Of a stretch of 64,000 nt of DNA, positions 1 through 64,000 are shown piece by piece. The notes under the pieces were generated by a model. The model did not search any database. It saw nothing but the letters and a program-made list of their open reading frames with translations, and was not told where the DNA came from. The position numbers and the translations under genes are program-made. Each line of letters opens with the position of its first letter. Within the stretch, counting starts at the first letter, position 1. Source of the DNA: Pedobacter sp. SYSU D00535 (GTDB lineage: Bacteria > Bacteroidota > Bacteroidia > Sphingobacteriales > Sphingobacteriaceae); assembly GCF_017355855.1 (NCBI RefSeq), contig NZ_JAFEWD010000004.1, positions 186,001-250,000 of the forward strand, written 5' to 3'.

Positions 1-377
1 GGAGATTGCTCTCCTTTCAGGTTCATTGAAAAAAGCAGATCGACTGAGTCGGCTTCGTTAGGGTGGAAAGACACAAAGATCTGATTGTCGCCACTAAGTT
101 CCCTGAGATCCGGTTGTCGGAGAATCAATTCCTGGAGTTGCTGAATTTCCCCAGCTCTGCTTTCTCCTATAATAGCATCGAAAAGCTCGTAATCTTTAAA
201 AATATCGTAGAAAGACTCGTCGTTACTAAAATTTAGTACCAGGGCGGCGTCGGCGGGAACTTGTTTTAGTACTTTCTCCAGATTATTCGCTTTTGCTGAT
301 ATTTCTGAAAAGTACATCACTGCCATCGCAACCACCACCCCAAATAATACTAAAGTTAAGATTATTGCTTTTCTCAT
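1..377 (-). CDS. Membrane-anchored protein, N-terminal part (cut by window edge)
   Basis: The frame is open from an ATG at 377 on the minus strand to the window edge, so only about 125 N-terminal residues are present. It begins with a short basic start (MRKA) and one hydrophobic segment (about residues 4-22), then a soluble part containing VPADAALVLNF. That is the style of DUF3352-like proteins that start with a signal anchor and speak of 'protein as sum over residues'; this family guess is weak. No catalytic motif is visible. It is divergent from the DUF423 gene at 456, so the 78-base gap probably holds both promoters. Confidence 0.6.
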   Translation of the reverse strand, partial: MRKAIILTLVLFGVVVAMAVMYFSEISAKANNLEKVLKQVPADAALVLNFSNDESFYDIFKDYELFDAIIGESRAGEIQQLQELILRQPDLRELSGDNQIFVSFHPNEADSVDLLFSMNLKGEQS

Positions 378-455
378 CAGATACTACAAAATTAACCTTT
401 TAATGCCAAAGAAATCTTAAGCACGATTGTTATTTTAGCATCTTTGCGGACATTT

Positions 456-839
456 ATGAACAAGAAAATTCTTGCTACTGCCTGTTTTTTCGCAGCCCTG
501 GCTGTAATTCTGGGAGCGTTTGGAGCTCATGGACTGAAAGGTCAGATTTCGTCCTCTGCTTTAGAAAATTGGAAGACTGCCGTCGACTATCATTTCTATC
601 ATGTTCTTGGCTTACTGTTCTTGTCAATTTTTCCCGGACGCGCAAGTAAGGCACCTGGACTTACTTTCTGGTGTTTCCTCATCGGGATCCTATTTTTCTC
701 AGGTTCCTTATATCTTCTTTCAACCCGCGAAATTACCGGTCTGCAGGCTTCTTTTCTTGGTCCGATAACGCCACTGGGAGGGATGTTCTTCATCATAGGC
801 TGGATCAGTTTATTTGTAGAGGCTATCAGAAGTAAATAA
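456..839 (+). CDS. DUF423 family small membrane protein
   Basis: A 127-residue protein with four hydrophobic segments. The N-terminal part has the LGAFGAHGLK motif typical of the DUF423 (YgdD-type) inner-membrane family, and the C-terminal part has the GPITPLGGMFFIIGW block. The function of the family is unknown. I chose the ATG at 456; an upstream TTG in frame at 444 would add four residues without support. The stop codon overlaps the ATG of priA by one base, so the two genes are probably co-transcribed. Confidence 0.88.
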   Translation: MNKKILATACFFAALAVILGAFGAHGLKGQISSSALENWKTAVDYHFYHVLGLLFLSIFPGRASKAPGLTFWCFLIGILFFSGSLYLLSTREITGLQASFLGPITPLGGMFFIIGWISLFVEAIRSK

Positions 840-3319
840 TGCTTGAATTAAACTATGGCAAAGGCGGGCGGGTGACTTATTTCGTAGAGGTAATTCTGCC
901 ACTGGCGATCTCTAAAACTTATACCTACCGGGTGCCAAATGAAATGGCCGAGCGAGTAGGTATTGGGAAACGAGTGGTCGTTCAATTTGGCAAAAGCCGG
1001 ATTTACACTGCCATAATCAACGCGATCAGCACAACGCCTCCTGAGCTTTACGAGGCTAAATATATTTTAGATGTCCTCGATAACGAGCCAATTGTTAACG
1101 AAAAGCAATTGCAGCTATGGCATTGGATCGCGGATTATTACATGTGCAATGTAGGAGATGTGATGCAGGCAGCTCTTCCTTCAGCTCTAAAGTTGGCCAG
1201 TGAAACGAAGGTGCTATTACTAAAGGATGTGCTTGTTGATAAGGCTGAGCTAAGCGACAAAGAGTTTTTGATAGTTGATGCACTTGAAATTCAGCCAGAA
1301 CTGAAGGTGAGTGATATAGCGAAGCTGCTGGGTCAAAAAACAGTGTTTCCGCTTTTGAAATCCCTGTTTGAAAAAGGGGTAATTCATATTTCGGAGGAGG
1401 TGGTGGAGCGTTATAAGCCACGGAAGAAGTCGTTCCTCCGTATTAATCCTCTTTATGAAGCAGCTGAAGCCCGAAAGGAACTATTTGAGGCGTTAGAGCG
1501 TGCTCCAAAACAGCTCGACGCTTTCCTTGCATTCTTGAAGTTAAGCAAGCAAAACGGGGAGCTAACCCGGTCGGAGATTCAGGAGGAGTGCGGCTGCGGC
1601 CCGTCTGCAATAAAGGCTTTGCTGGACAAGGAGATATTTCTGCAGGAGGAACGGGTAGTAAGCCGGCTTGGCGAATCGGAGATTCTGGAACTGCAAAATT
1701 TCACCCTTAGTGCTGCTCAGGAGGAGGCGCTGGATAGCCTTCGGAGGCAGTTCGAGGAGAAAGATGTAGCGCTGTTGCACGGATTTACCTCTTCAGGGAA
1801 AACCCAATTGTATATTCGGTTGATAGAAGAAGCCTTAGCGAAAGGGCGCCAAGTCCTTTATTTGCTGCCCGAGATTGCATTAACCACTCAGCTTATCGAA
1901 AGACTGCGATTGTATTTTGGAAATAGAATAGGAATTTACCATTCTAAATTCAGCGATAACGAAAGGGCCGAAGTCTGGAACAAAGTATTGAAGCAGGAAT
2001 ACGATATCGTGTTGGGTGCGCGGTCGGCTGTTTTTCTTCCCTTTTCAGGTTTAGGTTTGATTGTGGTTGATGAGGAACATGAAACCTCGTACAAGCAGTT
2101 TGACCCTGCTCCACGTTATCATGCCCGCGATACTTCTGTTTATCTTGCTCACCTGCATCAGGCAAAAGTTCTGCTTGGTTCTGCAACTCCCTCATTAGAA
2201 AGCTATCTGAACGCTAACACGGGAAAGTACGGCTTTGCAGAACTTAAAGAGCGGTACGGCAGCTCTCAGTTACCGGAAATCAACGTCGTGAATATTGGGG
2301 AAGAAACAAGCAAAAAGACAATACAAGGGCATTTTACCAGTGTGCTGGTAGCCGAAATGCAAATGGCCCTGGATCGGAAGGAGCAGATTATCCTATTCCA
2401 AAACCGGCGGGGATACACACCTGTCTTGATTTGCCGTACTTGTGGCTATCTGCCAAAATGTATCAATTGCGATGTAAGCTTAACCTTTCACAAGAGCACC
2501 GGAAAGCTACATTGCCACTATTGCGGCTACAAACAGGAGACGCTGAGCGTTTGTCCCGCCTGTGGTTCCGTTCATATTGAGCAAAAAGGCTTTGGTACTG
2601 AGAAGATTGAAGACGATCTGCAGTATATCTTTCCCGATGCCCGTGTTGCAAGGATGGACCTGGATACGACTCGTAGTAAAAATAGCTTTCAGCAACTATT
2701 GGCTGATTTTGAAGATCAGAAGATTGATATTTTAGTAGGGACGCAAATGGTAGCTAAGGGACTCGATTTTGGCAAGGTGACTGTGATCGGCATTATCAGT
2801 GCCGACAGCTTACTAAACTATCCCGATTTTCGTGCCTTCGAGCGAAGTTTCCAGCTTCTGTCTCAAGTAGCAGGAAGGGCCGGGAGAAGGGACAGGCCTG
2901 GAAAAGTTATTATTCAAGCCCACAATACCCAGCATAAAGTATTGGATCAGGTCATCAGAAACGATTATTCAAGTTTGTATGCTACCGAGTTGCTGGAGCG
3001 TAAAAATTTTCAATATCCGCCCGTTTATCGCTTTATTAAGCTAGATATTAAACATAAAGATCCCTTGCAGCTTAGCGAAATAGCGCTGCGCTTCGCTGGT
3101 GATCTTAGACAAAGCTTTGGATCTCGAATCCTGGGTCCGGAGGAACCTTTAGTAGGCAGGATCAGAAATTATTATATCCGCACTATTTATTTGAAGTTGG
3201 AGCGTAACGGCATCTCCGTGGCTAAAGTGAAAGAAGGACTAAGGGAGCTCTTGCAGAAGTTTGAAGCATCAAAGCTTAATAAAGGAGCTTTTGTTCAGAT
3301 AGACGTCGATCCTTACTAG
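839..3319 (+). CDS. priA: Primosomal protein N' (replication restart helicase PriA)
   Basis: An 826-residue superfamily 2 helicase that reloads the replisome at collapsed forks. The N-terminal 3'-DNA-binding domain starts at YFVEVILPLAISKTYTY. The helicase core has Walker A GFTSSGKTQ (about residue 315), Walker B DEEH (about 411) and later motif VAGRAGR. Between the helicase lobes lies the cysteine zinc-binding insert (CRTCG, CINC, CHYCG, CPACG, about 530-580). The length is normal. The ATG at 839 overlaps the DUF423 stop by one base; an in-frame GTG at 872 would start right before the conserved N-terminus and is a fair alternative. Confidence 0.96.
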   Translation: MLELNYGKGGRVTYFVEVILPLAISKTYTYRVPNEMAERVGIGKRVVVQFGKSRIYTAIINAISTTPPELYEAKYILDVLDNEPIVNEKQLQLWHWIADYYMCNVGDVMQAALPSALKLASETKVLLLKDVLVDKAELSDKEFLIVDALEIQPELKVSDIAKLLGQKTVFPLLKSLFEKGVIHISEEVVERYKPRKKSFLRINPLYEAAEARKELFEALERAPKQLDAFLAFLKLSKQNGELTRSEIQEECGCGPSAIKALLDKEIFLQEERVVSRLGESEILELQNFTLSAAQEEALDSLRRQFEEKDVALLHGFTSSGKTQLYIRLIEEALAKGRQVLYLLPEIALTTQLIERLRLYFGNRIGIYHSKFSDNERAEVWNKVLKQEYDIVLGARSAVFLPFSGLGLIVVDEEHETSYKQFDPAPRYHARDTSVYLAHLHQAKVLLGSATPSLESYLNANTGKYGFAELKERYGSSQLPEINVVNIGEETSKKTIQGHFTSVLVAEMQMALDRKEQIILFQNRRGYTPVLICRTCGYLPKCINCDVSLTFHKSTGKLHCHYCGYKQETLSVCPACGSVHIEQKGFGTEKIEDDLQYIFPDARVARMDLDTTRSKNSFQQLLADFEDQKIDILVGTQMVAKGLDFGKVTVIGIISADSLLNYPDFRAFERSFQLLSQVAGRAGRRDRPGKVIIQAHNTQHKVLDQVIRNDYSSLYATELLERKNFQYPPVYRFIKLDIKHKDPLQLSEIALRFAGDLRQSFGSRILGPEEPLVGRIRNYYIRTIYLKLERNGISVAKVKEGLRELLQKFEASKLNKGAFVQIDVDPY

Positions 3320-3327
3320 TCCTAGTC

Positions 3328-4065
3328 CTAGTAGTTCAATCCGAAATTATACTGTAGGGACAGCATATTTACCGGACGAAACAGAAACTCCCATTTCCTG
3401 TAGTCGTTGAAAGAAGGTGAGCGGTCAGCACCAGAGGTGGTTCTGTTCTGCTTTTCGTAACTGTAAAGAAAGCTGAAGCTTGTTTCTGCAGCCAGAGTAA
3501 AATGATTAATTACGTTGAACTTTATCCCAAGGAGCGGAGCAAAAGCAAATCCGTTTTTTAGGCTACGTACCTCGTATGACTCGAAATTAGCGGGATCTTT
3601 AGATGTTACCTGTCCTTTAAACGTATTTCTCCTATACCCTATGTCAGTTCCAAAATATGGCTGGACTAGACCGTAAACGAAATTGCGTTCAAATCCTACC
3701 CGTAAGTTATTATCTTCAACTTTTCCTGTTGCTTCCTGGCACCCTGCACACTCGTTATCAAAGCTCGTATCGAAAAAGCTATAGTTTCCTGAGATTCGAT
3801 AGCTTACCTGGTTGTCGTTGTACTTCAAAATCAAACCGTTGAAATACCTTTTTCTAAATTCTTCGGGGTTAGTTTGGTTCAGGATCTTTGGGAATTCCTC
3901 TAAACTGAAAGCTTTAAGACCGATGGTATACGAATAAAGCGGTTGTGTACTTATGGTTAATCGTTTAGCTTTTGAGGGTCGGTACACCGTGTCAATACGG
4001 ACAATCTGAGCTTGCGCAAGTATGGAAAGTAGAAGAAATAGAAATAAACTTAGACCGCGTTTCAT
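3328..4065 (-). CDS. Outer-membrane beta-barrel-like protein, function unknown
   Basis: A 245-residue protein with a clear signal peptide (MKRGLSLFLFLLLSILAQAQ) followed by alternating polar/aromatic strands, for example FAFAPLLGIKFNVI and a C-terminal strand ending LSLQYNFGLNY. That end, with an aromatic last residue, is usual for outer-membrane barrels. A CAGC motif lies mid-protein. I do not recognise a specific family. It converges on priA; the stops are 8 bases apart and separated only by a CTAGTC triplication (3315-3332), with no clear terminator hairpin. Confidence 0.75.
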   Translation of the reverse strand: MKRGLSLFLFLLLSILAQAQIVRIDTVYRPSKAKRLTISTQPLYSYTIGLKAFSLEEFPKILNQTNPEEFRKRYFNGLILKYNDNQVSYRISGNYSFFDTSFDNECAGCQEATGKVEDNNLRVGFERNFVYGLVQPYFGTDIGYRRNTFKGQVTSKDPANFESYEVRSLKNGFAFAPLLGIKFNVINHFTLAAETSFSFLYSYEKQNRTTSGADRSPSFNDYRKWEFLFRPVNMLSLQYNFGLNY

Positions 4066-4186
4066 CTATCGTTGTTTACGCCATAAAGAACGTAAACTTA
4101 TTTTTCTCCTGCAATTTTTTTATGCTCATTCCTAATGCCATACGGGCAGGGGACGATTTATTGTGTTTAAAGTACTAAAGGAAGCG

Positions 4187-4194
4187 TATTTTTG
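4187..4194 (+). promoter_or_regulatory. Candidate -7 promoter element of pcm
   Basis: TATTTTTG matches the Bacteroidota sigma-ABfr -7 consensus TAnnTTTG exactly. It ends only 7 bases before the ATG at 4202, which would give a very short leader or a leaderless mRNA. No TTG is seen at the expected -33 distance, so the call is tentative. Confidence 0.35.
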
Positions 4195-4201
4195 TTTTGA
4201 A

Positions 4202-4861
4202 ATGGCCTACAAGTTTGTTGATAATTATCGTGAAAAAGGTGCTCGCAAAAAGCTGGTGGCAGAGCTGCGGGACGTGAAGAAAATTGAGGATAAACAGGTT
4301 CTTGATGCAATCGAGCGGGTGCCGCGACACTTCTTTTTTGACGAAACTTTTTGGACGCAGGCCTATAAAGACATTGCCTTCCCGATAGGAGAGGGGCAGA
4401 CAATTTCGCAACCCTATACCGTGGCTTATCAAACTCAACTGCTACATATTCACAAGGGTGATAAGGTGTTGGAAATAGGGACAGGTTCGGGTTACCAGAC
4501 CTGTATTCTCCTGGAATTGGGGGCTACCGTGTACACGATTGAACGCCAGGATAAGCTCTTTGAACGAGCCAAATTGTTTCTGGGTAAGATGGGTTATCAG
4601 CCAAATTTTTTCCTTGGAGATGGATCAAGGGGGATTCCCGAACACGCACCTTACGATAAAATCCTTGTAACCGCAGGCGCCCCTTTCGTTCCTGAAACCT
4701 TACTTAAACAATTGAAAATAGGAGGTACGTGCGTTATCCCGGTAGGAGATGAAAAAACTCAAAAGATGATGACCATTTTAAGAGTCAGTGAAACGGATTA
4801 TGAGCGCATAGAGCTCGATACCTTTCGCTTTGTGCCTCTCGTTGGCGATCAGGCTTGGTAG
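4202..4861 (+). CDS. pcm: Protein-L-isoaspartate O-methyltransferase
   Basis: A 219-residue SAM-dependent enzyme that methylates isoaspartyl residues so damaged proteins can be repaired. The Rossmann motif I is VLEIGTGSGYQT, preceded by the PCMT hallmark GQTISQPYTVAYQTQ; post motif II is DKILVTAGAPFVP. I prefer the ATG at 4202: the frame is open up to a GTG at 4163, but that extension crosses a perfect -7 promoter element and 219 residues fits the family. The stop lies 4 bases from that of the convergent smpB. Confidence 0.93.
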   Translation: MAYKFVDNYREKGARKKLVAELRDVKKIEDKQVLDAIERVPRHFFFDETFWTQAYKDIAFPIGEGQTISQPYTVAYQTQLLHIHKGDKVLEIGTGSGYQTCILLELGATVYTIERQDKLFERAKLFLGKMGYQPNFFLGDGSRGIPEHAPYDKILVTAGAPFVPETLLKQLKIGGTCVIPVGDEKTQKMMTILRVSETDYERIELDTFRFVPLVGDQAW

Positions 4862-4865
4862 ATTT

Positions 4866-5315
4866 CTATCGCTTCATTACCCGGTCCAGCTCAATCTTGC
4901 TTTCCCGTTCTTTAATGGTCTCGCGCTTGTCGAAGGTTTTCTTTCCCTGTGCCAATGCAATCTCCAACTTGGCAAAGCCGCGTTCATTAACAAAAAGCGC
5001 GAGCGGCACAATAGTAAAGCCTTTCTCTTCACTCTTGTCGCGAAGTTTCTTTAATTCTTTTTTATGCAACAGAAGCACTCTGTCTCGCTTTTGTTCGTGG
5101 TTGTAGAAGGAGCCGTGCGAATACTCCGCAATGTGCATGTTCCTGACGTACAACTGCTCGCCCAAAAAAGCACAAAAAGCATCGTTCAAGTTCGCTTTTC
5201 CTTGTCGGATAGATTTTATTTCCGTTCCGAGTAGCTGGATTCCTGCTACAAACTTCTCCAGTATATGGTATTCGAAGTAGGCCTTCTTATTTCTTATGTT
5301 TAAATCGTTTGCCAT
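4866..5315 (-). CDS. smpB: SsrA-binding protein SmpB
   Basis: A 149-residue tmRNA-binding protein needed for trans-translation and rescue of stalled ribosomes. It shows the N-terminal NKKAYFEYHILEKFVAGI block, GTEIKSIRQGKANLNDAF, and the basic C-terminal tail with KKTFDKRETIKER. I chose the ATG at 5315 (MANDLNIRNKK), since the frame upstream to 5357 would overlap the end of the DtxR gene and carries no conservation. It lies 34 bases downstream of the DtxR-family gene on the same strand and may be co-transcribed with it. Confidence 0.94.
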   Translation of the reverse strand: MANDLNIRNKKAYFEYHILEKFVAGIQLLGTEIKSIRQGKANLNDAFCAFLGEQLYVRNMHIAEYSHGSFYNHEQKRDRVLLLHKKELKKLRDKSEEKGFTIVPLALFVNERGFAKLEIALAQGKKTFDKRETIKERESKIELDRVMKR

Positions 5316-5349
5316 TGTGTTTTCTAAATGCCACCGGTCTCCTAATGTT

Positions 5350-6006
5350 TTAAACAATCAGAATATTCTCGGCAAATTTTTGTGAGATAGTGATGTTCTT
5401 CCCATTGATTGCAATTTCCATCGAACCATCGTAGGGTTGCCTGGAAAGAACATCAATGTGGGTATTAATACCGAGTTCCAGCTGACTTACGTACTTTAAG
5501 AATGCTACCGTATTATCTTTTACAGCTACCATCCGACAAGTAGTGCCTTCAGCAGCTTCAGACAGCGTTTTTTTGTAGGAAGGCTTTAGTTCTCCGCTCG
5601 CCGTCGGTATGGCATCTCCGTGAGGGTCGTATTCCGGAAACCCCAGAAATTTATCAAGCTTGTCTACCAGTTTCTGCGATTGGATATGTTCCAACTGCTC
5701 TGCCACTTCGTGAACCTCGTCCCAGGTAAATTCCAGCTTTTCATACAGGAACGTTTCCCATAGCCGGTGTTTCCTCAGAATTTCTATCGCTTTTTTTCTT
5801 CCCGTGTCTGAAAGGGAAATTTTGCCATACTTTTCGTAGGAAATCAATTGCTTTTCTTTCAACTTCCTTAGCATGTCCGTCGCTGTTGCGGGTTTAACTC
5901 CTAAATAACCAGCCAGTTCATTCGTTCCCGCCGCGTTCTTGTGCTCCACTTCAATGGTGATGTGAAGTAATGCCTTAAGATAATTTTCCTCTGTGAAAGA
6001 CAGCAT
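5350..6006 (-). CDS. DtxR/MntR-family metal-dependent repressor
   Basis: A 218-residue regulator with an N-terminal winged helix (residues 1-70, recognition region LGVKPATATDMLRKLKEKQL), a dimerisation/metal domain with H80 and the E103-x2-E106-H107 cluster matching family metal ligands, and a C-terminal SH3-like FeoA domain (about 150-218). At the position of B. subtilis MntR Asp8 / C. diphtheriae DtxR Met10 it has Asn8, so the metal cannot be told from sequence. I chose the ATG at 6006 because the family starts at LSFTEENYL. It is divergent from a TonB receptor, and DtxR-box-like sites precede that receptor and mntH, so a manganese or iron sensor is likely. Confidence 0.9.
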   Translation of the reverse strand: MLSFTEENYLKALLHITIEVEHKNAAGTNELAGYLGVKPATATDMLRKLKEKQLISYEKYGKISLSDTGRKKAIEILRKHRLWETFLYEKLEFTWDEVHEVAEQLEHIQSQKLVDKLDKFLGFPEYDPHGDAIPTASGELKPSYKKTLSEAAEGTTCRMVAVKDNTVAFLKYVSQLELGINTHIDVLSRQPYDGSMEIAINGKNITISQKFAENILIV

Positions 6007-6038
6007 GGCGATAAAATTACGCAAAAAAAGAGATTTAT

Positions 6039-6057
6039 AAATGTTAGATAAACCTAA
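6039..6057 (-). promoter_or_regulatory. Candidate DtxR/MntR operator between repressor and TonB receptor
   Basis: Read on the minus strand this is TTAGGTTTATCTAACATTT. It matches the classical 19-bp DtxR box TTAGGTTAGCCTAACCTAA at 13 of 19 positions, with the first 7 and the CTAAC block intact. It sits in the 89-base divergent gap and shares TTAGGTT...TCTAA with the site before mntH. The site was found by eye; binding is inferred. Confidence 0.55.
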
Positions 6058-6095
6058 TTCAGGATGTTTTGTTAGTTTTGGTAGAATAATTCGAT

Positions 6096-8318
6096 ATGCG
6101 TTCGTTTCAATTTTTGCTTTTTCTAATTCTGTACGCTTTCCACGGAACTGCCCAGACTGCAACAGTTCACGGATCTGTAAAATCGGTGGAATCTCCTGTG
6201 CCTTTTGCTACAATTAAAATTGAGAATCAGCAATATGCGAGTTCTACAGATTCCGCCGGCCGCTTTCAAATTAGGGGGATCACTACAGGAAAGCACACCT
6301 TTCGTGTATCAGCCCTCGGGTTTTTACCTGCCTCGAAAACCCTCTTGATAAGTGAGGGAGATAGTATCAAGTTGGAGTTTGAGCTAAAATCAGATGCAAA
6401 AAATTTAAATGAAGTAGTGGTTTCCGGAACCTTAAAGGAAGTAAACCGCCTTGAAAGCGCAGTTCCAGTGGAGGTTTACAGTCCCGCTTTTTTTCGTAAA
6501 AATCCCACTCCCTCCATCTTTGAGGCCTTGCAAAATGTGAACGGTGTTCGCCCCCAAATCAATTGTAATATTTGTAATACCGGCGATATTCATATCAACG
6601 GATTAGAAGGGCCGTACACTATGGTCCTAATAGATGGAATGCCTATTGTCAGTAGTTTGTCGACTGTTTATGGCTTATCAGGTATTCCCAATTCCCTTGT
6701 CGAACGGATGGAGGTGGTGAAGGGCCCGGCATCTTCCTTGTATGGTTCAGAAGCGGTAGGCGGCCTGATTAACATCATAACTAAAAAGCCCTCTACTGCA
6801 CCAGTTTTTTCTGCAGATGTCTTTTCGACTACTTGGAACGAGATTAATACCGATCTAGGCTTCAAGTTTAAAGCAGGCAAGGCTAACGTCTTGAGTGGAT
6901 TGAATTACTTCAACTACCAAAACCCCGAAGATAGAAATAGAGATAATTTTACTGATGTTACCCTGCAGCATCGGATCTCAGCCTTTCAGAAATGGTCGTT
7001 CAATCGGGATAATAACCGGCTCTTCTCCCTCGCGGGACGCTACTTTTACGAAGATCGCTGGGGCGGCGAGATGAATTGGAAACCAGCCTTCCGAGGCGGG
7101 AGCACAGTCTATGGTGAAAGTATTTATACCAAGAGGTGGGAGCTGCTTGGAAACTACCAGCTCCCGGTGAAGGAGAAACTCCTGTTCTCTTTCTCGTATA
7201 ACCATCATGATCAGAACTCGGTTTACGGGCTCACTAGTTATCAAGCCAAACAGCACGTTGCATTTTCTCAGCTTACGCTCGATAAGAAGATCCATAACCA
7301 CGACTTGTTAGTCGGCGCCGCGGTGCGTTACACCCTATACGACGACAACACGCCTGCAACCGGCGGCGAACTTTATCAACCCGACAAGGTGTGGCTGCCC
7401 GGGGTATTTGTGCAGGATGAAATTTCACTGAGCGCTGAGCATAGTGTGCTTGCTGGACTGCGTTACGATCATAACTCTCGCCACGGCGATATTCTTACTC
7501 CTCGTTTTGCCTGGAAATGGAAGCTGAATGATGAGAACCTGATTCGCCTCAACGCCGGTACTGGCTTTAGAGTAGTGAATTTGTTTACTGAGGACCACGC
7601 GGCACTTACTGGTGCCCGAACAGTGGAGATACTGGAGGACTTGCGGCCTGAGAAAAGCTATAACGTCAACTTGAACTACATTAAAAAGATCTACACTAAA
7701 AATAATGACGCGATCACCTTCGACTTTTCTGGTTGGTATACCTACTTCAATAACCGCATTATCGCCGACTACGAAAGCCATCCGGACAAGATTATTTACG
7801 ACAACCTGGATGGATTTGCAGTTTCCAACGGACTGAGCGCGAACCTTGAATTTTCGTCGAGTGGGGGAGTAAAGATCCTTTCAGGATTTACATTAATGGA
7901 TGTATTTACAGTTGAAAGTACTTTTGGAGATAGAATACGGCAGCGACAAATGTTGACAGAGCCCTGGATGGGAACCTGGGCCGTCACTGTTCCTATAAAA
8001 AAAACCGGCTTTTCTGTTGATTACACCGGTAACATTTACGGTCCTATGCGCTTGCCTGTCTTGGAGAATGATCCTCGGAGAACCACTTCTCCTATCTGGA
8101 GTTTGCAAAATATTCAGCTCACGTTTGCGAGCCACCGAGGATTCGAGATTTATGGTGGTTTAAAGAACTTGCTCAACTGGACTCCCAATCGGAGTGCTCC
8201 TTTTTTAATTGCAGGTAGTGACGATCCTTTCGGGGAGGAATTCGACACTACTTATGTCTACGCGCCCAATCAGGGACTACGGGGATTTTTCGGGATGCGC
8301 TTGACCATTAAGAAATGA
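6096..8318 (+). CDS. TonB-dependent outer-membrane receptor, probable metal or metal-complex uptake
   Basis: A 740-residue receptor: signal peptide (1-20, ending GTAQ), carboxypeptidase-like regulatory domain (about 22-100, with STDSAGRFQIRGI), a TonB-box-like NEVVVSG (105-111), plug domain (about 118-232, with VLIDGMPI and VKGPASSLYGSEAVGGLINII) and a 22-strand-type barrel to the end. The plug has Cys157 and Cys160 in NCNICNTGDI, just before GLEGPYT. This paired-cysteine plug is a candidate metal ligand. The gene is divergent from a DtxR-family repressor and overlaps the next gene by four bases (ATGA). Substrate is inferred only from context (Mn or Fe; Cu is possible given the thiols). Confidence 0.88.
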   Translation: MRSFQFLLFLILYAFHGTAQTATVHGSVKSVESPVPFATIKIENQQYASSTDSAGRFQIRGITTGKHTFRVSALGFLPASKTLLISEGDSIKLEFELKSDAKNLNEVVVSGTLKEVNRLESAVPVEVYSPAFFRKNPTPSIFEALQNVNGVRPQINCNICNTGDIHINGLEGPYTMVLIDGMPIVSSLSTVYGLSGIPNSLVERMEVVKGPASSLYGSEAVGGLINIITKKPSTAPVFSADVFSTTWNEINTDLGFKFKAGKANVLSGLNYFNYQNPEDRNRDNFTDVTLQHRISAFQKWSFNRDNNRLFSLAGRYFYEDRWGGEMNWKPAFRGGSTVYGESIYTKRWELLGNYQLPVKEKLLFSFSYNHHDQNSVYGLTSYQAKQHVAFSQLTLDKKIHNHDLLVGAAVRYTLYDDNTPATGGELYQPDKVWLPGVFVQDEISLSAEHSVLAGLRYDHNSRHGDILTPRFAWKWKLNDENLIRLNAGTGFRVVNLFTEDHAALTGARTVEILEDLRPEKSYNVNLNYIKKIYTKNNDAITFDFSGWYTYFNNRIIADYESHPDKIIYDNLDGFAVSNGLSANLEFSSSGGVKILSGFTLMDVFTVESTFGDRIRQRQMLTEPWMGTWAVTVPIKKTGFSVDYTGNIYGPMRLPVLENDPRRTTSPIWSLQNIQLTFASHRGFEIYGGLKNLLNWTPNRSAPFLIAGSDDPFGEEFDTTYVYAPNQGLRGFFGMRLTIKK

Positions 8319-8812
8319 ACCTCCGGTGGCTAATAGGATTACTAATGTTGAGCCTTGGTGTTTGTAACCAAGCGTCCGCTCAACTGCAGTTGAAGGATAT
8401 CGTTGGTATTAACAATTGCCTGAAGAATAGGGAAAAACCTTTGGTCGTCTTCATCTATACTGATTGGTGCAAATACTGCCAGCTCATGAAGAAAACCACC
8501 TTCAAAGATCCAGACCTGGTAAAGGCACTGAATGAGAACTTTCAAATGATCTTTTTTAATGCGGAGGAAAAACGGGAGGTGAAGTTTGGAAGCAGGACCT
8601 ATAAATATATTCCGCACGGATTAAATACGGGTTTCCACTCCCTTGCTGAGTTGATAGGAGAAATAGATGGGGGACTAAGCTTTCCTTCTATTTGTGTGCT
8701 CGATGCCGGGTCAGAAGTTCTTTTTCAAGAGAAAGGCTTTATAGAGCCAGCGTATTTACTGAAAGTGCTTAAAGCTATATCATCTTCTAAACGATTAGTA
8801 CCGGGATCTTAA
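8315..8812 (+). CDS. Periplasmic thioredoxin-like protein
   Basis: A 165-residue protein with a signal peptide (about 1-23, cleaved after ASAQ) and a thioredoxin fold whose active site is D50-W-C52-K-Y-C55, followed by the family's LSFPS cis-Pro region. It resembles the DUF255/thioredoxin_7 type that begins with an N-terminal helix and a WCxxC. The start overlaps the receptor stop (ATGA), so translation is coupled. It may reduce the receptor plug cysteines or the incoming metal; that is inference. The last 26 bases overlap the 3' end of the convergent mntH gene. Confidence 0.87.
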   Translation: MNLRWLIGLLMLSLGVCNQASAQLQLKDIVGINNCLKNREKPLVVFIYTDWCKYCQLMKKTTFKDPDLVKALNENFQMIFFNAEEKREVKFGSRTYKYIPHGLNTGFHSLAELIGEIDGGLSFPSICVLDAGSEVLFQEKGFIEPAYLLKVLKAISSSKRLVPGS

Positions 8813-10655
8813 CCCGGTGGCGAACCTCATCAAGCGTTGCTCCAAAAACCAAATCCTTTAACCCGGAATGGCCGTGAGCTCCCATGACTAAGAGATCAAG
8901 CTGGTTTTTTTTGCTTAGTGCTGCAATCTCCGAAGCCGCTTTTCCGAAACCAATGAGCACAGTGCCTTTGTATCCGAGCTTTTCGATATTTTCTTTGTAT
9001 TTCTCAACGTTCTGAACATCGCTCTGCGTCTCAAAATCCATTACACCTTCTTTGTGATAGCGGGCGCCAGCCGTTTCGACAATGTGGATGAAGAAATATT
9101 CAGCGTCTTTGCCGCCCTGAACAAGCGCATGATGAATTGTCTCTTTGTCTTTCTTAGAGAAATCAACAGGGATGCCGATCCTTTTATAAGCAATATTTGC
9201 TATCGCAGCAATTTCGATAGCACTTCCATGAGGAATGTGAGAGGTAGAGCGCTGCGACTGCTGAATTAAGGGTACAACGATTACATAGACAAGCAGTAGG
9301 CCCACAGCTACGATAACGGGAAGAACCAGGGCATACAGCCACCAGCTGTTTGATGTACTCATCCACCCATAAACTTCTTCAAATACAAGCTTTACATTCA
9401 GTCCCACGATGATAAAAGCGCTGATCCAGGCCACGATTTTGACCCAGGGTTTGATCGCAAATTCACCCATCAGTTTCTTATCACTGGTAAAGTGAATGAG
9501 TGGAATAACGGCAAAACCGAGTTGTAAACTCAGTACCACCTGGCTCAAAACTAATAACTCTCCCAGGGCGTCCTCTCCGAAATAAAGTATAGTAAAAAAA
9601 GCCGGAGTGATTGCCAGGAGTCTCGTGATCAGTCTTCTCATCCAGGGAGCGATCCTCAGGTTAAGATGTCCTTCCATCACTATCTGGCCGGCAAGTGTTC
9701 CCGTTATGGTAGAACTTTGGCCGGATGCTATCAATGCAATAGCAAAAAGGGCAGGAGCAAGCGATCCAAAAATTCCTTCCAGCAATTTGTGAGCATCCTG
9801 GATTTCCGCCACCTCGAAATAGCCATTTTTATAGAAGGCTGTAGCCGCTAATATCAAAATGGATGCGTTCACAAAGAAGGCGAGGTTTAATGCCACTGCA
9901 GTGTCGATAAAATTATACTTAAGAGCTTCCTTAATCCCCTTGCTGCTCCTGTCTATTTTACGCGTTTGTACGAGTGACGAGTGCAGGTAGAGATTATGCG
10001 GCATTACAGTGGCTCCAATTATACCGATGGCAATATAAAGAGCATTTCCGGATAGAAATGAAGGTTCGAAGCCTCTTACCACTTCGGACAGTTCCGGTTT
10101 AATGATGAACATTTCTGCCAGAAAAGATAAACCGACTATAAAGACCATCGATACAATGAAGCTTTCCATCATTCTCATTCCCTTATTGAGCAGGAATAAC
10201 AGCAGGAATGTATCTAAAATAGTAATGGAGATACCCCAAATAAGTGGTAGATCAAAAAGCAAATTTAAACCGATGGCCATTCCAATGATCTCAGCAAGAT
10301 CGCAGGCGATAATGGCAATTTGAGCCAGGATGTATAGCGGAAAGTTGGCCCAGCGGGGAAAGGCGTTTCGTGAAGCTTGGGCCAGGTCCAAACCTTTCAC
10401 GATACCCAGTCGAGTGCTTAACGATTGCAGAAGCAAGGCAATCAAATTTGACATGAGCAGCACCCAAATCAACCGATAACCAAATTGACTGCCTCCCGCA
10501 ATGTCAGTTGCCCAGTTGCCAGGGTCCATGTAGCCGACGCTAATCAGATAAGCCGGGCCAATAAAAGCAAGAAGCTTCCGCCAACCTTTTTTCCCGGAGG
10601 TGCTGACCGAAGAATGAACTTCTTCTAATGACTCGCTGTATTTAGTTGATGCCAT
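8787..10655 (-). CDS. mntH: NRAMP divalent metal transporter (MntH) fused to a UspA domain
   Basis: A 622-residue protein. Residues 25-450 form an NRAMP transporter with about 11 membrane segments; the metal-site motifs D44-P-G-N47 and M218-P-H220 are intact, so proton-coupled Mn(II)/Fe(II) import is expected. After the last membrane segment comes a cytoplasmic universal-stress-protein domain (about 480-622) with the nucleotide-binding signature G592-AHG-HSG and FGATLDEV. Bacterial MntH without this tail is about 410-450 residues. A DtxR-box-like site lies 36 bases before the start. The 3' end overlaps the convergent thioredoxin-like gene by 26 bases. Confidence 0.95.
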   Translation of the reverse strand: MASTKYSESLEEVHSSVSTSGKKGWRKLLAFIGPAYLISVGYMDPGNWATDIAGGSQFGYRLIWVLLMSNLIALLLQSLSTRLGIVKGLDLAQASRNAFPRWANFPLYILAQIAIIACDLAEIIGMAIGLNLLFDLPLIWGISITILDTFLLLFLLNKGMRMMESFIVSMVFIVGLSFLAEMFIIKPELSEVVRGFEPSFLSGNALYIAIGIIGATVMPHNLYLHSSLVQTRKIDRSSKGIKEALKYNFIDTAVALNLAFFVNASILILAATAFYKNGYFEVAEIQDAHKLLEGIFGSLAPALFAIALIASGQSSTITGTLAGQIVMEGHLNLRIAPWMRRLITRLLAITPAFFTILYFGEDALGELLVLSQVVLSLQLGFAVIPLIHFTSDKKLMGEFAIKPWVKIVAWISAFIIVGLNVKLVFEEVYGWMSTSNSWWLYALVLPVIVAVGLLLVYVIVVPLIQQSQRSTSHIPHGSAIEIAAIANIAYKRIGIPVDFSKKDKETIHHALVQGGKDAEYFFIHIVETAGARYHKEGVMDFETQSDVQNVEKYKENIEKLGYKGTVLIGFGKAASEIAALSKKNQLDLLVMGAHGHSGLKDLVFGATLDEVRHRVKIPVLIV

Positions 10656-10690
10656 GAATTTTACCCTGTTTTACAAATCTAATAATTAAA

Positions 10691-10709
10691 TTAGGTTAGT
10701 CTAAAAATA
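10691..10709 (+). promoter_or_regulatory. Candidate DtxR/MntR operator upstream of mntH
   Basis: The sequence starts TTAGGTTAGTCTAA and matches the 19-bp DtxR consensus at 14 of 19 positions, including the first nine. It lies in the 98-base gap between the divergent mntH and Lrp-family genes and pairs with the site at 6039-6057. It could in principle act on either gene; mntH is the likely target. Confidence 0.6.
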
Positions 10710-10753
10710 ACAGAAGTATTTAATTTGTTTTAAATTGGCTGATATTTTCAGTT

Positions 10754-11227
10754 ATGCCTTTTCAACCTGACAAGATAGATTTACAAATATTAAAGATTCT
10801 CCAGCAAAACGGTCGGATTACCAATTTGCAGCTGTCGGTAGAAATCGGACTTTCTCCAGCCCCAACTCTCGAGCGTGTCAGGAAGTTGGAAAATGCAGGA
10901 ATTATTAAAAACTACCACGCAGTAATTGACGAAGAGGAGCTAGGCCTTGGTATCAAAACCTTCATTCAGGTGCAGCTTGACTTTCACAAGAGCAACACCA
11001 TACAAACTTTTGCCGACGAAGTAAAGGATATCAAGGAAGTGGTGGAGTGTCACCACGTAACCGGCGGGTGTGATTTTATCCTCAAGGTTCATGTGAAAGA
11101 TATTAAGGCTTATGAGAAATTGATTATGGAGAAGATCAGCAACATCAGTGTAGTTAAAACTTTTCAAACCATGATGATCCTTTCCACTAGCAAAAAGGAT
11201 CCGGTAATGCCCTTAGAATACGAATAG
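10754..11227 (+). CDS. Lrp/AsnC-family transcriptional regulator
   Basis: A 157-residue regulator with an N-terminal helix-turn-helix (about 6-60: DLQILKILQQNGRITNLQLS, then the recognition helix LSPAPTLERVRKLE) and a C-terminal RAM ligand-binding domain (about 70-145, VTGGCDFILKVHVKD). These proteins form octamers and usually sense amino acids. Both domains look complete. It is divergent from mntH; its target is not evident from neighbours. Confidence 0.93.
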   Translation: MPFQPDKIDLQILKILQQNGRITNLQLSVEIGLSPAPTLERVRKLENAGIIKNYHAVIDEEELGLGIKTFIQVQLDFHKSNTIQTFADEVKDIKEVVECHHVTGGCDFILKVHVKDIKAYEKLIMEKISNISVVKTFQTMMILSTSKKDPVMPLEYE

Positions 11228-11241
11228 AAGTATCAGGAAGC

Positions 11242-11916
11242 TCAGCCTTCTATTTGCCAGTCTATTTCTTTTTTCCCTTGCTCTAGTAAGAATTTGTTGG
11301 TTGCCGAAAAATGCCGGCATCCTTCGAAGCCCCTGGCGAGCGGTGAGGGGTGAGGGGCAGTTAAAATATGATGCCTATCGGCATTGATAAAAGCTGCTTT
11401 TGTTTGGGCAAACCTTCCCCAAAGAAGAAATACAATTCCTTCCCGCTGCTTAGCTAGTTTTTGAATTGCTGCATCCGTGAACTGCTCCCATCCTTTCTTT
11501 TGATGAGAACCTGCCTCGGTTGCTCTTACCGTCAGCGTCGCGTTGAGTAAAAGTACTCCCTGATCTGCCCACTTCGTTAAATCGCCGTGAGTAGGAATTT
11601 TGAACCCGGGAATATCTGCAGCAAGTTCTTTATAGATATTCCGCAGCGAAGGAGGTACAGTAACACCTTTTTGAACCGCAAAAGCAAGTCCGAAAGCTTG
11701 GTTGGGGCCGTGATAGGGGTCCTGTCCGATAATTACAGCTTTCACCTGATCAAAGGGAGTATGATTGAATGCATTGAAAATCAAGTTTCCTGGAGGGTAA
11801 ACGGTTTTTCCCGAATCTTTCTCCGCTTGCAGAAAATTCCCGAGTCTTTTCATGTAGTCTTTTTCGAATTCCTCTCCTAAAACACTCTGCCATGATTCTT
11901 CTAGTTGAATTGCCAT
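11242..11916 (-). CDS. ung: Uracil-DNA glycosylase, family 1
   Basis: A 224-residue base-excision repair enzyme that removes uracil from DNA. The water-activating loop is G64-Q-D66-P-Y68-H-G, and the leucine/minor-groove loop is HPSPLA near residue 185 with the catalytic His. Length is normal for family 1. It converges on the Lrp-family gene with 14 bases between stops. Confidence 0.96.
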   Translation of the reverse strand: MAIQLEESWQSVLGEEFEKDYMKRLGNFLQAEKDSGKTVYPPGNLIFNAFNHTPFDQVKAVIIGQDPYHGPNQAFGLAFAVQKGVTVPPSLRNIYKELAADIPGFKIPTHGDLTKWADQGVLLLNATLTVRATEAGSHQKKGWEQFTDAAIQKLAKQREGIVFLLWGRFAQTKAAFINADRHHILTAPHPSPLARGFEGCRHFSATNKFLLEQGKKEIDWQIEG

Positions 11917-11987
11917 AATTCGCGGTTTTCTTGTTTAAGCGGCTAAATAAGCAGATATTTGCGCTCACAAAATAAAGATTTTTTAAG

Positions 11988-12548
11988 ATGCCAAATATCG
12001 TAAGGTTAATTCTTGGATTCGCCCTTCTGGGATCAGCAATTGCGCTGATCGTTTTCGGTCATTGGGGCTGGGGGATCCTGGTTATACTGCTTTCCATTCT
12101 CGTGTTTGTAACGTTTTTCTTTAACGAAAAAATGCTTATAGCTCAGTTTTATCTCCGTAAAGAAAATATGGATATGGCTGAACAGTGGTTGTCAAAAATT
12201 AAGAATTACGAAAAGGAACTGATTAAGCCACAACAAGGTTATTACCATTTGTTGTTAGGATTGATCGAGTCACGCAGAGCGCCCATGCAGTCTGAGAAGT
12301 ACTTCAAGAAAGCTCTGTCTTTGGGAATGACAATGGATCACAACATTGCACTTGCGAAACTTAGCCTTGCTGGAATAGCCATGGCGAAACGGAACAAACG
12401 TGAAGCTACTATGTATTTGCAGGAAGCTAAGAAGGCGGATAAAAACAAGCTTCTAGCAGAGCAGATCAAGATGATGCAAGGGCAGATGAGCCAGATGGAT
12501 CGCACCGTTGTTCAACAGCGCGGCGGCGGCGGCTTCAGAGGCAGATAG
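11988..12548 (+). CDS. Membrane protein with TPR-like cytoplasmic region, function unknown
   Basis: A 186-residue protein with two adjacent hydrophobic segments (about 5-22 and 26-45) followed by a helical region with TPR-like repeats (AEQWLSKIKNYE, SEKYFKKALSLGM, REATMYLQEAKKAD). It ends in a glycine/arginine-rich tail (GGGGFRGR), which could touch nucleic acid or simply be disordered. I do not recognise a named family. It is divergent from ung and followed by a good terminator. Confidence 0.78.
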   Translation: MPNIVRLILGFALLGSAIALIVFGHWGWGILVILLSILVFVTFFFNEKMLIAQFYLRKENMDMAEQWLSKIKNYEKELIKPQQGYYHLLLGLIESRRAPMQSEKYFKKALSLGMTMDHNIALAKLSLAGIAMAKRNKREATMYLQEAKKADKNKLLAEQIKMMQGQMSQMDRTVVQQRGGGGFRGR

Positions 12549-12570
12549 AATTCAAAGCAAGATGAACATA

Positions 12571-12597
12571 AAAAAAGCTCCAATACGGAGCTTTTTT
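12571..12597. terminator. Bidirectional intrinsic terminator
   Basis: An 11-bp perfect stem, AAAAAAGCTCC/GGAGCTTTTTT, with a 5-base loop. The A-tract and T-tract make it usable on both strands. It ends the TPR-like gene at 12548 and may also end the small minus-strand gene at 12658. Confidence 0.85.
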
Positions 12598-12657
12598 TAT
12601 TTGTATGATTATCAGTTCAGAAGATGTCATTCTTTGCCAGTCTGACCGGACCGGATT

Positions 12658-12873
12658 TTATTTGTCGTCAAGATGATCGAAGTATTCACTTCTTTCAGCC
12701 TCTCTTCTGCGGGTGATGATGTCTTCATCGTCTGCAGCTGTACGAAATGAAGCAAATAAACCTTCTGCTTGAATTCGTTTTAGTAGGTTGTTGATGAATG
12801 ATAAATCGAAGTCCTCTTTATTCAATTTAATCAAGTATTCGTTTTCTGTTATTTCAATGCTAGATAGTTTCAT
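12658..12873 (-). CDS. Small acidic protein, function unknown
   Basis: A 71-residue protein starting at the ATG at 12873 (MKLSSIEI); an upstream GTG would add two residues. It has a beta-like N-terminus (EYLIKLNKEDFDLSFI) and a charged C-terminus (DDEDIITRRREAERSEYFD). The size and shape recall small antitoxin-like or addiction-type proteins, but no toxin partner is next to it and I do not name a family. Codon use looks genuine and the gene ends just before a terminator. Confidence 0.6.
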   Translation of the reverse strand: MKLSSIEITENEYLIKLNKEDFDLSFINNLLKRIQAEGLFASFRTAADDEDIITRRREAERSEYFDHLDDK

Positions 12874-12976
12874 AATCACAATACTATTTTCAATATAAAG
12901 GTAATGGGGGAGTGTAAAGCGAAGATGTGCAGTTGATTAAGGTTTTGTTAATAAGGTTAGTACCCTGAAATACAAA

Positions 12977-13003
12977 AAGGCCCGCCTGTGAAAGACGAGC
13001 CTT
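12977..13003 (-). terminator. Intrinsic terminator of lysS
   Basis: On the minus strand AAGGCTCG pairs with CGGGCCTT (one mismatch) around a 11-base loop and is followed by TTTTTGTA. It lies 20 bases past the lysS stop. Confidence 0.65.
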
Positions 13004-13022
13004 AAAATTTTATGGATGCTCC

Positions 13023-14744
13023 TTATTCAAACCATAACATCACATCTTCCTTGGCTGGAACAGTGATATCAAGCTTCAATTTCTTTCTCATCCCGCCAAG
13101 GTCATTGAATACCTTGTTCGGATTTGCAGCCTTCAGTTCTTCAATGGTATTGAATCCCATCTTAATTAATACCGGAACCCACTCGGCCGGAACCCCGATC
13201 GCCTTAAAGTCGTCTACCGAAGCTACCTTCAGTCTCTTTTCCGGACGCATCTGAGGGAAGAATAGCACTTCCTGAATAGTGCTTTGGTTAGTCATTAGCA
13301 TAACAAGGCGGTCAATACCGATGCCAAGCCCGGCAGTAGGAGGCATCCCGTATTCTAATGCACGTAAGAAATCTTCATCCATCGCCATCGCCTCTTCATC
13401 ACCGCGATTAGCCAATAAAAGCTGATCTTCCAGACGAGCACGCTGATCCAGGGGATCATTCAGTTCAGAATAAGCATTGGCAATCTCTTTCCCGTTAACA
13501 AACAGCTCAAAACGCTCTACCAGCCCTTCTTTGCTCCGGTGTTTCTTAGCCAGCGGCGTCATTTCTACAGGGTAATCCGTGATGTAAGTGGGCTGAATCA
13601 GATTCGCTTCTACTTTCTCTCCGAAGATCTCGTCAATCAGTTTGCCCTTGCCCATGGAAGCATCGACTTGAATTCCCAGATCAGCACAAACTGTTCTCAG
13701 GCCAGCTTCGTCCATTGCAGAAACATCAATGCCGGTATATTTTTGGATCGACTCGAACATCGACAGCTTCTCGTAAGGTCCGGCAAAATCGATCACGTGT
13801 TGCCCTACTGGAACTTTAGGAGTGCCGTGGATAGCTACAGCTACTTTCTCCAAACACTCTTCTACCATTCCCATCATCCACACATAGTCTCTGTAGGCAA
13901 CATAAATTTCCATCGAGGTAAACTCTGGGTTGTGCGTGCGGTCCATGCCCTCGTTGCGGAACATCTTACCGAATTCGTACACGCCATCAAAACCCGCTAC
14001 AATCAAGCGTTTCAGATAAAGCTCGTTCGCAATACGCAGGTAAAGCGGCATATCGAGGGTGTTATGATGCGTTTTGAAAGGTCTGGCAGCGGCCCCTCCG
14101 TGTATTGGTTGCAAGATCGGCGTTTCTACTTCCATCCAGCCTTGACTGTCGAAGTAATTGCGCATCGTATTGATTACCCTTGAACGATTGATAAAGATCT
14201 GCTTCAGGTTAGGATTAACGGTTAAGTCAACATAGCGCTGGCGGTAACGCAATTCCGGATCTGTGAAACCGTCGTATACGTGACCTTCCTCATCCCGCTT
14301 CACAATCGGAAGTGGCTTTAATGATTTTGCAAGCACAGTAAATTCGGCTGCGTGAATAGAAATTTCGCCTGTCTGCGTGGTGAAAACGTATCCTTTAATG
14401 CCTAGGTAATCGCCAATATCCAGCAGTTTCTTAAATACGGTGTTATATAAGGTCTTATCTTCACCTGGGCAAAGATCGTCGCGCTTGAAATAAATCTGGA
14501 TACGACCAGTCGCGTCCTGCAGCTCCACAAAAGAAGCACTGCCCATGATCCGACGGCTCATAATACGACCCGCGATGCTGATATTCTTGTAGTTGGTTTT
14601 ATCGCGCTCGTAATTTTCCTTAATATCTTTGGCAGTTACATTTACCTCGAAAGCCTCTGCAGGATAAGGTTCAATACCTAATTCCCGAAGCTGCTTCAAC
14701 GCCTCACGGCGCAAAATTTCCTGTTCCGACAGTCCAATGCTCAT
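13023..14744 (-). CDS. lysS: Lysyl-tRNA synthetase, class II
   Basis: A 573-residue enzyme that charges tRNA-Lys. It has the N-terminal OB-fold anticodon domain (about 55-150, with [11 protein letters not shown]), motif 2 ([18 protein letters not shown]) and motif 3 ([13 protein letters not shown]). After motif 3 there are about 70 further residues (about 503-573) with a helix-hairpin-helix look ([20 protein letters not shown]); such an extension is usual in Bacteroidota enzymes but absent from the E. coli protein (505 residues). It has its own terminator. Confidence 0.97.
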
Positions 14745-14900
14745 GTTTATATGCTGATTTTAACCTGAAATTATTACTTTAAGTAATTTCTGCAAAAGTA
14801 CTATTTCGCGCAGAACAATCAAGGAATGATTTGAGGCCTCGTTGGTGACAAGGAGTACTTGAATGAATATGGAGAAGAACGCCAACTCTCGCATCAGGGC

Positions 14901-14972
14901 CAGTCCTGCCATCTGCTCATACGCCTGCAGGCCTTAAGCTCAGGGCCGGTATCCGCGCCTGTCAGGTCTATT
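14901..14972 (+). repeat. Dispersed intergenic repeat, copy A
   Basis: One of three related intergenic copies. It shares CAGTCCTGC, GCTCATACGCCTGCAGGCCT and GGTATCCGC with the copy at 22311-22386, and the GCTCATAC and GGTATCCGC blocks with the inverted copy at 32949-33045. It lies just past the 3' end of the minus-strand sulfatase gene. Confidence 0.75.
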
Positions 14973-15013
14973 TTACAGCAGGGGAAGCACCGACGAATGT
15001 GCCACTTCCAGCG

Positions 15014-16876
15014 CTAATATGCCATATACTGCTGGAACACCTTCTGCATATAGGCCTTGGCGTTTTTAAGCAACCGGTTGTCGATCTCTTTGGAGACTTT
15101 GTTTTTACGGAAGACTACCTTACCGCTTACTGCCTCGAAGGTAATGGCCTGTGTAGGATCGACCATTCCAAATCCATTATCCCAGTTGTAAAAGGCAAAG
15201 TCTTGCGCTTTCGGATCCAGCAAGTTCTTCGACCAAAGTTGTGGAAAGCGGAGTCCTATTTGTGTGAATAGCGTTGCCGCTATATCCGTCTGGCTCCCAA
15301 TTTTATCTACCGTAATTCCTTTGTACTCCTCTTTTATTGCGCCACCAAAAAACAGTAAGGGGATGCGGTACCGGGCAGCATCATGAATTTGAATATCTCG
15401 GGGCAAGCGGTGACCGTGATCGGCAACAGCAATGAAAACAGTATTGTCATACCAACTCTGTTTCTTAGCTTTCTCAACAAAGTCGCCGATGCATGAATCA
15501 GCATAGTAGGCAGTGCTTTTGTATTTGTTTACCAAATCATCCCCTTCAAAGTGAGGGCGAACAGGTAGGTCGAAGGGCTCGTGATTCGTTAGTGTAAGAA
15601 TGGTAGAGAAGAAAGGCTGCTTTTCTTTGTTCAGGCCATTCAATAATTTAGCAAAGACCCGGTCGTCATAAGCACCCCACTTAGAGCTCAATTCGTGCTC
15701 TTCGAAATTCGACTTGTCTACCAGCGTCTCGCAACCATTATTATACAAATACGATTTCATATTGGTAAACTGGCTTTCACCTCCATAATAAAAGGATGTT
15801 TTATATCCCAGCTGATTGAAGCTTTTATACAGTGATGGCAGGTTTTTATGCTTGGAGCTTTCCTTAATGATACTTGGACGCGTTTGTGAAGGGAAGGCGC
15901 TGAGTATCGCTACCAGACCTTTGTCAGTTCTGCTTCCCGAAGCGTAGATATTGCTGAAAAACACACCTTCCTGTTTCAGTTTCTCCAACGAGGGGTCTAC
16001 GCCCTTTTCGCCACCCAAGCTCTCCACGACGTCAGCAGTAAAGCCTTCCATTACTATTAATACTACATTGGGTCGGTTCGTCTTTAGTATTTGTTCCGAC
16101 CCTCCTGAGCGTTTAGTATACAGTTCCTTAACCAACGCAGTAGCCTCTGCCTCCTTCAAATAGTTGTATGGGTACTTATTCGCCGATAAGGACATTTGTA
16201 CTGACTGAAAAAAAGACCATTGGGGATTCACGGATGCATAATTCAAATCCTGACTATCCGAATAATACGCCATGCTTTCATTGATAGGGGTAAGCTGAAG
16301 TCCACCCCTGATTGCTACTACATTTGCTGCTGCCAGGCCGACAATCAGCGGAAGCTTGTACCACTTGAAACCTTCTCTGAACATCTCGTATCGAACCAGT
16401 GAGCGCGACAGGCCGAAACCAGCAAGAAGCATTAAGGTCAGTACGAGGATGGAGGGAATCGGTGGAGAAGAAAGACTGCTCGCGAGCGCTTCTCCCGGAG
16501 AACTGAAGGCGAATTCGAATGCCCGATAGCTAATAAGTGAACCCCATTCTTTGTAAATATTTACGTTGATTACCGCTACTAGCGATACGAAGACCACCCA
16601 AAAGACCGTGTAACCTTTAACTAGTTTCTTACTTATTCGTAGTTGTGGGAAGAGCAAAAGGACAAGGAATACTAATAATGGAATGCTGCAGATGTAGGCA
16701 GCCATAGAAGCATCTAGCCATAAACCGTACACAAAGCTCTTGGCAATCTCGGGCAACGACAAGCTTTTTAATCTCCCTATAAAAAACAAGAGGAACGTGA
16801 ATCGCTCCAGAAGGAAGAAGAGCAGCCAAAATACAAAGTACCTGACAGGATTTACCAGGTTAGTTAACATATTCAT
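15014..16876 (-). CDS. LTA-synthase-like sulfatase (membrane phosphoglycerol transferase family)
   Basis: A 620-residue membrane enzyme with five N-terminal transmembrane segments (first about 190 residues) and a periplasmic alkaline-phosphatase-fold sulfatase domain (about 265-560). Metal and nucleophile motifs are visible: NVVLIVMEGF, the nucleophile region SGSRTDKGLVAIL (Thr), and VADHGHRLP. The family moves phosphoglycerol or phosphoethanolamine groups onto surface glycans or lipids; Bacteroidota members are mostly uncharacterised. I chose the ATG at 16876; an in-frame GTG at 16900 is possible. Confidence 0.9.
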   Translation of the reverse strand: MNMLTNLVNPVRYFVFWLLFFLLERFTFLLFFIGRLKSLSLPEIAKSFVYGLWLDASMAAYICSIPLLVFLVLLLFPQLRISKKLVKGYTVFWVVFVSLVAVINVNIYKEWGSLISYRAFEFAFSSPGEALASSLSSPPIPSILVLTLMLLAGFGLSRSLVRYEMFREGFKWYKLPLIVGLAAANVVAIRGGLQLTPINESMAYYSDSQDLNYASVNPQWSFFQSVQMSLSANKYPYNYLKEAEATALVKELYTKRSGGSEQILKTNRPNVVLIVMEGFTADVVESLGGEKGVDPSLEKLKQEGVFFSNIYASGSRTDKGLVAILSAFPSQTRPSIIKESSKHKNLPSLYKSFNQLGYKTSFYYGGESQFTNMKSYLYNNGCETLVDKSNFEEHELSSKWGAYDDRVFAKLLNGLNKEKQPFFSTILTLTNHEPFDLPVRPHFEGDDLVNKYKSTAYYADSCIGDFVEKAKKQSWYDNTVFIAVADHGHRLPRDIQIHDAARYRIPLLFFGGAIKEEYKGITVDKIGSQTDIAATLFTQIGLRFPQLWSKNLLDPKAQDFAFYNWDNGFGMVDPTQAITFEAVSGKVVFRKNKVSKEIDNRLLKNAKAYMQKVFQQYMAY

Positions 16877-17067
16877 TCTAAACTCAAAACCGCAGGACAC
16901 GGCAGTGCAAACTTCTGAAAAATAATGTAATCTGCAATACGGTGGGATGAAAGAAAGGTTGTGGTGATTTAAATGGAGGAGGTCAGTAGGTTGGAGAAAC
17001 CCACATCAATAAATTTACGGGAACGAAATTTTTTCTACCTTTAACTATAACTTAAATACACCTGAAC

Positions 17068-17685
17068 ATGAAAAAAATACTTTACCTATTCCTTTTAGTC
17101 TCTGTGATTACCTCCTGCAAGAAGAGCTCAGACGGCTTTGACGAACCAAACGACAGTAAAGAGAAGCAACCAGAAGTTTTTATTCTTAAAGCGATTAGCT
17201 ACTCGATGGAGGAGGGCGATGGCGAGGAGATTATAACGATCCTTCAAAAGCCTGTCACTGTTGAAAATAAGAGTAATGCCCACGGGACGACATTTTTCGA
17301 CTCTTTTGAAGAGATTAAAGAAACATCGCACTTCTCTAGTAGCGATTCAATGGCATTTCCTGAATTTGATCTTGATTCCGTAAAAGTTTCGGTACCGGTC
17401 CAACTTCTGTCCGACAATCAGGTTGCAGTTGGCTCAAGTAAATGGCTGTATGAGCCGGGCGTGGTTGAGCTGCCATCGGGAAAAACACAGGTCAACACCC
17501 TAAGTTATACCCCTTACACCAGAATTACTGTTAACTCTAGTTTGAAAATTAAAAAATATACACTTACCTACAAGGCTACTTTGGTAAACCAAAATACCGG
17601 CAAAGAAGTAGAGGTTAAAGGAAAGTGGAGAGGGACTACTCCTTTTGGTAGCGATCTAAAAATTGAATACCAAGAAATCAAGTAG
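17068..17685 (+). CDS. Lipoprotein, function unknown
   Basis: A 205-residue secreted lipoprotein: the signal peptide ends in the lipobox VITSC (Cys17), followed by a charged linker (KKSSDGFDEPNDSKEKQ) and a beta-rich domain with several paired strands. No family is recognised. It is a single gene with a 167-base upstream gap and is followed by an 11-bp inverted repeat. Confidence 0.78.
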   Translation: MKKILYLFLLVSVITSCKKSSDGFDEPNDSKEKQPEVFILKAISYSMEEGDGEEIITILQKPVTVENKSNAHGTTFFDSFEEIKETSHFSSSDSMAFPEFDLDSVKVSVPVQLLSDNQVAVGSSKWLYEPGVVELPSGKTQVNTLSYTPYTRITVNSSLKIKKYTLTYKATLVNQNTGKEVEVKGKWRGTTPFGSDLKIEYQEIK

Positions 17686-17695
17686 ATTCAACTGG

Positions 17696-17734
17696 AGCAC
17701 TAACAGGCGGGTAGCAGGCCAGTCTGTTAGTGCT
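17696..17734. repeat. Inverted repeat after the lipoprotein gene
   Basis: AGCACTAACAG and its exact complement CTGTTAGTGCT are separated by 17 bases. It lies 11 bases past the stop at 17685. There is no T-run, so it could be a Rho-independent-like stop with a weak tail, an mRNA 3' stabiliser or a remnant. The rest of the 254-base gap to 17940 shows nothing else. Confidence 0.6.
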
Positions 17735-17939
17735 TCCCTCTGCAGCAATACAATTCTCTAAACCTCAGTTCTTTCAAATAGCACCCCGGCCTTCTCCAAC
17801 AGTTTCCCTAAGAACATTTTCAAGTGTCTTTTGCGAAGAGCACAAATATTATAGCCTTTATAGTCAAGGATAAATTCAACAGCGTCCGAGGACAACTAAA
17901 ATATGTTTTAACATCGATCAGGAAATTCTGAAACAAGGG

Positions 17940-18446
17940 TTAAGACAGGAAGGGGAACTGCCTGTAAAGTTCCCAAGGGCCGGATAAATATTTCCATAAG
18001 GAAAAACCTTCTGCCTGAATGGTGAAAGGCTTGAAAGAGGACGTTAAGGTCTGTTGAAGGTTTCTGGCAGCCTCTGGGGATACCTTATTCTGAATTGTCA
18101 CATGGGGCCATAGCTTTTGCTTGTCTTGAGGTATCAGGTACGGATGCCAGGCGTTTTGCAATTGCTTGTGCATTAACTGAAGAATCGTACTTTCCAGTTT
18201 GAAAGCTACCCCGCGCCCCAGAAATAGTACTTCGCTAGCAGTTAAACTGAACACCTCTTGTTGTTGACTGAGTTGTTCAAGTCTACCTTCAATTTCGGCT
18301 AGTTGAGAGTAGGGTAAGTTATGAAACAGCGTTAAATGTGCGTCCAGATAGTTCCTTTCCGGAGGAAAATACTTTTTACGAAGAGCGTTTAGGTGAACAA
18401 AGCTTTGATCGTCCAGCGTAAGTGTAAGGATCAACGGAACTTGCAT
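17940..18446 (-). CDS. 2'-5' RNA ligase / cyclic phosphodiesterase superfamily protein
   Basis: A 168-residue 2H phosphoesterase-fold protein. The two signature motifs are H37-L-T39-L (AHLTLFHNLP) and H115-V-T117-I (WPHVTIQN), which give the paired His/Thr active site. Family members act on 2',3'-cyclic or 2'-5' RNA linkages; the natural substrate here is unknown. I chose the ATG at 18446 over an in-frame TTG at 18461. It stands just downstream of a small membrane microprotein on the same strand. Confidence 0.88.
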   Translation of the reverse strand: MQVPLILTLTLDDQSFVHLNALRKKYFPPERNYLDAHLTLFHNLPYSQLAEIEGRLEQLSQQQEVFSLTASEVLFLGRGVAFKLESTILQLMHKQLQNAWHPYLIPQDKQKLWPHVTIQNKVSPEAARNLQQTLTSSFKPFTIQAEGFSLWKYLSGPWELYRQFPFLS

Positions 18447-18491
18447 AACCGAAAGGCTCAAAACTTATAACCTAAACAGATTTGCAGTAAA

Positions 18492-18605
18492 CTATAAAGC
18501 TCTAAGCCACTGGCCGAATAGAAAACCTTCTTTGGCGATATGAATCAGAAGGGCTAAGAATACTAAAACAGCGATAAGATTGGTCGGGAAGCTTTTTGAT
18601 GTCAT
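18492..18605 (-). CDS. 37-residue single-span membrane microprotein
   Basis: An ATG at 18605 opens a 37-codon frame that starts MTSKSFPTN, has one clean hydrophobic helix (about residues 10-23, LIAVLVFLALLIHI) and ends KEGFLFGQWLRAL. The positive/polar N-terminus, single helix and amphipathic tail are typical of genuine bacterial small membrane proteins. It lies in the 263-base gap between the 2H phosphoesterase and tsaC genes, both on the same strand. Function unknown; conservation must decide whether it is real. Confidence 0.5.
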   Translation of the reverse strand: MTSKSFPTNLIAVLVFLALLIHIAKEGFLFGQWLRAL

Positions 18606-18709
18606 AAGTTTAGATTTTAGTTTAGTAATTATTTTCGTCGCCAGGGAAGATTGGGATTTTATACAAGGCTAGAGGATGTCAAAACTGACGTATTAACATC
18701 CTCCATCCA

Positions 18710-19330
18710 TCAAACTAATTCTTCGAGGTTTCCTTTACCTTGTCGGATGATATTAAAGTCACCGGTAGTGCAGTCTACCACGGTAGACGGCATATTCCCT
18801 CCGTAACCTCCATCGATTACTATGTCTACCTGCCCCTTGTATTTCTCATGAATAAGTTCCGGATCGGTAGAGTACTCCATGATTTCATCTTCATCGTGAA
18901 TAGAGGTAGACAGGATGGGATTGCCGAGCTGGCGGACAATTTCTCTAGCGATTTCATTATCCGGAACACGTATTCCTACTGTTTTCTTGTTCGAGCTTAA
19001 CAGCTTCGGTACTTTGTTCGTCGCTTCAAAAATAAACGTGAAAGGGCCGGGTAAGGCCTTTTTCAATAGGCGGAAGACCGATGTATCTATAGGTTTTACG
19101 TAGTCAGCAATGTGACTAAGGTCGTAGCAAACGAAAGAGAAATTTGCTTTTTCGGGCTTGATGCCTCGGATTTGACAAATCTTCTCGATAGCTTTCTGAT
19201 TTGTGATGTCACAACCTAAACCATAGATGGTATCTGTAGGGTAAATTATAACCCCTCCCTTTTTAAGCACCTCAACAACTTGCTGAATGGCTTTTTCACT
19301 TGGATTGTTCTCGTAAATCTTCAACAGCAT
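18710..19330 (-). CDS. L-threonylcarbamoyladenylate synthase (Sua5/YciO/YrdC family)
   Basis: A 206-residue YrdC-fold protein. The N-terminal GGVIIYPTDTIYGLGCD block is the ATP/threonine-binding signature; later blocks are KALPGPFTFIF and VGIRVPD, then STSIHDE and STVVDCT. Family members make the threonylcarbamoyl-AMP used for t6A37 on tRNA. The length and SFVCYDLSHI segment fit the YciO-like branch, so whether this is the essential TsaC enzyme or a YciO paralog cannot be settled here. Confidence 0.9.
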   Translation of the reverse strand: MLLKIYENNPSEKAIQQVVEVLKKGGVIIYPTDTIYGLGCDITNQKAIEKICQIRGIKPEKANFSFVCYDLSHIADYVKPIDTSVFRLLKKALPGPFTFIFEATNKVPKLLSSNKKTVGIRVPDNEIAREIVRQLGNPILSTSIHDEDEIMEYSTDPELIHEKYKGQVDIVIDGGYGGNMPSTVVDCTTGDFNIIRQGKGNLEELV

Positions 19331-19369
19331 GATATAAAAATTAAATTTGCTTTCTAAAGTTTTGTCTTT

Positions 19370-20425
19370 TTACCAAACGTCCTGAAAATTAATTGTAACC
19401 GGGCTCTGCGCTGGAAAGCCGGTGCAGGTAAGTACCCATCCTTTTTTTAGTTCGGCTTCTGTTAATACTTCGTTTATGCTCATGTATACCTCTCCTCCGC
19501 GACAAACAGCGGCACAATTGCCACAAACTCCACCTTTGCAACTATAAGGAAGATTCAAACCTGCAGCAAGTCCGGCATCCAAAAGACTTTGGCCCGATTT
19601 TACTTGCACCTCCGTTTTCGTTCCGTTCATGCTAAAATGCGCCAATGCATCGGGAAACCTTTTCAACTGCACATTGCCGGCCCGCATAATTTCGGGGAGG
19701 TAGTTCTCCTTCAAAATGTTCTCTTTCTTGAAACCCATCAAACCAATGGTGAACCGTAGCATTCGCATATAACTGAATGGTCCACACAAAAGAAACAGGG
19801 AATTGTTCCTGTCGAAGCGCAAGAGTCGATCTAGCAAAACTTCCGTACTCAGGTTGCTCAATCTGCCCTGTTCTGCAAGTCGCAGTACGGGATCTGAAAA
19901 TAGAAAGACCAGTTCCAGCTGCTGGTACCGCTTCGCCAAATCTTCAATTTCATCTAAAAAGAGAGTGTCTGCTTCGTTGTGATTGCTGTAAATAAGATGA
20001 ATTACTGACTGTGGCTCTTCCTCCAAAAGATAACGGATCTGAGGAAGTATCGGGATAATCCCGCTACCGGCAGCAAAACAGAAGATATCTCGTTGAGCGT
20101 TAGGGATAGGCTCCGGCGTGAACCGTCCCGCAGGACTAAGTGCCTGCACTACCGAGTTCATCTCCCAGGTGTCAAGAATATAGCGGGATACTTGTCCATT
20201 CACTACTTTTTTTACCGTAATTTTTAATGGCTCCCCAGGCAGGCTGAGAATCGAGTAGGAACGCCGGATCTCCTGACCTCTGATATTAAGCAGGAACGTA
20301 AGGAACTGTCCTGGCCGGTGTCGCGGCGACAAGCCGGTTAGGGGCTCCAGAGTATACGTTTTAGCCAGGGCCGTTTCTTGTTTAACGGCGACTATCTTAA
20401 GTTGAAGTACGTTGTTTTCTGTCAT
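19370..20425 (-). CDS. Ferredoxin-NADP reductase-like flavoprotein with C-terminal 2Fe-2S domain
   Basis: A 351-residue electron-transfer protein of the PaaE/HmpA-like type: FAD-binding barrel (about 5-100, with RRSYSILS), NAD(P)-binding domain (about 105-230, AAGSGIIPILPQ and LCGPFSYMRM) and a plant-type 2Fe-2S domain (about 260-350) with CKGGVCGNC and a fourth Cys (LTCTG). It would pass electrons from NAD(P)H to an oxygenase or desaturase; no such partner is adjacent. I chose the ATG at 20425, 10 bases after the KTSC gene stop, over an overlapping TTG at 20443. The two genes are probably co-transcribed. Confidence 0.92.
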   Translation of the reverse strand: MTENNVLQLKIVAVKQETALAKTYTLEPLTGLSPRHRPGQFLTFLLNIRGQEIRRSYSILSLPGEPLKITVKKVVNGQVSRYILDTWEMNSVVQALSPAGRFTPEPIPNAQRDIFCFAAGSGIIPILPQIRYLLEEEPQSVIHLIYSNHNEADTLFLDEIEDLAKRYQQLELVFLFSDPVLRLAEQGRLSNLSTEVLLDRLLRFDRNNSLFLLCGPFSYMRMLRFTIGLMGFKKENILKENYLPEIMRAGNVQLKRFPDALAHFSMNGTKTEVQVKSGQSLLDAGLAAGLNLPYSCKGGVCGNCAAVCRGGEVYMSINEVLTEAELKKGWVLTCTGFPAQSPVTINFQDVW

Positions 20426-20435
20426 AAACGACCCA

Positions 20436-20687
20436 TTAGGCAAGTTCTACGTATTCATACAGAGGCTTAATTTGTGTATTTACAAAAGTTCCGGACGACC
20501 CGCCGTTCAGCACCTCAAGTTTGTACCTTTCCCACATTTGCGGCTCCACATTCAAGTAATGGTAGATTCTGGAGCCGCGGAACTCTACCTCCAACACCCT
20601 TAGCTTTTCCGAGTAGTCGATATAAACGGTTGTGCCGGAAGCAGGAGTTTCCAGTCGGTTGCTACTATTCAACTTTCCTCTTCGCAT
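20436..20687 (-). CDS. KTSC domain protein
   Basis: An 83-residue protein with the KTSC-domain pattern: YIDYSEKLRVLEVEFRGSR, then IYHYLNVEPQMWERY, then SSGTFVNTQIKPLYEY. In other bacteria the domain occurs alone or fused to lysyl-tRNA synthetase-like and other proteins; its role is not established. It is upstream of the flavoprotein gene with 10 bases between, and follows the asnS terminator. Confidence 0.8.
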   Translation of the reverse strand: MRRGKLNSSNRLETPASGTTVYIDYSEKLRVLEVEFRGSRIYHYLNVEPQMWERYKLEVLNGGSSGTFVNTQIKPLYEYVELA

Positions 20688-20695
20688 CTAAACAG

Positions 20696-20719
20696 AAAAA
20701 GCTCCCTCAGGAGCTTTTT
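20696..20719 (-). terminator. Intrinsic terminator of asnS
   Basis: A 10-bp perfect stem AAAAAGCTCC/GGAGCTTTTT with a 4-base loop. It lies 18 bases past the asnS stop on the minus strand and separates asnS from the KTSC gene. Confidence 0.85.
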
Positions 20720-20737
20720 GTTTATCTTTTTTTAACA

Positions 20738-22183
20738 CTAAAATTCCGCATTCTTTGGTGTCCGAGGGAAAGGAATTACGTCGCGGATATTTGTCATTCC
20801 GGTTACGAAAAGTACCAGACGTTCAAATCCTAACCCAAAACCTGCGTGCGGAGCGGAGCCGAATCTGCGGGTATCTAAGAACCAGCTCATCTCTTCCACC
20901 GGGATGTGCATTTCGCGCATGCGTTGTTCCAGCAGTTCCAGCCGTTCTTCCCGCTGTGAACCGCCCACAATCTCACCAATACCCGGGAAAAGAATGTCCA
21001 TTGCCCTTACCGTTTTTCTGCCTTCAGCATCCACCTCGTTCTGGCGCATATAAAATGCCTTGATCTCTGCTGGATAGTCGGTCAAAATTACCGGCTTCTT
21101 AAAGTGCTTCTCAACCAGGTAACGTTCGTGCTCCGATTGAAGATCTGCACCCCAGTTCTCAATCAAATACTTGAACTGCTTTTTCTGGTTCGGCTTTGAG
21201 TTTTTCAGAATATTGATAGCTTCCGTATAAGTCAGCCGCTCAAAGGAATTCTCCAGGCAGAAGTTTAGCTTAGCGATCAAATCCAGGTCAGAACGCTCAT
21301 TCTGTGGCTTCTGCTTCTCCTCCTCCAGCAAACGTGCTTTCAGGAATTCCAGCTCATCACTACAGTTATCTAAGGCGTAACGGATCAGATATTTCAATAA
21401 GTCCTCCGCCAAATTCATGTTATCGTTCAGGTCGTAGAATGCCATTTCCGGCTCTATCATCCAGAACTCTGCAAGGTGGCGGGTGGTATTGGAGTTTTCA
21501 GCTCTGAAGGTCGGACCGAAGGTATAAATCTCACCAAAAGCCATCGCTGCCAGCTCGCCTTCTAACTGGCCAGATACCGTCAAATTGGTCGATTTTCCAA
21601 AAAAGTCCTCTTTGAAATTGATCGAACCGTCTTCATTGCGTGGGATGTTGTCCAGATCTAATGTGGTCACACGGAACATTTCACCAGCACCTTCAGCATC
21701 TGATCCCGTCACGATAGGTGTGTGCATGTAAACAAATCCGCGGTCGTTGAAAAACTTGTGAACCGCGAAAGCGAGGGCATGTCTTACTTTAAACACGGCA
21801 TTGAAGGTGCTTGTGCGGAAACGCAGGTGCGCAATCTCACGCAAAAACTCCAAACTGTGTTTTTTTGGCTGAAGAGGGAATTTCTCCGGGTCACTGTCGC
21901 CCAAAATTTCCAGTTCCCGTACTTTTATTTCTACCCGCTGACCTTTACCCAGCGACTCCACCAACTCTCCTGTAACAGAAACAGCGGCGCCAGTAGTAAT
22001 GCGTTTTAGTAAAGCCTCGTCAGTAGTGGTAAAATCAACTACAGCCTGAATATTATTTATGGTAGAACCGTCATTAATAGCAATAAACTGATTGTTACGA
22101 AAGGTTTTAACCCATCCTTTAACTGTAACCTCCTGTCCAAACTCTGTGGCGTTTAGTAAATCTTTAATTTTAATTCTACCCAT
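20738..22183 (-). CDS. asnS: Asparaginyl-tRNA synthetase
   Basis: A 481-residue class IIb synthetase that charges tRNA-Asn. The N-terminal OB-fold anticodon domain (about 15-105) starts [20 protein letters not shown]. The catalytic core has motif 2 ([21 protein letters not shown]) and motif 3 ([15 protein letters not shown]). The length is normal for the family. It has its own terminator, and the ATG at 22183 is followed at once by conserved sequence. Confidence 0.97.
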
Positions 22184-22310
22184 TTTTTACAAGTGTTTAT
22201 CTGGGCAAAAATACAAATCCCAGCGTCATTTCAATTTTATTATCAGCAAATGAATAAATAGGAGGTGGGGGCATATTTTTTTGAAAACGAACGGATGTAT
22301 TTCAATCGAC

Positions 22311-22386
22311 CTGCAGTCCTGCTATCGCTCATACGCCTGCAGGCCTTCCCCGCCTGGCCGGTATCCGCTCTATCAGGTTTAGATTA
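22311..22386 (+). repeat. Dispersed intergenic repeat, copy B
   Basis: Closest to copy A: both carry CAGTCCTGC, GCTCATACGCCTGCAGGCCT and GGCCGGTATCCGC in the same order and orientation. The 249-base gap it lies in (22184-22432) holds no gene. The copy is downstream of the TolC-like gene on the minus strand. Confidence 0.75.
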
Positions 22387-22432
22387 GCCCGCCAGTATTC
22401 CAGTTACCCTTTTCCCGCAGCTCGCCCCTGGT

Positions 22433-23836
22433 CTACGGTAAAGATTCCAATTTCTCAGGCAGCTCGCCCGAGAGCCAAAGCACCTTCAACTGTGCCTTTT
22501 TGATTTTGGCCTCGGTTGCCAGGATCTTCTCATTGAGTTCAAGTAGTTTACTTTCTCTCGAATTTACCAGGAACAGTGAGCTTTCTCCCAGGCGAAAACG
22601 CATTTCTTCTCCCTTCAGCAATTGCTCATTAGCCGTATAGGACTGCCTTAAGATTTGTAGTTGATTTTGAAGGTTGGTCAGCTCAGCAATATTTTGTCGC
22701 GCCTTATTTTCAAGCTCATTCCTTGCCAGTGTCTGCTCCAATTGCGTATTCTGAATTTTGATTTTGGCCTCAGCTAACTCGCCTCTGGCGGTTGAAAGCG
22801 TCAGAGGAAAGGCAAACTGCAATCCAATCTTATTATTATTGTTCCAGTAATCTGCATTCAGATTTCGTAGCGGCGTTCTTCCCTTGTTCAAGAGGCCCAG
22901 CTGTAAATTTAGTTCAGGTCTTAAGCTTTCAGCTTTAAGTCTTCTTTCTATCGCCAGGTCACGTAATTTAAATTCATAACTCAGGAGCTTGGGATTATTA
23001 GTGATGTCTGTATCCGCTGTAAGAGGAAGAACGAGCGTGTTTTGAGGCCTTATAGATAGTTTTTCCGGGTCGACCGCTGTGTTGTTTTCCAACCATAAGA
23101 AGGTGCTAAGCTCGTACAAGGCGTTTTGTAATTCGAGGCTCGCTTCCTGTAGCTGCAATTCGCGCTGCTGCAAAACCGTAAGGGCTTCAATAGTGTCAAT
23201 AGCCGGACGATCACCGCCTCTGAAACCTCTTTTTACCGCCTCAAAACGCACCTTTGCCAGCTCCAGTGTACCCTCGTAGATTTTAAAGATGCGGTAATTG
23301 TTCTGCCAGTTGATGTAGCTTTCCCCAGCTTGCATATACAAGTCGTTCAAAATAGCACGTTGTTCGTTTTCGCTCGCTTCTGCAAATATCCGGGCCTGGC
23401 GTAGAGAGGCTCGTCGTCGGTCCATCAAGAGTCCCTTACCCAGCGGAATGCTCACGCCGGCGTAGCTGAGTCCTTCTTTCGGTACTTTGTTCTGCGGGTT
23501 GATGTAAGCACCCTCAGCTTCAGTATAATTCGCTTTCAATTCAAGCCCAAACCAGAGAGGTAGCTTCACCTCAGGCGTTGTAAAGGTGTAGTACTCTGTA
23601 CCGTCGAACAGTTTTCTATCGTAATCCAGACTTAGTTTTGGATCAAAGTTGCCAAGGGCCTGCAACTTTCTCGCCCTGGCAAGACGTTCCAGTAGTTGGG
23701 CTTGCTGACTGACCGGATGGTTTTTGCGTATGATGGCAATAAAACCTTCCCAGCTAAGTGTATCAGAAGTTACCTGGGCATTTGAACTGCCGGCCAGCAG
23801 AATAAACAAGAGACTTAGCAGAACACTATTTCTCAT
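22433..23836 (-). CDS. TolC-family outer-membrane efflux protein
   Basis: A 467-residue outer-membrane factor: signal peptide (RNSVLLSLLFILLAGSSNAQ), then two long helical repeats with alternating short beta regions (SLELQNALYELSTFLW, LARNELENKARQNIAEL). It would form the outer-membrane channel of the tripartite exporter encoded by the two preceding genes. I chose the ATG at 23836; an in-frame GTG at 23860 would extend the overlap with the adaptor gene. Translation is probably coupled. Confidence 0.9.
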   Translation of the reverse strand: MRNSVLLSLLFILLAGSSNAQVTSDTLSWEGFIAIIRKNHPVSQQAQLLERLARARKLQALGNFDPKLSLDYDRKLFDGTEYYTFTTPEVKLPLWFGLELKANYTEAEGAYINPQNKVPKEGLSYAGVSIPLGKGLLMDRRRASLRQARIFAEASENEQRAILNDLYMQAGESYINWQNNYRIFKIYEGTLELAKVRFEAVKRGFRGGDRPAIDTIEALTVLQQRELQLQEASLELQNALYELSTFLWLENNTAVDPEKLSIRPQNTLVLPLTADTDITNNPKLLSYEFKLRDLAIERRLKAESLRPELNLQLGLLNKGRTPLRNLNADYWNNNNKIGLQFAFPLTLSTARGELAEAKIKIQNTQLEQTLARNELENKARQNIAELTNLQNQLQILRQSYTANEQLLKGEEMRFRLGESSLFLVNSRESKLLELNEKILATEAKIKKAQLKVLWLSGELPEKLESLP

Positions 23837-25172
23837 TCTTCTCTTTTTTTTCGGTTTCACTTGGACCCTTATAATATTCAGGAGGGAAGCCGTTCAGTTG
23901 TCGCCATAACTCATAAATAATTGGAACGTCTTTTAACAGTGCGATTCCCTGAGTTCCGCCGCCGTACCGTAGCTGTTGCGGCCATGGCTTTTCCCCATCG
24001 GGAACCACCCAAATTCGGAATTTACCGTTGGGGTTGATGGAAGGATCCACCGTTGCAATTTTTCCTCCGAAAGTTCCATAAGAAGCCTGGGGCCACCCGG
24101 AAAACACAATTGCGGGAAAACCATCAAACTGCAATCGAACCCGCTGGCCGGGTTTAATAAGCGGCATGTCAACGGGGGAGATAAACATTTCTACTGCAGG
24201 CTCGAACTGCGTTGGTACAATCTGCATTAGCTGCTCCCCGTCCTTCACTACTTCTCCGATCCCGGATTTAACCGTGCGGAGTACCTGCCCCGACTGCGGA
24301 GCGGTGATCACATAAAAGCCCCGACGTTGTTTGTAATTGGTGTACTGGTTGCGAAGTTTAGCCACTTCACTTTCGGTTGTCGACACCTGCGACAAGGCGG
24401 AAAATCGTTCTCCTGTTGTTTTGGAAATTTTTTCAGCGTATTCCTGCTCCGTGGCTGATAAATCTAAACGGATATTTATCAACTCGTTTTTGCTACTGTA
24501 GAATTTGTTTTCTGCACTGATTTTCTTGGCTTGCGCATCCTGAAAGTACTGCTGACGTTGCTCGAGTTCTGTGAGCGACTTTAATCCTGCCTCATACAAT
24601 TCCTTCTGGCGATCTAGCTGCTCAGTGGCAATTCTTAACTGATTTCTTGCAGCAATAAAGCTGATGCTATCCGATTGCACCTGAAGCCTGTATTGGCGAT
24701 ACTTGTTCTGCAACTGCTGAATCTTCAGTTTCATAGCGAGGAGCAGCGCCTGCTGTTGCTGTTCGGTGGTATTGGCTTTCTGTCTGTAAAAATCAATCGA
24801 CGCACTTTTTGCCCTGATCTGTTCGTCTACCCTGTCAAGTAGAGAGGAATCCAGATATTCTTCTTTCACCTCTGCTAACTGCAGCAGCGTATCGCCCTTT
24901 TTTACGACTTGACCATCCTGAATATGCCATTTTACAATTCGCCCCGCAATAACGCTGTTAATCTGCTGCGGACGTTGGTTGGGTTGTAGCGTAGACACAA
25001 TTCCCGGCGATTGGATGTTTTGCGTCCAAGGTAATAGAAGGATAATCGCGAGGATGCAAAGAGCTACGAGTAAATATTTTCTCCATTTCCTAGAAGGCTC
25101 ATTGCTTATAACTTTATTGAAGGAGTCGAACTCTTTCAACTTATCCGTTTGTGTTTTGCTGTCTAAAAACAT
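23826..25172 (-). CDS. HlyD-family periplasmic adaptor protein
   Basis: A 448-residue adaptor with one membrane helix (about 35-52, LLVALCILAIILLLPW), biotinyl-lipoyl half domains (VAGRIVKWHIQDGQVVKKGD near 75-95, ITAPQSGQVL near 290) and a long coiled-coil hairpin in between (about 105-275, rich in Gln and Glu). It links an inner-membrane exporter to TolC. It begins 2 bases after the ABC gene stop. Confidence 0.92.
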   Translation of the reverse strand: MFLDSKTQTDKLKEFDSFNKVISNEPSRKWRKYLLVALCILAIILLLPWTQNIQSPGIVSTLQPNQRPQQINSVIAGRIVKWHIQDGQVVKKGDTLLQLAEVKEEYLDSSLLDRVDEQIRAKSASIDFYRQKANTTEQQQQALLLAMKLKIQQLQNKYRQYRLQVQSDSISFIAARNQLRIATEQLDRQKELYEAGLKSLTELEQRQQYFQDAQAKKISAENKFYSSKNELINIRLDLSATEQEYAEKISKTTGERFSALSQVSTTESEVAKLRNQYTNYKQRRGFYVITAPQSGQVLRTVKSGIGEVVKDGEQLMQIVPTQFEPAVEMFISPVDMPLIKPGQRVRLQFDGFPAIVFSGWPQASYGTFGGKIATVDPSINPNGKFRIWVVPDGEKPWPQQLRYGGGTQGIALLKDVPIIYELWRQLNGFPPEYYKGPSETEKKEKNEK

Positions 25173-25174
25173 CT

Positions 25175-26851
25175 TTAGCTATTAGTTACAGAACCATCTT
25201 TCATTCTAATTACTCTGTCGCATTTACTAGCAAAAACCGCATCGTTGCTAATTGCCACCACTGTACAAGGATTTTTTTCGGAAGTGAGGAAGTCTATAAT
25301 TTTATTTTTTGATTCTGCCTCAAGTCCCATCCATCCGTCTTCTAAAAGCAGTAACGATGGTTTCATGAATAAGCATCGTGCTAGTAGAATCTTTTGTGTG
25401 GTATTGTATGAGAGCTTTTTCCCTTGCGGATCCAGCACAATGCCTAGTCCCTGCTGTTGCATATTGATAAACTCGGTGAGCCCTACCAAATCACAAACTT
25501 TATTCAGCTCGCCTAAGTCGGGGTTGTTTTTGCCCACCGTGATATTTTCTAGCAAAGTTGCTCCAAAGAGCTCTTCTTCCGTCAGGTACATGGCCACATT
25601 TTTATGAAGAACCTGAGGTTTTAGGCTCTTCAGCGGAACTCCGTTGTAAAGGATGTTACCGGTGAAGTTTTGCAGGGTGCCGCTTAGCAGTGTGAGCAGT
25701 GTCGATTTTCCTGAACCTTCAGATCCGGTGATGCACACTTTTTCCCCGGATTTGATGTCAAGGTCGAGATTTCTAATTATCGGATTTGCTTTATCGTATC
25801 CAAAAGTAACATTGGTGAGCTTTACAGCGATACCAGGAGTATGCGACCAATTGTCTTCGTTGATCAAGCCTTCTTCAGAGTCCTGTGGCTTTTCGAGTAC
25901 CTTATTGATTTTTTCCAGCGAGGTGAGTACATCATACAAGACCTCAAGACTAACAATTAACTTCTCAACGGAGTTAATAATGGTAATAATGATAATTTCT
26001 GCCGCTATAAACTGGCCGAGGTTAATTTGCTGATTTATAAATAGCAGCGATCCGATGATCAGCATTCCTGCGGTAATGAGGACTTTGAAGGCAATAACGA
26101 TGCGGTATTGAAAAACCAGAACTGAAAAATGCTCATCTCTGGAGTGTAGATAGCCGTTTACCAGTTTGTCGGTCTTTTTCAGGTGTAGGTCGTTATGCTG
26201 GTAAAACTTAAAAGTCTTAATACTTCTGGAGATTTCCTCCAGCCAATGTGCCACATCGTATTTATAGTCCGATTCTCTGATGCTTGTCCTTAATCCCTTC
26301 GGACTTGTCACGTAAAAGATCATGATCACAAGTACGGCCAGTAGAAATCCGAATGCAATAAAAATGGAGTGATAGAAACTAAGTAATATCAGCCCAAACA
26401 AGACCTGGATACTGGCTGCAGGAAAATCAAGTAAAAGTTTTGATAAGCCTTTTTGGAGACTGGCGGTGTCAAAAAAACGGTTTACAAGCTCCGGCAAGTA
26501 ATACTTGTCGATGCTTAATAAGTTGAGCCGCGGGATTCGATATGCGTAGGCAAAAGTTAGCCGGGTGAAGATTCGCTGTTGGATGCGTTCACTGGCACGC
26601 ATCTGTGCTATTTGAAGGATCCCGTTAAGTAAAACTCCAATCACTACCAGAACAATCAAAACAATGAGCGAAGTGCTGACAGTTCCTCCAAATACAAGGT
26701 TAATGATGGCTTGGATGCCGAGAGGTAGGGACAGTAGAATTATCCCGCTTACTACAGCATAGATGTAAACACTTGTTATTTCTTTTCGTTCCAAATTTAT
26801 TAATTGGAAGAGCTTTCTAGTTGCTTCCCTTATTGAATACTGGTTTGCCAC
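25175..26851 (-). CDS. ABC exporter with a diverged ATPase domain
   Basis: A 558-residue half-transporter: six-helix membrane domain (about 20-310) and an ATPase domain (about 340-558). Walker A is intact (GSEGSGKST, about 375). The other motifs have drifted: LSGGQ is LSYNT (about 480), Walker B has Glu-Asp (LLLLEDG, about 500) instead of Asp-Glu, the Q-loop Gln appears as Thr (LTEEELF), and the H-loop reads AISND without His. It is the first gene of an exporter operon with HlyD and TolC partners. Start is GTG at 26851; no internal Met would leave the N-terminus intact. No peptidase C39 domain is present. Substrate unknown. Confidence 0.9.
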   Translation of the reverse strand: MANQYSIREATRKLFQLINLERKEITSVYIYAVVSGIILLSLPLGIQAIINLVFGGTVSTSLIVLIVLVVIGVLLNGILQIAQMRASERIQQRIFTRLTFAYAYRIPRLNLLSIDKYYLPELVNRFFDTASLQKGLSKLLLDFPAASIQVLFGLILLSFYHSIFIAFGFLLAVLVIMIFYVTSPKGLRTSIRESDYKYDVAHWLEEISRSIKTFKFYQHNDLHLKKTDKLVNGYLHSRDEHFSVLVFQYRIVIAFKVLITAGMLIIGSLLFINQQINLGQFIAAEIIIITIINSVEKLIVSLEVLYDVLTSLEKINKVLEKPQDSEEGLINEDNWSHTPGIAVKLTNVTFGYDKANPIIRNLDLDIKSGEKVCITGSEGSGKSTLLTLLSGTLQNFTGNILYNGVPLKSLKPQVLHKNVAMYLTEEELFGATLLENITVGKNNPDLGELNKVCDLVGLTEFINMQQQGLGIVLDPQGKKLSYNTTQKILLARCLFMKPSLLLLEDGWMGLEAESKNKIIDFLTSEKNPCTVVAISNDAVFASKCDRVIRMKDGSVTNS

Positions 26852-26867
26852 GCCTCTTAAATTTTTG

Positions 26868-26875
26868 CAAAAATA
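26868..26875 (-). promoter_or_regulatory. Candidate -7 element of the exporter operon
   Basis: TATTTTTG on the minus strand, a perfect TAnnTTTG match, ends 16 bases before the GTG start of the ABC gene. No convincing -33 TTG was found. Confidence 0.35.
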
Positions 26876-26942
26876 AGCATTGCTATTTAGTGTGATAGTA
26901 ATGCTATTATCAATATTCTAAAATGTTTTTGTTATGATACAG

Positions 26943-26950
26943 TATCTTTG
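26943..26950 (+). promoter_or_regulatory. Candidate -7 element of the PAS/GAF kinase gene
   Basis: TATCTTTG matches TAnnTTTG. It would place the transcript start about 135-140 bases before the TTG start codon, giving a long leader. The -33 element is not clear. Confidence 0.3.
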
Positions 26951-27094
26951 CTCTGATATACGTCATACTGTTATGTGCAGAATGAAAACAATCATAACAA
27001 TCGAAGGTGTTAACTTGTATCTTACAATTCTCTGCGGGATGAGTTTGAGTTTAAGTGAATGGCGTTAAACACAATATAATTAAGGAGTATTTTT

Positions 27095-29113
27095 TTGGAA
27101 AAATTTAATATCAGTGATGAATTGAGACGCCTGCAGGACCTGGAAGAAGGCCTCGGTCAAGGTCTTGTGGGTACATACCTTCTTGATTATAGTAGCCGGA
27201 TTGTATATGCAGACAAAATTCTATGTACGCTTTATGGTCTTGATTACGATGAGAACGGTATTCCCCTGGATGATTTTTTGAAGAACATCAAGGAAGAAGA
27301 TTTGGCTAAAGCGAATGAGAAGCGGAAAGCGCAGATTGACAAAAACCTACCCTACGAAATTGAATATCGGGTAAAGACGCATGATAACTCTACCCGATGG
27401 GTATTGGCGAGAGCGAGATCCAGAAAGGTAGATGACCGTATCTATTATGAGGGACTCGTGATTGATATCACCAAGGGCAAAGAAGCGGACATTGCCCTCA
27501 GCACGCAGAATAAGCTTATCAAAACTATCACAGATAATGCAACCTCTGCCTTATTTATGATGAACGCTGAAGGTTACTGTACTTTCATGAACAAAGCTGC
27601 GGAACAGATGTTCGGATACACATTTGAAGAGATAAGTTCCCGCCAGTTGCATTATATGATTCACCATCATTACCCTGATGGGCGGGAATATCCAATGAAA
27701 GATTGTCCACTCGATCGTGCGCTACCGCAAAATTTTGAGATTCGGGCTCATGAAGATCTTTTTTTTAGGAAAGACGGGACTCCTTTCCCGGTGTCTTGCG
27801 CCGCAAGTCCTATTTTCGAAAACGGCGTTCCTGTTGCTACGGTAGTTGAAGTGATGGATATCACGCCGCAAAAACACGCGGAAGAGATGCTGCGCAGAAA
27901 TGCGGAACGGTTGGAAGTTTTAAATTCAATCGGTATTTCGATCTCAGAGAGCCTCGACCTGAACGGTATTTTGCAAAAGGTAACTGATGCGACTACCAAG
28001 TTAACGGGAGCTAATTTTGGAGCGTTCTTTTATACCAGTACAAATCCTGAGGGCGAGAGTTTTCTGCTCTATACCTTATCGGGAGCCCCTAAAGAGGCTT
28101 TTGAATCTTTTGGTGCTCCTCGCAATACCGCTGTTTTTCACCCAACCTTCAGCGGCGAAGGAGTAGTAAGAGTGGACGATATAACGAAAGACCCTCGTTA
28201 TGGAAAAAATCCTCCGCATCACGGTATGCCTAAAGGGCATCTTCCTGTAGTGAGTTATTTAGCAGTGCCTGTTACCTCAAAGTCAGGAACGGTGATCGGT
28301 GGACTATTCTTTGGGCATAAAAAAGCCGGTGTTTTTACCGAGGAGCACGAGAAGATAGTACTGGGAGTTGCATCTCAGGCAGCAGTAGCTCTTGATAATG
28401 CTAAGCTTTATGAGGAAGTCCGGGTCCTGAATGCGAAAAAAGATGAGTTTATTGGGCTGGCTAGTCACGAGTTAAAAACACCCTTAACAAGTATAAGCGG
28501 CTATCTTCAAATCCTGTCTCGAAAGGAGGCAGAAAGCGGAAGCAACGAGTTTATCAATAAAACAATGAAGCAGGTAAATCGGCTCTCTTCATTGGTTTCT
28601 GATTTACTGGATGTATCTAAAATCCAAGCCGGTAAACTGGAGTTGAATTATGAGCAATTTCCGCTGGAAGACGTGTTGGAAGAAGCAATAGAAATTGTAG
28701 CGCATTCATCAGGCTCTCATAAAATTCTCTATGAACAGAAGCAGGAGGTGATAGTAGTTGCTGACCGGCAACGGATCGAACAGGTTGTTATTAATTTTCT
28801 TACTAATGCCATAAAGTATTCTCCAAAAGCAACCGAGGTGCGGGTAAGTACGGAAGTGGTAGAAGGGCAGGTGAAGGTTAGGGTTAAAGACTTCGGGATT
28901 GGAATCGCGGAAGGGCAGGAGGAAAAAATATTCTCCAGGTTTTATCGCGTAGAAGGGTTGAACCCCGGCATGTCTGGCCTTGGAATCGGCCTTTACATCT
29001 CGGCGGAGATCGTTAAGAGGCACCAGGGGGACATTGGTGTGCTGAGCAAGGTAGGAGAAGGAAGCACATTTTGGTTTAGCATTCCGCTGAAACAGGGCTT
29101 TAGCTTAAAGTAA
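27095..29113 (+). CDS. PAS-PAS-GAF sensor histidine kinase (orphan)
   Basis: A 672-residue soluble kinase with no membrane helix: PAS domain (about 15-130), second PAS (about 140-262, with MNAEGYCTFMNKAAEQMFGY), GAF (about 275-425, GEGVVRVDDITKD, LAVPVTS), HisKA with phospho-acceptor H458 (GLASHELKTP) and HATPase_c with N box NFLTNAIKYS, G1 DFGIGI and G2 GLGIGLYI. The start codon is TTG, chosen because AAGGAG lies 7 bases before it and no in-frame ATG precedes the first PAS domain. No response regulator is next to it. Confidence 0.93.
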   Translation: MEKFNISDELRRLQDLEEGLGQGLVGTYLLDYSSRIVYADKILCTLYGLDYDENGIPLDDFLKNIKEEDLAKANEKRKAQIDKNLPYEIEYRVKTHDNSTRWVLARARSRKVDDRIYYEGLVIDITKGKEADIALSTQNKLIKTITDNATSALFMMNAEGYCTFMNKAAEQMFGYTFEEISSRQLHYMIHHHYPDGREYPMKDCPLDRALPQNFEIRAHEDLFFRKDGTPFPVSCAASPIFENGVPVATVVEVMDITPQKHAEEMLRRNAERLEVLNSIGISISESLDLNGILQKVTDATTKLTGANFGAFFYTSTNPEGESFLLYTLSGAPKEAFESFGAPRNTAVFHPTFSGEGVVRVDDITKDPRYGKNPPHHGMPKGHLPVVSYLAVPVTSKSGTVIGGLFFGHKKAGVFTEEHEKIVLGVASQAAVALDNAKLYEEVRVLNAKKDEFIGLASHELKTPLTSISGYLQILSRKEAESGSNEFINKTMKQVNRLSSLVSDLLDVSKIQAGKLELNYEQFPLEDVLEEAIEIVAHSSGSHKILYEQKQEVIVVADRQRIEQVVINFLTNAIKYSPKATEVRVSTEVVEGQVKVRVKDFGIGIAEGQEEKIFSRFYRVEGLNPGMSGLGIGLYISAEIVKRHQGDIGVLSKVGEGSTFWFSIPLKQGFSLK

Positions 29114-29176
29114 TTTTTATTTTTACCTTGGTAAAGGTCTTTCTTGCTGGAAGTCCTCAACTTTAAAAATGTTTTT

Positions 29177-29941
29177 ATGTCGATCTCTAAGGAATCAGAA
29201 CTGGAAGGAATGAAGAGAGTAAGCGAAGCTGTTGCTTATACGCTGAGGGAAATGAGGAATCATGCGCGGCCTGGAATGTCGACTAAAGAACTGGATGAAT
29301 TTGGTGGACAACTGCTGGCGCAACTGGGAGCCAAATCGGCACCAGCGTTAACCTATGGGTTTCCAGGCTGGACTTGTATCAGCGTAAATAGTGAAGTAGC
29401 TCACGGGATTCCTTCAGCACAGAAGATACTAAAAGAAGGCGACCTCATCAATATCGACGTATCTGCCGAGCTCGACGGCTTCTGGTCAGATAACGGTGGA
29501 TCTTTTTTGATTGGACAAGGTAGGCCGGAAACTGAACGGTTGATAGAAGTTTCAAAGCAGATACTAAAAAAAGCCATTTTCAGCATTAAAGGAGGCGTGA
29601 AAATAGCGGACATCGGTGGCTTGATAGAGACCGAAGCCAAGAAAGCGGGCTATAAGGTGATCAAGAACTTAACCGGCCATGGAATTGGACGCGGCCTGCA
29701 TGAAGAACCAAGTGAAATAGCGAACTACCGCAATCGTTTCAACACGGCTCGCTTCAGAAAAAATTCTGTTGTCGCTATTGAGACTTTCATCTCTACCGAT
29801 TCAACAATTGCTAACACAGAAAGCGACGGATGGACCCTGGTGGGTAATAAGGGTGGCTTTGTGGCTCAGCATGAACATACTATCGTCGTTACTGGCGGTC
29901 GCCCCATTATACTTACGGAACTAAACGGGATTTGGAACTAG
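29177..29941 (+). CDS. map: Methionine aminopeptidase, type I
   Basis: A 254-residue metalloprotease that removes N-terminal Met from new proteins. All five metal ligands are visible in order: two Asp in IDVSAELDGFWSDNGG, His in TGHGIGRGLHEEP, Glu in VAIETFIS and Glu in QHEHTI. The ATG at 29177 begins MSISKESELEGMKR, which matches the family start; an in-frame TTG 33 bases earlier has no support. Many Bacteroidota carry more than one type I enzyme; this could be a secondary copy, since it is not in a ribosomal-protein operon. Confidence 0.93.
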   Translation: MSISKESELEGMKRVSEAVAYTLREMRNHARPGMSTKELDEFGGQLLAQLGAKSAPALTYGFPGWTCISVNSEVAHGIPSAQKILKEGDLINIDVSAELDGFWSDNGGSFLIGQGRPETERLIEVSKQILKKAIFSIKGGVKIADIGGLIETEAKKAGYKVIKNLTGHGIGRGLHEEPSEIANYRNRFNTARFRKNSVVAIETFISTDSTIANTESDGWTLVGNKGGFVAQHEHTIVVTGGRPIILTELNGIWN

Positions 29942-30019
29942 TCCGCGGGCAACAGGAGACTGCAGGACACTTCTGCCTCCCAATCCTGCTACATTTGTTG
30001 CCTGAATAATCAGGTAACC

Positions 30020-32917
30020 ATGTATTATAAACTTTCTGCTGCCGCTGCCCTTGTTATTTTTCTACTTTCTGCTGCGTTAACTTCGGCACAAACTATCGAC
30101 CTTAAGGGGAACTGGAAGTTCGCTATCGATCGGGCTGATCGGGGTGTCCAGGAAAAGTGGTTTCAGAAGTCTCTGAACGACCAAATTAAGTTGCCGGGTT
30201 CGATGAATGAGAACTTGAAAGGCGACGATATCACTCTCGAAACTAAGTGGACCGGCTCTATTTATGACAGCTCTTTTTATTTTAATCCCCGTCTTGCCAA
30301 ATATCGCCAACCCGGAAACATTCACATTCCCTTCTGGCTAAGCCCCTTGAAACATTATGTCGGTCCGGCGTGGTACCAAAAAGAGGTAGAAGTTCCAGCA
30401 AGCATGAACGGGAAAAGGTTGGTGCTGTATCTGGAAAGAAGTCATATTGAGACGCGGCTGTGGTTGGATGGGCAGGAAGTTGGTTTGCAGAACAGCTTGG
30501 TTGCACCTCATGAGTTCGATCTGGGAGCGCTTACCCCCGGTAGGCACCTGATCACATTACGAATCGACAACCGAATAAAGGACATTAATGTTGGTCCTGA
30601 CTCTCATAGCATTACGGATCATACGCAGGGCAACTGGAACGGCGTCATCGGGAAGATGGAGCTAAGAGCAGGTGAAAAGATTTTTGTCGAAGATGTCCAG
30701 ATCTATCCTGATGTAAAGAACCGGAAGGCTCGGGTCGAGCTTCTCCTGATAAATCAGCAATCTTCCAAGTTCTTCGGAAAGGTCTTGATTTCAGCTAGAA
30801 GCTTCAATTCAACAACGACGGATCAAACCAAAGTAGTGTCTGCCAGTGTGTTGGTAAAACCTGATTCAACGCAGCGTCTTGTTATTGAGCTTCCGTTTGA
30901 GTCCACCATGCAGACCTGGGATGAATTCAACCCGGCCTTGTATCAGCTTAGCATATCTCTTACTGGGAAAAAGGCTCTTGTGGAAAAGAAGGAAATACAG
31001 TTTGGGATGCGGGACTTTAAGATTGAAGGGAATCGGTTTTTGGTGAACGGTCGCCCGGTGTTTCTCAGAGGTACGGTTAATAATTGTGAGTTTCCGCTTA
31101 CTGGATATCCAGATATGGATGTTGCAGGCTGGGAGCGCATCTTTGCAATAGCAAAAGCCCACGGCTTAAACCATATGCGTTTTCATTCCTGGTGCCCACC
31201 GGAAGCGGCATTTATAGCAGCCGACAAAATCGGTTTTTACTTGCAGCCCGAGGGCCCTAGTTGGACAAACCACGGTCCGAAGCTGGGCCTGGGACAGCCG
31301 GTAGACAAATATCTTTACGAGGAAACCGACCGCATGATGAAGCATTATGGGAATTACGCTTCCTTCACCATGCTCTCGGCAGGAAATGAACCGGCCGGGA
31401 ATCAGGTTAAATACCTGAACGAGTTTGTAAATTACTGGAAGAAAAAAGACAGTCGCCGGGTGTACACCGGCATGTCAGTAGGAGGAAGCTGGCCGGTGGT
31501 GCCGAATGCAGAGTTCCAGGTAAGGGGAGGAGTGCGTGGGTTGGACTGGGCAAGACGCCCGGAATCCCTGTCAGATTACAGCGCAGGTATTGCCAGGTTT
31601 TCAGTGCCTTTTATTGCTCATGAGATGGGGCAGTGGTGTGCTTTTCCAAACTTTGCTGAGATCAAAAAATATACAGGTGCCTACCGGGCAAAGAACTTCG
31701 AGCTTTTTATGCAAGATTTGAAGGACCGGGGGATGGAGGATCAGGCGCAGGCGTTTCATTTGGCCTCAGGTAAACTACAGGCATTATGCTATAAAAATGA
31801 GATTGAAAAAGCATTGCGCACTCCCGGATATGGTGGTTTTCAATTGCTGGGATTACAAGACTTTCCCGGACAGGGAACTGCTCTGGTAGGGTTATTGGAT
31901 GCATTTTGGGACGAAAAGGGATACATCACGACTAAGGAATTTGCACGTTTTTGTAATTCGACCGTTCCTCTTGCCCGTTTGCCGAAGTTTGTGTTTTCAA
32001 GTACGGAACAGTTTGAGGCGGGTATCGATATTTTCCATTCCGGACCAGTAGCTCTGGATCGTCCCGTTTTAACCTGGACTATCAAAGACGAAAGCGGGAA
32101 GGTGTTCGGCGAGGGTGAGTTTAGACCTGAAAAAATTGAAAATGCGAACGGTATTCCTGTCGGTAAAATTACCCTTTCACTGAATTCAGTTGAGAAGGCA
32201 GCTAAGCTTAATCTGGAAGTTGCTGTGAACGGTACCAATTGCGTTAACGATTGGGATTTTTGGGTGTATCCGGAAACGGTACAATCGAAGAGCAGCGGCA
32301 TTTACTACACTACCGCGCTGGATGACAAAGCAAAGGCGATATTGAATAAAGGCGGTAAAGTATTCTTAAATGCTGCAGGGAAAGTGATCAAAGGGAAAGA
32401 AGTAGCTATGCACTTTCTTCCGGTTTTCTGGAATACTTCCTGGTTCAAAATGCGCCCGCCGCATGTCACCGGTATGCTCATTCAAGAAGATAGTCCTGCT
32501 TTCGCAGATTTTCCTACTGATTTTCACAGTGATCTTCAGTGGTGGGAGATCGCGAACCGCTCGCAGGTGATGGTACTTGAAGATTTTCCTGTTGGATTTA
32601 AGCCATTGGTGCAACCTATTGATACGTGGTTTCTGAACCGTCGGTTAGGACTGATTTACGAAGCTGCGGTAGGGAAAGGAAAGCTGATTGTTTCCAGCGC
32701 AGATCTGGGGCCTGATCTAAAAGATAAACCAGCTGCGAAACAGCTTTACAACAGTTTGTTGAACTATATGTCTTCAGCCAAATTCAATCCTTCCACGCAA
32801 GTAAGTTTTGATGTGGTAAAGGATGTCTTTGTCAGTCCATCTAAAGAGGAAGTTAAGAATTACACAAAGGACAGTCCGGATGAATTGAAGCCAAATTCTA
32901 ATCAGAATAAGATATAG
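30020..32917 (+). CDS. Secreted glycoside hydrolase family 2 enzyme
   Basis: A 965-residue enzyme: signal peptide (about 1-23, ending TSAQ), sugar-binding jelly roll (about 30-215), immunoglobulin-like domain (about 220-335), TIM barrel (about 340-640) and C-terminal beta domains. The acid/base is E457 in LSAGNEPAGN and the likely nucleophile is E535 in FIAHEMGQW. GH2 covers beta-galactosidases, mannosidases, glucuronidases and related enzymes; the substrate cannot be named from sequence. No SusC/SusD pair is nearby, so it is not in a typical polysaccharide locus. Confidence 0.9.
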   Translation: MYYKLSAAAALVIFLLSAALTSAQTIDLKGNWKFAIDRADRGVQEKWFQKSLNDQIKLPGSMNENLKGDDITLETKWTGSIYDSSFYFNPRLAKYRQPGNIHIPFWLSPLKHYVGPAWYQKEVEVPASMNGKRLVLYLERSHIETRLWLDGQEVGLQNSLVAPHEFDLGALTPGRHLITLRIDNRIKDINVGPDSHSITDHTQGNWNGVIGKMELRAGEKIFVEDVQIYPDVKNRKARVELLLINQQSSKFFGKVLISARSFNSTTTDQTKVVSASVLVKPDSTQRLVIELPFESTMQTWDEFNPALYQLSISLTGKKALVEKKEIQFGMRDFKIEGNRFLVNGRPVFLRGTVNNCEFPLTGYPDMDVAGWERIFAIAKAHGLNHMRFHSWCPPEAAFIAADKIGFYLQPEGPSWTNHGPKLGLGQPVDKYLYEETDRMMKHYGNYASFTMLSAGNEPAGNQVKYLNEFVNYWKKKDSRRVYTGMSVGGSWPVVPNAEFQVRGGVRGLDWARRPESLSDYSAGIARFSVPFIAHEMGQWCAFPNFAEIKKYTGAYRAKNFELFMQDLKDRGMEDQAQAFHLASGKLQALCYKNEIEKALRTPGYGGFQLLGLQDFPGQGTALVGLLDAFWDEKGYITTKEFARFCNSTVPLARLPKFVFSSTEQFEAGIDIFHSGPVALDRPVLTWTIKDESGKVFGEGEFRPEKIENANGIPVGKITLSLNSVEKAAKLNLEVAVNGTNCVNDWDFWVYPETVQSKSSGIYYTTALDDKAKAILNKGGKVFLNAAGKVIKGKEVAMHFLPVFWNTSWFKMRPPHVTGMLIQEDSPAFADFPTDFHSDLQWWEIANRSQVMVLEDFPVGFKPLVQPIDTWFLNRRLGLIYEAAVGKGKLIVSSADLGPDLKDKPAAKQLYNSLLNYMSSAKFNPSTQVSFDVVKDVFVSPSKEEVKNYTKDSPDELKPNSNQNKI

Positions 32918-32948
32918 CTGCGGATAAAAAGGTGATTTACTCTACTTC

Positions 32949-33045
32949 AGGTCTTATCTAAGCCGGATTGCAGCGGATACCGCGTGGCTAAGGCCTCGCG
33001 AGGGATTGGGACAGGCCGAGCAGTATGAGCGGAAAGCCGGACTGC
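32949..33045 (-). repeat. Dispersed intergenic repeat, copy C (inverted)
   Basis: Read on the minus strand it carries CAGTCCGGC, CCGCTCATAC, CGCGGTATCCGC and CTTAGATAAGACCT in the same order as copies A and B. It also has the outer GCCGGATTGCAG.../...AGCCGGACTGCAG arms. It sits between two convergent 3' ends (GH2 and the RND pump). Confidence 0.7.
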
Positions 33046-33082
33046 AGCTGGAATGAAAGTAGAACGGTCGCTTCCAAATAAA

Positions 33083-33111
33083 AAAGGGGGAGCCCCCCGG
33101 CATCCCCCTTT
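33083..33111 (-). terminator. Intrinsic terminator of the RND efflux operon
   Basis: On the minus strand AAAGGGGGA pairs with TCCCCCTTT around an 11-base G-rich loop and is followed by TTTTATTT. It lies about 28 bases past the stop of the RND gene. Confidence 0.8.
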
Positions 33112-33139
33112 CACTCAAACTAAACCAACAGGTTTGTTT

Positions 33140-36100
33140 TTAATAGTCCAGTTCCAATTCCTTTTTAGGTTCGGTAACTGGTGTTTCTTCGTACAACATC
33201 GCTTCGATGTCGTCTTTCTTTTTGTTCTTGCTGAACTTCTTGATGATCTTATCGAATGCCTCGTAAACTACCGGTACCACGATCAGTGTCAGGAAGAGCG
33301 AACTCACCAGTCCACCGATGATTACCCAGGCCAGACCGTTTTTCCATTCTGCACCGGCTCCTTTTGCAATCGCAATCGGAAGCATACCGATCACCATGGC
33401 GATGGTAGTCATGAGGATTGGACGCAGACGGGCGTGGTTAGCATTGATAAGCGCCTGACGTACCGACTTGCCTTCTGCAATCTGCTGGTTGGTAAAGTCG
33501 ACCAGGATGATCGCGTTCTTCGCCACCAGACCGATCAGCATGATCAGACCCAGGATGGTGAAGATGTTCAGCGAGTTGTTAGTCAATGCTAGCGCCAGTA
33601 ATGCCCCGATGATGGAAAGCGGAATAGAGAACAATACCACAAACGGGTGCACATAGTTGTTGTATAATGCCACCATGATCAGGTAAACCAACACGATAGA
33701 CATGATCAGCGCCACTCCCAGGGTTCCGAAACCTTCTGACTGGTTTTCCATATCACCACCGAAGATGTAGTTTACACCGGCAGGACGAGGAAGATCTTTG
33801 ATCTGCGCGTCAAGCTCAGTAAATACTGTTCCGGATGGACGACCTACCACCTGTGATTGCACAGAGATCTTTGTCGTTTTATCCTGACGTTCCAGCTGTG
33901 AAGGGCCTGAACCTTCGGTTACTGTTGCAAACTGATCCAATTTGATCTTCTGTCCTGAAGCATTGATGAAAGTCAACTCTTTCACGTCCTCAATGCTTTT
34001 ACGGTTGAAGTTGTCTAAACGGATGTTGATATCATACTCGTACTCACCCTGACGGAATTTTGAATTGGTATTACCGTTAAACGCAGTCTGCATGGTAGCA
34101 CCAACAGTTTGAAGATTTAGTCCAAGTGAAGACATTTTATCTCTGTCGACCTGAACCTGAACCTCCGGGTTACCACCTTCTACGGAAAGTTTAATCTCGG
34201 TGGTTCCCTCAATTTTCGCCAGTTTCCCTTTTACTACTTCCGCAAATTTCATCACACTATCGAGCTCGCTACCGCGTACAATTACTTCTACCGGCGAGCG
34301 CTCGGCCATACCCAGGATACTTACCGGAGTGGTTTTTACCTTAGCTCCCACAAGTTGTTGGGCAAGTTCTTTTTTGATCTTAGCCGCATACACATCTGAA
34401 CGGTCAGTACGCTCGGTAGCGGGCACCAGTCTTACTGTAATTTCTGATGAGTAAGCCGGTGCCTGTTGTGCCCCGGAACCATCACTTGACTGTCCTACCG
34501 TCGTAATCAGACGGGTGATCTCCGGTTTGCTACTCAGGATCTGCTCTGCTTTAGAGGTGATCAGGTTAGTCTGTTCGATAGAAGCATCTTTAGGAAGCTC
34601 GATCTGAACGATAAACTCACCACGGTCACTCTTAGGGAAGAACTCAGTTCCAATGTATCCAGCGCCAATGAGGGCGAAGGATGCGAACAGAAGTGCTACG
34701 GTTCCGCCAATTACTGTCTTTTTATGAGCTAGTGACCATTCCAGAAGGCCAGTAACCCAAGCTGTAAACCTATCGAGTTGTTTCTCAAACGCCAGGATGA
34801 TACGCTCAAAGAAGTTCTTTCCCTGGATGTGCTCCAGTTTTCCAAAACGAGAGGAAAGCAGTGGCACAATGGTAAACGAAGCCAGCAAACTAAGCAGGGT
34901 AGCTATAATTACCACCATACAGAACTGGCGAAGAATGTCGGATACCAACCCTGTACTGATAGCGATCGGAAAGAACACCACCACAATTACCAGGGTAATA
35001 GAGGTAACGGTAAACCCGATCTCTTTCGTTGCCTCGTAAGCAGCCTTCACCCGGTTTTTACCCATCTCCATGTGGCGGTAAATGTTTTCCAATACCACGA
35101 TGGCGTCATCGACCAAGATACCAACCACCAGAGATAGTCCCAGCAGCGACATCAGGTTCAGTGTGTAACCCAGCATGTTGATACCGATAAAGGTTGCGAT
35201 CAACGAAGCCGGAATAGCCACCATTACGATTGCTGCATTTCTTAAGCTGTGTAAGAAGAAAAGCATCACGAACGCAACCAGGATAACCGCTATGAACAAG
35301 TCGTGAATAACTGCATCCGCTGACTCCAGCGTGTAAACAGAGCTATCGTTAGCGATTGTCAGGTTTAGTGCAATATTTTTGTATTCACCTGTCAGATTAG
35401 CAATGCTTGTTTTAACTCCTTCACTCACTTTTACAGCGTTGGCATCACTCTGTTTGATGATTTGCAAAGCAATAGCCGACTGACGGTCAACCCGTGCAAT
35501 TTTTTCAACGTCTTTTTGTGTGTCTTGCACTTCTGCAATATCTCCTAAACGAACCTGTACGCCGCTTTTATCAGATACAACCAAGTTTCTCAATTCGTCG
35601 ATGCTCGCATATTTACCAGAAAGACGGACAAGAATGTCGCGGTTTTCTGTACGGATACTACCGGTAGGGAAGTCCAGATTTGAGGTTTGAATTGCTTGCT
35701 GAACAGCCAGTAGAGACAGTCCGTACGCTTCCAATTTGTTCTCATCGATATTCACCTGGATCTCACGCTCACGACCTCCGATGATGTTTACCTGCGCTAC
35801 CCCTTCAACACGTGAAATAGTTGGTACGATGCGGTTCTCGATCAGATCGAAGAACTGTGCATCATCCATCTTTGCAGTAGCCGACATAGTAATGATCGGA
35901 AGATCATCAAGGGAGAACTTATTTACCGAAGGAGCTTCAACATCATCCGGCAGTTCTGCCAGGATCGAATTTACTTTCCTTTGCGCATCGTTCATCGAGA
36001 TGTCGACGTTTGTTCCTGTTTTCAACTGAATGGTTACCAGGGACAAACTCTCGTATGAAGTTGCTGTGATCTTTTTGATATTTTCCATAGAGGAAACCGC

Positions 36101-36307
36101 GTCCTCTACTTTTTTAGTCACGGTGTTTTCCACTTCACTTGGTGAAGCACCGGGATATATTGTGACTACAGATACTACTGAAGGAGAGAATTTCGGAAGC
36201 ATCTCGTAATTCAGCGACTTGTAGCTTATGAAGCCAAGCAAAGAGAGTACTGTAAAAAGTACCACTACTATAGTTGGTCGTTTTATCGATATTTCAGCTA
36301 TTTTCAT
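33140..36307 (-). CDS. RND efflux pump inner-membrane subunit (AcrB/MexB, HAE1 type)
   Basis: A 1055-residue proton-driven exporter with the usual two halves of six membrane segments and two large periplasmic loops. The proton-relay pair D400-D401 is present in GILVDDAIVVLENIYRHME, and the second half has GLVAKNAIILVDFTNQ. It would form a tripartite pump with the upstream MFP and TolC genes. Likely substrates are drugs, dyes or bile-like compounds, by family. It starts 67 bases after the MFP stop and ends at a strong terminator. Confidence 0.96.
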   Translation of the reverse strand: MKIAEISIKRPTIVVVLFTVLSLLGFISYKSLNYEMLPKFSPSVVSVVTIYPGASPSEVENTVTKKVEDAVSSMENIKKITATSYESLSLVTIQLKTGTNVDISMNDAQRKVNSILAELPDDVEAPSVNKFSLDDLPIITMSATAKMDDAQFFDLIENRIVPTISRVEGVAQVNIIGGREREIQVNIDENKLEAYGLSLLAVQQAIQTSNLDFPTGSIRTENRDILVRLSGKYASIDELRNLVVSDKSGVQVRLGDIAEVQDTQKDVEKIARVDRQSAIALQIIKQSDANAVKVSEGVKTSIANLTGEYKNIALNLTIANDSSVYTLESADAVIHDLFIAVILVAFVMLFFLHSLRNAAIVMVAIPASLIATFIGINMLGYTLNLMSLLGLSLVVGILVDDAIVVLENIYRHMEMGKNRVKAAYEATKEIGFTVTSITLVIVVVFFPIAISTGLVSDILRQFCMVVIIATLLSLLASFTIVPLLSSRFGKLEHIQGKNFFERIILAFEKQLDRFTAWVTGLLEWSLAHKKTVIGGTVALLFASFALIGAGYIGTEFFPKSDRGEFIVQIELPKDASIEQTNLITSKAEQILSSKPEITRLITTVGQSSDGSGAQQAPAYSSEITVRLVPATERTDRSDVYAAKIKKELAQQLVGAKVKTTPVSILGMAERSPVEVIVRGSELDSVMKFAEVVKGKLAKIEGTTEIKLSVEGGNPEVQVQVDRDKMSSLGLNLQTVGATMQTAFNGNTNSKFRQGEYEYDINIRLDNFNRKSIEDVKELTFINASGQKIKLDQFATVTEGSGPSQLERQDKTTKISVQSQVVGRPSGTVFTELDAQIKDLPRPAGVNYIFGGDMENQSEGFGTLGVALIMSIVLVYLIMVALYNNYVHPFVVLFSIPLSIIGALLALALTNNSLNIFTILGLIMLIGLVAKNAIILVDFTNQQIAEGKSVRQALINANHARLRPILMTTIAMVIGMLPIAIAKGAGAEWKNGLAWVIIGGLVSSLFLTLIVVPVVYEAFDKIIKKFSKNKKKDDIEAMLYEETPVTEPKKELELDY

Positions 36308-36374
36308 TTCTGTTTTTCTTTATAGGGGGAAACTTCTGTATTTAAAAGCGTCCCCTTTGACCTTACCCCTTACC

Positions 36375-37439
36375 TTATTTTACAGGCTGCACTTCAGTTC
36401 CGTCTACCAGGTTAATTTGTCCGCTGGTAATTACGGTTTCACCCTCAGTAAGTCCGTCAAGGATTTCCACGCGCTCGCCAAAAATCCTTCCTGCAGTAAC
36501 CTTGCGCTCTTTGGCTTTATTTCCTTCCAGAACATATACCTTGTTGCTGTTTACACTACCCACAAAAGCTGTTCTTGGAACTGTAAGCGCTGCGCTTTGC
36601 TGAGGGAAATCAAACACTGCGGTACCATACATACCCGCTTTCAATTGTCCTGCAGAGCCGTTGCTAACTTCAACTTCAACAGGGAAGTTTAAGCTTGCAT
36701 CTGCTTTAGGAGCGATGAAGCTTACTCTTCCACTGAAGGAGCTGTTAGGAAACACGTTTGATTTAATCATCACCCGGTCGCCGATTTTAAGGTTAACCAC
36801 TTGGGTCTCATTTGCTGTAACTTTCAGCTTTAATTTTGACACGTCAACAATTTCGAAAAGCTGGGCTCCAACGTTTACGTATGAACCTTGCTCAACAAAT
36901 CGCTTGTTCACAATTCCGGAGATTGGTGCTTTCACGTTAGCATCGCCTGATCGGATGCTTGCTGCATCTAAACGAGCTTTTGATGTGCGAACGTTTAACC
37001 GAGCGTTGTCAAGCTGTTGCTGAGTTACACCGCCGGTTTTAAACGAGCTTTCAAATCTTTCTAAATCTCTTACTGCATTTTGGTAAGTGGCTCTTGCCGT
37101 TTCCACATCCACATTTAGCAGATCCGCTTCGATACGTGCAACTACCTGGCCTTTTGAAACCCTTGAACCTTCATCTACCAGGAGACGTGTCACCCGGCCA
37201 GCGTTTTCTGATGCAAGAGTCAAGTCCTGATTAGGAGCAAAAGTGCCGTTAGAGCTGAAATCCAGATTGATGTCTGTTCGGCCAACTTTCTCAGTATTTA
37301 CAGCTACCGCACCTGAATTACCTGAAGCTACAACGGCTGTGGCCGCCGCGTTTTTCTTTTTGTTGTTACTCAGTACCCATCCTACTAGAAACAGGACAAC
37401 AATTACTGATAATATTGTTATTAGGCCTCTCTTTTTCAT
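36375..37439 (-). CDS. RND efflux periplasmic adaptor (MFP/HlyD family)
   Basis: A 354-residue adaptor with an N-terminal membrane anchor (about 7-24), split lipoyl domain (ENAGRVTRLLVDEGSRVSKG and VKAPISGIVNKRFVEQG), a short coiled-coil hairpin (about 105-150) and beta-barrel and membrane-proximal domains ending SGQINLVDGTEV. It joins the RND subunit to TolC. It is 8 bases downstream of the TolC gene. Confidence 0.95.
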   Translation of the reverse strand: MKKRGLITILSVIVVLFLVGWVLSNNKKKNAAATAVVASGNSGAVAVNTEKVGRTDINLDFSSNGTFAPNQDLTLASENAGRVTRLLVDEGSRVSKGQVVARIEADLLNVDVETARATYQNAVRDLERFESSFKTGGVTQQQLDNARLNVRTSKARLDAASIRSGDANVKAPISGIVNKRFVEQGSYVNVGAQLFEIVDVSKLKLKVTANETQVVNLKIGDRVMIKSNVFPNSSFSGRVSFIAPKADASLNFPVEVEVSNGSAGQLKAGMYGTAVFDFPQQSAALTVPRTAFVGSVNSNKVYVLEGNKAKERKVTAGRIFGERVEILDGLTEGETVITSGQINLVDGTEVQPVK

Positions 37440-37447
37440 CTTATTTA

Positions 37448-38815
37448 TTAGTTCAATAATGATTTTATATTTCCGTTAGATTTAATTAGTTGTACCTCAG
37501 CCAGTCGGTAGTTTAATAAAGCCTGGTTGTAGCTGTTCTTCGCTTCTGTCAACGAGTTCTCGGCATCGAGCAAATCTGTTAAGGTTGCCAATCCGTTTCT
37601 GTAGTTGTTCTGAGTGCTTGCATAAACGTCTTCTGCTAACTTCACGTTTTCCTGCTGCGCGTTGATGGTATTAATGCTGTTCTGAATTTGAAGTTTCGCA
37701 TTCTCAAATTGCAACTTCAGCGCATTTGCAGCATCTTTTGTATCTTCTTTAGCCTGCTCGATATCAACTTCTGCTTGTCTAACCCTTGATTTTCTGGCAT
37801 TACCATCGAAAATCGGAATTCGCAAGCTCAAGCCTATACTAGCAGCATCTACCCATCTGGCAGTGGAGTTACTACCTCCAAATAAATCCAGTTTATTACT
37901 GATCCCGTTGTACAAGTAATTACTTGTTAAAGAAAGAGAAGGAAAATATTCAGCCTGGTAAGCTTTCTTTTGATATCCCAAAAGTTCTTCCTGTTGCTTT
38001 GCCAGTTGATATTCTTTTAGTTGTTCAAGGTTCAAGGTTGAAGCAAGTAAGTTCACATCTGTCTTGATTTGAGACAATGCTGCTTCAGGAATAGTGATTT
38101 GCGTATTCACATCCATTCCCATATTGTATTTGAGTGCATTCTCCGCAAGTGTTACTGCATTCTGAACCTGTTGCCTTTGGGTTTGAAGATTATTTAAGTT
38201 CACCCGAACCCGATCCAAATCAATTTTTCTGGCGAGGCCATTCCTATACTGATTACTTACCGTCTTCTCAATTTTGCTAAGAGAGTTGATATTGCTATCA
38301 ATCACACTCAGATTTTCCCGGGTAATTAATATTTGATAATAAGCTGCTGTTACATTCTGCAGTAAGGTCTCCTCACTGATTTCAGCATTTAGCTCGTAGA
38401 AGTTCTGTCCTGCTTTCGCTGCCCTGAGTCCGGTAAATACCGACTGGTTAAACAATTGCTGACTGAATTGAACTGCTGCATTTGCGTTCCACTTCTGTCC
38501 GAATGCTACCAAAATCACTTCATCAGGTCTGCCCGCGAAAATATTTGGGATAGCATTTCTCTGGATAATTAAGTTGTCAGTTAAACTTGCACTACCATTT
38601 ATTTGTGGAAGCGCCTGAGCCCGGATCTCGTCAGTCCGGTATTTTCCCCCTTCAATGTCTAACCGTGCCTTCTTAACCGCTGCATTGTTTTCTAATGCGA
38701 AGTTCAGGGCGTCCTTTAATGTAAGATTGACAGTTTGCGCATTCGCAAAGCCTGAAAACAGGATCGCTATGAGCATTGCTGCTATTCTTATTGATTTAAA
38801 ATTTATTCGATTCAT
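37448..38815 (-). CDS. TolC-family outer-membrane efflux protein of the RND operon
   Basis: A 455-residue outer-membrane factor with a signal peptide (about 1-26, FANAQ) and the duplicated helical region: LNLEQLKEYQLAKQQEELLGY in one half and YRNGLATLTDLLDAENSLTEA in the other, the latter being the OEP signature. It is the exit duct of the pump. It begins 17 bases after the TetR stop. Confidence 0.94.
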   Translation of the reverse strand: MNRINFKSIRIAAMLIAILFSGFANAQTVNLTLKDALNFALENNAAVKKARLDIEGGKYRTDEIRAQALPQINGSASLTDNLIIQRNAIPNIFAGRPDEVILVAFGQKWNANAAVQFSQQLFNQSVFTGLRAAKAGQNFYELNAEISEETLLQNVTAAYYQILITRENLSVIDSNINSLSKIEKTVSNQYRNGLARKIDLDRVRVNLNNLQTQRQQVQNAVTLAENALKYNMGMDVNTQITIPEAALSQIKTDVNLLASTLNLEQLKEYQLAKQQEELLGYQKKAYQAEYFPSLSLTSNYLYNGISNKLDLFGGSNSTARWVDAASIGLSLRIPIFDGNARKSRVRQAEVDIEQAKEDTKDAANALKLQFENAKLQIQNSINTINAQQENVKLAEDVYASTQNNYRNGLATLTDLLDAENSLTEAKNSYNQALLNYRLAEVQLIKSNGNIKSLLN

Positions 38816-38832
38816 CGCTATATATTCTTTGT

Positions 38833-39441
38833 CTAGTTTTTTAATCCGTTAAGAAATATTTGAGTTAAGCTTTTTTGCTTTTCCGACACGTCGTCAACTC
38901 CTTTACTGTCGGGCACCAGTTGTTTTTGCTGCTGGGCCATGATACATATGTTCAGACCAACCATGGTGTCGAGGAAGAGCGTGGCAGTTGCAACTACGTC
39001 GTCTGTTTTGATTTCCCCTCTCTCAATTCCTTTTTCAAAAAGATTTCTTATAAGTCCTGTCTCCTGTTCCCTGGCTTTCTGTATTAAAGCCCGAACCCCC
39101 TCGTTCCCGAGGTTTATATCTATTGCATGGTGACCGATGTGCAACATAAAGTACTTTTTGAAGAAGCTGTTTCTCAGCTCGATCATCGCAAAAAGCGCAG
39201 TTTTTACGTCTGAAGTACTTTCAAATTCTTTTTCTAATTGCTGGAAGTATTCGCTCAGAATCTTCTCCGTTACGGCCACTACCAAGCTTGTTTTATCGGG
39301 GAAATAATAGTAGAGAGACGGTTTAGAAACTGCCAGATCCTCCGCTATTTCATTCATCGTTGTTTTTTGTATCCCAAAATGTGCAAAGCGAAGTACGGCC
39401 TTCTCTAAAATCAATTCACGTTTTTTATCTGCCTCTATCAC
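38833..39441 (-). CDS. TetR-family repressor of the RND efflux operon
   Basis: A 202-residue regulator: the N-terminal HTH (about 10-55) has TTMNEIAEDLAVSKPSLYYYFPDK, and the rest is a helical ligand domain ending LTQIFLNGLKN. It is the first gene of the efflux operon, which suggests self-regulation with release by pump substrates. It is a close paralog of the TetR gene at 39638. A palindrome at 39469-39491 is a candidate operator. Confidence 0.93.
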   Translation of the reverse strand: MIEADKKRELILEKAVLRFAHFGIQKTTMNEIAEDLAVSKPSLYYYFPDKTSLVVAVTEKILSEYFQQLEKEFESTSDVKTALFAMIELRNSFFKKYFMLHIGHHAIDINLGNEGVRALIQKAREQETGLIRNLFEKGIERGEIKTDDVVATATLFLDTMVGLNICIMAQQQKQLVPDSKGVDDVSEKQKSLTQIFLNGLKN

Positions 39442-39468
39442 TCTTAACCTTTCTACTTTTAAACTTTC

Positions 39469-39491
39469 TGACTTTATGAATTAATAAGTCA
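39469..39491. promoter_or_regulatory. Candidate TetR operator of the efflux operon
   Basis: TGACTT and AAGTCA are separated by 11 bases and lie 28 bases before the TetR start. With one bulged base the arms extend to CTTTcTGACTT/AAGTCAAAG. The spacing fits a TetR dimer site; binding is inferred. Confidence 0.4.
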
Positions 39492-39637
39492 AAGGTACAA
39501 ACAGTTTAATTCTCGTGCAAGAGTTGCGAAAAAATTAATAGGACGTGAAAGCAAGATGACAGCAGCTTGACTGATGCAAATGGTCAGGCTCAAATTCTGG
39601 GGCTAGGCAGGATTTTAAGAAGGAAGAGGGGGGGAGC

Positions 39638-40243
39638 TTAAGCTTTTTTCAGTCCGTTAAGAAAAATTTCTCCTAACTGTTTTTGCCGGTCTAGCGCTTC
39701 TTCAAAAACAGCATCTTCTAACATAAACTGTTTTTTCTGATGGAAGCTGGCTACCCGCATTCCAATGAAAGCGTCAAAAAGTAGGGAAGCCATTTGCTCA
39801 GGATCGGCAACTGTAAATTCCCCCTTTTCATTTCCTTTTTTAATTGAAAAGGTGATCTGCTGGATTTCGGCCTTTTTTGCCTTTTCGAGGACAGGAATCA
39901 GTTCACCAGCCAAGTCGGGGCCCGATAGACGAAGAAATTCAAAGATGTTGTAGTATTTTTTAATGTAAAAGTGGCGCTTTTCAAGATAGCGGTTAAGGGC
40001 GGCTTTGCTATCGCTGGTGGTCTCCAGATCCTGTTTCATATCGGCTTCCACCTGGTCTATGATCCGCTCCAGTACAGCGGCGTATAAATTAATTTTGTCC
40101 GGAAAATAGTAGTAGAGTAAGGCTTTGGACAGGGAGAGATCTGAAGCAATTTCTGTCATTGTTGTTTTTGCCAAGCCAAAATGAGCAAACCTTTTTAACG
40201 CGGCTTCGATGATTAACTCTCTTTTTTTGTCCTGATTTTCCAT
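39638..40243 (-). CDS. TetR-family regulator, paralog of the efflux repressor
   Basis: A 201-residue regulator with HTH TTMTEIASDLSLSKALLYYYFPDK and a helical ligand domain that also ends GEIFLNGLKKA, as in the neighbour at 38833. The two share DKKRELI, RFAHFG, KTTM and YYYFPDK. It is divergent from the aldo/keto reductase, with a 14-bp palindrome between them, so it may control that gene, itself, or both. The 196-base gap to the first TetR holds only the palindrome described. Confidence 0.92.
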   Translation of the reverse strand: MENQDKKRELIIEAALKRFAHFGLAKTTMTEIASDLSLSKALLYYYFPDKINLYAAVLERIIDQVEADMKQDLETTSDSKAALNRYLEKRHFYIKKYYNIFEFLRLSGPDLAGELIPVLEKAKKAEIQQITFSIKKGNEKGEFTVADPEQMASLLFDAFIGMRVASFHQKKQFMLEDAVFEEALDRQKQLGEIFLNGLKKA

Positions 40244-40266
40244 TCTTGCAAAAATAAAAATACTAT

Positions 40267-40280
40267 TGATGCTTGCATCA
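40267..40280. promoter_or_regulatory. Candidate TetR operator before the second TetR
   Basis: TGATGC-TT-GCATCA, a perfect 6+2+6 palindrome in the 97-base gap between the divergent TetR (start 40243) and aldo/keto reductase (start 40341). It differs in sequence from the one at 39469. Confidence 0.42.
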
Positions 40281-40340
40281 TATTAGGAGAGCTTTGTGAG
40301 CAGGGCTTAAACTTATCAAACAGCTTTTGGTTAAGAAAAT

Positions 40341-41234
40341 ATGGAATATACACATTTAGGCAAATCCGATATCAAAGTAGGTAAGATCAGTTTTGGATGT
40401 ATGTCTTTAACAGGAAGTCTCGAAGAAGCCAGAAGGGTTCTTCTCCGGGCGGTCGACTTGGGGGTAAATTACTTTGATACTGCAGACCTTTATGAGAATG
40501 GAGCCAATGAAGCGAAGTTGGGAAAATGCCTCGAACCTTATCGTGATAAACTTATCATCGCCACAAAGGTGGGCAATCAAGTCAGGGCCGACGGTAAGGG
40601 CTGGGATTGGAATCCGAGGAAGGAGTATATTTTAAGGGCGGTAGAACAGAGTTTGCGCCGCCTGAAAACGGATTATATCGATCTGTATCAGCTCCACGGG
40701 GGGACTATGGAAGATCCGATAGATGAAACGGTAGAAGCCTTTGAACTTTTAAAACAGCAGGGCAAAATTCGTTTTTATGGGATCTCGTCCATCCGTCCCA
40801 CGGTGATCAGAGAATATGTACAGCGCTCAAATATCGTTAGTGTGATGACGCAATACAGCCTGCTGGACCGACGGCCGGAAGAAGCGACACTGGACCTGCT
40901 GAAGCAGAACGAGGTAGGGGTGATGGTGCGGGGAGCTGTGGCACAGGGCCTGTTGATTAACAAACCAGCGAAACAATATCTCGACCGGTCAGAAGGGGAG
41001 GTGCGTGCAGCTGCAGAGCTGATAAAGCACCTTTCCCAATCTCGAACTAATACTCAAACAGCACTTTTATATACCCTGGCTAATCCTGCTGTTACATCAG
41101 TAGTGGTAGGAATGAGGACTTTGGAGCAGCTGGAAGAGGTAGTTGGCGCGATGAATGCAGCACCGTTAACTGGAGAGGAGCTGGAGCTGTTGCAGAAAGG
41201 CGTCCGGCGAAACTATTATGCAGACCACCGCTGA
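40341..41234 (+). CDS. Aldo/keto reductase
   Basis: A 297-residue NADPH-dependent oxidoreductase with the TIM-barrel AKR fold. The catalytic tetrad is D46, Y51, K76 and H119 (FDTADLYENG, IATK, LYQLHGG), and the C-terminal cofactor region is VVVGMRTLEQLEEVV. The subtype that acts on small carbonyls or sugars cannot be told. It is divergent from a TetR gene, which may regulate it. It ends 10 bases from the convergent MBL gene. Confidence 0.94.
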   Translation: MEYTHLGKSDIKVGKISFGCMSLTGSLEEARRVLLRAVDLGVNYFDTADLYENGANEAKLGKCLEPYRDKLIIATKVGNQVRADGKGWDWNPRKEYILRAVEQSLRRLKTDYIDLYQLHGGTMEDPIDETVEAFELLKQQGKIRFYGISSIRPTVIREYVQRSNIVSVMTQYSLLDRRPEEATLDLLKQNEVGVMVRGAVAQGLLINKPAKQYLDRSEGEVRAAAELIKHLSQSRTNTQTALLYTLANPAVTSVVVGMRTLEQLEEVVGAMNAAPLTGEELELLQKGVRRNYYADHR

Positions 41235-41244
41235 ATAGCCAACG

Positions 41245-41982
41245 TTATATAAGAATTTTTTGACCGTCAGATGCGCAGTCGAGCTGTACCTGATCCAGTT
41301 TGTTAAGCATTTCTGTGTCAAAGTGGGTAAGCAGGATTTTCTTGTAGTTAAGAAGGGATAGTTTCTCAGAAAGTACCTGGTAGTTTAAATGTCCCTTCAC
41401 CTGATAGTTGAAAAAATTGCACTCACAAATGAACATGTCTGCGTTTCGCGAAAGAGCCACCAAGTTGTCTGTCCATTCGGTATCCCCGGAATAACTGATT
41501 ATTTTGTCGTCCAGCTCTATTTTTACCCCGTGAGATTGTGCAGCCTCGTTATGAACAACCGGAAATGCAGTGATTTTCAAACCTTCGAGTTCGATTGTCT
41601 CCTCCTGCCGAAATTCTATGAAGCGAAGGTCCAGTTTCTCCAGCACTGCAGTGCCCGGGTAGAGCAGCTCCAGTAAAGCACTAATCCTATCCCGGCAGCC
41701 GGTTGGACTGACAATGGTCAATGGGGAAGTACGCTGATAAATGGCACATTCCAGCAAGAAAAAAGGGAGACCACCGTAGTGATCTCCATGGAAATGTGTT
41801 ATGATGATTAGATCAACATCATCAACACTCAGATCTTGCCGTTTCAAGCCTGGCAGGCTGGTCGCACCACAATCGATTAGAAACTTGTAGGAGGAGCTGG
41901 CTACGTGAAAACAGGTGTTAAATCTCCCGCCGCTTCCAAAAGCATCGCCGCTGCCAATAACGGTTAAAGTTGTTTCGTTCAT
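41245..41982 (-). CDS. MBL-fold hydrolase, RNase Z-like
   Basis: A 245-residue metallo-beta-lactamase-fold enzyme. The metal motif H63-x-H65-x-D67-H68 (THFHGDHYGG) is intact, and later ligands fall in PVVHNEA, YSGDTEW and LLTHFD. It resembles the RNase Z/arylsulfatase-like branch but lacks the long exosite arm of tRNase Z, so a tRNA role is doubtful. Substrate unknown. It stands alone between the reductase and the glycosyltransferase. Confidence 0.88.
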   Translation of the reverse strand: MNETTLTVIGSGDAFGSGGRFNTCFHVASSSYKFLIDCGATSLPGLKRQDLSVDDVDLIIITHFHGDHYGGLPFFLLECAIYQRTSPLTIVSPTGCRDRISALLELLYPGTAVLEKLDLRFIEFRQEETIELEGLKITAFPVVHNEAAQSHGVKIELDDKIISYSGDTEWTDNLVALSRNADMFICECNFFNYQVKGHLNYQVLSEKLSLLNYKKILLTHFDTEMLNKLDQVQLDCASDGQKILI

Positions 41983-42009
41983 CCCAATTGTTTTGGGCTT
42001 AAAGTTATT

Positions 42010-43050
42010 TTAATTGTCCTGCGCTGAAGAAACCAAAGGTGCCGATGCAGCTTCCTGCAGCTGAACAGGAGCTTGTCCCGAAATTACAAGTTTTTCCTCC
42101 TGAGTCAAATCTTTCCGTAGCCTGGTCACTTTTTTCAGTATTACTTTGGCCACTGGAATGAAGGATCCGAATAAAAACCGGAAGGTCTTTTTCCTGATCA
42201 AATACTTTTTATAGCTTTCTAAGAAATCACTTTCGCTTTTCGTTTTACTGTGCCGGAAAATAAACGGCTTGTCGGATGGTAAATGCAAAAGAAAGTGACC
42301 ACTGTAATTATTAATTCTTGCTTGCTCGTGTTTGGGCTTAACACTCCAAAAGCGGCCAATAATATTTAAGCTGCCCGCATCTAGAATCTCTTCAGATTTT
42401 TTTAGCTTCTCAATGGCTATTGTCGTCAGCATTTCGTCGCCTTGGTGATGGAAGTTTTTATAGTTGGCGAAATAGGAATCTGTTAATTGGTTTATTTCTT
42501 TATCAAGCCTGCTGAAAAACGCTGGCGGTCCTGCAATAAACTCACCACCTGCCCAAAAGGCGGAATCGCTCGAAGTATCCAATCTTTGTTTATTTGCAAT
42601 AATAGTTGCCTGACCGTAGGCTGGTACTACCTGTTTCGTAATGTCGTAGTACAACGGAGTTTTTTCCAAAATCGCTTTTTTCAAACTTTCCGGAAGTTGG
42701 TTAATGCAAACAATATCCGAATCAACAAGTGCTACGTAGTCGTCTTGCAGCTTACTCAAATAGTTAAATACCTGAAGCTTGAAATGAGCAGAAAAAAACA
42801 TAATACCAGAGGGTACTACCGACAGGAACCTTAACTCTGTAATGGATAGGTCAGCGTCGTCTATTAAACTCTCCAGATAAGCTTTGTTGTTTGTTAATAC
42901 CACCAGCTTAAATCCCTGTTTTTTTACACTTTTCGAGAGTTGGATTGCGCAGGAAAGATAGAGGGAGATCTGTTTTCTGGTGTCCGTAACGAAGGTGTTG
43001 TGGATACTCTCCTCTGTTTCGGAAACATGAATAAGTGTAAAAAACGTCAT
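42010..43050 (-). CDS. Putative glycosyltransferase (GT-A-like)
   Basis: A 346-residue protein with a GT-A-like core: KLVVLTNNKAYLE, YVALVDSDIVCIN with a DxD-type metal motif (about 115), AFWAGGEF and a later NNYSGHFLLHLPS. This pattern fits GT8-like or related nucleotide-sugar enzymes. The C-terminal part (about 270-346) is basic and could touch the membrane. A surface-glycan role is likely, beside the acyltransferase at 43181, but the acceptor is unknown. Confidence 0.65.
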   Translation of the reverse strand: MTFFTLIHVSETEESIHNTFVTDTRKQISLYLSCAIQLSKSVKKQGFKLVVLTNNKAYLESLIDDADLSITELRFLSVVPSGIMFFSAHFKLQVFNYLSKLQDDYVALVDSDIVCINQLPESLKKAILEKTPLYYDITKQVVPAYGQATIIANKQRLDTSSDSAFWAGGEFIAGPPAFFSRLDKEINQLTDSYFANYKNFHHQGDEMLTTIAIEKLKKSEEILDAGSLNIIGRFWSVKPKHEQARINNYSGHFLLHLPSDKPFIFRHSKTKSESDFLESYKKYLIRKKTFRFLFGSFIPVAKVILKKVTRLRKDLTQEEKLVISGQAPVQLQEAASAPLVSSAQDN

Positions 43051-43180
43051 AGGCTTAAAAATGATGTTTAGGATGAAAAAAAATTAAATAAAACAACAAA
43101 AGCTTCTATTTATTGTTGAATCCATTGTAGTACAAAAAAAGCTCCTCGATGTTTTAATTTTTTACATTTTCAAGGGTCCT

Positions 43181-44350
43181 ATGAATGCTTCTCACAACAA
43201 AAAAATTGATTCCATTCAATTTTTACGCGCTGTTGCGGTACTTCTCGTCGTTTACGTCCATATCATCGATTCCGCATCAGACTTTAGTCCCTCTCAGTCT
43301 AAGTTCTTTTTTCTGGAAAACTGGGGCGCCATCGGTCTGGATCTGTTCTATATTATCAGTGGTTTTATCATGACCATAGTCACCCCCTCGTATGTTACAA
43401 GTCGGGACTGGAAAGACTTTGCGATGAAAAGAGTGTTGCGTATCATCCCGCTTTACTGGGTGCTATCCGTTTTTTCTATCGTTCTACAATTAATAAAGGG
43501 GAATTATTACAGCTTTGAAAAGGTGATGAAAACGCTTTTTTTCTTTCCCATTTTTGACAGTGCCTTTGTCTTTCCCATTATCCCTGTTGGTTGGTCCCTT
43601 TCGCTGGAGATCTATTTTTATTTTCTTATTGCCCTGTTACTGGTATTCGCAGCGAAACGCATTTATACGTATCTGCTCATGGTGCTCTTTATCTGCTCGG
43701 GTATCGGCTACTTCTTCGAGCCGCAACATCCAATGCTTAGTTTTCTGTTCTCACCTCTGCTGATAGAATTTGCACTGGGTATTTTGGTTGGTCTTTTATA
43801 TCGTTCAGCATCAAACATCATGAGCGAAGCCAAAATAAGGTTTCTAGCTAAAGCAGCCATGCTTTCAGGTTTTTGCCTGATGATTGGTACCATTTTTACC
43901 GGGTACTTTGGAGTGGGCGATGCAGAATATGTTTCATCAGATGCAGCCGCAGCTTTAATAAGAGTGATGGTTTGGGGTGTTCCTTCTGCCCTGTTTCTTG
44001 CAGGGGTTGTACTATTGGAGTCGCAACAGGGTTTAAAAATCCCTCGTTTTTTTACGGAACTCGGCGACGCTTCCTATTCCTGCTATCTCATCCATGCGCT
44101 GTTGTTAATACCCATCGCCCGGAAGATTTATCTGCTTTTTGGTCTGAATAACGGAGACTTTTATATCCTGGCGACCCTTGTCTTTGTCTGCGTCTCAAGC
44201 ATCTATTTTTATCGATTTTTCGAAAAAAGATTAATAGCTGTAGTAAATCGGATCTATTTACGAAGCAGAATTGCACCCAATGTACCTTACAGCCGAAAAG
44301 CCCGCTTTGCCCGGATAAACTTTTTCGAAAAGGCTACCAAAGCGTCATAA
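43181..44350 (+). CDS. Acyltransferase family 3 (OafA/YrhL-type) membrane protein
   Basis: A 389-residue inner-membrane protein with about ten hydrophobic segments. The N-terminal QFLRAVAVLLVVYVHIIDSA block, the R/H-containing LFYIISGFIM and later SLSLEIYFYF mark the acyltransferase 3 family, which O-acylates sugars of lipopolysaccharide or exopolysaccharide. It is divergent from the glycosyltransferase and the pair probably modifies a surface glycan (inference). Confidence 0.92.
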   Translation: MNASHNKKIDSIQFLRAVAVLLVVYVHIIDSASDFSPSQSKFFFLENWGAIGLDLFYIISGFIMTIVTPSYVTSRDWKDFAMKRVLRIIPLYWVLSVFSIVLQLIKGNYYSFEKVMKTLFFFPIFDSAFVFPIIPVGWSLSLEIYFYFLIALLLVFAAKRIYTYLLMVLFICSGIGYFFEPQHPMLSFLFSPLLIEFALGILVGLLYRSASNIMSEAKIRFLAKAAMLSGFCLMIGTIFTGYFGVGDAEYVSSDAAAALIRVMVWGVPSALFLAGVVLLESQQGLKIPRFFTELGDASYSCYLIHALLLIPIARKIYLLFGLNNGDFYILATLVFVCVSSIYFYRFFEKRLIAVVNRIYLRSRIAPNVPYSRKARFARINFFEKATKAS

Positions 44351-44446
44351 TCATCCATGTATACCTGAGCTCAAACTAATTTAAATTTTATAAAACCATC
44401 GCTGCAAAAAAGCGTTGCAGATCAGGACCCTTCTATCTTACCTATG

Positions 44447-44484
44447 AAAAAAACATGCCTCTTTTTCGGAAGAGCATGTTTTTT
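44447..44484. terminator. Intrinsic terminator after the acyltransferase
   Basis: AAAAAACATGC(c)TCTT pairs with AAGAGCATGTTTTTT, one bulged C, with a short loop. The A- and T-runs allow use on both strands. It lies about 95 bases past the acyltransferase stop. The rest of the 320-base gap 44351-44670 shows only a small CTGCAA/TTGCAG hairpin (44402-44420). Confidence 0.75.
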
Positions 44485-44670
44485 CTTTTCACCTAATAAG
44501 CAAGCCTACTAATCCCACCCATCGTTTTTAGATTCTGAGTTTTATCTCTAACCATCCTTATGGAATTTTCGGCGGGAAATCATCTACAGAAACACCGTCG
44601 GTTTCAACTCCTTGCGGGGATAGTAGAGTAAGGGCAGGTTTTCGAAACTGGAAAATTTAAACATTCAATA

Positions 44671-46413
44671 ATGAAAACTAGCTTATTAAATTCCTTCTCT
44701 CTTCAACTATTCCGATCATTTTTTGCCATGCTGATAATTCTCAAGTTAGAAGCTGCTTCTGCTCAGGACCAGCAACTAAAGCAATTTGAAGGCACTTATC
44801 AGCTGACTAACAATAAAGCTATGTTCTTAAAGATCATTGCAAACGGAGATCAACTAATCCTGAAACAAGGGTGGGATAATAAGGAAATCGCTTTTCGGCA
44901 ATCATCACCTTTAAGTTTTCTTGCTTCTCAGGACTCAACCTTTCCCCTCGACTTCGAAAAGGATGAGAAGGGTGTTATCGTGAAAGTTACGGCTTTTAAA
45001 AGGGACGTATGGGAGAAAACCAGATTGCAGGAGGAGCGACCAAGTCCGGCAGAAGTTGAGCGGTTAAAGGAATCGTATGAAGTTATGTTCGAGAACCTTT
45101 CGAAGGCAGTAAATTCAGATTCTCCTGCAACTATTGAAGCATTGGTACGATCCAACGTGGATACCTCTATTCTTAAAATGGTTCCCACAAATGAGTTAGT
45201 TATGCAGGTAAGGAGACTTTACCGGCACACAGGCGGCATCGATGCTCCCGTTCCGAAGAGTTTCTCTACCGAGCGCGGCGAAATGACCTTTAAAGCCAGG
45301 GACTTTGGAAACAACTATGCAGTTAATCTTGCCTTAAGTTCTTCCGGAAAAATTCTGCATTTCGGATTTCGCGAAACCAGCCACTTTCAGCTTGAGCCGA
45401 GACCGGCGACTCCCAAAGAGCTCGTCCTGCACTTGAAAGCCAAACTCGATGAGCTTGCCAAAAAGGACCTATTCTCAGGGACCGTTCTGCTTGCTCAAAA
45501 TGAGAAAGTGTTACTAAAGTATGTCTGTGGCGAAGCAGATAAAGAAAAGCATATCAAAAATAATACGGATACCAAGTTCAGTTTGGGATCAATGAACAAG
45601 ATGTTCACCGCCGTAAGCATCATGCAACTGGCAGAAAAAGGGTATCTACAGCTTGATGCCCCAATTAGCAATTATCTCGACAGTACCTGGCTTCCACTTT
45701 CCATCAGCCGGAAGGTGACCGTTCATCACCTGCTTTCGCACACTTCGGGGCTCGGGGATTTTTTAGGGGATTCCTTTGACAAGGCCCCTGCGGCCCAATT
45801 CACAAAGCTCGAAGGCTTTAAGCCCTTTGTAAGCAATAACAGCCTTCAGTTCGAGCCCGGATCGGCCTGGTCTTATAGCAATTCGGGGATGGTGCTCCTT
45901 GGAGCCGTTATCGAATCCGTATCCAAGTCGAGCTATTTTGATTACGTCCGTAGAAATATTTATCAACCCTCCGGTATGAAAAATACCGATGTTTTTGACC
46001 TGGCAAGCTACCGGGAAAATATCGCGATTGGTTACATCCCGCAAGCAAATGGATATACCAGTAACCTGTACTCGGGCTTTACCCGCGGTTCATCTGCCGG
46101 GGGTGGCTACTCGACTATTGAAGACATGCACCAGTTCGCCCTCGCGCTGACGGGCGGAAAGCTCCTATCGTCTGCAAGCCTCGAGAAACTTTTTCACGAT
46201 TACAAACGACGAGGGTACGGTTACGGATTTCAACTTTGGAACACCAGGCTGGGCAAGGCGGTAGGACATTCAGGCGGTGCCCCCGGCGTAAATGGCCTGC
46301 AGTTTATTCTTCCGGACTCAGGTTACACAATCGTTGTCCTTGCCAATTATGACCGGGCAGCGCAGGAGCTGGGTGACTACATCCTCTGGCTACTGAAAAA
46401 TATAAAGCATTAG
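44671..46413 (+). CDS. Secreted serine hydrolase, class C beta-lactamase-like (CubicO type)
   Basis: A 580-residue exported enzyme: signal peptide (about 1-31, ending ASAQ), an N-terminal beta/alpha region (about 35-255) with no clear family that resembles DUF3471-type lobes, and a penicillin-binding-protein fold (about 260-580). Active-site motifs are S307-x-x-K310 (LGSMNKMF), Y-S-N (WSYSNSG) and GHSGG. Such enzymes are peptidases or esterases and are rarely true beta-lactamases. It is monocistronic, followed by the arsenic operon. Confidence 0.88.
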   Translation: MKTSLLNSFSLQLFRSFFAMLIILKLEAASAQDQQLKQFEGTYQLTNNKAMFLKIIANGDQLILKQGWDNKEIAFRQSSPLSFLASQDSTFPLDFEKDEKGVIVKVTAFKRDVWEKTRLQEERPSPAEVERLKESYEVMFENLSKAVNSDSPATIEALVRSNVDTSILKMVPTNELVMQVRRLYRHTGGIDAPVPKSFSTERGEMTFKARDFGNNYAVNLALSSSGKILHFGFRETSHFQLEPRPATPKELVLHLKAKLDELAKKDLFSGTVLLAQNEKVLLKYVCGEADKEKHIKNNTDTKFSLGSMNKMFTAVSIMQLAEKGYLQLDAPISNYLDSTWLPLSISRKVTVHHLLSHTSGLGDFLGDSFDKAPAAQFTKLEGFKPFVSNNSLQFEPGSAWSYSNSGMVLLGAVIESVSKSSYFDYVRRNIYQPSGMKNTDVFDLASYRENIAIGYIPQANGYTSNLYSGFTRGSSAGGGYSTIEDMHQFALALTGGKLLSSASLEKLFHDYKRRGYGYGFQLWNTRLGKAVGHSGGAPGVNGLQFILPDSGYTIVVLANYDRAAQELGDYILWLLKNIKH

Positions 46414-46482
46414 ACAGACGGTTTAGGTTCTTGGGGGACCTATTCCCCTTATTTTAAAAAAAATTTTACAGGTTATAAATTA

Positions 46483-46498
46483 ATCGTAATATTGCGAT
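46483..46498. promoter_or_regulatory. Candidate ArsR operator before arsR
   Basis: ATCGTAATATTGCGAT is a near-perfect 16-bp palindrome (one mismatched pair). It ends 2 bases before the arsR ATG and matches the site at 46849-46864 at 14 of 16 positions. Confidence 0.6.
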
Positions 46499-46500
46499 GT

Positions 46501-46830
46501 ATGGGAATAACTAAAACGGAAATCTTTTCTGCGGAGCAAAACCGACTGGCTGTAATGTTGAAAGCCATTGCGCATCCGGCGCGTATAGCTATTCTGCAGG
46601 AGATTATTAAAAGCAAGGCCTGCATCTGCGGCGACCTGGTTGAGGAACTGGGCTTAGCGCAGGCTACTATTTCTCAACACCTTAAAGAGTTAAAAAATGC
46701 TGGCTTGATTCAGGGGACGATAGAAGGGGTGAGCATCTGCTACTGTATTCATCCGGAAAATTGGAAGCAGCTCGAAAAGGAGCTGGGAGATTTCTTTAGT
46801 TCCTACAGAGGAACAGCGGGATGCTGTTAA
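46501..46830 (+). CDS. arsR: ArsR-family arsenite-responsive repressor
   Basis: A 109-residue winged-helix repressor. The HTH (QATISQHLKELKNAGLIQG) is complete; C41 and C43 in KACICGDLVEEL match the As(III)-sensing alpha-3 cysteines of the family, and the protein ends AGCC. The ATG at 46501 is preferred; an upstream TTG lies inside the operator palindrome. First gene of the arsenic operon. Confidence 0.95.
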   Translation: MGITKTEIFSAEQNRLAVMLKAIAHPARIAILQEIIKSKACICGDLVEELGLAQATISQHLKELKNAGLIQGTIEGVSICYCIHPENWKQLEKELGDFFSSYRGTAGCC

Positions 46831-46848
46831 AAAAATTTACTTAAATCA

Positions 46849-46864
46849 ATCGTTAGATTGCGAT
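46849..46864. promoter_or_regulatory. Second candidate ArsR operator
   Basis: ATCGTTAGATTGCGAT, 14 of 16 bases the same as the site before arsR. It lies 7 bases before the DUF6428 gene, so ArsR could control a second promoter inside the operon. Confidence 0.55.
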
Positions 46865-46870
46865 AAATAG

Positions 46871-47437
46871 ATGAATATGAATAATCCTAATGCAATCAGC
46901 TGGAGGCTTTTCAAGGAAAACCTGGTCCAGCACTCACATTTGGCCCTTCAGTTTCAATACGCGGAGGGGAAATGGGTTAAACCCTCTTACCATATTACTG
47001 AGATTAAGCAAGCACTCATTACTTCGGTGGATTGTGGCGGAGTGGTCAATTCATGGACGGAGATTGTTATACAACTTTGGGAGCCCGAACAGGAAAAAGA
47101 GGGGCCGGCAATGAAGGCTAGCAAAGCTTTATCTATTATTGATCTGGTCGAAAAGGCTTTAAAACTAGATGAGGCTGCGGAAGTAAAAATTGAGTTTGGC
47201 AATTCTAAATTTGAAACCCGGCAAATGTATCCCGGGGAATTATTAACAGTCGGCGAAGATTTAATTGTAAATTTAAGACCAGACGCTGTTCAATGCAAGG
47301 CGATAGGAAGAGGAGGAAGCTGCGGAACCGAGGCTGACGGAGAGGCTTGTTGTGCTACTCCTGCAGAACACCCGAAACCAGAAATACAAAACCTGGCAGC
47401 AGCAGGCTGCTGTACTCCAGGATCAGGTTGCTGTTAA
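46871..47437 (+). CDS. DUF6428-family protein with cysteine-rich tail
   Basis: A 188-residue cytosolic protein. The body (about 10-140) resembles the DUF6428 family that occurs next to arsR, arsC and acr3 in Bacteroidota. The last 40 residues contain three CC pairs and two single Cys: GGSCGTE, EACCAT, AGCCTPGSGCC. Such a tail suits binding or storage of As(III) or another thiophilic metal; this is inference. It has its own ArsR-like site upstream. Confidence 0.8.
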   Translation: MNMNNPNAISWRLFKENLVQHSHLALQFQYAEGKWVKPSYHITEIKQALITSVDCGGVVNSWTEIVIQLWEPEQEKEGPAMKASKALSIIDLVEKALKLDEAAEVKIEFGNSKFETRQMYPGELLTVGEDLIVNLRPDAVQCKAIGRGGSCGTEADGEACCATPAEHPKPEIQNLAAAGCCTPGSGCC

Positions 47438-47443
47438 TATATT

Positions 47444-47530
47444 ATGATCACCATTCGACCAATGCTTGCTTCTGATGCCGAAGCAATCCAAAAGATTTAT
47501 AGGAGCGAATCACTGCCACCAGGGACGTGA
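47444..47530 (+). pseudogene. GNAT acetyltransferase remnant (ArsN-like N-terminus)
   Basis: A 28-codon frame reads MITIRPMLASDAEAIQKIYR and then stops after SESLPPGT. The opening matches the first beta strand and helix of GNAT N-acetyltransferases, and ArsN-type GNATs are common in arsenic operons. The rest of the domain is missing, so this looks like a deletion remnant rather than a gene. Confidence 0.55.
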
Positions 47531-47585
47531 GTTTAGCTGCAGACACGAAGAAGCAAAGTTGTTGGAATCGACTAAATAAAAATTG

Positions 47586-48005
47586 ATGAAGAACATTTTA
47601 GTGCTCTGCACCGGTAATAGTTGCCGGAGCCAGATAGCAGAAGGATACCTCCGCCACTTTTCAGGCGATAAAGCAAATGTCTATAGCGCAGGAGTGGAGA
47701 CTCACGGACTAAATCCAAGGGCCGTAAAAATCATGGAGGAGGATGGAATAGACATCTCCACCCATACCTCTAATCACGTGGATGAGTACGCAGACATTCC
47801 CTTCGATTTTGTGATCTCGGTGTGTGATAACGCGAAGGAACGCTGTCCCTATTTCCCCACTAGGGCCGAGAAACTTCATTTCAATTTTCCTGATCCAGCA
47901 AAAGCAACGGGTACAGAAGAAGAAATAATGGAGCAGTTCCGGAAGGTAAGGGAAATGATAAAATCATATGCAGAGGATTTCGTGAAGCAACATCTGAAGG
48001 GCTAG
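47586..48005 (+). CDS. arsC: Arsenate reductase, thioredoxin-coupled (low-MW phosphatase fold)
   Basis: A 139-residue enzyme that reduces As(V) to As(III). The P-loop is C8-x5-R14 ([10 protein letters not shown]), and the redox shuttle cysteines C80 and C87 ([13 protein letters not shown]) are spaced as in S. aureus ArsC, so reduction by thioredoxin is expected. The ATG at 47586 is preferred to a TTG one codon earlier. It is 2 bases from acr3. Confidence 0.94.
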
Positions 48006-48007
48006 CG

Positions 48008-49090
48008 ATGAGTGCAACTAATTGTGCGCCTGCCGCCAACCGTAAGAAGTTAGGTTTTTTAGACAGGTATTTAACGCTCTGGATCTTTTCTGCGATGCTG
48101 CTCGGCGTAGCCATTGGTTATTTTTTTCCCTCCTCATCGGGATATATCAATTCATTCTCGGCCGGTACCACTAACATCCCCCTTGCCATCGGGCTTATTT
48201 TGATGATGTATCCGCCGCTTGCTAAAGTGCGTTACGAACACATGGGCGACGTATTCAGGGATACCAAAGTTCTGGGCGCTTCTCTGTTTCTTAACTGGGT
48301 GATCGGGCCGGTAGTCATGTTCCTGCTGGCGATATTTTTCCTCTCAGACTACCCGGAGTATATGGTAGGTTTAATATTGATCGGTCTGGCAAGATGTATT
48401 GCGATGGTAGTTGTATGGAATGAGCTGGCTGAAGGAAACCGGGAATACGGAGCCGGACTGATCGCCTTGAACAGTGTTTTTCAAGTGTTGCTCTACAGCG
48501 TCTATGCCTACGTTTTTATCACGATATTGCCACCATATTTCGGCCTAACAGGGCTGGAAATTGACATCACGATTTCTCAAATCGCTAAAAGCGTGGGTAT
48601 TTATCTTGGGATTCCGTTTGCTCTCGGTCTGATTACACGCTACGGCTTGATTGCTATAAAGGGAGAGGACTGGTTTCGACAAAAATATATTCCTTTCATT
48701 TCTCCCATTACTTTAATTGCGTTATTGTTTACTATTGTAGTGATGTTCAGCCTGAAAGGGGAGTTGATTGTGCAGATTCCAGCAGATGTGATTCGGATTG
48801 CGATTCCGCTCGTTGTCTACTTTGCGGTCATGTTCCTGTTTAGCTTCTTTGTTGGAAAAAGGTTCGGCGCAGATTATTCCAGGACGACTGCTATTGCCTT
48901 CACTGCTACAGGTAACAATTTCGAACTGGCAATTGCCGTGGCCATCGGAGTGTTTGGAATTAATTCAGGGCAAGCTTTCGCCGGTGTGATAGGACCACTG
49001 GTTGAGGTGCCGGCTCTGATAGCCCTCGTTAATGTAGCCTTCTGGCTGAGAAATAAATATTATAAATCAACTACTTTAGATACTGAATGA
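48008..49090 (+). CDS. acr3: Arsenite exporter, ACR3 family
   Basis: A 360-residue inner-membrane transporter with ten predicted segments. The conserved Cys lies in [13 protein letters not shown], and the C-terminal [20 protein letters not shown] with IGPLVEVP is the ACR3 signature. It extrudes As(III) made by ArsC. Its last four bases overlap the start of the phosphoesterase gene (ATGA). Confidence 0.95.
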
Positions 49091-49809
49091 GAATAGCAAT
49101 ATTTTCAGATATACACGCAAATCTGCCGGCCTTAGAGGCGTTTTTCGAGGACATACAGAAAAGGGATATTGATAGCTGGTACTGTCTGGGTGACCTGGTA
49201 GGATACAATACCTGGCCCAATGAGGTGATCGAAGAAATCAGAAAAAGAAAGATTCCGACAATAGCCGGGAATCATGACCTGAAAGTGAAAAAGTTGAAAC
49301 GGGATGAAGGACTTGAGGTAGATTATGCTTACCACATTGGGTCGGATGACGCCCGCGACTACCTAAGCAGGCTTCCCCGCTTCATTCGAAAGCATTTTGA
49401 GCTGGACGGCGCACCTGCAACGATCATGCTCGTTCACGGAAGTCCTAGGAGTGTGAACGAATACCTGCTGGAAGATCTCGAAGAAAGCTATGTGTCCGCC
49501 ATGATGGAAGAGGAAGATGCGGATATAATGTTTTGCGGCCATACTCATAAACCTTATCATCGGACACTTACAACTTCGAATAGCTATCGTCATTTAATAA
49601 ATGTAGGATCTATTGGAAAACCGAAGGACGGGGATCCGAGGGGTTGCTATGTCATCCTGACCTTGGATAAAAGCAGCTCGCTGAAAAGCGCCGATGGTAT
49701 CAAGGTCGAATTCTTTCGGTTTGAGTACGATGTGGAAAAGGCTGCTTCGGCGGTAGAAAATAGTCCCTTACCCACCGAGTTTGCCGATCGGTTAAGAAAA
49801 GCATATTGA
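49087..49809 (+). CDS. Calcineurin-like metallophosphoesterase
   Basis: A 240-residue YfcE/YvnB-like phosphoesterase. Metal motifs: [38 protein letters not shown] and CGHTHKPY, so two metals and intact catalysis. Its start overlaps the acr3 stop, placing it in the arsenic operon. A similar phosphoesterase is found in arsenic operons of other bacteria; its substrate is not established. Confidence 0.9.
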
Positions 49810-49818
49810 TCTATTATC

Positions 49819-50265
49819 ATGAAGAGATGGAAATTGTTGCAAACAGATAACTCGGGAACAACCATCCTGCTGCGCTCAATGGTAGGAGCCGTGTTTCTGT
49901 CGGAAGGCTTGCAGAAGTTTTTGTTCGCAGATAAACTGGGAACAGGCAGGTTTACCAAAATAGGTCTTCCGGCCGCGGAGTTTTTTGGTCCTCTGGTAGG
50001 TTCGTTTGAAATAATTTGTGGTGTACTGATACTTATTGGACTAATCACCCGACTGGCGGCAATCCCCCTGATTGTTATCATGCTCGCTGCAATTAGTCTC
50101 ACCAAGTTAAAGATCCTGACGGACGCAGGCTTTTGGTCGATGCTCCATGAAAGCCGTACGGATTGGGCAATGCTACTAGGGGCAGTTTTTCTGTTGATAA
50201 AGGGTGGCGGTAGGTGGTCGATCGACAAATTGCTATGGAAAAGAAAGAGCGAAGAAAGGCGCTGA
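49819..50265 (+). CDS. DoxX-family membrane protein
   Basis: A 148-residue protein with four hydrophobic segments and the DoxX pattern LLRSMVGAVFLSEGLQKFLF, then FFGPLVGSFEIICGVLIL. The family is linked to redox and thiol stress, but this member has no defined role. It is 9 bases after the phosphoesterase gene and its 3' end overlaps the chrA start by 31 bases. Confidence 0.88.
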   Translation: MKRWKLLQTDNSGTTILLRSMVGAVFLSEGLQKFLFADKLGTGRFTKIGLPAAEFFGPLVGSFEIICGVLILIGLITRLAAIPLIVIMLAAISLTKLKILTDAGFWSMLHESRTDWAMLLGAVFLLIKGGGRWSIDKLLWKRKSEERR

Positions 50266-51362
50266 TAGAAGTAGCCGCGGTATTCTTTCGGCTTGGCTGT
50301 CTCGGTTTCGGTGGCCCGGCCGTGCACATTGCCATGATGGAAGAAGAAGTGGTGCGAAAACGAAAGTGGCTGCGCCCTGAAGAGTTCCTTGATCTGGTGG
50401 GTGCTGTAAACCTGATTCCCGGTCCGAACTCCACCGAGCTAACGATGCACTGCGGCAAAGAGCGGGCGGGCTGGCCGGGACTGTTTGTCGCTGGTTTCTG
50501 TTTTATCTTTCCCGCAGTGATCATCACGGGCTTATTTGCCTGGGCTTACAAGGAATACGGGGAACTTCCCCATGTACAACCCTTCATTTACGGCATCAAA
50601 CCGGCCATCCTGGCTGTGGTTGTTTTCCTGATGATTTCGCTGGCCAAAAAAGCGGTGAAATCAGCCCGGCTTGCCTTTTTCGGAATAGCGGCTGTTCTAC
50701 TTGCCCTTGCAGGATTTAGTGAGGTACATATTCTTTTTGGGATAGGCTTTCTGGCGGCCTTTTTTCAGCTGGCAGGGAAGAAGCAGTTTTTTGGCCTTGT
50801 CCCGCTTATGCTCTTGCAGGCCCAGACCTTGCCCGCCAAAGCCTCGGCTACTCAGTTGTTCTGGCTGTTTTTAAAGGTAGGCTCCATCTTGTACGGAAGT
50901 GGCTATGTGCTCTTCGCTTTTTTGGATGCCGAGCTGGTAAGCAGGGGTTTGCTAAGCAAACAACAGCTGGTAGACGCCATCGCGGTCGGCCAGTTTACTC
51001 CCGGGCCGGTCTTTTCCTCTGCCACCTTTGTCGGATGGCAGATAGCAGGAATTTCAGGGGCTGTATTGGCCACTATCGGGATTTTTTTACCTTCCTTCAT
51101 TTTTGTGGGCTGTCTTAATCCCATCATTCCGAAGCTGAGGAAATCCCCGCTGATGTCCGCTTTTTTGGATGCGGTAAATGTGGTAGCTGTCGCCTTAATC
51201 CTGGTCGTTTCCGTCGACCTCGCCAAAGCATCCATCACCGATTGGAGAACTACCTTGATAGCACTGGCTGGCTTTGCCGCTGCCTTCTATTTCAAACACC
51301 TAAATACCGCCTTCATTATTTTAGGGGGAGCAGTTCTCGGATATTGCCTGACCTACCTCTGA
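50235..51362 (+). CDS. chrA: Chromate transporter ChrA, two-domain
   Basis: A 375-residue CHR-family exporter with both halves: N-terminal FRLGCLGFGGPAVHIAMME (about 13-31) and PGPNSTELTMHCG, and C-terminal FLKVGSILYGSGYVLFAFL and AVGQFTPGPVFSSATFVGW. About ten membrane segments. It would move chromate out; a role in arsenic is not known. I chose the ATG at 50235, which overlaps DoxX; a GTG at 50214 is possible. Last gene of the operon. Confidence 0.9.
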   Translation: MEKKERRKALIEVAAVFFRLGCLGFGGPAVHIAMMEEEVVRKRKWLRPEEFLDLVGAVNLIPGPNSTELTMHCGKERAGWPGLFVAGFCFIFPAVIITGLFAWAYKEYGELPHVQPFIYGIKPAILAVVVFLMISLAKKAVKSARLAFFGIAAVLLALAGFSEVHILFGIGFLAAFFQLAGKKQFFGLVPLMLLQAQTLPAKASATQLFWLFLKVGSILYGSGYVLFAFLDAELVSRGLLSKQQLVDAIAVGQFTPGPVFSSATFVGWQIAGISGAVLATIGIFLPSFIFVGCLNPIIPKLRKSPLMSAFLDAVNVVAVALILVVSVDLAKASITDWRTTLIALAGFAAAFYFKHLNTAFIILGGAVLGYCLTYL

Positions 51363-51654
51363 TGCACTGCTACGCTTTGCAACATCTTCTCAATTCTTAC
51401 TTAAAATGAACATTGTTACTGGAGGGTCCGGAGGTCAGTTGAAAAGGTAGAGTCAAAATTTGAGAGTGGCCCTAGCCCTGTCCATATTAGCCTTAGATCA
51501 ACCTGCAGGCAGAGAGCGACCTGCTTCGGACCTGGTTCAGCTTTTACCGGAAATTCAGCAAGAAAGGGGAGCTGAGGCCTGTATCAGCCCTAATGCAACC
51601 ACGAAGGAACTCTAAATGAAATAAGAATGAATACTGAACGCAAACTGTCAAATA

Positions 51655-51698
51655 TCGCTATAAGGTCGCTATAACATCGCTGTAAGGTCGCTATAAGG
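51655..51698 (+). repeat. 11-bp tandem repeat, four copies
   Basis: TCGCTATAAGG, TCGCTATAACA, TCGCTGTAAGG and TCGCTATAAGG follow one another without gaps. The 658-base gene-free stretch 51363-52020 around it holds no credible ORF or RNA, only this array. It lies between chrA and an AT-rich orphan gene. Confidence 0.8.
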
Positions 51699-52020
51699 TC
51701 TTGTTGGAATTCTTCCGAGGGTTGAACGAGGAGTTATCGCAGGAGATGCTTTGCTAAAATTACGAATAAAACCCGAGCTGGGATAAAAAAAGAATAAAGC
51801 TAAGATCTTCAATTAGAGCGGACTGGACTCAAAACGGGAAGTCGCGGTGGTTTAATTTGAACTGATTGAAAAAATTGTTAAATATGTGGGATGAACCTGA
51901 AGCTTATACAAAAAACAGCCTTTGGCGTAAGAAATTTGAGTTCAGGTAAATGGGATATATACGAAATTCGTAAACCCAGATGTTAGTTGCTATTGTAAAA
52001 ACCCGAGAACTTTCCCAATA

Positions 52021-52506
52021 ATGAGAAGCTGGACGACTTTTTTTCTTTTAATATTACCTCCTATGATGTTGCTCTCTTGCCAAAACCAACAGAAAAAAAT
52101 TGTCTACTACGAGTACAATGGAGTTGTGATAACCAGAATTAATGACTTTCCTAAAGACAGATTTTACTATGGTAAGTTCGACCCAGAAGTTGACAAGTTG
52201 CCGGAATCATATATAGAATCTAAATTTAGTGGTTTCGATGGAGGTATGGGTGCTTACCTTATTTTCAAGCCGAATAAGCACGTTGAAATCATTAGGGAAT
52301 GGGGCAATTTTTCGCCAGTTAGATTAAAAGAAAATTTAATTCTGATTGATACAATGGAGAATATAAAATTCATTCATTGGAGGGATAGTGCCAAAGGAAA
52401 TTTAAAGAATATTGCCTACGTCTCTCACGTGTTAGATTTAGAAAGGAAAACGAACTCGAACGAAAAATCACAGGTAACAAGAAGAATAAAAAACAACAGC
52501 AACTAA
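52021..52506 (+). CDS. Lipoprotein, AT-rich, function unknown
   Basis: A 161-residue lipoprotein with signal peptide and lipobox MLLSC (Cys20). The body is charged and aromatic (YYEYNGVVITRIND, FSGFDGGMGAYLIFKPNK), with no recognised fold. Codon use and base composition are clearly AT-richer than the flanking genes. The stop is immediately followed by a structured IS91-like end, so the C-terminus (EKSQVTRRIKNNSN) may be altered. Confidence 0.68.
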   Translation: MRSWTTFFLLILPPMMLLSCQNQQKKIVYYEYNGVVITRINDFPKDRFYYGKFDPEVDKLPESYIESKFSGFDGGMGAYLIFKPNKHVEIIREWGNFSPVRLKENLILIDTMENIKFIHWRDSAKGNLKNIAYVSHVLDLERKTNSNEKSQVTRRIKNNSN

Positions 52507-52511
52507 CACTT

Positions 52512-52564
52512 AGGGTTCCGTTGGGGGCGTAGCACCAACAATGAACCCTCGGTTGTACGGAACC
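52512..52564. repeat. Structured end next to the IS91-like fragment
   Basis: Contains an 8-bp inverted repeat GGTTCCGT (52514)/ACGGAACC (52557) and a nested AGGGTTC/GAACCCT pair (52512/52543). Position between the lipoprotein stop and the transposase stop suggests a terminal hairpin of the element (inference). Confidence 0.45.
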
Positions 52565-52675
52565 TTCGGTAGTTTTTTAGGCATCATGCTTATGGGTTTT
52601 GCGACGATCAGGCTTGGTTTCTAGCAGGAGGGTTTAGGTTAGCTTTCTAGTTGGGCCAGCACTTTTTTTGGGTTT

Positions 52676-53416
52676 TCATAGCCTCCGGATGAATCCTCTT
52701 ACCTTCCTGAGGTGTTTTTCAGAAGTATTTTCCCTTTTTTCTTCTGACAAGGCATAGCGCTGCCAGGCCAGTATACTACGGCTTTTATTTTGTGACAGCA
52801 GTTTCGATAGTTCAGCAATTTTTGGTGGTCCGCGTTTAGGCAGCAGCTCTATGGTGACCATCGTTTCGGTTTTACAGCAGGGACAAAGTAATGGGTTGAA
52901 CTTCTGCAGCTTCCGGGGTTCCACTCTGGTCTTTACCCTCTGCGGTAATAGCCCGCGGATCAGAGCGATGGATTCTTTCTTTGCCGTAGAACTCAAAAAA
53001 CCGAAATGGCGGATCCTTACAAAGCCTTTTGGTAGAATATGCAGAGCGAAGCGGCGGATGAACTCTTCAGCGTTCAGGCTCATCTGCTTTTTCCGGCCGC
53101 CGTGGCGGTAATCATTGTAGCCGAAAGTTACCTTCTGGTCATCTATCGAGAGGATACGATTGTTAGAGATGGCAATCTTGTGGGTGTACCGTCCCAGGTA
53201 CTCTACTACTGAATGAGGAGAAGCAAAGGGCCGCTTGGCATACACCACCCAATTTTTTTTGTACAAGGTATTGACCACATCTCTGTCCAGGGGAATCTCC
53301 TTCTTGTTCAACAAGGCCATAAACTTCCCCCAGAAAAGTTTGCTCATAGCTTTTACCGGAAAGAGGTATTTACCCTCGCTTTTAGCCGTTTTCCATTTCC
53401 TTCCTCGCAGAGTCTC
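52676..53416 (-). pseudogene. IS91-family transposase, N-terminally truncated
   Basis: The C-terminal 247 codons of an IS91/Y2-type transposase: WKTAKSEGKYLFPVKAMSKL, the VEYLGRYTHKIAISNNRIL block, FIRRFALHILPKGFVRIRHFG and the Cys-rich LLCPCCKTET. The frame is open upstream of the Met at 53347 to a TAG at 53417. The N-terminal zinc ribbon and HUH region expected in a complete protein of about 380 residues are missing, so it cannot transpose by itself. Confidence 0.8.
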
Positions 53417-53452
53417 CTATGCGGAGGCCATAGCAAAGGAAGGGACTCTGCG
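53406..53452. repeat. Long imperfect hairpin at the transposase breakpoint
   Basis: CGCAGAGTC (53406) and GACTCTGCG (53444) pair perfectly; inside them CTATG and CATAG make a second stem around a 7-base loop. It coincides with the point where transposase homology ends, so it may be a separate inserted repeat. Confidence 0.6.
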
Positions 53453-53524
53453 TCTTCCTTCGATTCTAGATCTTTCCCACGATTCTTAATTTCCAATACT
53501 TTAGTTCCTCTCCTCCACGCCCTG

Positions 53525-53542
53525 GTTCGTGTCTCCACGAAC
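53525..53542. repeat. Small hairpin GTTCGTG-tctc-CACGAAC
   Basis: A perfect 7-bp stem with a 4-base loop in the gene-free stretch 53453-53718, between the IS91 fragment and the GH31 gene. Nothing else is seen there apart from an unconvincing 111-codon frame. Confidence 0.5.
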
Positions 53543-53718
53543 AACCCATCCCTATTCATTTCATCCCACCCCTTCCTTCTCGACCTTCCAATTCCTCTAT
53601 AGTTAACATTTAATCCATATTCTTTAACATACTCTTCTGTTACTGGCCGGTCCTTTTCATTTACTTTGGAGGTAAAGGCGATCCTCATCGCAACCTATTA
53701 ATACCTAAAAATTACGAA

Positions 53719-56094
53719 ATGAGAAAAAGAGCAGTACTCCTAGCTTTTACCCTGGTTCCTTTATTATTTCAGTCCGTGCGGGCGCAAATACAGGAAATGA
53801 AGCTGCTGAACGCACCAGTAGATATCAGCAAAGATTTCAAAGACTTTTCCAATACCTACTATCTGGCGGATAGCCTTAAAAGTTTCAACCCTGCAACAGG
53901 GACTGGCGAGCTGGTTTACAAGAGGCACAATTATGTAACCAGGCAGGCATTCAACAATATGCTGGGAACACTCAGGGCAGTAGCTGCCAACGAGTTTCCC
54001 ACTACAGAATATGCGGCATCGCCCTCGCTTCCTTTTTCCATCCAATTTGTGTCAGACAAAACGGTCCGGATCAGGACAGTATCGGGGTTTCAGGCAAGAC
54101 CTGAGCAGGAATCGTTGATGTTGATGAATGGAAAAGCGCCCGTCAACAAAAGCTCCTGGAAGTACAGCAAGCTGAAAGGCGCTCACCGGTATACCAGCGC
54201 AAGCGGCTCGGTCACTGTTTTTGAATACCCCTGGCGGGTGGAGATAAGGGACCCGCAGGGAAAGCTTCTCACCAAAACGATTCACCATGTTGACAATGCA
54301 GATTCCACCTATACTCCTGTTCTGCCATTTTCTTATGTAAGAAGGGCTGCTGATTATTCACGCAGCATGAACGCAGCTTTTGCCCTGTCTCCCGGAGAAA
54401 AGATATTTGGATGCGGCGAGTCCTTCACTTCCTTGGACAAACGCGGCCAGAAGGTAGTGCTCTGGGCGGATGATGCGAACGGAGTGCAGAACGAGACCAT
54501 GTATAAGCCTATTCCGTTTTTTATGAGCAGCCGCGGTTATGGAATGTTTATGCATACCTCAACTCCCATTACCTGTGATTTCGGAAAGTACTTCAGCGGG
54601 GTTAACTCCTTAATGATAGGAGATGACGAGCTCGATCTTTTTGTTTTCCTTGGCGAGCCGAAAGAGGTACTGAACGAGTATACCAACCTTACGGGAAAAG
54701 CTTCCATGCCTCCACTGTGGTCTTTTGGGTTCTGGATGAGCCGGATTACGTATTTCTCCGAGCAGGATGGGAGAGAGGTTGCCGCCAATCTGCGCAAGCA
54801 TAATATCCCTGCCGATGTAATTCATTACGACACAGGTTGGTTTACTACCGATTGGCGTACAGATTATAAGTTTGCTCCTGATCGTTTCGCCAATCCCGCT
54901 AAATTGATGTCCGATCTTAAGAAGGACGGATTCCGCGTTTCTTTATGGCAGTTGCCCTACTTTACACCACAGAACACCCTTTTTAACGACCTGGTGCAGA
55001 AAAATCTGGTGGTAAAAGATGCAAAAGGGAATCTTCCTTTTGAGGATGCGGTGCTAGATTTTTCCAATCCCACTGCAGTGAAGTGGTATCAGGATAAGAT
55101 TGCTGGTCTCTTGAAATTAGGCGTGGGTGCTATTAAAGTGGATTTTGGGGAAGCAGCTCCTGATAATGGTCTTTACCATTCCGGTCGTACCGGCTTTTAC
55201 GAGCACAATTTGTACCCTTTACGCTATAACAAGGCTGTTGCGGATATTACCAGGCAAACTAATGGGGAAAACATTATTTGGGCCCGAAGTGCCTGGGCGG
55301 GAAGCCAGCGATACCCGCTGCACTGGGGCGGCGATGCAGCTAATACCAATACCGCGATGGCTGCTGAGCTGAGAGGCGGCCTTTCGTTGGGGCTTTCCGG
55401 CTTCTCCTTCTGGAGCCATGACGTTGGCGGTTTCGTACAAAAAACACCGGAAGATCTTTATGAACGCTGGGCGGCCTTTGGATTTTTGTCGTCTCACACA
55501 CGCAGCCATGGAATGCCACCTAAAGAGCCCTGGGAATACAGTCCGCAATTTCTAAATTATTTCCGGCAGGTGGCCGAGATGCGTTATAAGCTGATGCCGT
55601 ACATCTATGCACAGGCTAAAGATTGTACTCAACGTGGCCTCCCCATGCTTAGGGCGCTGTTTGTAGAATATCCGAATGATCCCGGTGCATGGCAGGTCGA
55701 CGATCAATACCTCTTTGGAGGCGATATGCTCGTCGCTCCTTTGATGGAACACGTTGCGGAGCGGGATGTCTATCTTCCCGGTGGCCAGTGGATAGATTAC
55801 CAAACGGGCCAGGTGTATCAGCAGGGCTGGAACAAGATCAAAGCAGGAACTGTACGGGCTGTTATCCTGGTGAGAAACGGCGCAGTTATCCCACATATAA
55901 AACTGGCTCAATCCACTTCAAGGATGGACTGGACGGCACTGGAGCTTGTTTCTTACTCCACTGCTCCGAACGCCGAAGGGCTTGTCTGTCTTCCCAATGA
56001 TAATGTGTTGCACAAAGTTTCTTTGAATGGAATCAAGCTTCAGCAGGATCCGTATGCAGGAAAAATAAAATGGACTGTTAGAGCACACAAATAG
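53719..56094 (+). CDS. Secreted glycoside hydrolase family 31 (alpha-glucosidase/alpha-xylosidase type)
   Basis: A 791-residue enzyme with a signal peptide (about 1-23, QSVRAQ) and the GH31 layout: N-terminal beta domain (to about 320), TIM barrel (about 330-680) and C-terminal beta domains. The nucleophile D475 lies in GAIKVDFGEAAP and the likely acid/base D539 in HWGGDAANTN. WSFGFWMSR is a typical start of the barrel. The presence of GEAAPDNGLYHSG suggests the alpha-xylosidase-like side, but the sugar is not certain. Confidence 0.92.
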   Translation: MRKRAVLLAFTLVPLLFQSVRAQIQEMKLLNAPVDISKDFKDFSNTYYLADSLKSFNPATGTGELVYKRHNYVTRQAFNNMLGTLRAVAANEFPTTEYAASPSLPFSIQFVSDKTVRIRTVSGFQARPEQESLMLMNGKAPVNKSSWKYSKLKGAHRYTSASGSVTVFEYPWRVEIRDPQGKLLTKTIHHVDNADSTYTPVLPFSYVRRAADYSRSMNAAFALSPGEKIFGCGESFTSLDKRGQKVVLWADDANGVQNETMYKPIPFFMSSRGYGMFMHTSTPITCDFGKYFSGVNSLMIGDDELDLFVFLGEPKEVLNEYTNLTGKASMPPLWSFGFWMSRITYFSEQDGREVAANLRKHNIPADVIHYDTGWFTTDWRTDYKFAPDRFANPAKLMSDLKKDGFRVSLWQLPYFTPQNTLFNDLVQKNLVVKDAKGNLPFEDAVLDFSNPTAVKWYQDKIAGLLKLGVGAIKVDFGEAAPDNGLYHSGRTGFYEHNLYPLRYNKAVADITRQTNGENIIWARSAWAGSQRYPLHWGGDAANTNTAMAAELRGGLSLGLSGFSFWSHDVGGFVQKTPEDLYERWAAFGFLSSHTRSHGMPPKEPWEYSPQFLNYFRQVAEMRYKLMPYIYAQAKDCTQRGLPMLRALFVEYPNDPGAWQVDDQYLFGGDMLVAPLMEHVAERDVYLPGGQWIDYQTGQVYQQGWNKIKAGTVRAVILVRNGAVIPHIKLAQSTSRMDWTALELVSYSTAPNAEGLVCLPNDNVLHKVSLNGIKLQQDPYAGKIKWTVRAHK

Positions 56095-56218
56095 TACATG
56101 TCGATTTATTCAGACAGCGTAATGCTTGGCTGTCGGAGATGTCCTGTTTGCTGCACGGTAGGTCCTCAAAATCCCAAAACAAATTCAACTGATGCTCCTT
56201 ACATTCATATAAACCAAA

Positions 56219-56443
56219 ATGCATATGGAAACGATCGAATTTACAATTGATGGCAAAGTCTATACTGCCGACGAATCCGAAGGAAAGTACTCAATCGTGC
56301 AAAACTCTGAATTTATAGGGCAGATGTACAAGGAACCTAAAGGCTGGTCCTGGGAAGGCCCGGACAGGATAGATCATCATCATCCCTGGGAGGAGATCGG
56401 AAGGAAGATCGATAAACATCTGCAGAATTTGGCGCACCAATAG
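56219..56443 (+). CDS. Small conserved-looking protein, function unknown
   Basis: A 74-residue protein with a beta-type start (TIEFTIDGKVYTADE) and a C-terminal RIDHHHPWEEIGRKIDKHL helix. I do not recognise a family. The start is ATG at 56219 (an ATG two codons later is possible). A strong terminator follows 24 bases after the stop, which supports a real gene. Confidence 0.68.
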   Translation: MHMETIEFTIDGKVYTADESEGKYSIVQNSEFIGQMYKEPKGWSWEGPDRIDHHHPWEEIGRKIDKHLQNLAHQ

Positions 56444-56466
56444 CGCTTGAGACCATTTTAAAATAC

Positions 56467-56493
56467 AAAAGCATCGTTTGGGACGATGCTTTT
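56467..56493 (+). terminator. Intrinsic terminator
   Basis: An 11-bp perfect stem AAAAGCATCGT/ACGATGCTTTT with a 5-base loop, then ATTTTTG. It follows the small gene ending at 56443. Confidence 0.85.
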
Positions 56494-56623
56494 ATTTTTG
56501 TGTGAGAGTATGAGTGTGAATGTATAACAGTAGAAACAGAAAGCGTGCCATGATTCATAAAAACAAATTTTTGATTGCTTAGTAATTACTTAATCAGCAA
56601 TTAATGATTTGTTAATGTGTATT

Positions 56624-57616
56624 ATGGGGAAAGAGACGTTTTTTAGGTGTTTTTTGATCTTATTTTTGAGCTCGTGCTTTCAGCAGTTGTATGCTCAAAC
56701 AGACTCCCTGATCAGAAAGTTGGATAGTTTGGGGAGAAAAGCGGACACAGTCGGGCAAACAAACGTCATTGCTCCGGAGGCTTATACCCAGCGTACCCAG
56801 ATTACTTTCAAAAACTATTTTGTTTTGCTTGGAAGCGATATTAAGCAGCAGCTGTTTACACCCTTTACCATGCCGGCAAAAGATTGGGTGAAAGTTGCCC
56901 ACTATGGTTTGGGTTTAAGCGGGCTGATGTTCGCAGACAGGCCTATCCAACGACGGGCAGTAATCTGGAGGAAAGACAATCCTGTGCTCACGAACGTCAG
57001 TTCTTTTATCACTAATACCGGCGGCACTTATGAGGCGATTACTTTGGCTGGCCTCGCCACCTATGGCTTTGCTTTTAAAAATGAAAAGATTAAAACGACG
57101 AGCTTGCTGGCTAGTCAGGCATACATCACAGGAATTACCATCAATACGCTGCTGAAAAACCTGGCAGGCAGGCATCGGCCTTCGGTGGTTAACCCCGATA
57201 GGGTAGAAGCACGACCTACTTTTTACGGACCCTTTTCTAATACCGGCCGCGACAAGGAGGGGAAAAAGCTAGCCGCATCCTTTCCTTCTGCACATGCAAC
57301 ACTCGCTTTTGCTGCTGCCACCGTCTACGCTATGGAATACCGGGACAAGCCTATTATCCCCATCTTATCTTACACCGGTGCAACGCTGATCAGTCTTAGC
57401 AGGATCACCGAGAATCAACACTGGACGACAGACATTGTGGTAGGTGCTACGATTGGGTATTTAACCGGGAGACAGGTGGTAAATAATTACCATCGTTACG
57501 CTAAAATCAAACGAGACAACGGCGGAGAGCAACCTACACCCCAACGAAAAAAGGTGTCGCTGAAAATGCAGTATTTTCAGGGCAGCCTCTTACCGGGACT
57601 CGTTTATACGCCTTAA
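56624..57616 (+). CDS. PAP2-family phosphatase
   Basis: A 330-residue protein with a signal peptide or N-terminal anchor (MGKETFFRCFLILFLSSCFQ) and a PAP2 core. The three family motifs are LKNLAGRHRP (KX6RP), FPSAHAT (PSGH; Gly is Ala) and SRITENQHWTTDI (SRX5HX3D). It would hydrolyse lipid phosphates such as undecaprenyl diphosphate or lipid A phosphate, facing the periplasm. ATGs at 56615 and 56624 are possible; I chose the latter, which starts the signal peptide. Confidence 0.9.
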   Translation: MGKETFFRCFLILFLSSCFQQLYAQTDSLIRKLDSLGRKADTVGQTNVIAPEAYTQRTQITFKNYFVLLGSDIKQQLFTPFTMPAKDWVKVAHYGLGLSGLMFADRPIQRRAVIWRKDNPVLTNVSSFITNTGGTYEAITLAGLATYGFAFKNEKIKTTSLLASQAYITGITINTLLKNLAGRHRPSVVNPDRVEARPTFYGPFSNTGRDKEGKKLAASFPSAHATLAFAAATVYAMEYRDKPIIPILSYTGATLISLSRITENQHWTTDIVVGATIGYLTGRQVVNNYHRYAKIKRDNGGEQPTPQRKKVSLKMQYFQGSLLPGLVYTP

Positions 57617-57785
57617 TTCGAACGAGAAAATTTTCGCACTACGTCATTGGATTGCTTGCCTCAAAAGGCCGGGTTTAGCTCGAACGTTCGTTTACGCGTC
57701 TTTTGTTTCGCATCCTGGGGTTTAAAATAGTTTGGGAGAAATTTTTTCGTGTAGCCGAAAACTGTCCTTCTGACAATTAACTACT

Positions 57786-57801
57786 AGGTTAAAACTAACC
57801 T
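57786..57801. promoter_or_regulatory. Short palindrome before the second PAS kinase
   Basis: AGGTTA-aaac-TAACCT, 6-bp arms with a 4-base spacer, 70 bases before the chosen start. The arms resemble DtxR half-sites but the spacer is one base longer than in the DtxR box. Confidence 0.3.
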
Positions 57802-57870
57802 TTACTTTTAATTAACGAGAACTTATTTTAAACTGAGGTGTTCTCTAACGGAACCCTTATTCAGTCTCCT

Positions 57871-59772
57871 ATGTCTGCCTCATCTACCGACTCCGGGGTT
57901 AGTTTGGAAATTTATAAAGCTGTTTTTGAGGCTGCAAAATGCCCGCTTCTGCTGTTGAATGCTAATTCACCTGAGTTCTCTGTGGCTGCGGTTAATCAAA
58001 AATTCCTGTCTTCAATTCGCGCCACCCGCGACACCATTTTGGGGAGAAGTATATATGAAGTATTTCCCCTGAGCTTAAACAGCCCTGATGTACCCACTGC
58101 GGGCGAGTTAGATACCGTCCTGCAGGAGGTGTTGCAACGGAAAGAAACTGTAGAAGCTTCTGCCGAGACTTCGAGCGTCTGGGTAATAAATGGAGCAGAG
58201 CGAAAGCGCTGGCGTTCGGTAAATACTCCGATTTTTGGGAGTACCGGAGATATTCAATTCATACTACACGCACCTGTAGACGACACAGCCTCTCAGGAAG
58301 CTGCGGAGCGGGAAGAGTCGGCCCGGCAGGCCGGCGAGAACTACCGGCGTCGTCTTGAGTCTTTTCTGAAACAGGCCCCGGTAGCTATTGCCGTTTATTT
58401 TGGTCCGGAATTTCTGGTCGAAATGGCTAATCCTGTTTTCTGTAAGATGTGGGGATTGACAGAGGAGGAAGCGATAGGTACATCCATCTTTGACCTTCTC
58501 CCGGATGAAACCGGGGAGTATCGGAAGGTTTTTTCAGACGTATATACGTCTGGGAATACTTTTGTTGCTTTTGAAACTCCTATTATTTTAACTTCCTCAG
58601 AGCAGGCCTGGATTAACCTGGTGATCGAGCCCCTCCACGACCTCGATGGGAGTGTACATAGCCTCATTTCCATCGCTCAGGATGTAACGGAGCAGGTGCG
58701 ACTGAAGCAGAAGCTGGAAGATAGTGAATCGAGACTGCGTCTGGCTATTTCAGCATCTAAAATGGGTGTTTGGGATTTGGATCTTCTTTCAGGAGACCTC
58801 ATCACCACCGGTACTGGGAATCGCATTTTTGGTTATGACTCATCAGAGGTTTCCTGGGATATGGAGCGCTTTATGAGTCACGTTCTGGAGGAGGACCGGG
58901 AAGTGATATTGAAAGCGTTGGAGCGGGCTAAAGTGGAAAGGTTTATGAGCGTGGAAATCAGGATTATCAGAGTGGATAAGGTACTGCGCTGGATTGGATT
59001 GACGACGGAAGTGTACAGAAATGAGTCGGGTGAAGCCGTCCGGCTCTTGGGGACCACCCTGGACATCACCGAACGCAAAGAGTCTGAAAAGAAGAAGGAT
59101 GAATTATTGAGCGTGGTGAGCCACGAGCTTAAGACTCCTGTAACTTCTCTAAAGGCTTTTGCTCAAGTGCTGGAACGAAAATTCGGTAAAAGTGGCGACG
59201 ACGTAGCAGCAGTAATGCTTCGAAAGATGGTGGTGCAAATTGTACGCCTGTCTCATCTTATTCACGATCTGCTCGACCTAACCCGGATTGAGGGCGGCCA
59301 GCTGAAGCTACGTCTTGAAAGGTACGTGTTTAATGAGTTAGTTGCAGAGGTGGCTACCCAGGTAGGAAGAACCTGTTCTCACCAAATCATCGTTAACGAG
59401 GAAGAGCTGGTAGAATGCTTCGGTGACCGGCAGCGAACAGAACAGGTTCTGATCAATCTGGTAACTAACGCGGTTAAGTATTCCCCGGGAAAAGACAAAG
59501 TGATTGTATCTGTTGAGAAGCGGGACGGGGAAGTAATATGCTCTGTGCAGGATTTTGGATTAGGCGTGCCACCCGAAAAGCAGGAAAAGCTGTTCAAGCG
59601 GTTTTACCGGGTGGGGGATGAGGCGCAGCACAATATTTCCGGACTTGGTCTGGGGCTTTATATCTCCGCAGAGATCATTCACCGGCAGCAGGGGCACATT
59701 TGGCTCAAAAGCACTCCCGGCGAAGGATCTACGTTCTCTTTCAGCCTGCCGCTGGAAGTTGAAGATGTTTAA
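57871..59772 (+). CDS. PAS-domain sensor histidine kinase (orphan)
   Basis: A 633-residue soluble kinase with three PAS-like domains (about 10-130, 155-275, 285-405; PAC-type YRNESGEAVRLLGTTLDITERK), HisKA with H418 (SVVSHELKTPVTSL) and HATPase_c (NLVTNAVKYSP, DFGLGVP, GLGLGLYISAEI). The C-terminal half is close to the kinase at 27095. Start: ATG at 57871; a GTG at 57838 would add 11 residues. No response regulator adjoins; the stop is 6 bases from that of convergent selO. Confidence 0.92.
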   Translation: MSASSTDSGVSLEIYKAVFEAAKCPLLLLNANSPEFSVAAVNQKFLSSIRATRDTILGRSIYEVFPLSLNSPDVPTAGELDTVLQEVLQRKETVEASAETSSVWVINGAERKRWRSVNTPIFGSTGDIQFILHAPVDDTASQEAAEREESARQAGENYRRRLESFLKQAPVAIAVYFGPEFLVEMANPVFCKMWGLTEEEAIGTSIFDLLPDETGEYRKVFSDVYTSGNTFVAFETPIILTSSEQAWINLVIEPLHDLDGSVHSLISIAQDVTEQVRLKQKLEDSESRLRLAISASKMGVWDLDLLSGDLITTGTGNRIFGYDSSEVSWDMERFMSHVLEEDREVILKALERAKVERFMSVEIRIIRVDKVLRWIGLTTEVYRNESGEAVRLLGTTLDITERKESEKKKDELLSVVSHELKTPVTSLKAFAQVLERKFGKSGDDVAAVMLRKMVVQIVRLSHLIHDLLDLTRIEGGQLKLRLERYVFNELVAEVATQVGRTCSHQIIVNEEELVECFGDRQRTEQVLINLVTNAVKYSPGKDKVIVSVEKRDGEVICSVQDFGLGVPPEKQEKLFKRFYRVGDEAQHNISGLGLGLYISAEIIHRQQGHIWLKSTPGEGSTFSFSLPLEVEDV

Positions 59773-59778
59773 GAAGCG

Positions 59779-61335
59779 CTACGAACTACAGGAAAGCATC
59801 GAACAGCCGGCTTTGTTACTGGCCCAGTCCGGACGTTTCAAAAAGAATTCGTCAAACTTATTCGAATAGGGCTCTTTTATAGCCTCTTGCAGTCTGTCAA
59901 ATAGCTTTGAATCGCCTTTCTGCAGATCCTCGATGGCTTGGTGAAGCAGATAGTTTCGTGGGATAAACCGCGGGCTCGTTTCTCTCATCCTGGCAAGAGA
60001 CTCCTCCTTGCTACAGGTATTGCTGGCGAATCGTTGACGGTAGCTTTCAATAAACTCTTGCAGTATGTTTCTTTCCACTGGATCTGGTTCACGATAGAAT
60101 GACCTGCTGAAATGTGCAAGGGGAGCGATAGGTTCCGTAGCCTCCGCCAGATCAATGAGTTCCTGGAAAAAAATGGTCATATCCGGTTTTACGGTATCAA
60201 GGAATTTCTCTAATTGGTCAAACATCGGAATATCCTCTGGCCGCACATGATCCAGCCCCAGCTTTGACGCAAGCATCAGATAGTACCTCTCCCAATAAGT
60301 ATCGCTAAAGCTTTCAATTGCTTTCACCAGCTCCTCAGTGCCATCAAACAGGGGAACCAGTGCATTGGCTAAACATCCCAGGTTCCAGTAAGCGATGGAG
60401 GCCTGCTTGCCGAAGGCGTAGCGTCTGCCCGGCAGGTCAGTAGTATTTGGAGTAAAGTTGAGATCGTACTCATCCACGAAAGAGAAGGGGCCATAGTCAA
60501 TAGTAAGTCCTAGGATGGACATGTTGTCCGTGTTCATTACTCCATGGACGAAACCTACCCGTTGCCACTCTACTATCAGCGTGGCTGTCCTGTCAACCAC
60601 CTCCTGAAACCACTGAAGTACTTTGTTTTCACCCTGAATGTGTGGGTAAAACCGACTGATGGTCCAGTCAACCAGTTGCTTTAAATGTTCGGTTTCCTGT
60701 CTCGCGGCTAGCATCTCAAAGTTTCCAAATCTCAGGAAACTGGGCGCTACCCTCATCACAATGGCTCCCGGTTCGTACTCCGGACGCCCATCATAAAACA
60801 TATCGCGCATTACCTGGTCACCGGTTGCTACCAGGCTTAGTGCCCTCGTTGTAGGGACACCAAGGTAATGCATCGCTTCACTCATGAGGTACTCCCGTAA
60901 GGATGAACGCAGAACGGCACGTCCGTCTGCCCGTCTAGAATAGGGTGTTGGTCCCGCTCCCTTCAGCTGGAACTCCCAAAGGCGCTTATCCGGGGCTTCC
61001 CACTCTCCCAGAGTGATAGCACGGCCATCGCCCAGCTGACCCGCCCAGTGTCCGAACTGGTGTCCTGCATAGCAGGCAGCATATGGGTGCATGGTCGGCG
61101 TAACGTAATTTCCCGCCAGTACGGCTACATCTTCAGGCGTCTCCGGTTTCTGCACTCCCAGTGTTGTGGCTAGTTCATCTGACCATGCTAGTAACCTAGG
61201 CGCCGCTACGGGGCTCGGCAAGGCCTTACTGTATAAAACCCCCGGTGTCTGCCTGGGCGTTAGATTGCCTGTCTCATCTCCTTCAAAAGTTTCAGTGAAG
61301 GTATTCTTATATATTTTGGATGTTAAACTCTGCAT
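59779..61335 (-). CDS. selO: Protein adenylyltransferase SelO (YdiU)
   Basis: A 518-residue pseudokinase-fold enzyme that transfers AMP to Ser/Thr/Tyr of redox proteins. The core has LYSKALPSPVAAPRLLAWS, YAGHQFGHWAGQLGDGRA, LKGAGPTPYSR, DNMSILGLTIDYGPF and AYWNLGCLANAL. The extreme C-terminus is CSMLSCSS, where the final Cys occupies the place of the selenocysteine in animal SelO and of the Cys in E. coli YdiU. Full length. Confidence 0.95.
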   Translation of the reverse strand: MQSLTSKIYKNTFTETFEGDETGNLTPRQTPGVLYSKALPSPVAAPRLLAWSDELATTLGVQKPETPEDVAVLAGNYVTPTMHPYAACYAGHQFGHWAGQLGDGRAITLGEWEAPDKRLWEFQLKGAGPTPYSRRADGRAVLRSSLREYLMSEAMHYLGVPTTRALSLVATGDQVMRDMFYDGRPEYEPGAIVMRVAPSFLRFGNFEMLAARQETEHLKQLVDWTISRFYPHIQGENKVLQWFQEVVDRTATLIVEWQRVGFVHGVMNTDNMSILGLTIDYGPFSFVDEYDLNFTPNTTDLPGRRYAFGKQASIAYWNLGCLANALVPLFDGTEELVKAIESFSDTYWERYYLMLASKLGLDHVRPEDIPMFDQLEKFLDTVKPDMTIFFQELIDLAEATEPIAPLAHFSRSFYREPDPVERNILQEFIESYRQRFASNTCSKEESLARMRETSPRFIPRNYLLHQAIEDLQKGDSKLFDRLQEAIKEPYSNKFDEFFLKRPDWASNKAGCSMLSCSS

Positions 61336-61519
61336 AATTTCTGATGATAAGCTTACTGCTATTTATATGCCAGCAACGGGAGCAGGGACTTTGACTTAGG
61401 AGCAAATGTAATAAATTCATCCTCTCAGGAGGAATTCGGTCTTTCGAGGAGAAAGGTTTTTATTGAGGTGTTTTTTGGTTTTTCAGTTAATAAAGTCGAT
61501 TATTTTTCTATATTTGATA

Positions 61520-61535
61520 TTGAAATTAATTTCAA
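61520..61535. promoter_or_regulatory. 16-bp perfect palindrome upstream of the thioesterase gene
   Basis: TTGAAATTAATTTCAA reads the same on both strands. It lies in the 395-base gap between divergent selO (start 61335) and the thioesterase (start 61731). A TAnnTTTG-type element (TATATTTG) lies at 61509-61516, just before it. The rest of the gap shows no gene. Confidence 0.4.
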
Positions 61536-61730
61536 ATAGTTTCCGAGGTCGCATTTTGGTTGGATTTTGAAATAATTTATTGCTTTAACAACTTAAAACA
61601 AAAAAAGGTGATAATACAGAGGCTTATTTGCAAGTGTAGTCTCTTTTAAAAGTCGCTTTTGTTTTGAGTGTTTTATTTCTGCGCCATAGAGTGCAGGTAT
61701 TGTAAAATTTATACAAAAAGAAACAAAAGT

Positions 61731-62363
61731 ATGCTTACAAAAGACTTTAAGCCCGTTCGTTATTCTGAAACCATTATCACCGAACTAATGGTTCCTTCCT
61801 ATGCTAATTTTGAAGGCAATATTCATGGGGGGATCATCCTTTCTTTGATGGACAAGGTGGCCTATGTATGTGCTGCAAAACATTCAAACTCCTATTGTGT
61901 CACCGCCTCGATCGACGCCGTGGATTTTCTGGCCCCAATTGCGGTAGGAGAACTGGTCTCCTTTCATGCTTCTGTAAATTATGTCGGCAAAACCTCAGTA
62001 GTGGTGGGGATCCGCGTAGTAGCAGAGAATGTTAAAACGCACTCTGTTAAACACACTAACATCAGCTATTTTACGATGGTAGCAATTGGAGATAATAATA
62101 AGCCCACTACAGTACCGGGTTTGATACTCGAGAATCAGAAGGAGGTGATCAAGTTTATTGAAGCCATTAAGAGGAAGCGACTAAAACAGGAGTTCAAAAA
62201 CAGTATCGCCGATGTAAGCAAATCCATCGATATCGAAATGGAGAAGCAGCTGTTGACTACAGAGCGCTGCATCATAGCCTCAGGTTGTGGAGAAGATGTT
62301 CTTTCAGCTATTTATACTGACTCGCAGTTGTATCAGGAGGAGTACCGACTGGGTGTGCACTAG
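61731..62363 (+). CDS. Acyl-CoA thioesterase, hotdog fold (YciA/BACH type)
   Basis: A 210-residue hotdog thioesterase that hydrolyses acyl-CoA. Catalytic block: NFEGNIHGGIILSLMDKVAYV (Asp near residue 35), followed by TASIDAVDFLAPIAVGELV. After the hotdog domain (about 1-125) there is a charged helical tail of about 80 residues not found in short YciA proteins. I chose the ATG at 61731; the frame is open to 61668 but that part is not conserved-looking. Confidence 0.9.
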   Translation: MLTKDFKPVRYSETIITELMVPSYANFEGNIHGGIILSLMDKVAYVCAAKHSNSYCVTASIDAVDFLAPIAVGELVSFHASVNYVGKTSVVVGIRVVAENVKTHSVKHTNISYFTMVAIGDNNKPTTVPGLILENQKEVIKFIEAIKRKRLKQEFKNSIADVSKSIDIEMEKQLLTTERCIIASGCGEDVLSAIYTDSQLYQEEYRLGVH

Positions 62364-62479
62364 CGGCGAGGCTAAAGAAGAACGTGCTGAAAATGTGCAG
62401 GTTTTTTATTGGATGTTAAAACATATTTAGGTATAATTGGTTGGATTTAAGCCGTTTTAATGCGGTCTGATAGCTAGCC

Positions 62480-64000
62480 ATGAATTCTAGAAATGCCTCC
62501 GAAAAACTTGTGTGGTGGGGCTGTGTGGTGGTCATTCTTTTTTTGATTTCTTCTGATAGTGCCTTAGGTCAAAACACCTCCAATAAGGGAAAGGATTTCT
62601 GGTTGGGCTATGGCAATCATGTGCAGGGCTTTAGCAATATGTCGCAGCGCATGGCTTTGTACATAACCTCCGACGTAAACACCACGGGCCAGGTGGAAAT
62701 TCCCGGGATTGGCTATGCTTCCGCCTTCAGTGTTACTGCTAATTCGATCACAGTGGTTGACATTCCTCAGGAAGCCTATTTGAAGGATGAGGGAGCGTAC
62801 GATTTAGGAATTCATGTAACATCAGCCAGGCCGATTGTGGTCTATTCGCATATTTATAATCAGGCTGTTTCCGGGGCTTCTCTGATCCTGCCGGTAAATA
62901 CGCTTGGTCGTGAATATTATTCAATCAATTATCAGCAAACGTCCAACGATAATAATGCTCATTCTTATTTCTTCATTGTAGGAGTGGAGGATAATACCGA
63001 GGTGGAAGTCACTCCTTCTGCAGATACGAAAGGCGGCTGGACGGCGGGTCAGACCTACAGCATCAGGTTGAACCGGGGGCAGGTTTATCAGGTGCTGGGG
63101 GTGAGTACAGGCCGGACAGAAATAGGAACGAGGCAGGACGGAACGCCGGTATATGACCACCACGGCGTAGATTTAACGGGCTCCAAGATCCGGTCGATCA
63201 GTACCACGGGAGAGCCGTGTAAAAGAATTGCCGTGTTTTCGGGAAGTGGGAAAATCGCTATCGGATGCTCTTCCAACACCAGAAGTTCAGATAATCTTTT
63301 TCAGCAGCTCTATCCTACTGCCGCCTGGGGAAAGCGTTTTGTAACTGCGCCACTGAAAGAAAGGAATTATGATATTTATAGAATCATAAAGAGCGACCCG
63401 TCCGCCTCTGTGAAATTAAATGGGACAGTAATTCCAGCAAGTTCTTTTACTAACAATTTCTACTTCGAGTTTTCTTCTACAAGTGCTAACTACGTAGAGT
63501 CTGATAAATCTATTCAGGTGGTCCAGTATTCTGTGACCCAAAACCAAAATGTCAATTGTACCGCCCTTCGCGAGCCCTACGGGGATCCTGAAATGATCTA
63601 TCTGAATCCTATCGAGCAAACCCTCGAAAAAATCACCTTGTATTCTTCCGGATATTACAATATTCAGGCACATTTTGTAAATGTCGTAATCGAAACGGCA
63701 GCGGCGGGCAGTCTGCGCCTGGACGGGAGTCCATACACAGGAGGTTTCACACCCATTCCTAATAATCCAACATATTCCTATGCCCAGATTTCGGTGGGAG
63801 AAGGGGTCCACACCTTGTCCGCCGATCGTGGATTCAATGCCATTGCATACGGATTCGGTCAGGCTGAGTCCTATGGTTATGCAGCGGGAGCTAACGTGAA
63901 GAGTTTGGCTATTGAGGCGGAGAGTAAGGTAACCAACCGGGTAGAAGCGAACGGTTGTATCGGTGAGCTCTTTGATATGAAGGTGTATCTGTTGTATGCC
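62480..64000 (+). CDS. Large surface protein with IgGFc-binding-type domain, N-terminal part (cut by window edge)
   Basis: The frame is open from the ATG at 62480 to the window edge (507 codons). Signal peptide/anchor at about 10-31 (VVILFLISSDSALGQ), then NKGKDFWLGYGNHVQGF, typical of the IgGFc_binding N-terminal domain, through VVYSHIYNQAVSGASLILP and FSGSGKIAIGC to QAESYGYAAG. In Bacteroidota such proteins usually continue into PKD-type repeats and a gliding/T9SS C-terminal signal, which would lie beyond the window. Probable adhesin; no partner is visible. Confidence 0.85.
   Translation, partial: MNSRNASEKLVWWGCVVVILFLISSDSALGQNTSNKGKDFWLGYGNHVQGFSNMSQRMALYITSDVNTTGQVEIPGIGYASAFSVTANSITVVDIPQEAYLKDEGAYDLGIHVTSARPIVVYSHIYNQAVSGASLILPVNTLGREYYSINYQQTSNDNNAHSYFFIVGVEDNTEVEVTPSADTKGGWTAGQTYSIRLNRGQVYQVLGVSTGRTEIGTRQDGTPVYDHHGVDLTGSKIRSISTTGEPCKRIAVFSGSGKIAIGCSSNTRSSDNLFQQLYPTAAWGKRFVTAPLKERNYDIYRIIKSDPSASVKLNGTVIPASSFTNNFYFEFSSTSANYVESDKSIQVVQYSVTQNQNVNCTALREPYGDPEMIYLNPIEQTLEKITLYSSGYYNIQAHFVNVVIETAAAGSLRLDGSPYTGGFTPIPNNPTYSYAQISVGEGVHTLSADRGFNAIAYGFGQAESYGYAAGANVKSLAIEAESKVTNRVEANGCIGELFDMKVYLLYA

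Follow-up and report, generated by a model that had tools for sequence, protein, structure and literature searches.

Putative tripartite exporters of Bacteroidota built on an ABC-type membrane domain with a degenerate or deleted ATPase domain

Results

An exporter operon with a degenerate ATPase domain

The window analyzed here is a 64,000-nucleotide stretch of the genome of Pedobacter sp. SYSU D00535. A gene on its reverse strand (25,175–26,851) uses a GTG start codon and encodes a type IV ABC exporter half-transporter of 558 amino acids with a degenerate ATPase, assigned from the open reading frame, Pfam, an AlphaFold2 model and Foldseek. Residues 1–322 (25,886–26,851, reverse strand) comprise a transmembrane domain of six TM helices, delimited from the model and from conservation, and residues 339–558 (25,178–25,837, reverse strand) comprise the degenerate nucleotide-binding domain, delimited from Pfam, alignment and conservation. 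The protein matches the Pfam models ABC_membrane (5.3e-15) and ABC_tran (3.6e-19), and its AlphaFold2 model, built on a shallow alignment (20–30 sequences for each of the structure models), has a mean pLDDT of 79.6 and a pTM of 0.51. In a Foldseek search, this model superimposes on the peptide exporter PCAT1 (8voz) with a TM-score of 0.85. Pfam, the model and Foldseek thus agree on a six-TM domain followed by an ABC ATPase domain, the arrangement that defines the type IV exporter fold.

The motifs of the ATPase domain were read by alignment to five canonical exporters encoded in the same genome, all of which carry canonical or near-canonical motifs. Walker A (GSEGSGKST, residues 376–384, including K382; 25,700–25,726, reverse strand) is intact. 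In the Q-loop (YLTEEELF; 25,565–25,588, reverse strand), Thr424 occupies the position expected for Gln, and the signature motif is LSYNT (residues 480–484; 25,400–25,414, reverse strand) instead of LSGGQ, with the Ser retained. Walker B (LLLLED; 25,337–25,354, reverse strand) ends in Glu504-Asp505 instead of Asp-Glu, and the H-loop (AISND; 25,241–25,255, reverse strand) contains Asn536 instead of His. Of the motifs that mark an active exporter (Walker A, the Walker B Asp, the catalytic Glu, LSGGQ, the Q-loop Gln and the H-loop His), only Walker A is present; the A-loop aromatic residue is also retained. The divergence of four ATPase motifs beside a normal Walker A, recorded in the first-pass annotation, is therefore upheld by the alignment, which reveals no canonical residues displaced to other positions. 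By fold the protein is a type IV ABC exporter, and by its catalytic motifs it would not be an active one.

The two downstream genes encode the expected partners of such an exporter. An HlyD-family periplasmic adaptor of 448 amino acids (23,826–25,172, reverse strand; Pfam HlyD_3, 6.7e-16), which also matches the EmrA model (1.9e-17), starts 3 bases past the stop codon of the ABC gene and has a counterpart at nearly all loci of the family. Its end is overlapped by the gene for a TolC-family outer membrane channel of 475 amino acids (22,433–23,860, reverse strand; Pfam OEP, 2.8e-34), likewise a conserved partner. The locus thus has the gene set that characterizes type I secretion, in which genes for an HlyD adaptor and a TolC channel share the exporter's operon, and open reading frames and Pfam bear out the earlier remark that the operon encodes no further ATPase. 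A search of the genome for a second copy with a working ATPase identified one family member only, the other long matches being at most 24% identical. Models of defense systems gave only generic ABC ATPase cross-matches.

The window operon is adjoined by a divergent sensor kinase gene (27,095–29,113); at other operons, a TetR-family regulator is seen instead, adjoining 43 of 117 operons, both degenerate and fused ones. The TetR neighbors suggest inducible efflux of a small, toxic molecule. A beta-carbonic anhydrase-like gene lies beside nine exporter operons of distant lineages, on either side (position +3 at L066, L074, L079 and L082; −1 at L093, L145, L154 and L239; −2 at L150). One genome of the window's family (G095) carries three degenerate copies (L100, L101 and L102), and every copy has a separate pair of HlyD and TolC genes.

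Loss of catalytic residues across the Bacteroidia

Three genome samples were searched for homologues, at the level of the order (151 genomes), the class (345) and the phylum (296). In the class sample, the family is found in 175 of 345 Bacteroidia genomes and in 108 of 178 genera. Motifs were read in 89 homologues that retain at least part of the ATPase domain, comprising 16 deep relatives from other Bacteroidota classes and 73 members of the Bacteroidia type. None of the 73 combines LSGGQ, Asp-Glu and His, and comparable losses occur in all of them; the motif loss of the window protein is thus far from chance, and close homologues do not keep the canonical set. The deep relatives mostly retain Asp-Glu (15 of 16) and His (12 of 16); their signature is altered, and the Q-loop Gln is missing. 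The 15 that could be placed on a tree form a separate, fully supported branch. With the canonical combination absent from all 73 Bacteroidia-type members, and with Asp-Glu and His kept by most deep relatives, loss of Walker B and H-loop function can be placed near the root of the Bacteroidia family. The ancestral state was probably not cleanly active either, given that the members with Asp-Glu and His have unusual signatures and an ATPase that evolves somewhat faster.

The Walker A Lys is retained in 82 of the 89 members, and the signature Ser and the A-loop aromatic residue are often retained across the family. At Walker B, Glu occupies the first position in 45 of 89 members and Asp the second in 52 of 89; E-G, E-N, N-D, D-N and K-D pairs are found in others. 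The substitutions of the window protein are thus not fixed among Bacteroidota homologues, in which these positions vary.

An additional N-terminal domain of about 125–250 amino acids, with no Pfam match, is found in the long members of the family (L155, L157, L158, L160–L171, L173, L174, L207, L210, L216, L217, L235–L242, L246 and L251–L253). Both deep branches have this extension, which the window's group lacks. Assignment of this N-terminal region, taken as a domain of ∼150 amino acids, as C39-like was rejected, its profile having no convincing PDB match. Degenerate members also occur on plasmids of Sphingomonadales, in Novosphingobium, Sphingobium, Sphingomonas and Croceicoccus (L255, L268, L269 and L270), some of them labeled 'ABC transporter transmembrane domain-containing protein' by NCBI. 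These copies adjoin HlyD and TolC genes, and all four that were read are without the Walker A Lys, Walker B and the His. Transfer between phyla is possible in light of these plasmid copies.

Deletion of the ATPase domain

The family can be arranged in five stages of ATPase loss. Members from other classes keep Asp-Glu and His (stage i); the window protein has lost both and kept Walker A (stage ii); and in stage iii, L156 and L165 are without Walker A and L204–L206 are without most of the domain, with HlyD and TolC still kept. In stage iv, the ATPase domain is absent, leaving a membrane-only protein of ∼334 amino acids, and in stage v, the membrane domain is fused directly to HlyD in a protein of about 750 amino acids.

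In the order-level search (Sphingobacteriaceae), 46 of 73 positive genomes match by the membrane domain only, as assessed for 20 by reading the locus and for 26 by the extent of the match and the length of the frame alone. At each of the 20 loci read, the membrane-only gene is followed by HlyD and then TolC genes, with no ATPase domain in the operon, and it overlaps or lies close to the HlyD gene. Other families contribute two further membrane-only loci (L137 and L139), and fusions of membrane domain and HlyD are found at eight loci in six families. Phylogenies built on the membrane domain place membrane-only and fused forms in two separate clades, and a single clade is rejected by the AU test on a 37-row tree (p = 0.003); the ATPase domain has therefore been deleted at least twice. 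A third membrane-only origin, at L138, was considered and rejected because the frame runs into the contig end.

Just upstream of the membrane-only gene, 13 loci (L066, L067, L069–L075, L077–L079 and L082) carry a gene for a small protein of ∼110–138 amino acids, in which one hydrophobic stretch is followed by an acidic/lysine-rich stretch such as IEKSSEENKDKEEESFDK.

Divergent selection on the ATPase and membrane domains

Eight genomes carry both a family member and a canonical exporter, and in these, identity to the copy in the window genome was compared for each domain. The canonical exporter is 61–69% identical in its membrane part and 77–83% in its ATPase; the family member is 57–77% identical in its membrane part and only 38–52% in its ATPase. 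In seven of the eight genomes, the membrane domain of the family is more conserved than that of the canonical exporter. Among degenerate members, the ATPase is the better conserved domain in 1% of 2556 pairs, as compared with 31% of 105 pairs of other-class relatives. Since a weaker reversal is already evident in these relatives, relaxation of the ATPase may have begun before the catalytic residues were lost.

Segments of the membrane domain were scored against the domain average at similar divergence. In exporters of the type IV fold, coupling loop 2 forms a docking site for the partner subunit's ATPase. Relative to the average, this loop scores −3/−6 points in other classes, −10/−12 in degenerate members, −26 in membrane-only members and −38/−50 in fused members. 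The membrane part of TM6 scores +4/+7, +12/+13, +9/+18 and +21/+28 points in the same four groups. Such a pattern would be expected if ATPase docking had lost its use and the transport path had not. The cytoplasmic helix of residues 121–138, which follows coupling loop 1, is conserved even in membrane-only members.

A conserved acidic residue in TM6

Glu285 (25,997–25,999, reverse strand), identified by homologue comparison, lies seven residues into TM6, near its outer end. Of 118 homologues, 117 have an acidic residue at this position, as do the four sphingomonad copies; the residue is hydrophobic in the genome's own five canonical exporters and Asn in ComA and PCAT1. Acquisition of Glu285 at the moment of ATPase loss was rejected, as the residue already occurs in relatives whose Asp-Glu and His are intact. 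Its occurrence in these relatives means that Glu285 may have allowed the loss of the ATPase rather than replaced it.

Precedents for proton-driven transport include LmrA and MsbA, for which the work on proton coupling is contested and comes from one research lineage. In LmrA, Glu314 in TM6 is required for proton-coupled transport (PMC6155054); we claim no equivalence with Glu285. A pH gradient powers drug transport by MsbA that lacks its ATPase domain (PMC4979069). SbmA, which shares the fold, is naturally ATPase-less and proton driven; for SbmA/BacA, descent from an ABC transporter by loss of the ATPase has been proposed (PMC13316013). By analogy with SbmA, the family is probably powered by an ion gradient.

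Discussion

Comparison with known transporters

By profile and structure, the nearest characterized proteins are ComA (3.6e-10), PCAT1 and HlyB/D (8dck, Z 27.1). Fold and partners are common to the window system and to the type I secretion/PCAT exporters (HlyB-HlyD-TolC, LssB, PCAT1 and ComA); those exporters, however, keep a working ATPase, whereas the family is without the catalytic residues and many members are without the domain. The window protein scores far below every NCBIfam cut-off listed for exporter permease/ATPases (184 of 853 bits for NHLM, 171 of 693 for LssB and 161 of 726 for HlyB). The degenerate subunits of TmrAB, TM287/288 and TAP have Asp at the position of the catalytic Glu, as does the window protein, but their partner subunits keep one working site; the window operon has no partner gene, and a homodimer would have both sites degenerate.

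Membrane-only relatives resemble SbmA/BacA (SLiPT) in having an ABC-exporter-type membrane domain without an ATPase domain. Unlike the family, SbmA/BacA is an importer without HlyD or TolC partners. Kinship with SbmA beyond the fold was rejected at the level of sequence: PF05992 (SbmA_BacA) does not match the membrane-only forms, in which ABC_membrane alone is found, and SbmA is absent from the PDB profile matches of the family to an E value of 10. The structural matches listed by Foldseek and VIA-align do not include SbmA. MsbA-MD and LmrA-MD likewise consist of a membrane domain without an ATPase; these are laboratory constructs, whereas the truncation described here is natural and conserved. 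EmrAB-TolC is similar to the proposed system in combining an ion-driven inner membrane pump with an HlyD-like adaptor and TolC, but its inner membrane part is of the MFS and not of the ABC fold. On the evidence of sequence, the window system apparently works like type I secretion or tripartite efflux, without ATP turnover. A search of the open-access literature found no earlier description of the family.

A model for transport and its alternatives

Catalytic residues have been lost across a class, the ATPase domain has been deleted at least twice with the operon kept, the ATPase and its docking loop have relaxed, and the membrane core has been conserved. The account that we favor, and consider somewhat probable, is that of a tripartite exporter that no longer hydrolyzes ATP and whose membrane domain transports alone, most likely driven by an ion gradient. 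We infer all three of its elements: no ATP turnover, ion-gradient energy and the direction of export. In this model, Bacteroidota-centered tripartite exporters would consist of an ABC-type membrane domain, an HlyD adaptor and a TolC channel, the ATPase having stopped hydrolyzing ATP. Transport would be the work of the membrane domain alone, which would dimerize and dock on HlyD and TolC, with an ion gradient as the most likely drive and the membrane-embedded Glu285 in TM6 as a candidate coupling residue. The leftover ATPase domain of the window copy probably still binds ATP through Walker A and may serve as a structural or regulatory lid, one that is gone in many relatives. Counting against the model are the occurrence of Glu285 in relatives with an intact Asp-Glu and His, an ancestral state that was probably not cleanly active and the contested standing of the work on LmrA and MsbA; in addition, retention of the Walker A Lys in 82 of 89 members makes ATP binding seem important to most of them.

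That retention argues for a reading to which we give nearly even chances, in which the cycle is driven or gated by ATP that is bound but not turned over: the domain would dimerize on ATP and release it unhydrolyzed, the nucleotide acting as a switch and not as fuel, and the membrane-only and fused forms would represent a later step at which the switch was lost. The A-loop aromatic residue and signature Ser, often retained, and a model in which the domain retains an ABC ATPase fold are consistent with it, although the members that have lost Walker A or most of the domain nonetheless keep HlyD and TolC. Such a switch is compatible with ion-gradient power, so it does not conflict with the favored account. 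Of the three interpretations offered in the first-pass annotation, it is this one, ATP binding without turnover, that fits the window copy, which keeps Walker A, the A-loop aromatic residue and the signature Ser and has lost the hydrolysis residues and the His; a changed catalytic site and an active partner elsewhere fare poorly. A changed but working site, with Glu at the position of the Walker B Asp, Asp at that of the catalytic Glu and hydrolysis without the H-loop His, draws on the frequency of the Glu-Asp order in the class, but the variety of other Walker B pairs argues that no new site is being kept; moreover, relatives lose Walker A or truncate the domain, which evolves faster than the membrane part and has been deleted twice. 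We regard this reading as very unlikely.

Pairing with a canonical half-transporter, or recruitment of an ATPase domain, in either case from another locus of the genome, is quite unlikely in our judgment. Heterodimeric exporters with one degenerate site, such as TmrAB and TM287/288, are common, SbmA relatives with ATPase genes in a separate operon exist (PMC13316013), and helix 121–138 is still conserved in membrane-only members. The genomes tested also contain 9–25 other ABC ATPases each at the search threshold. However, a single half-transporter is found in every operon read, and a profile of the family's ATPase domain, searched in 22 genomes, found no family-type domain outside the operon in ATPase-less genomes: the family's own domain scores 1e-88 to 1e-91 in two full-length genomes, all else, every ATPase-less genome included, peaks near 1e-51, and the matches listed are almost all in open frames of ∼580–810 amino acids, the size of fused canonical exporters. 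Coupling loop 2, on which docking would depend, also relaxes sharply once the domain is gone. Finally, the ABC part could be a remnant that anchors HlyD-TolC, or a pseudogene on its way out, as the fast evolution of the ATPase domain might suggest. The fast evolution is confined to that domain, and an open reading frame, a membrane domain that surpasses the canonical exporter in conservation in seven of eight genomes, TM6 conservation above the domain average and an operon kept across half of a class make this unlikely.

Implications

Ion-driven transport by the membrane domain of an ABC exporter alone is a contested idea, the evidence for which comes from truncated laboratory proteins and from the importer SbmA. 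Here, a natural exporter has had its ATPase deleted at least two times with adaptor and outer membrane channel kept, and intermediate stages survive in living species; these natural stages make the contested question directly testable. For the family as a whole, we hold it an even proposition that about half of the Bacteroidia carry ion-gradient-driven tripartite pumps built on an ABC membrane domain, which arose through death of the ATPase and its repeated loss, with direct fusion of the membrane domain to the adaptor among the outcomes. If true, these would constitute a further type of energized inner membrane component for tripartite pumps. The label 'ABC transporter ATP-binding protein' in Bacteroidota also covers proteins that probably use no ATP.
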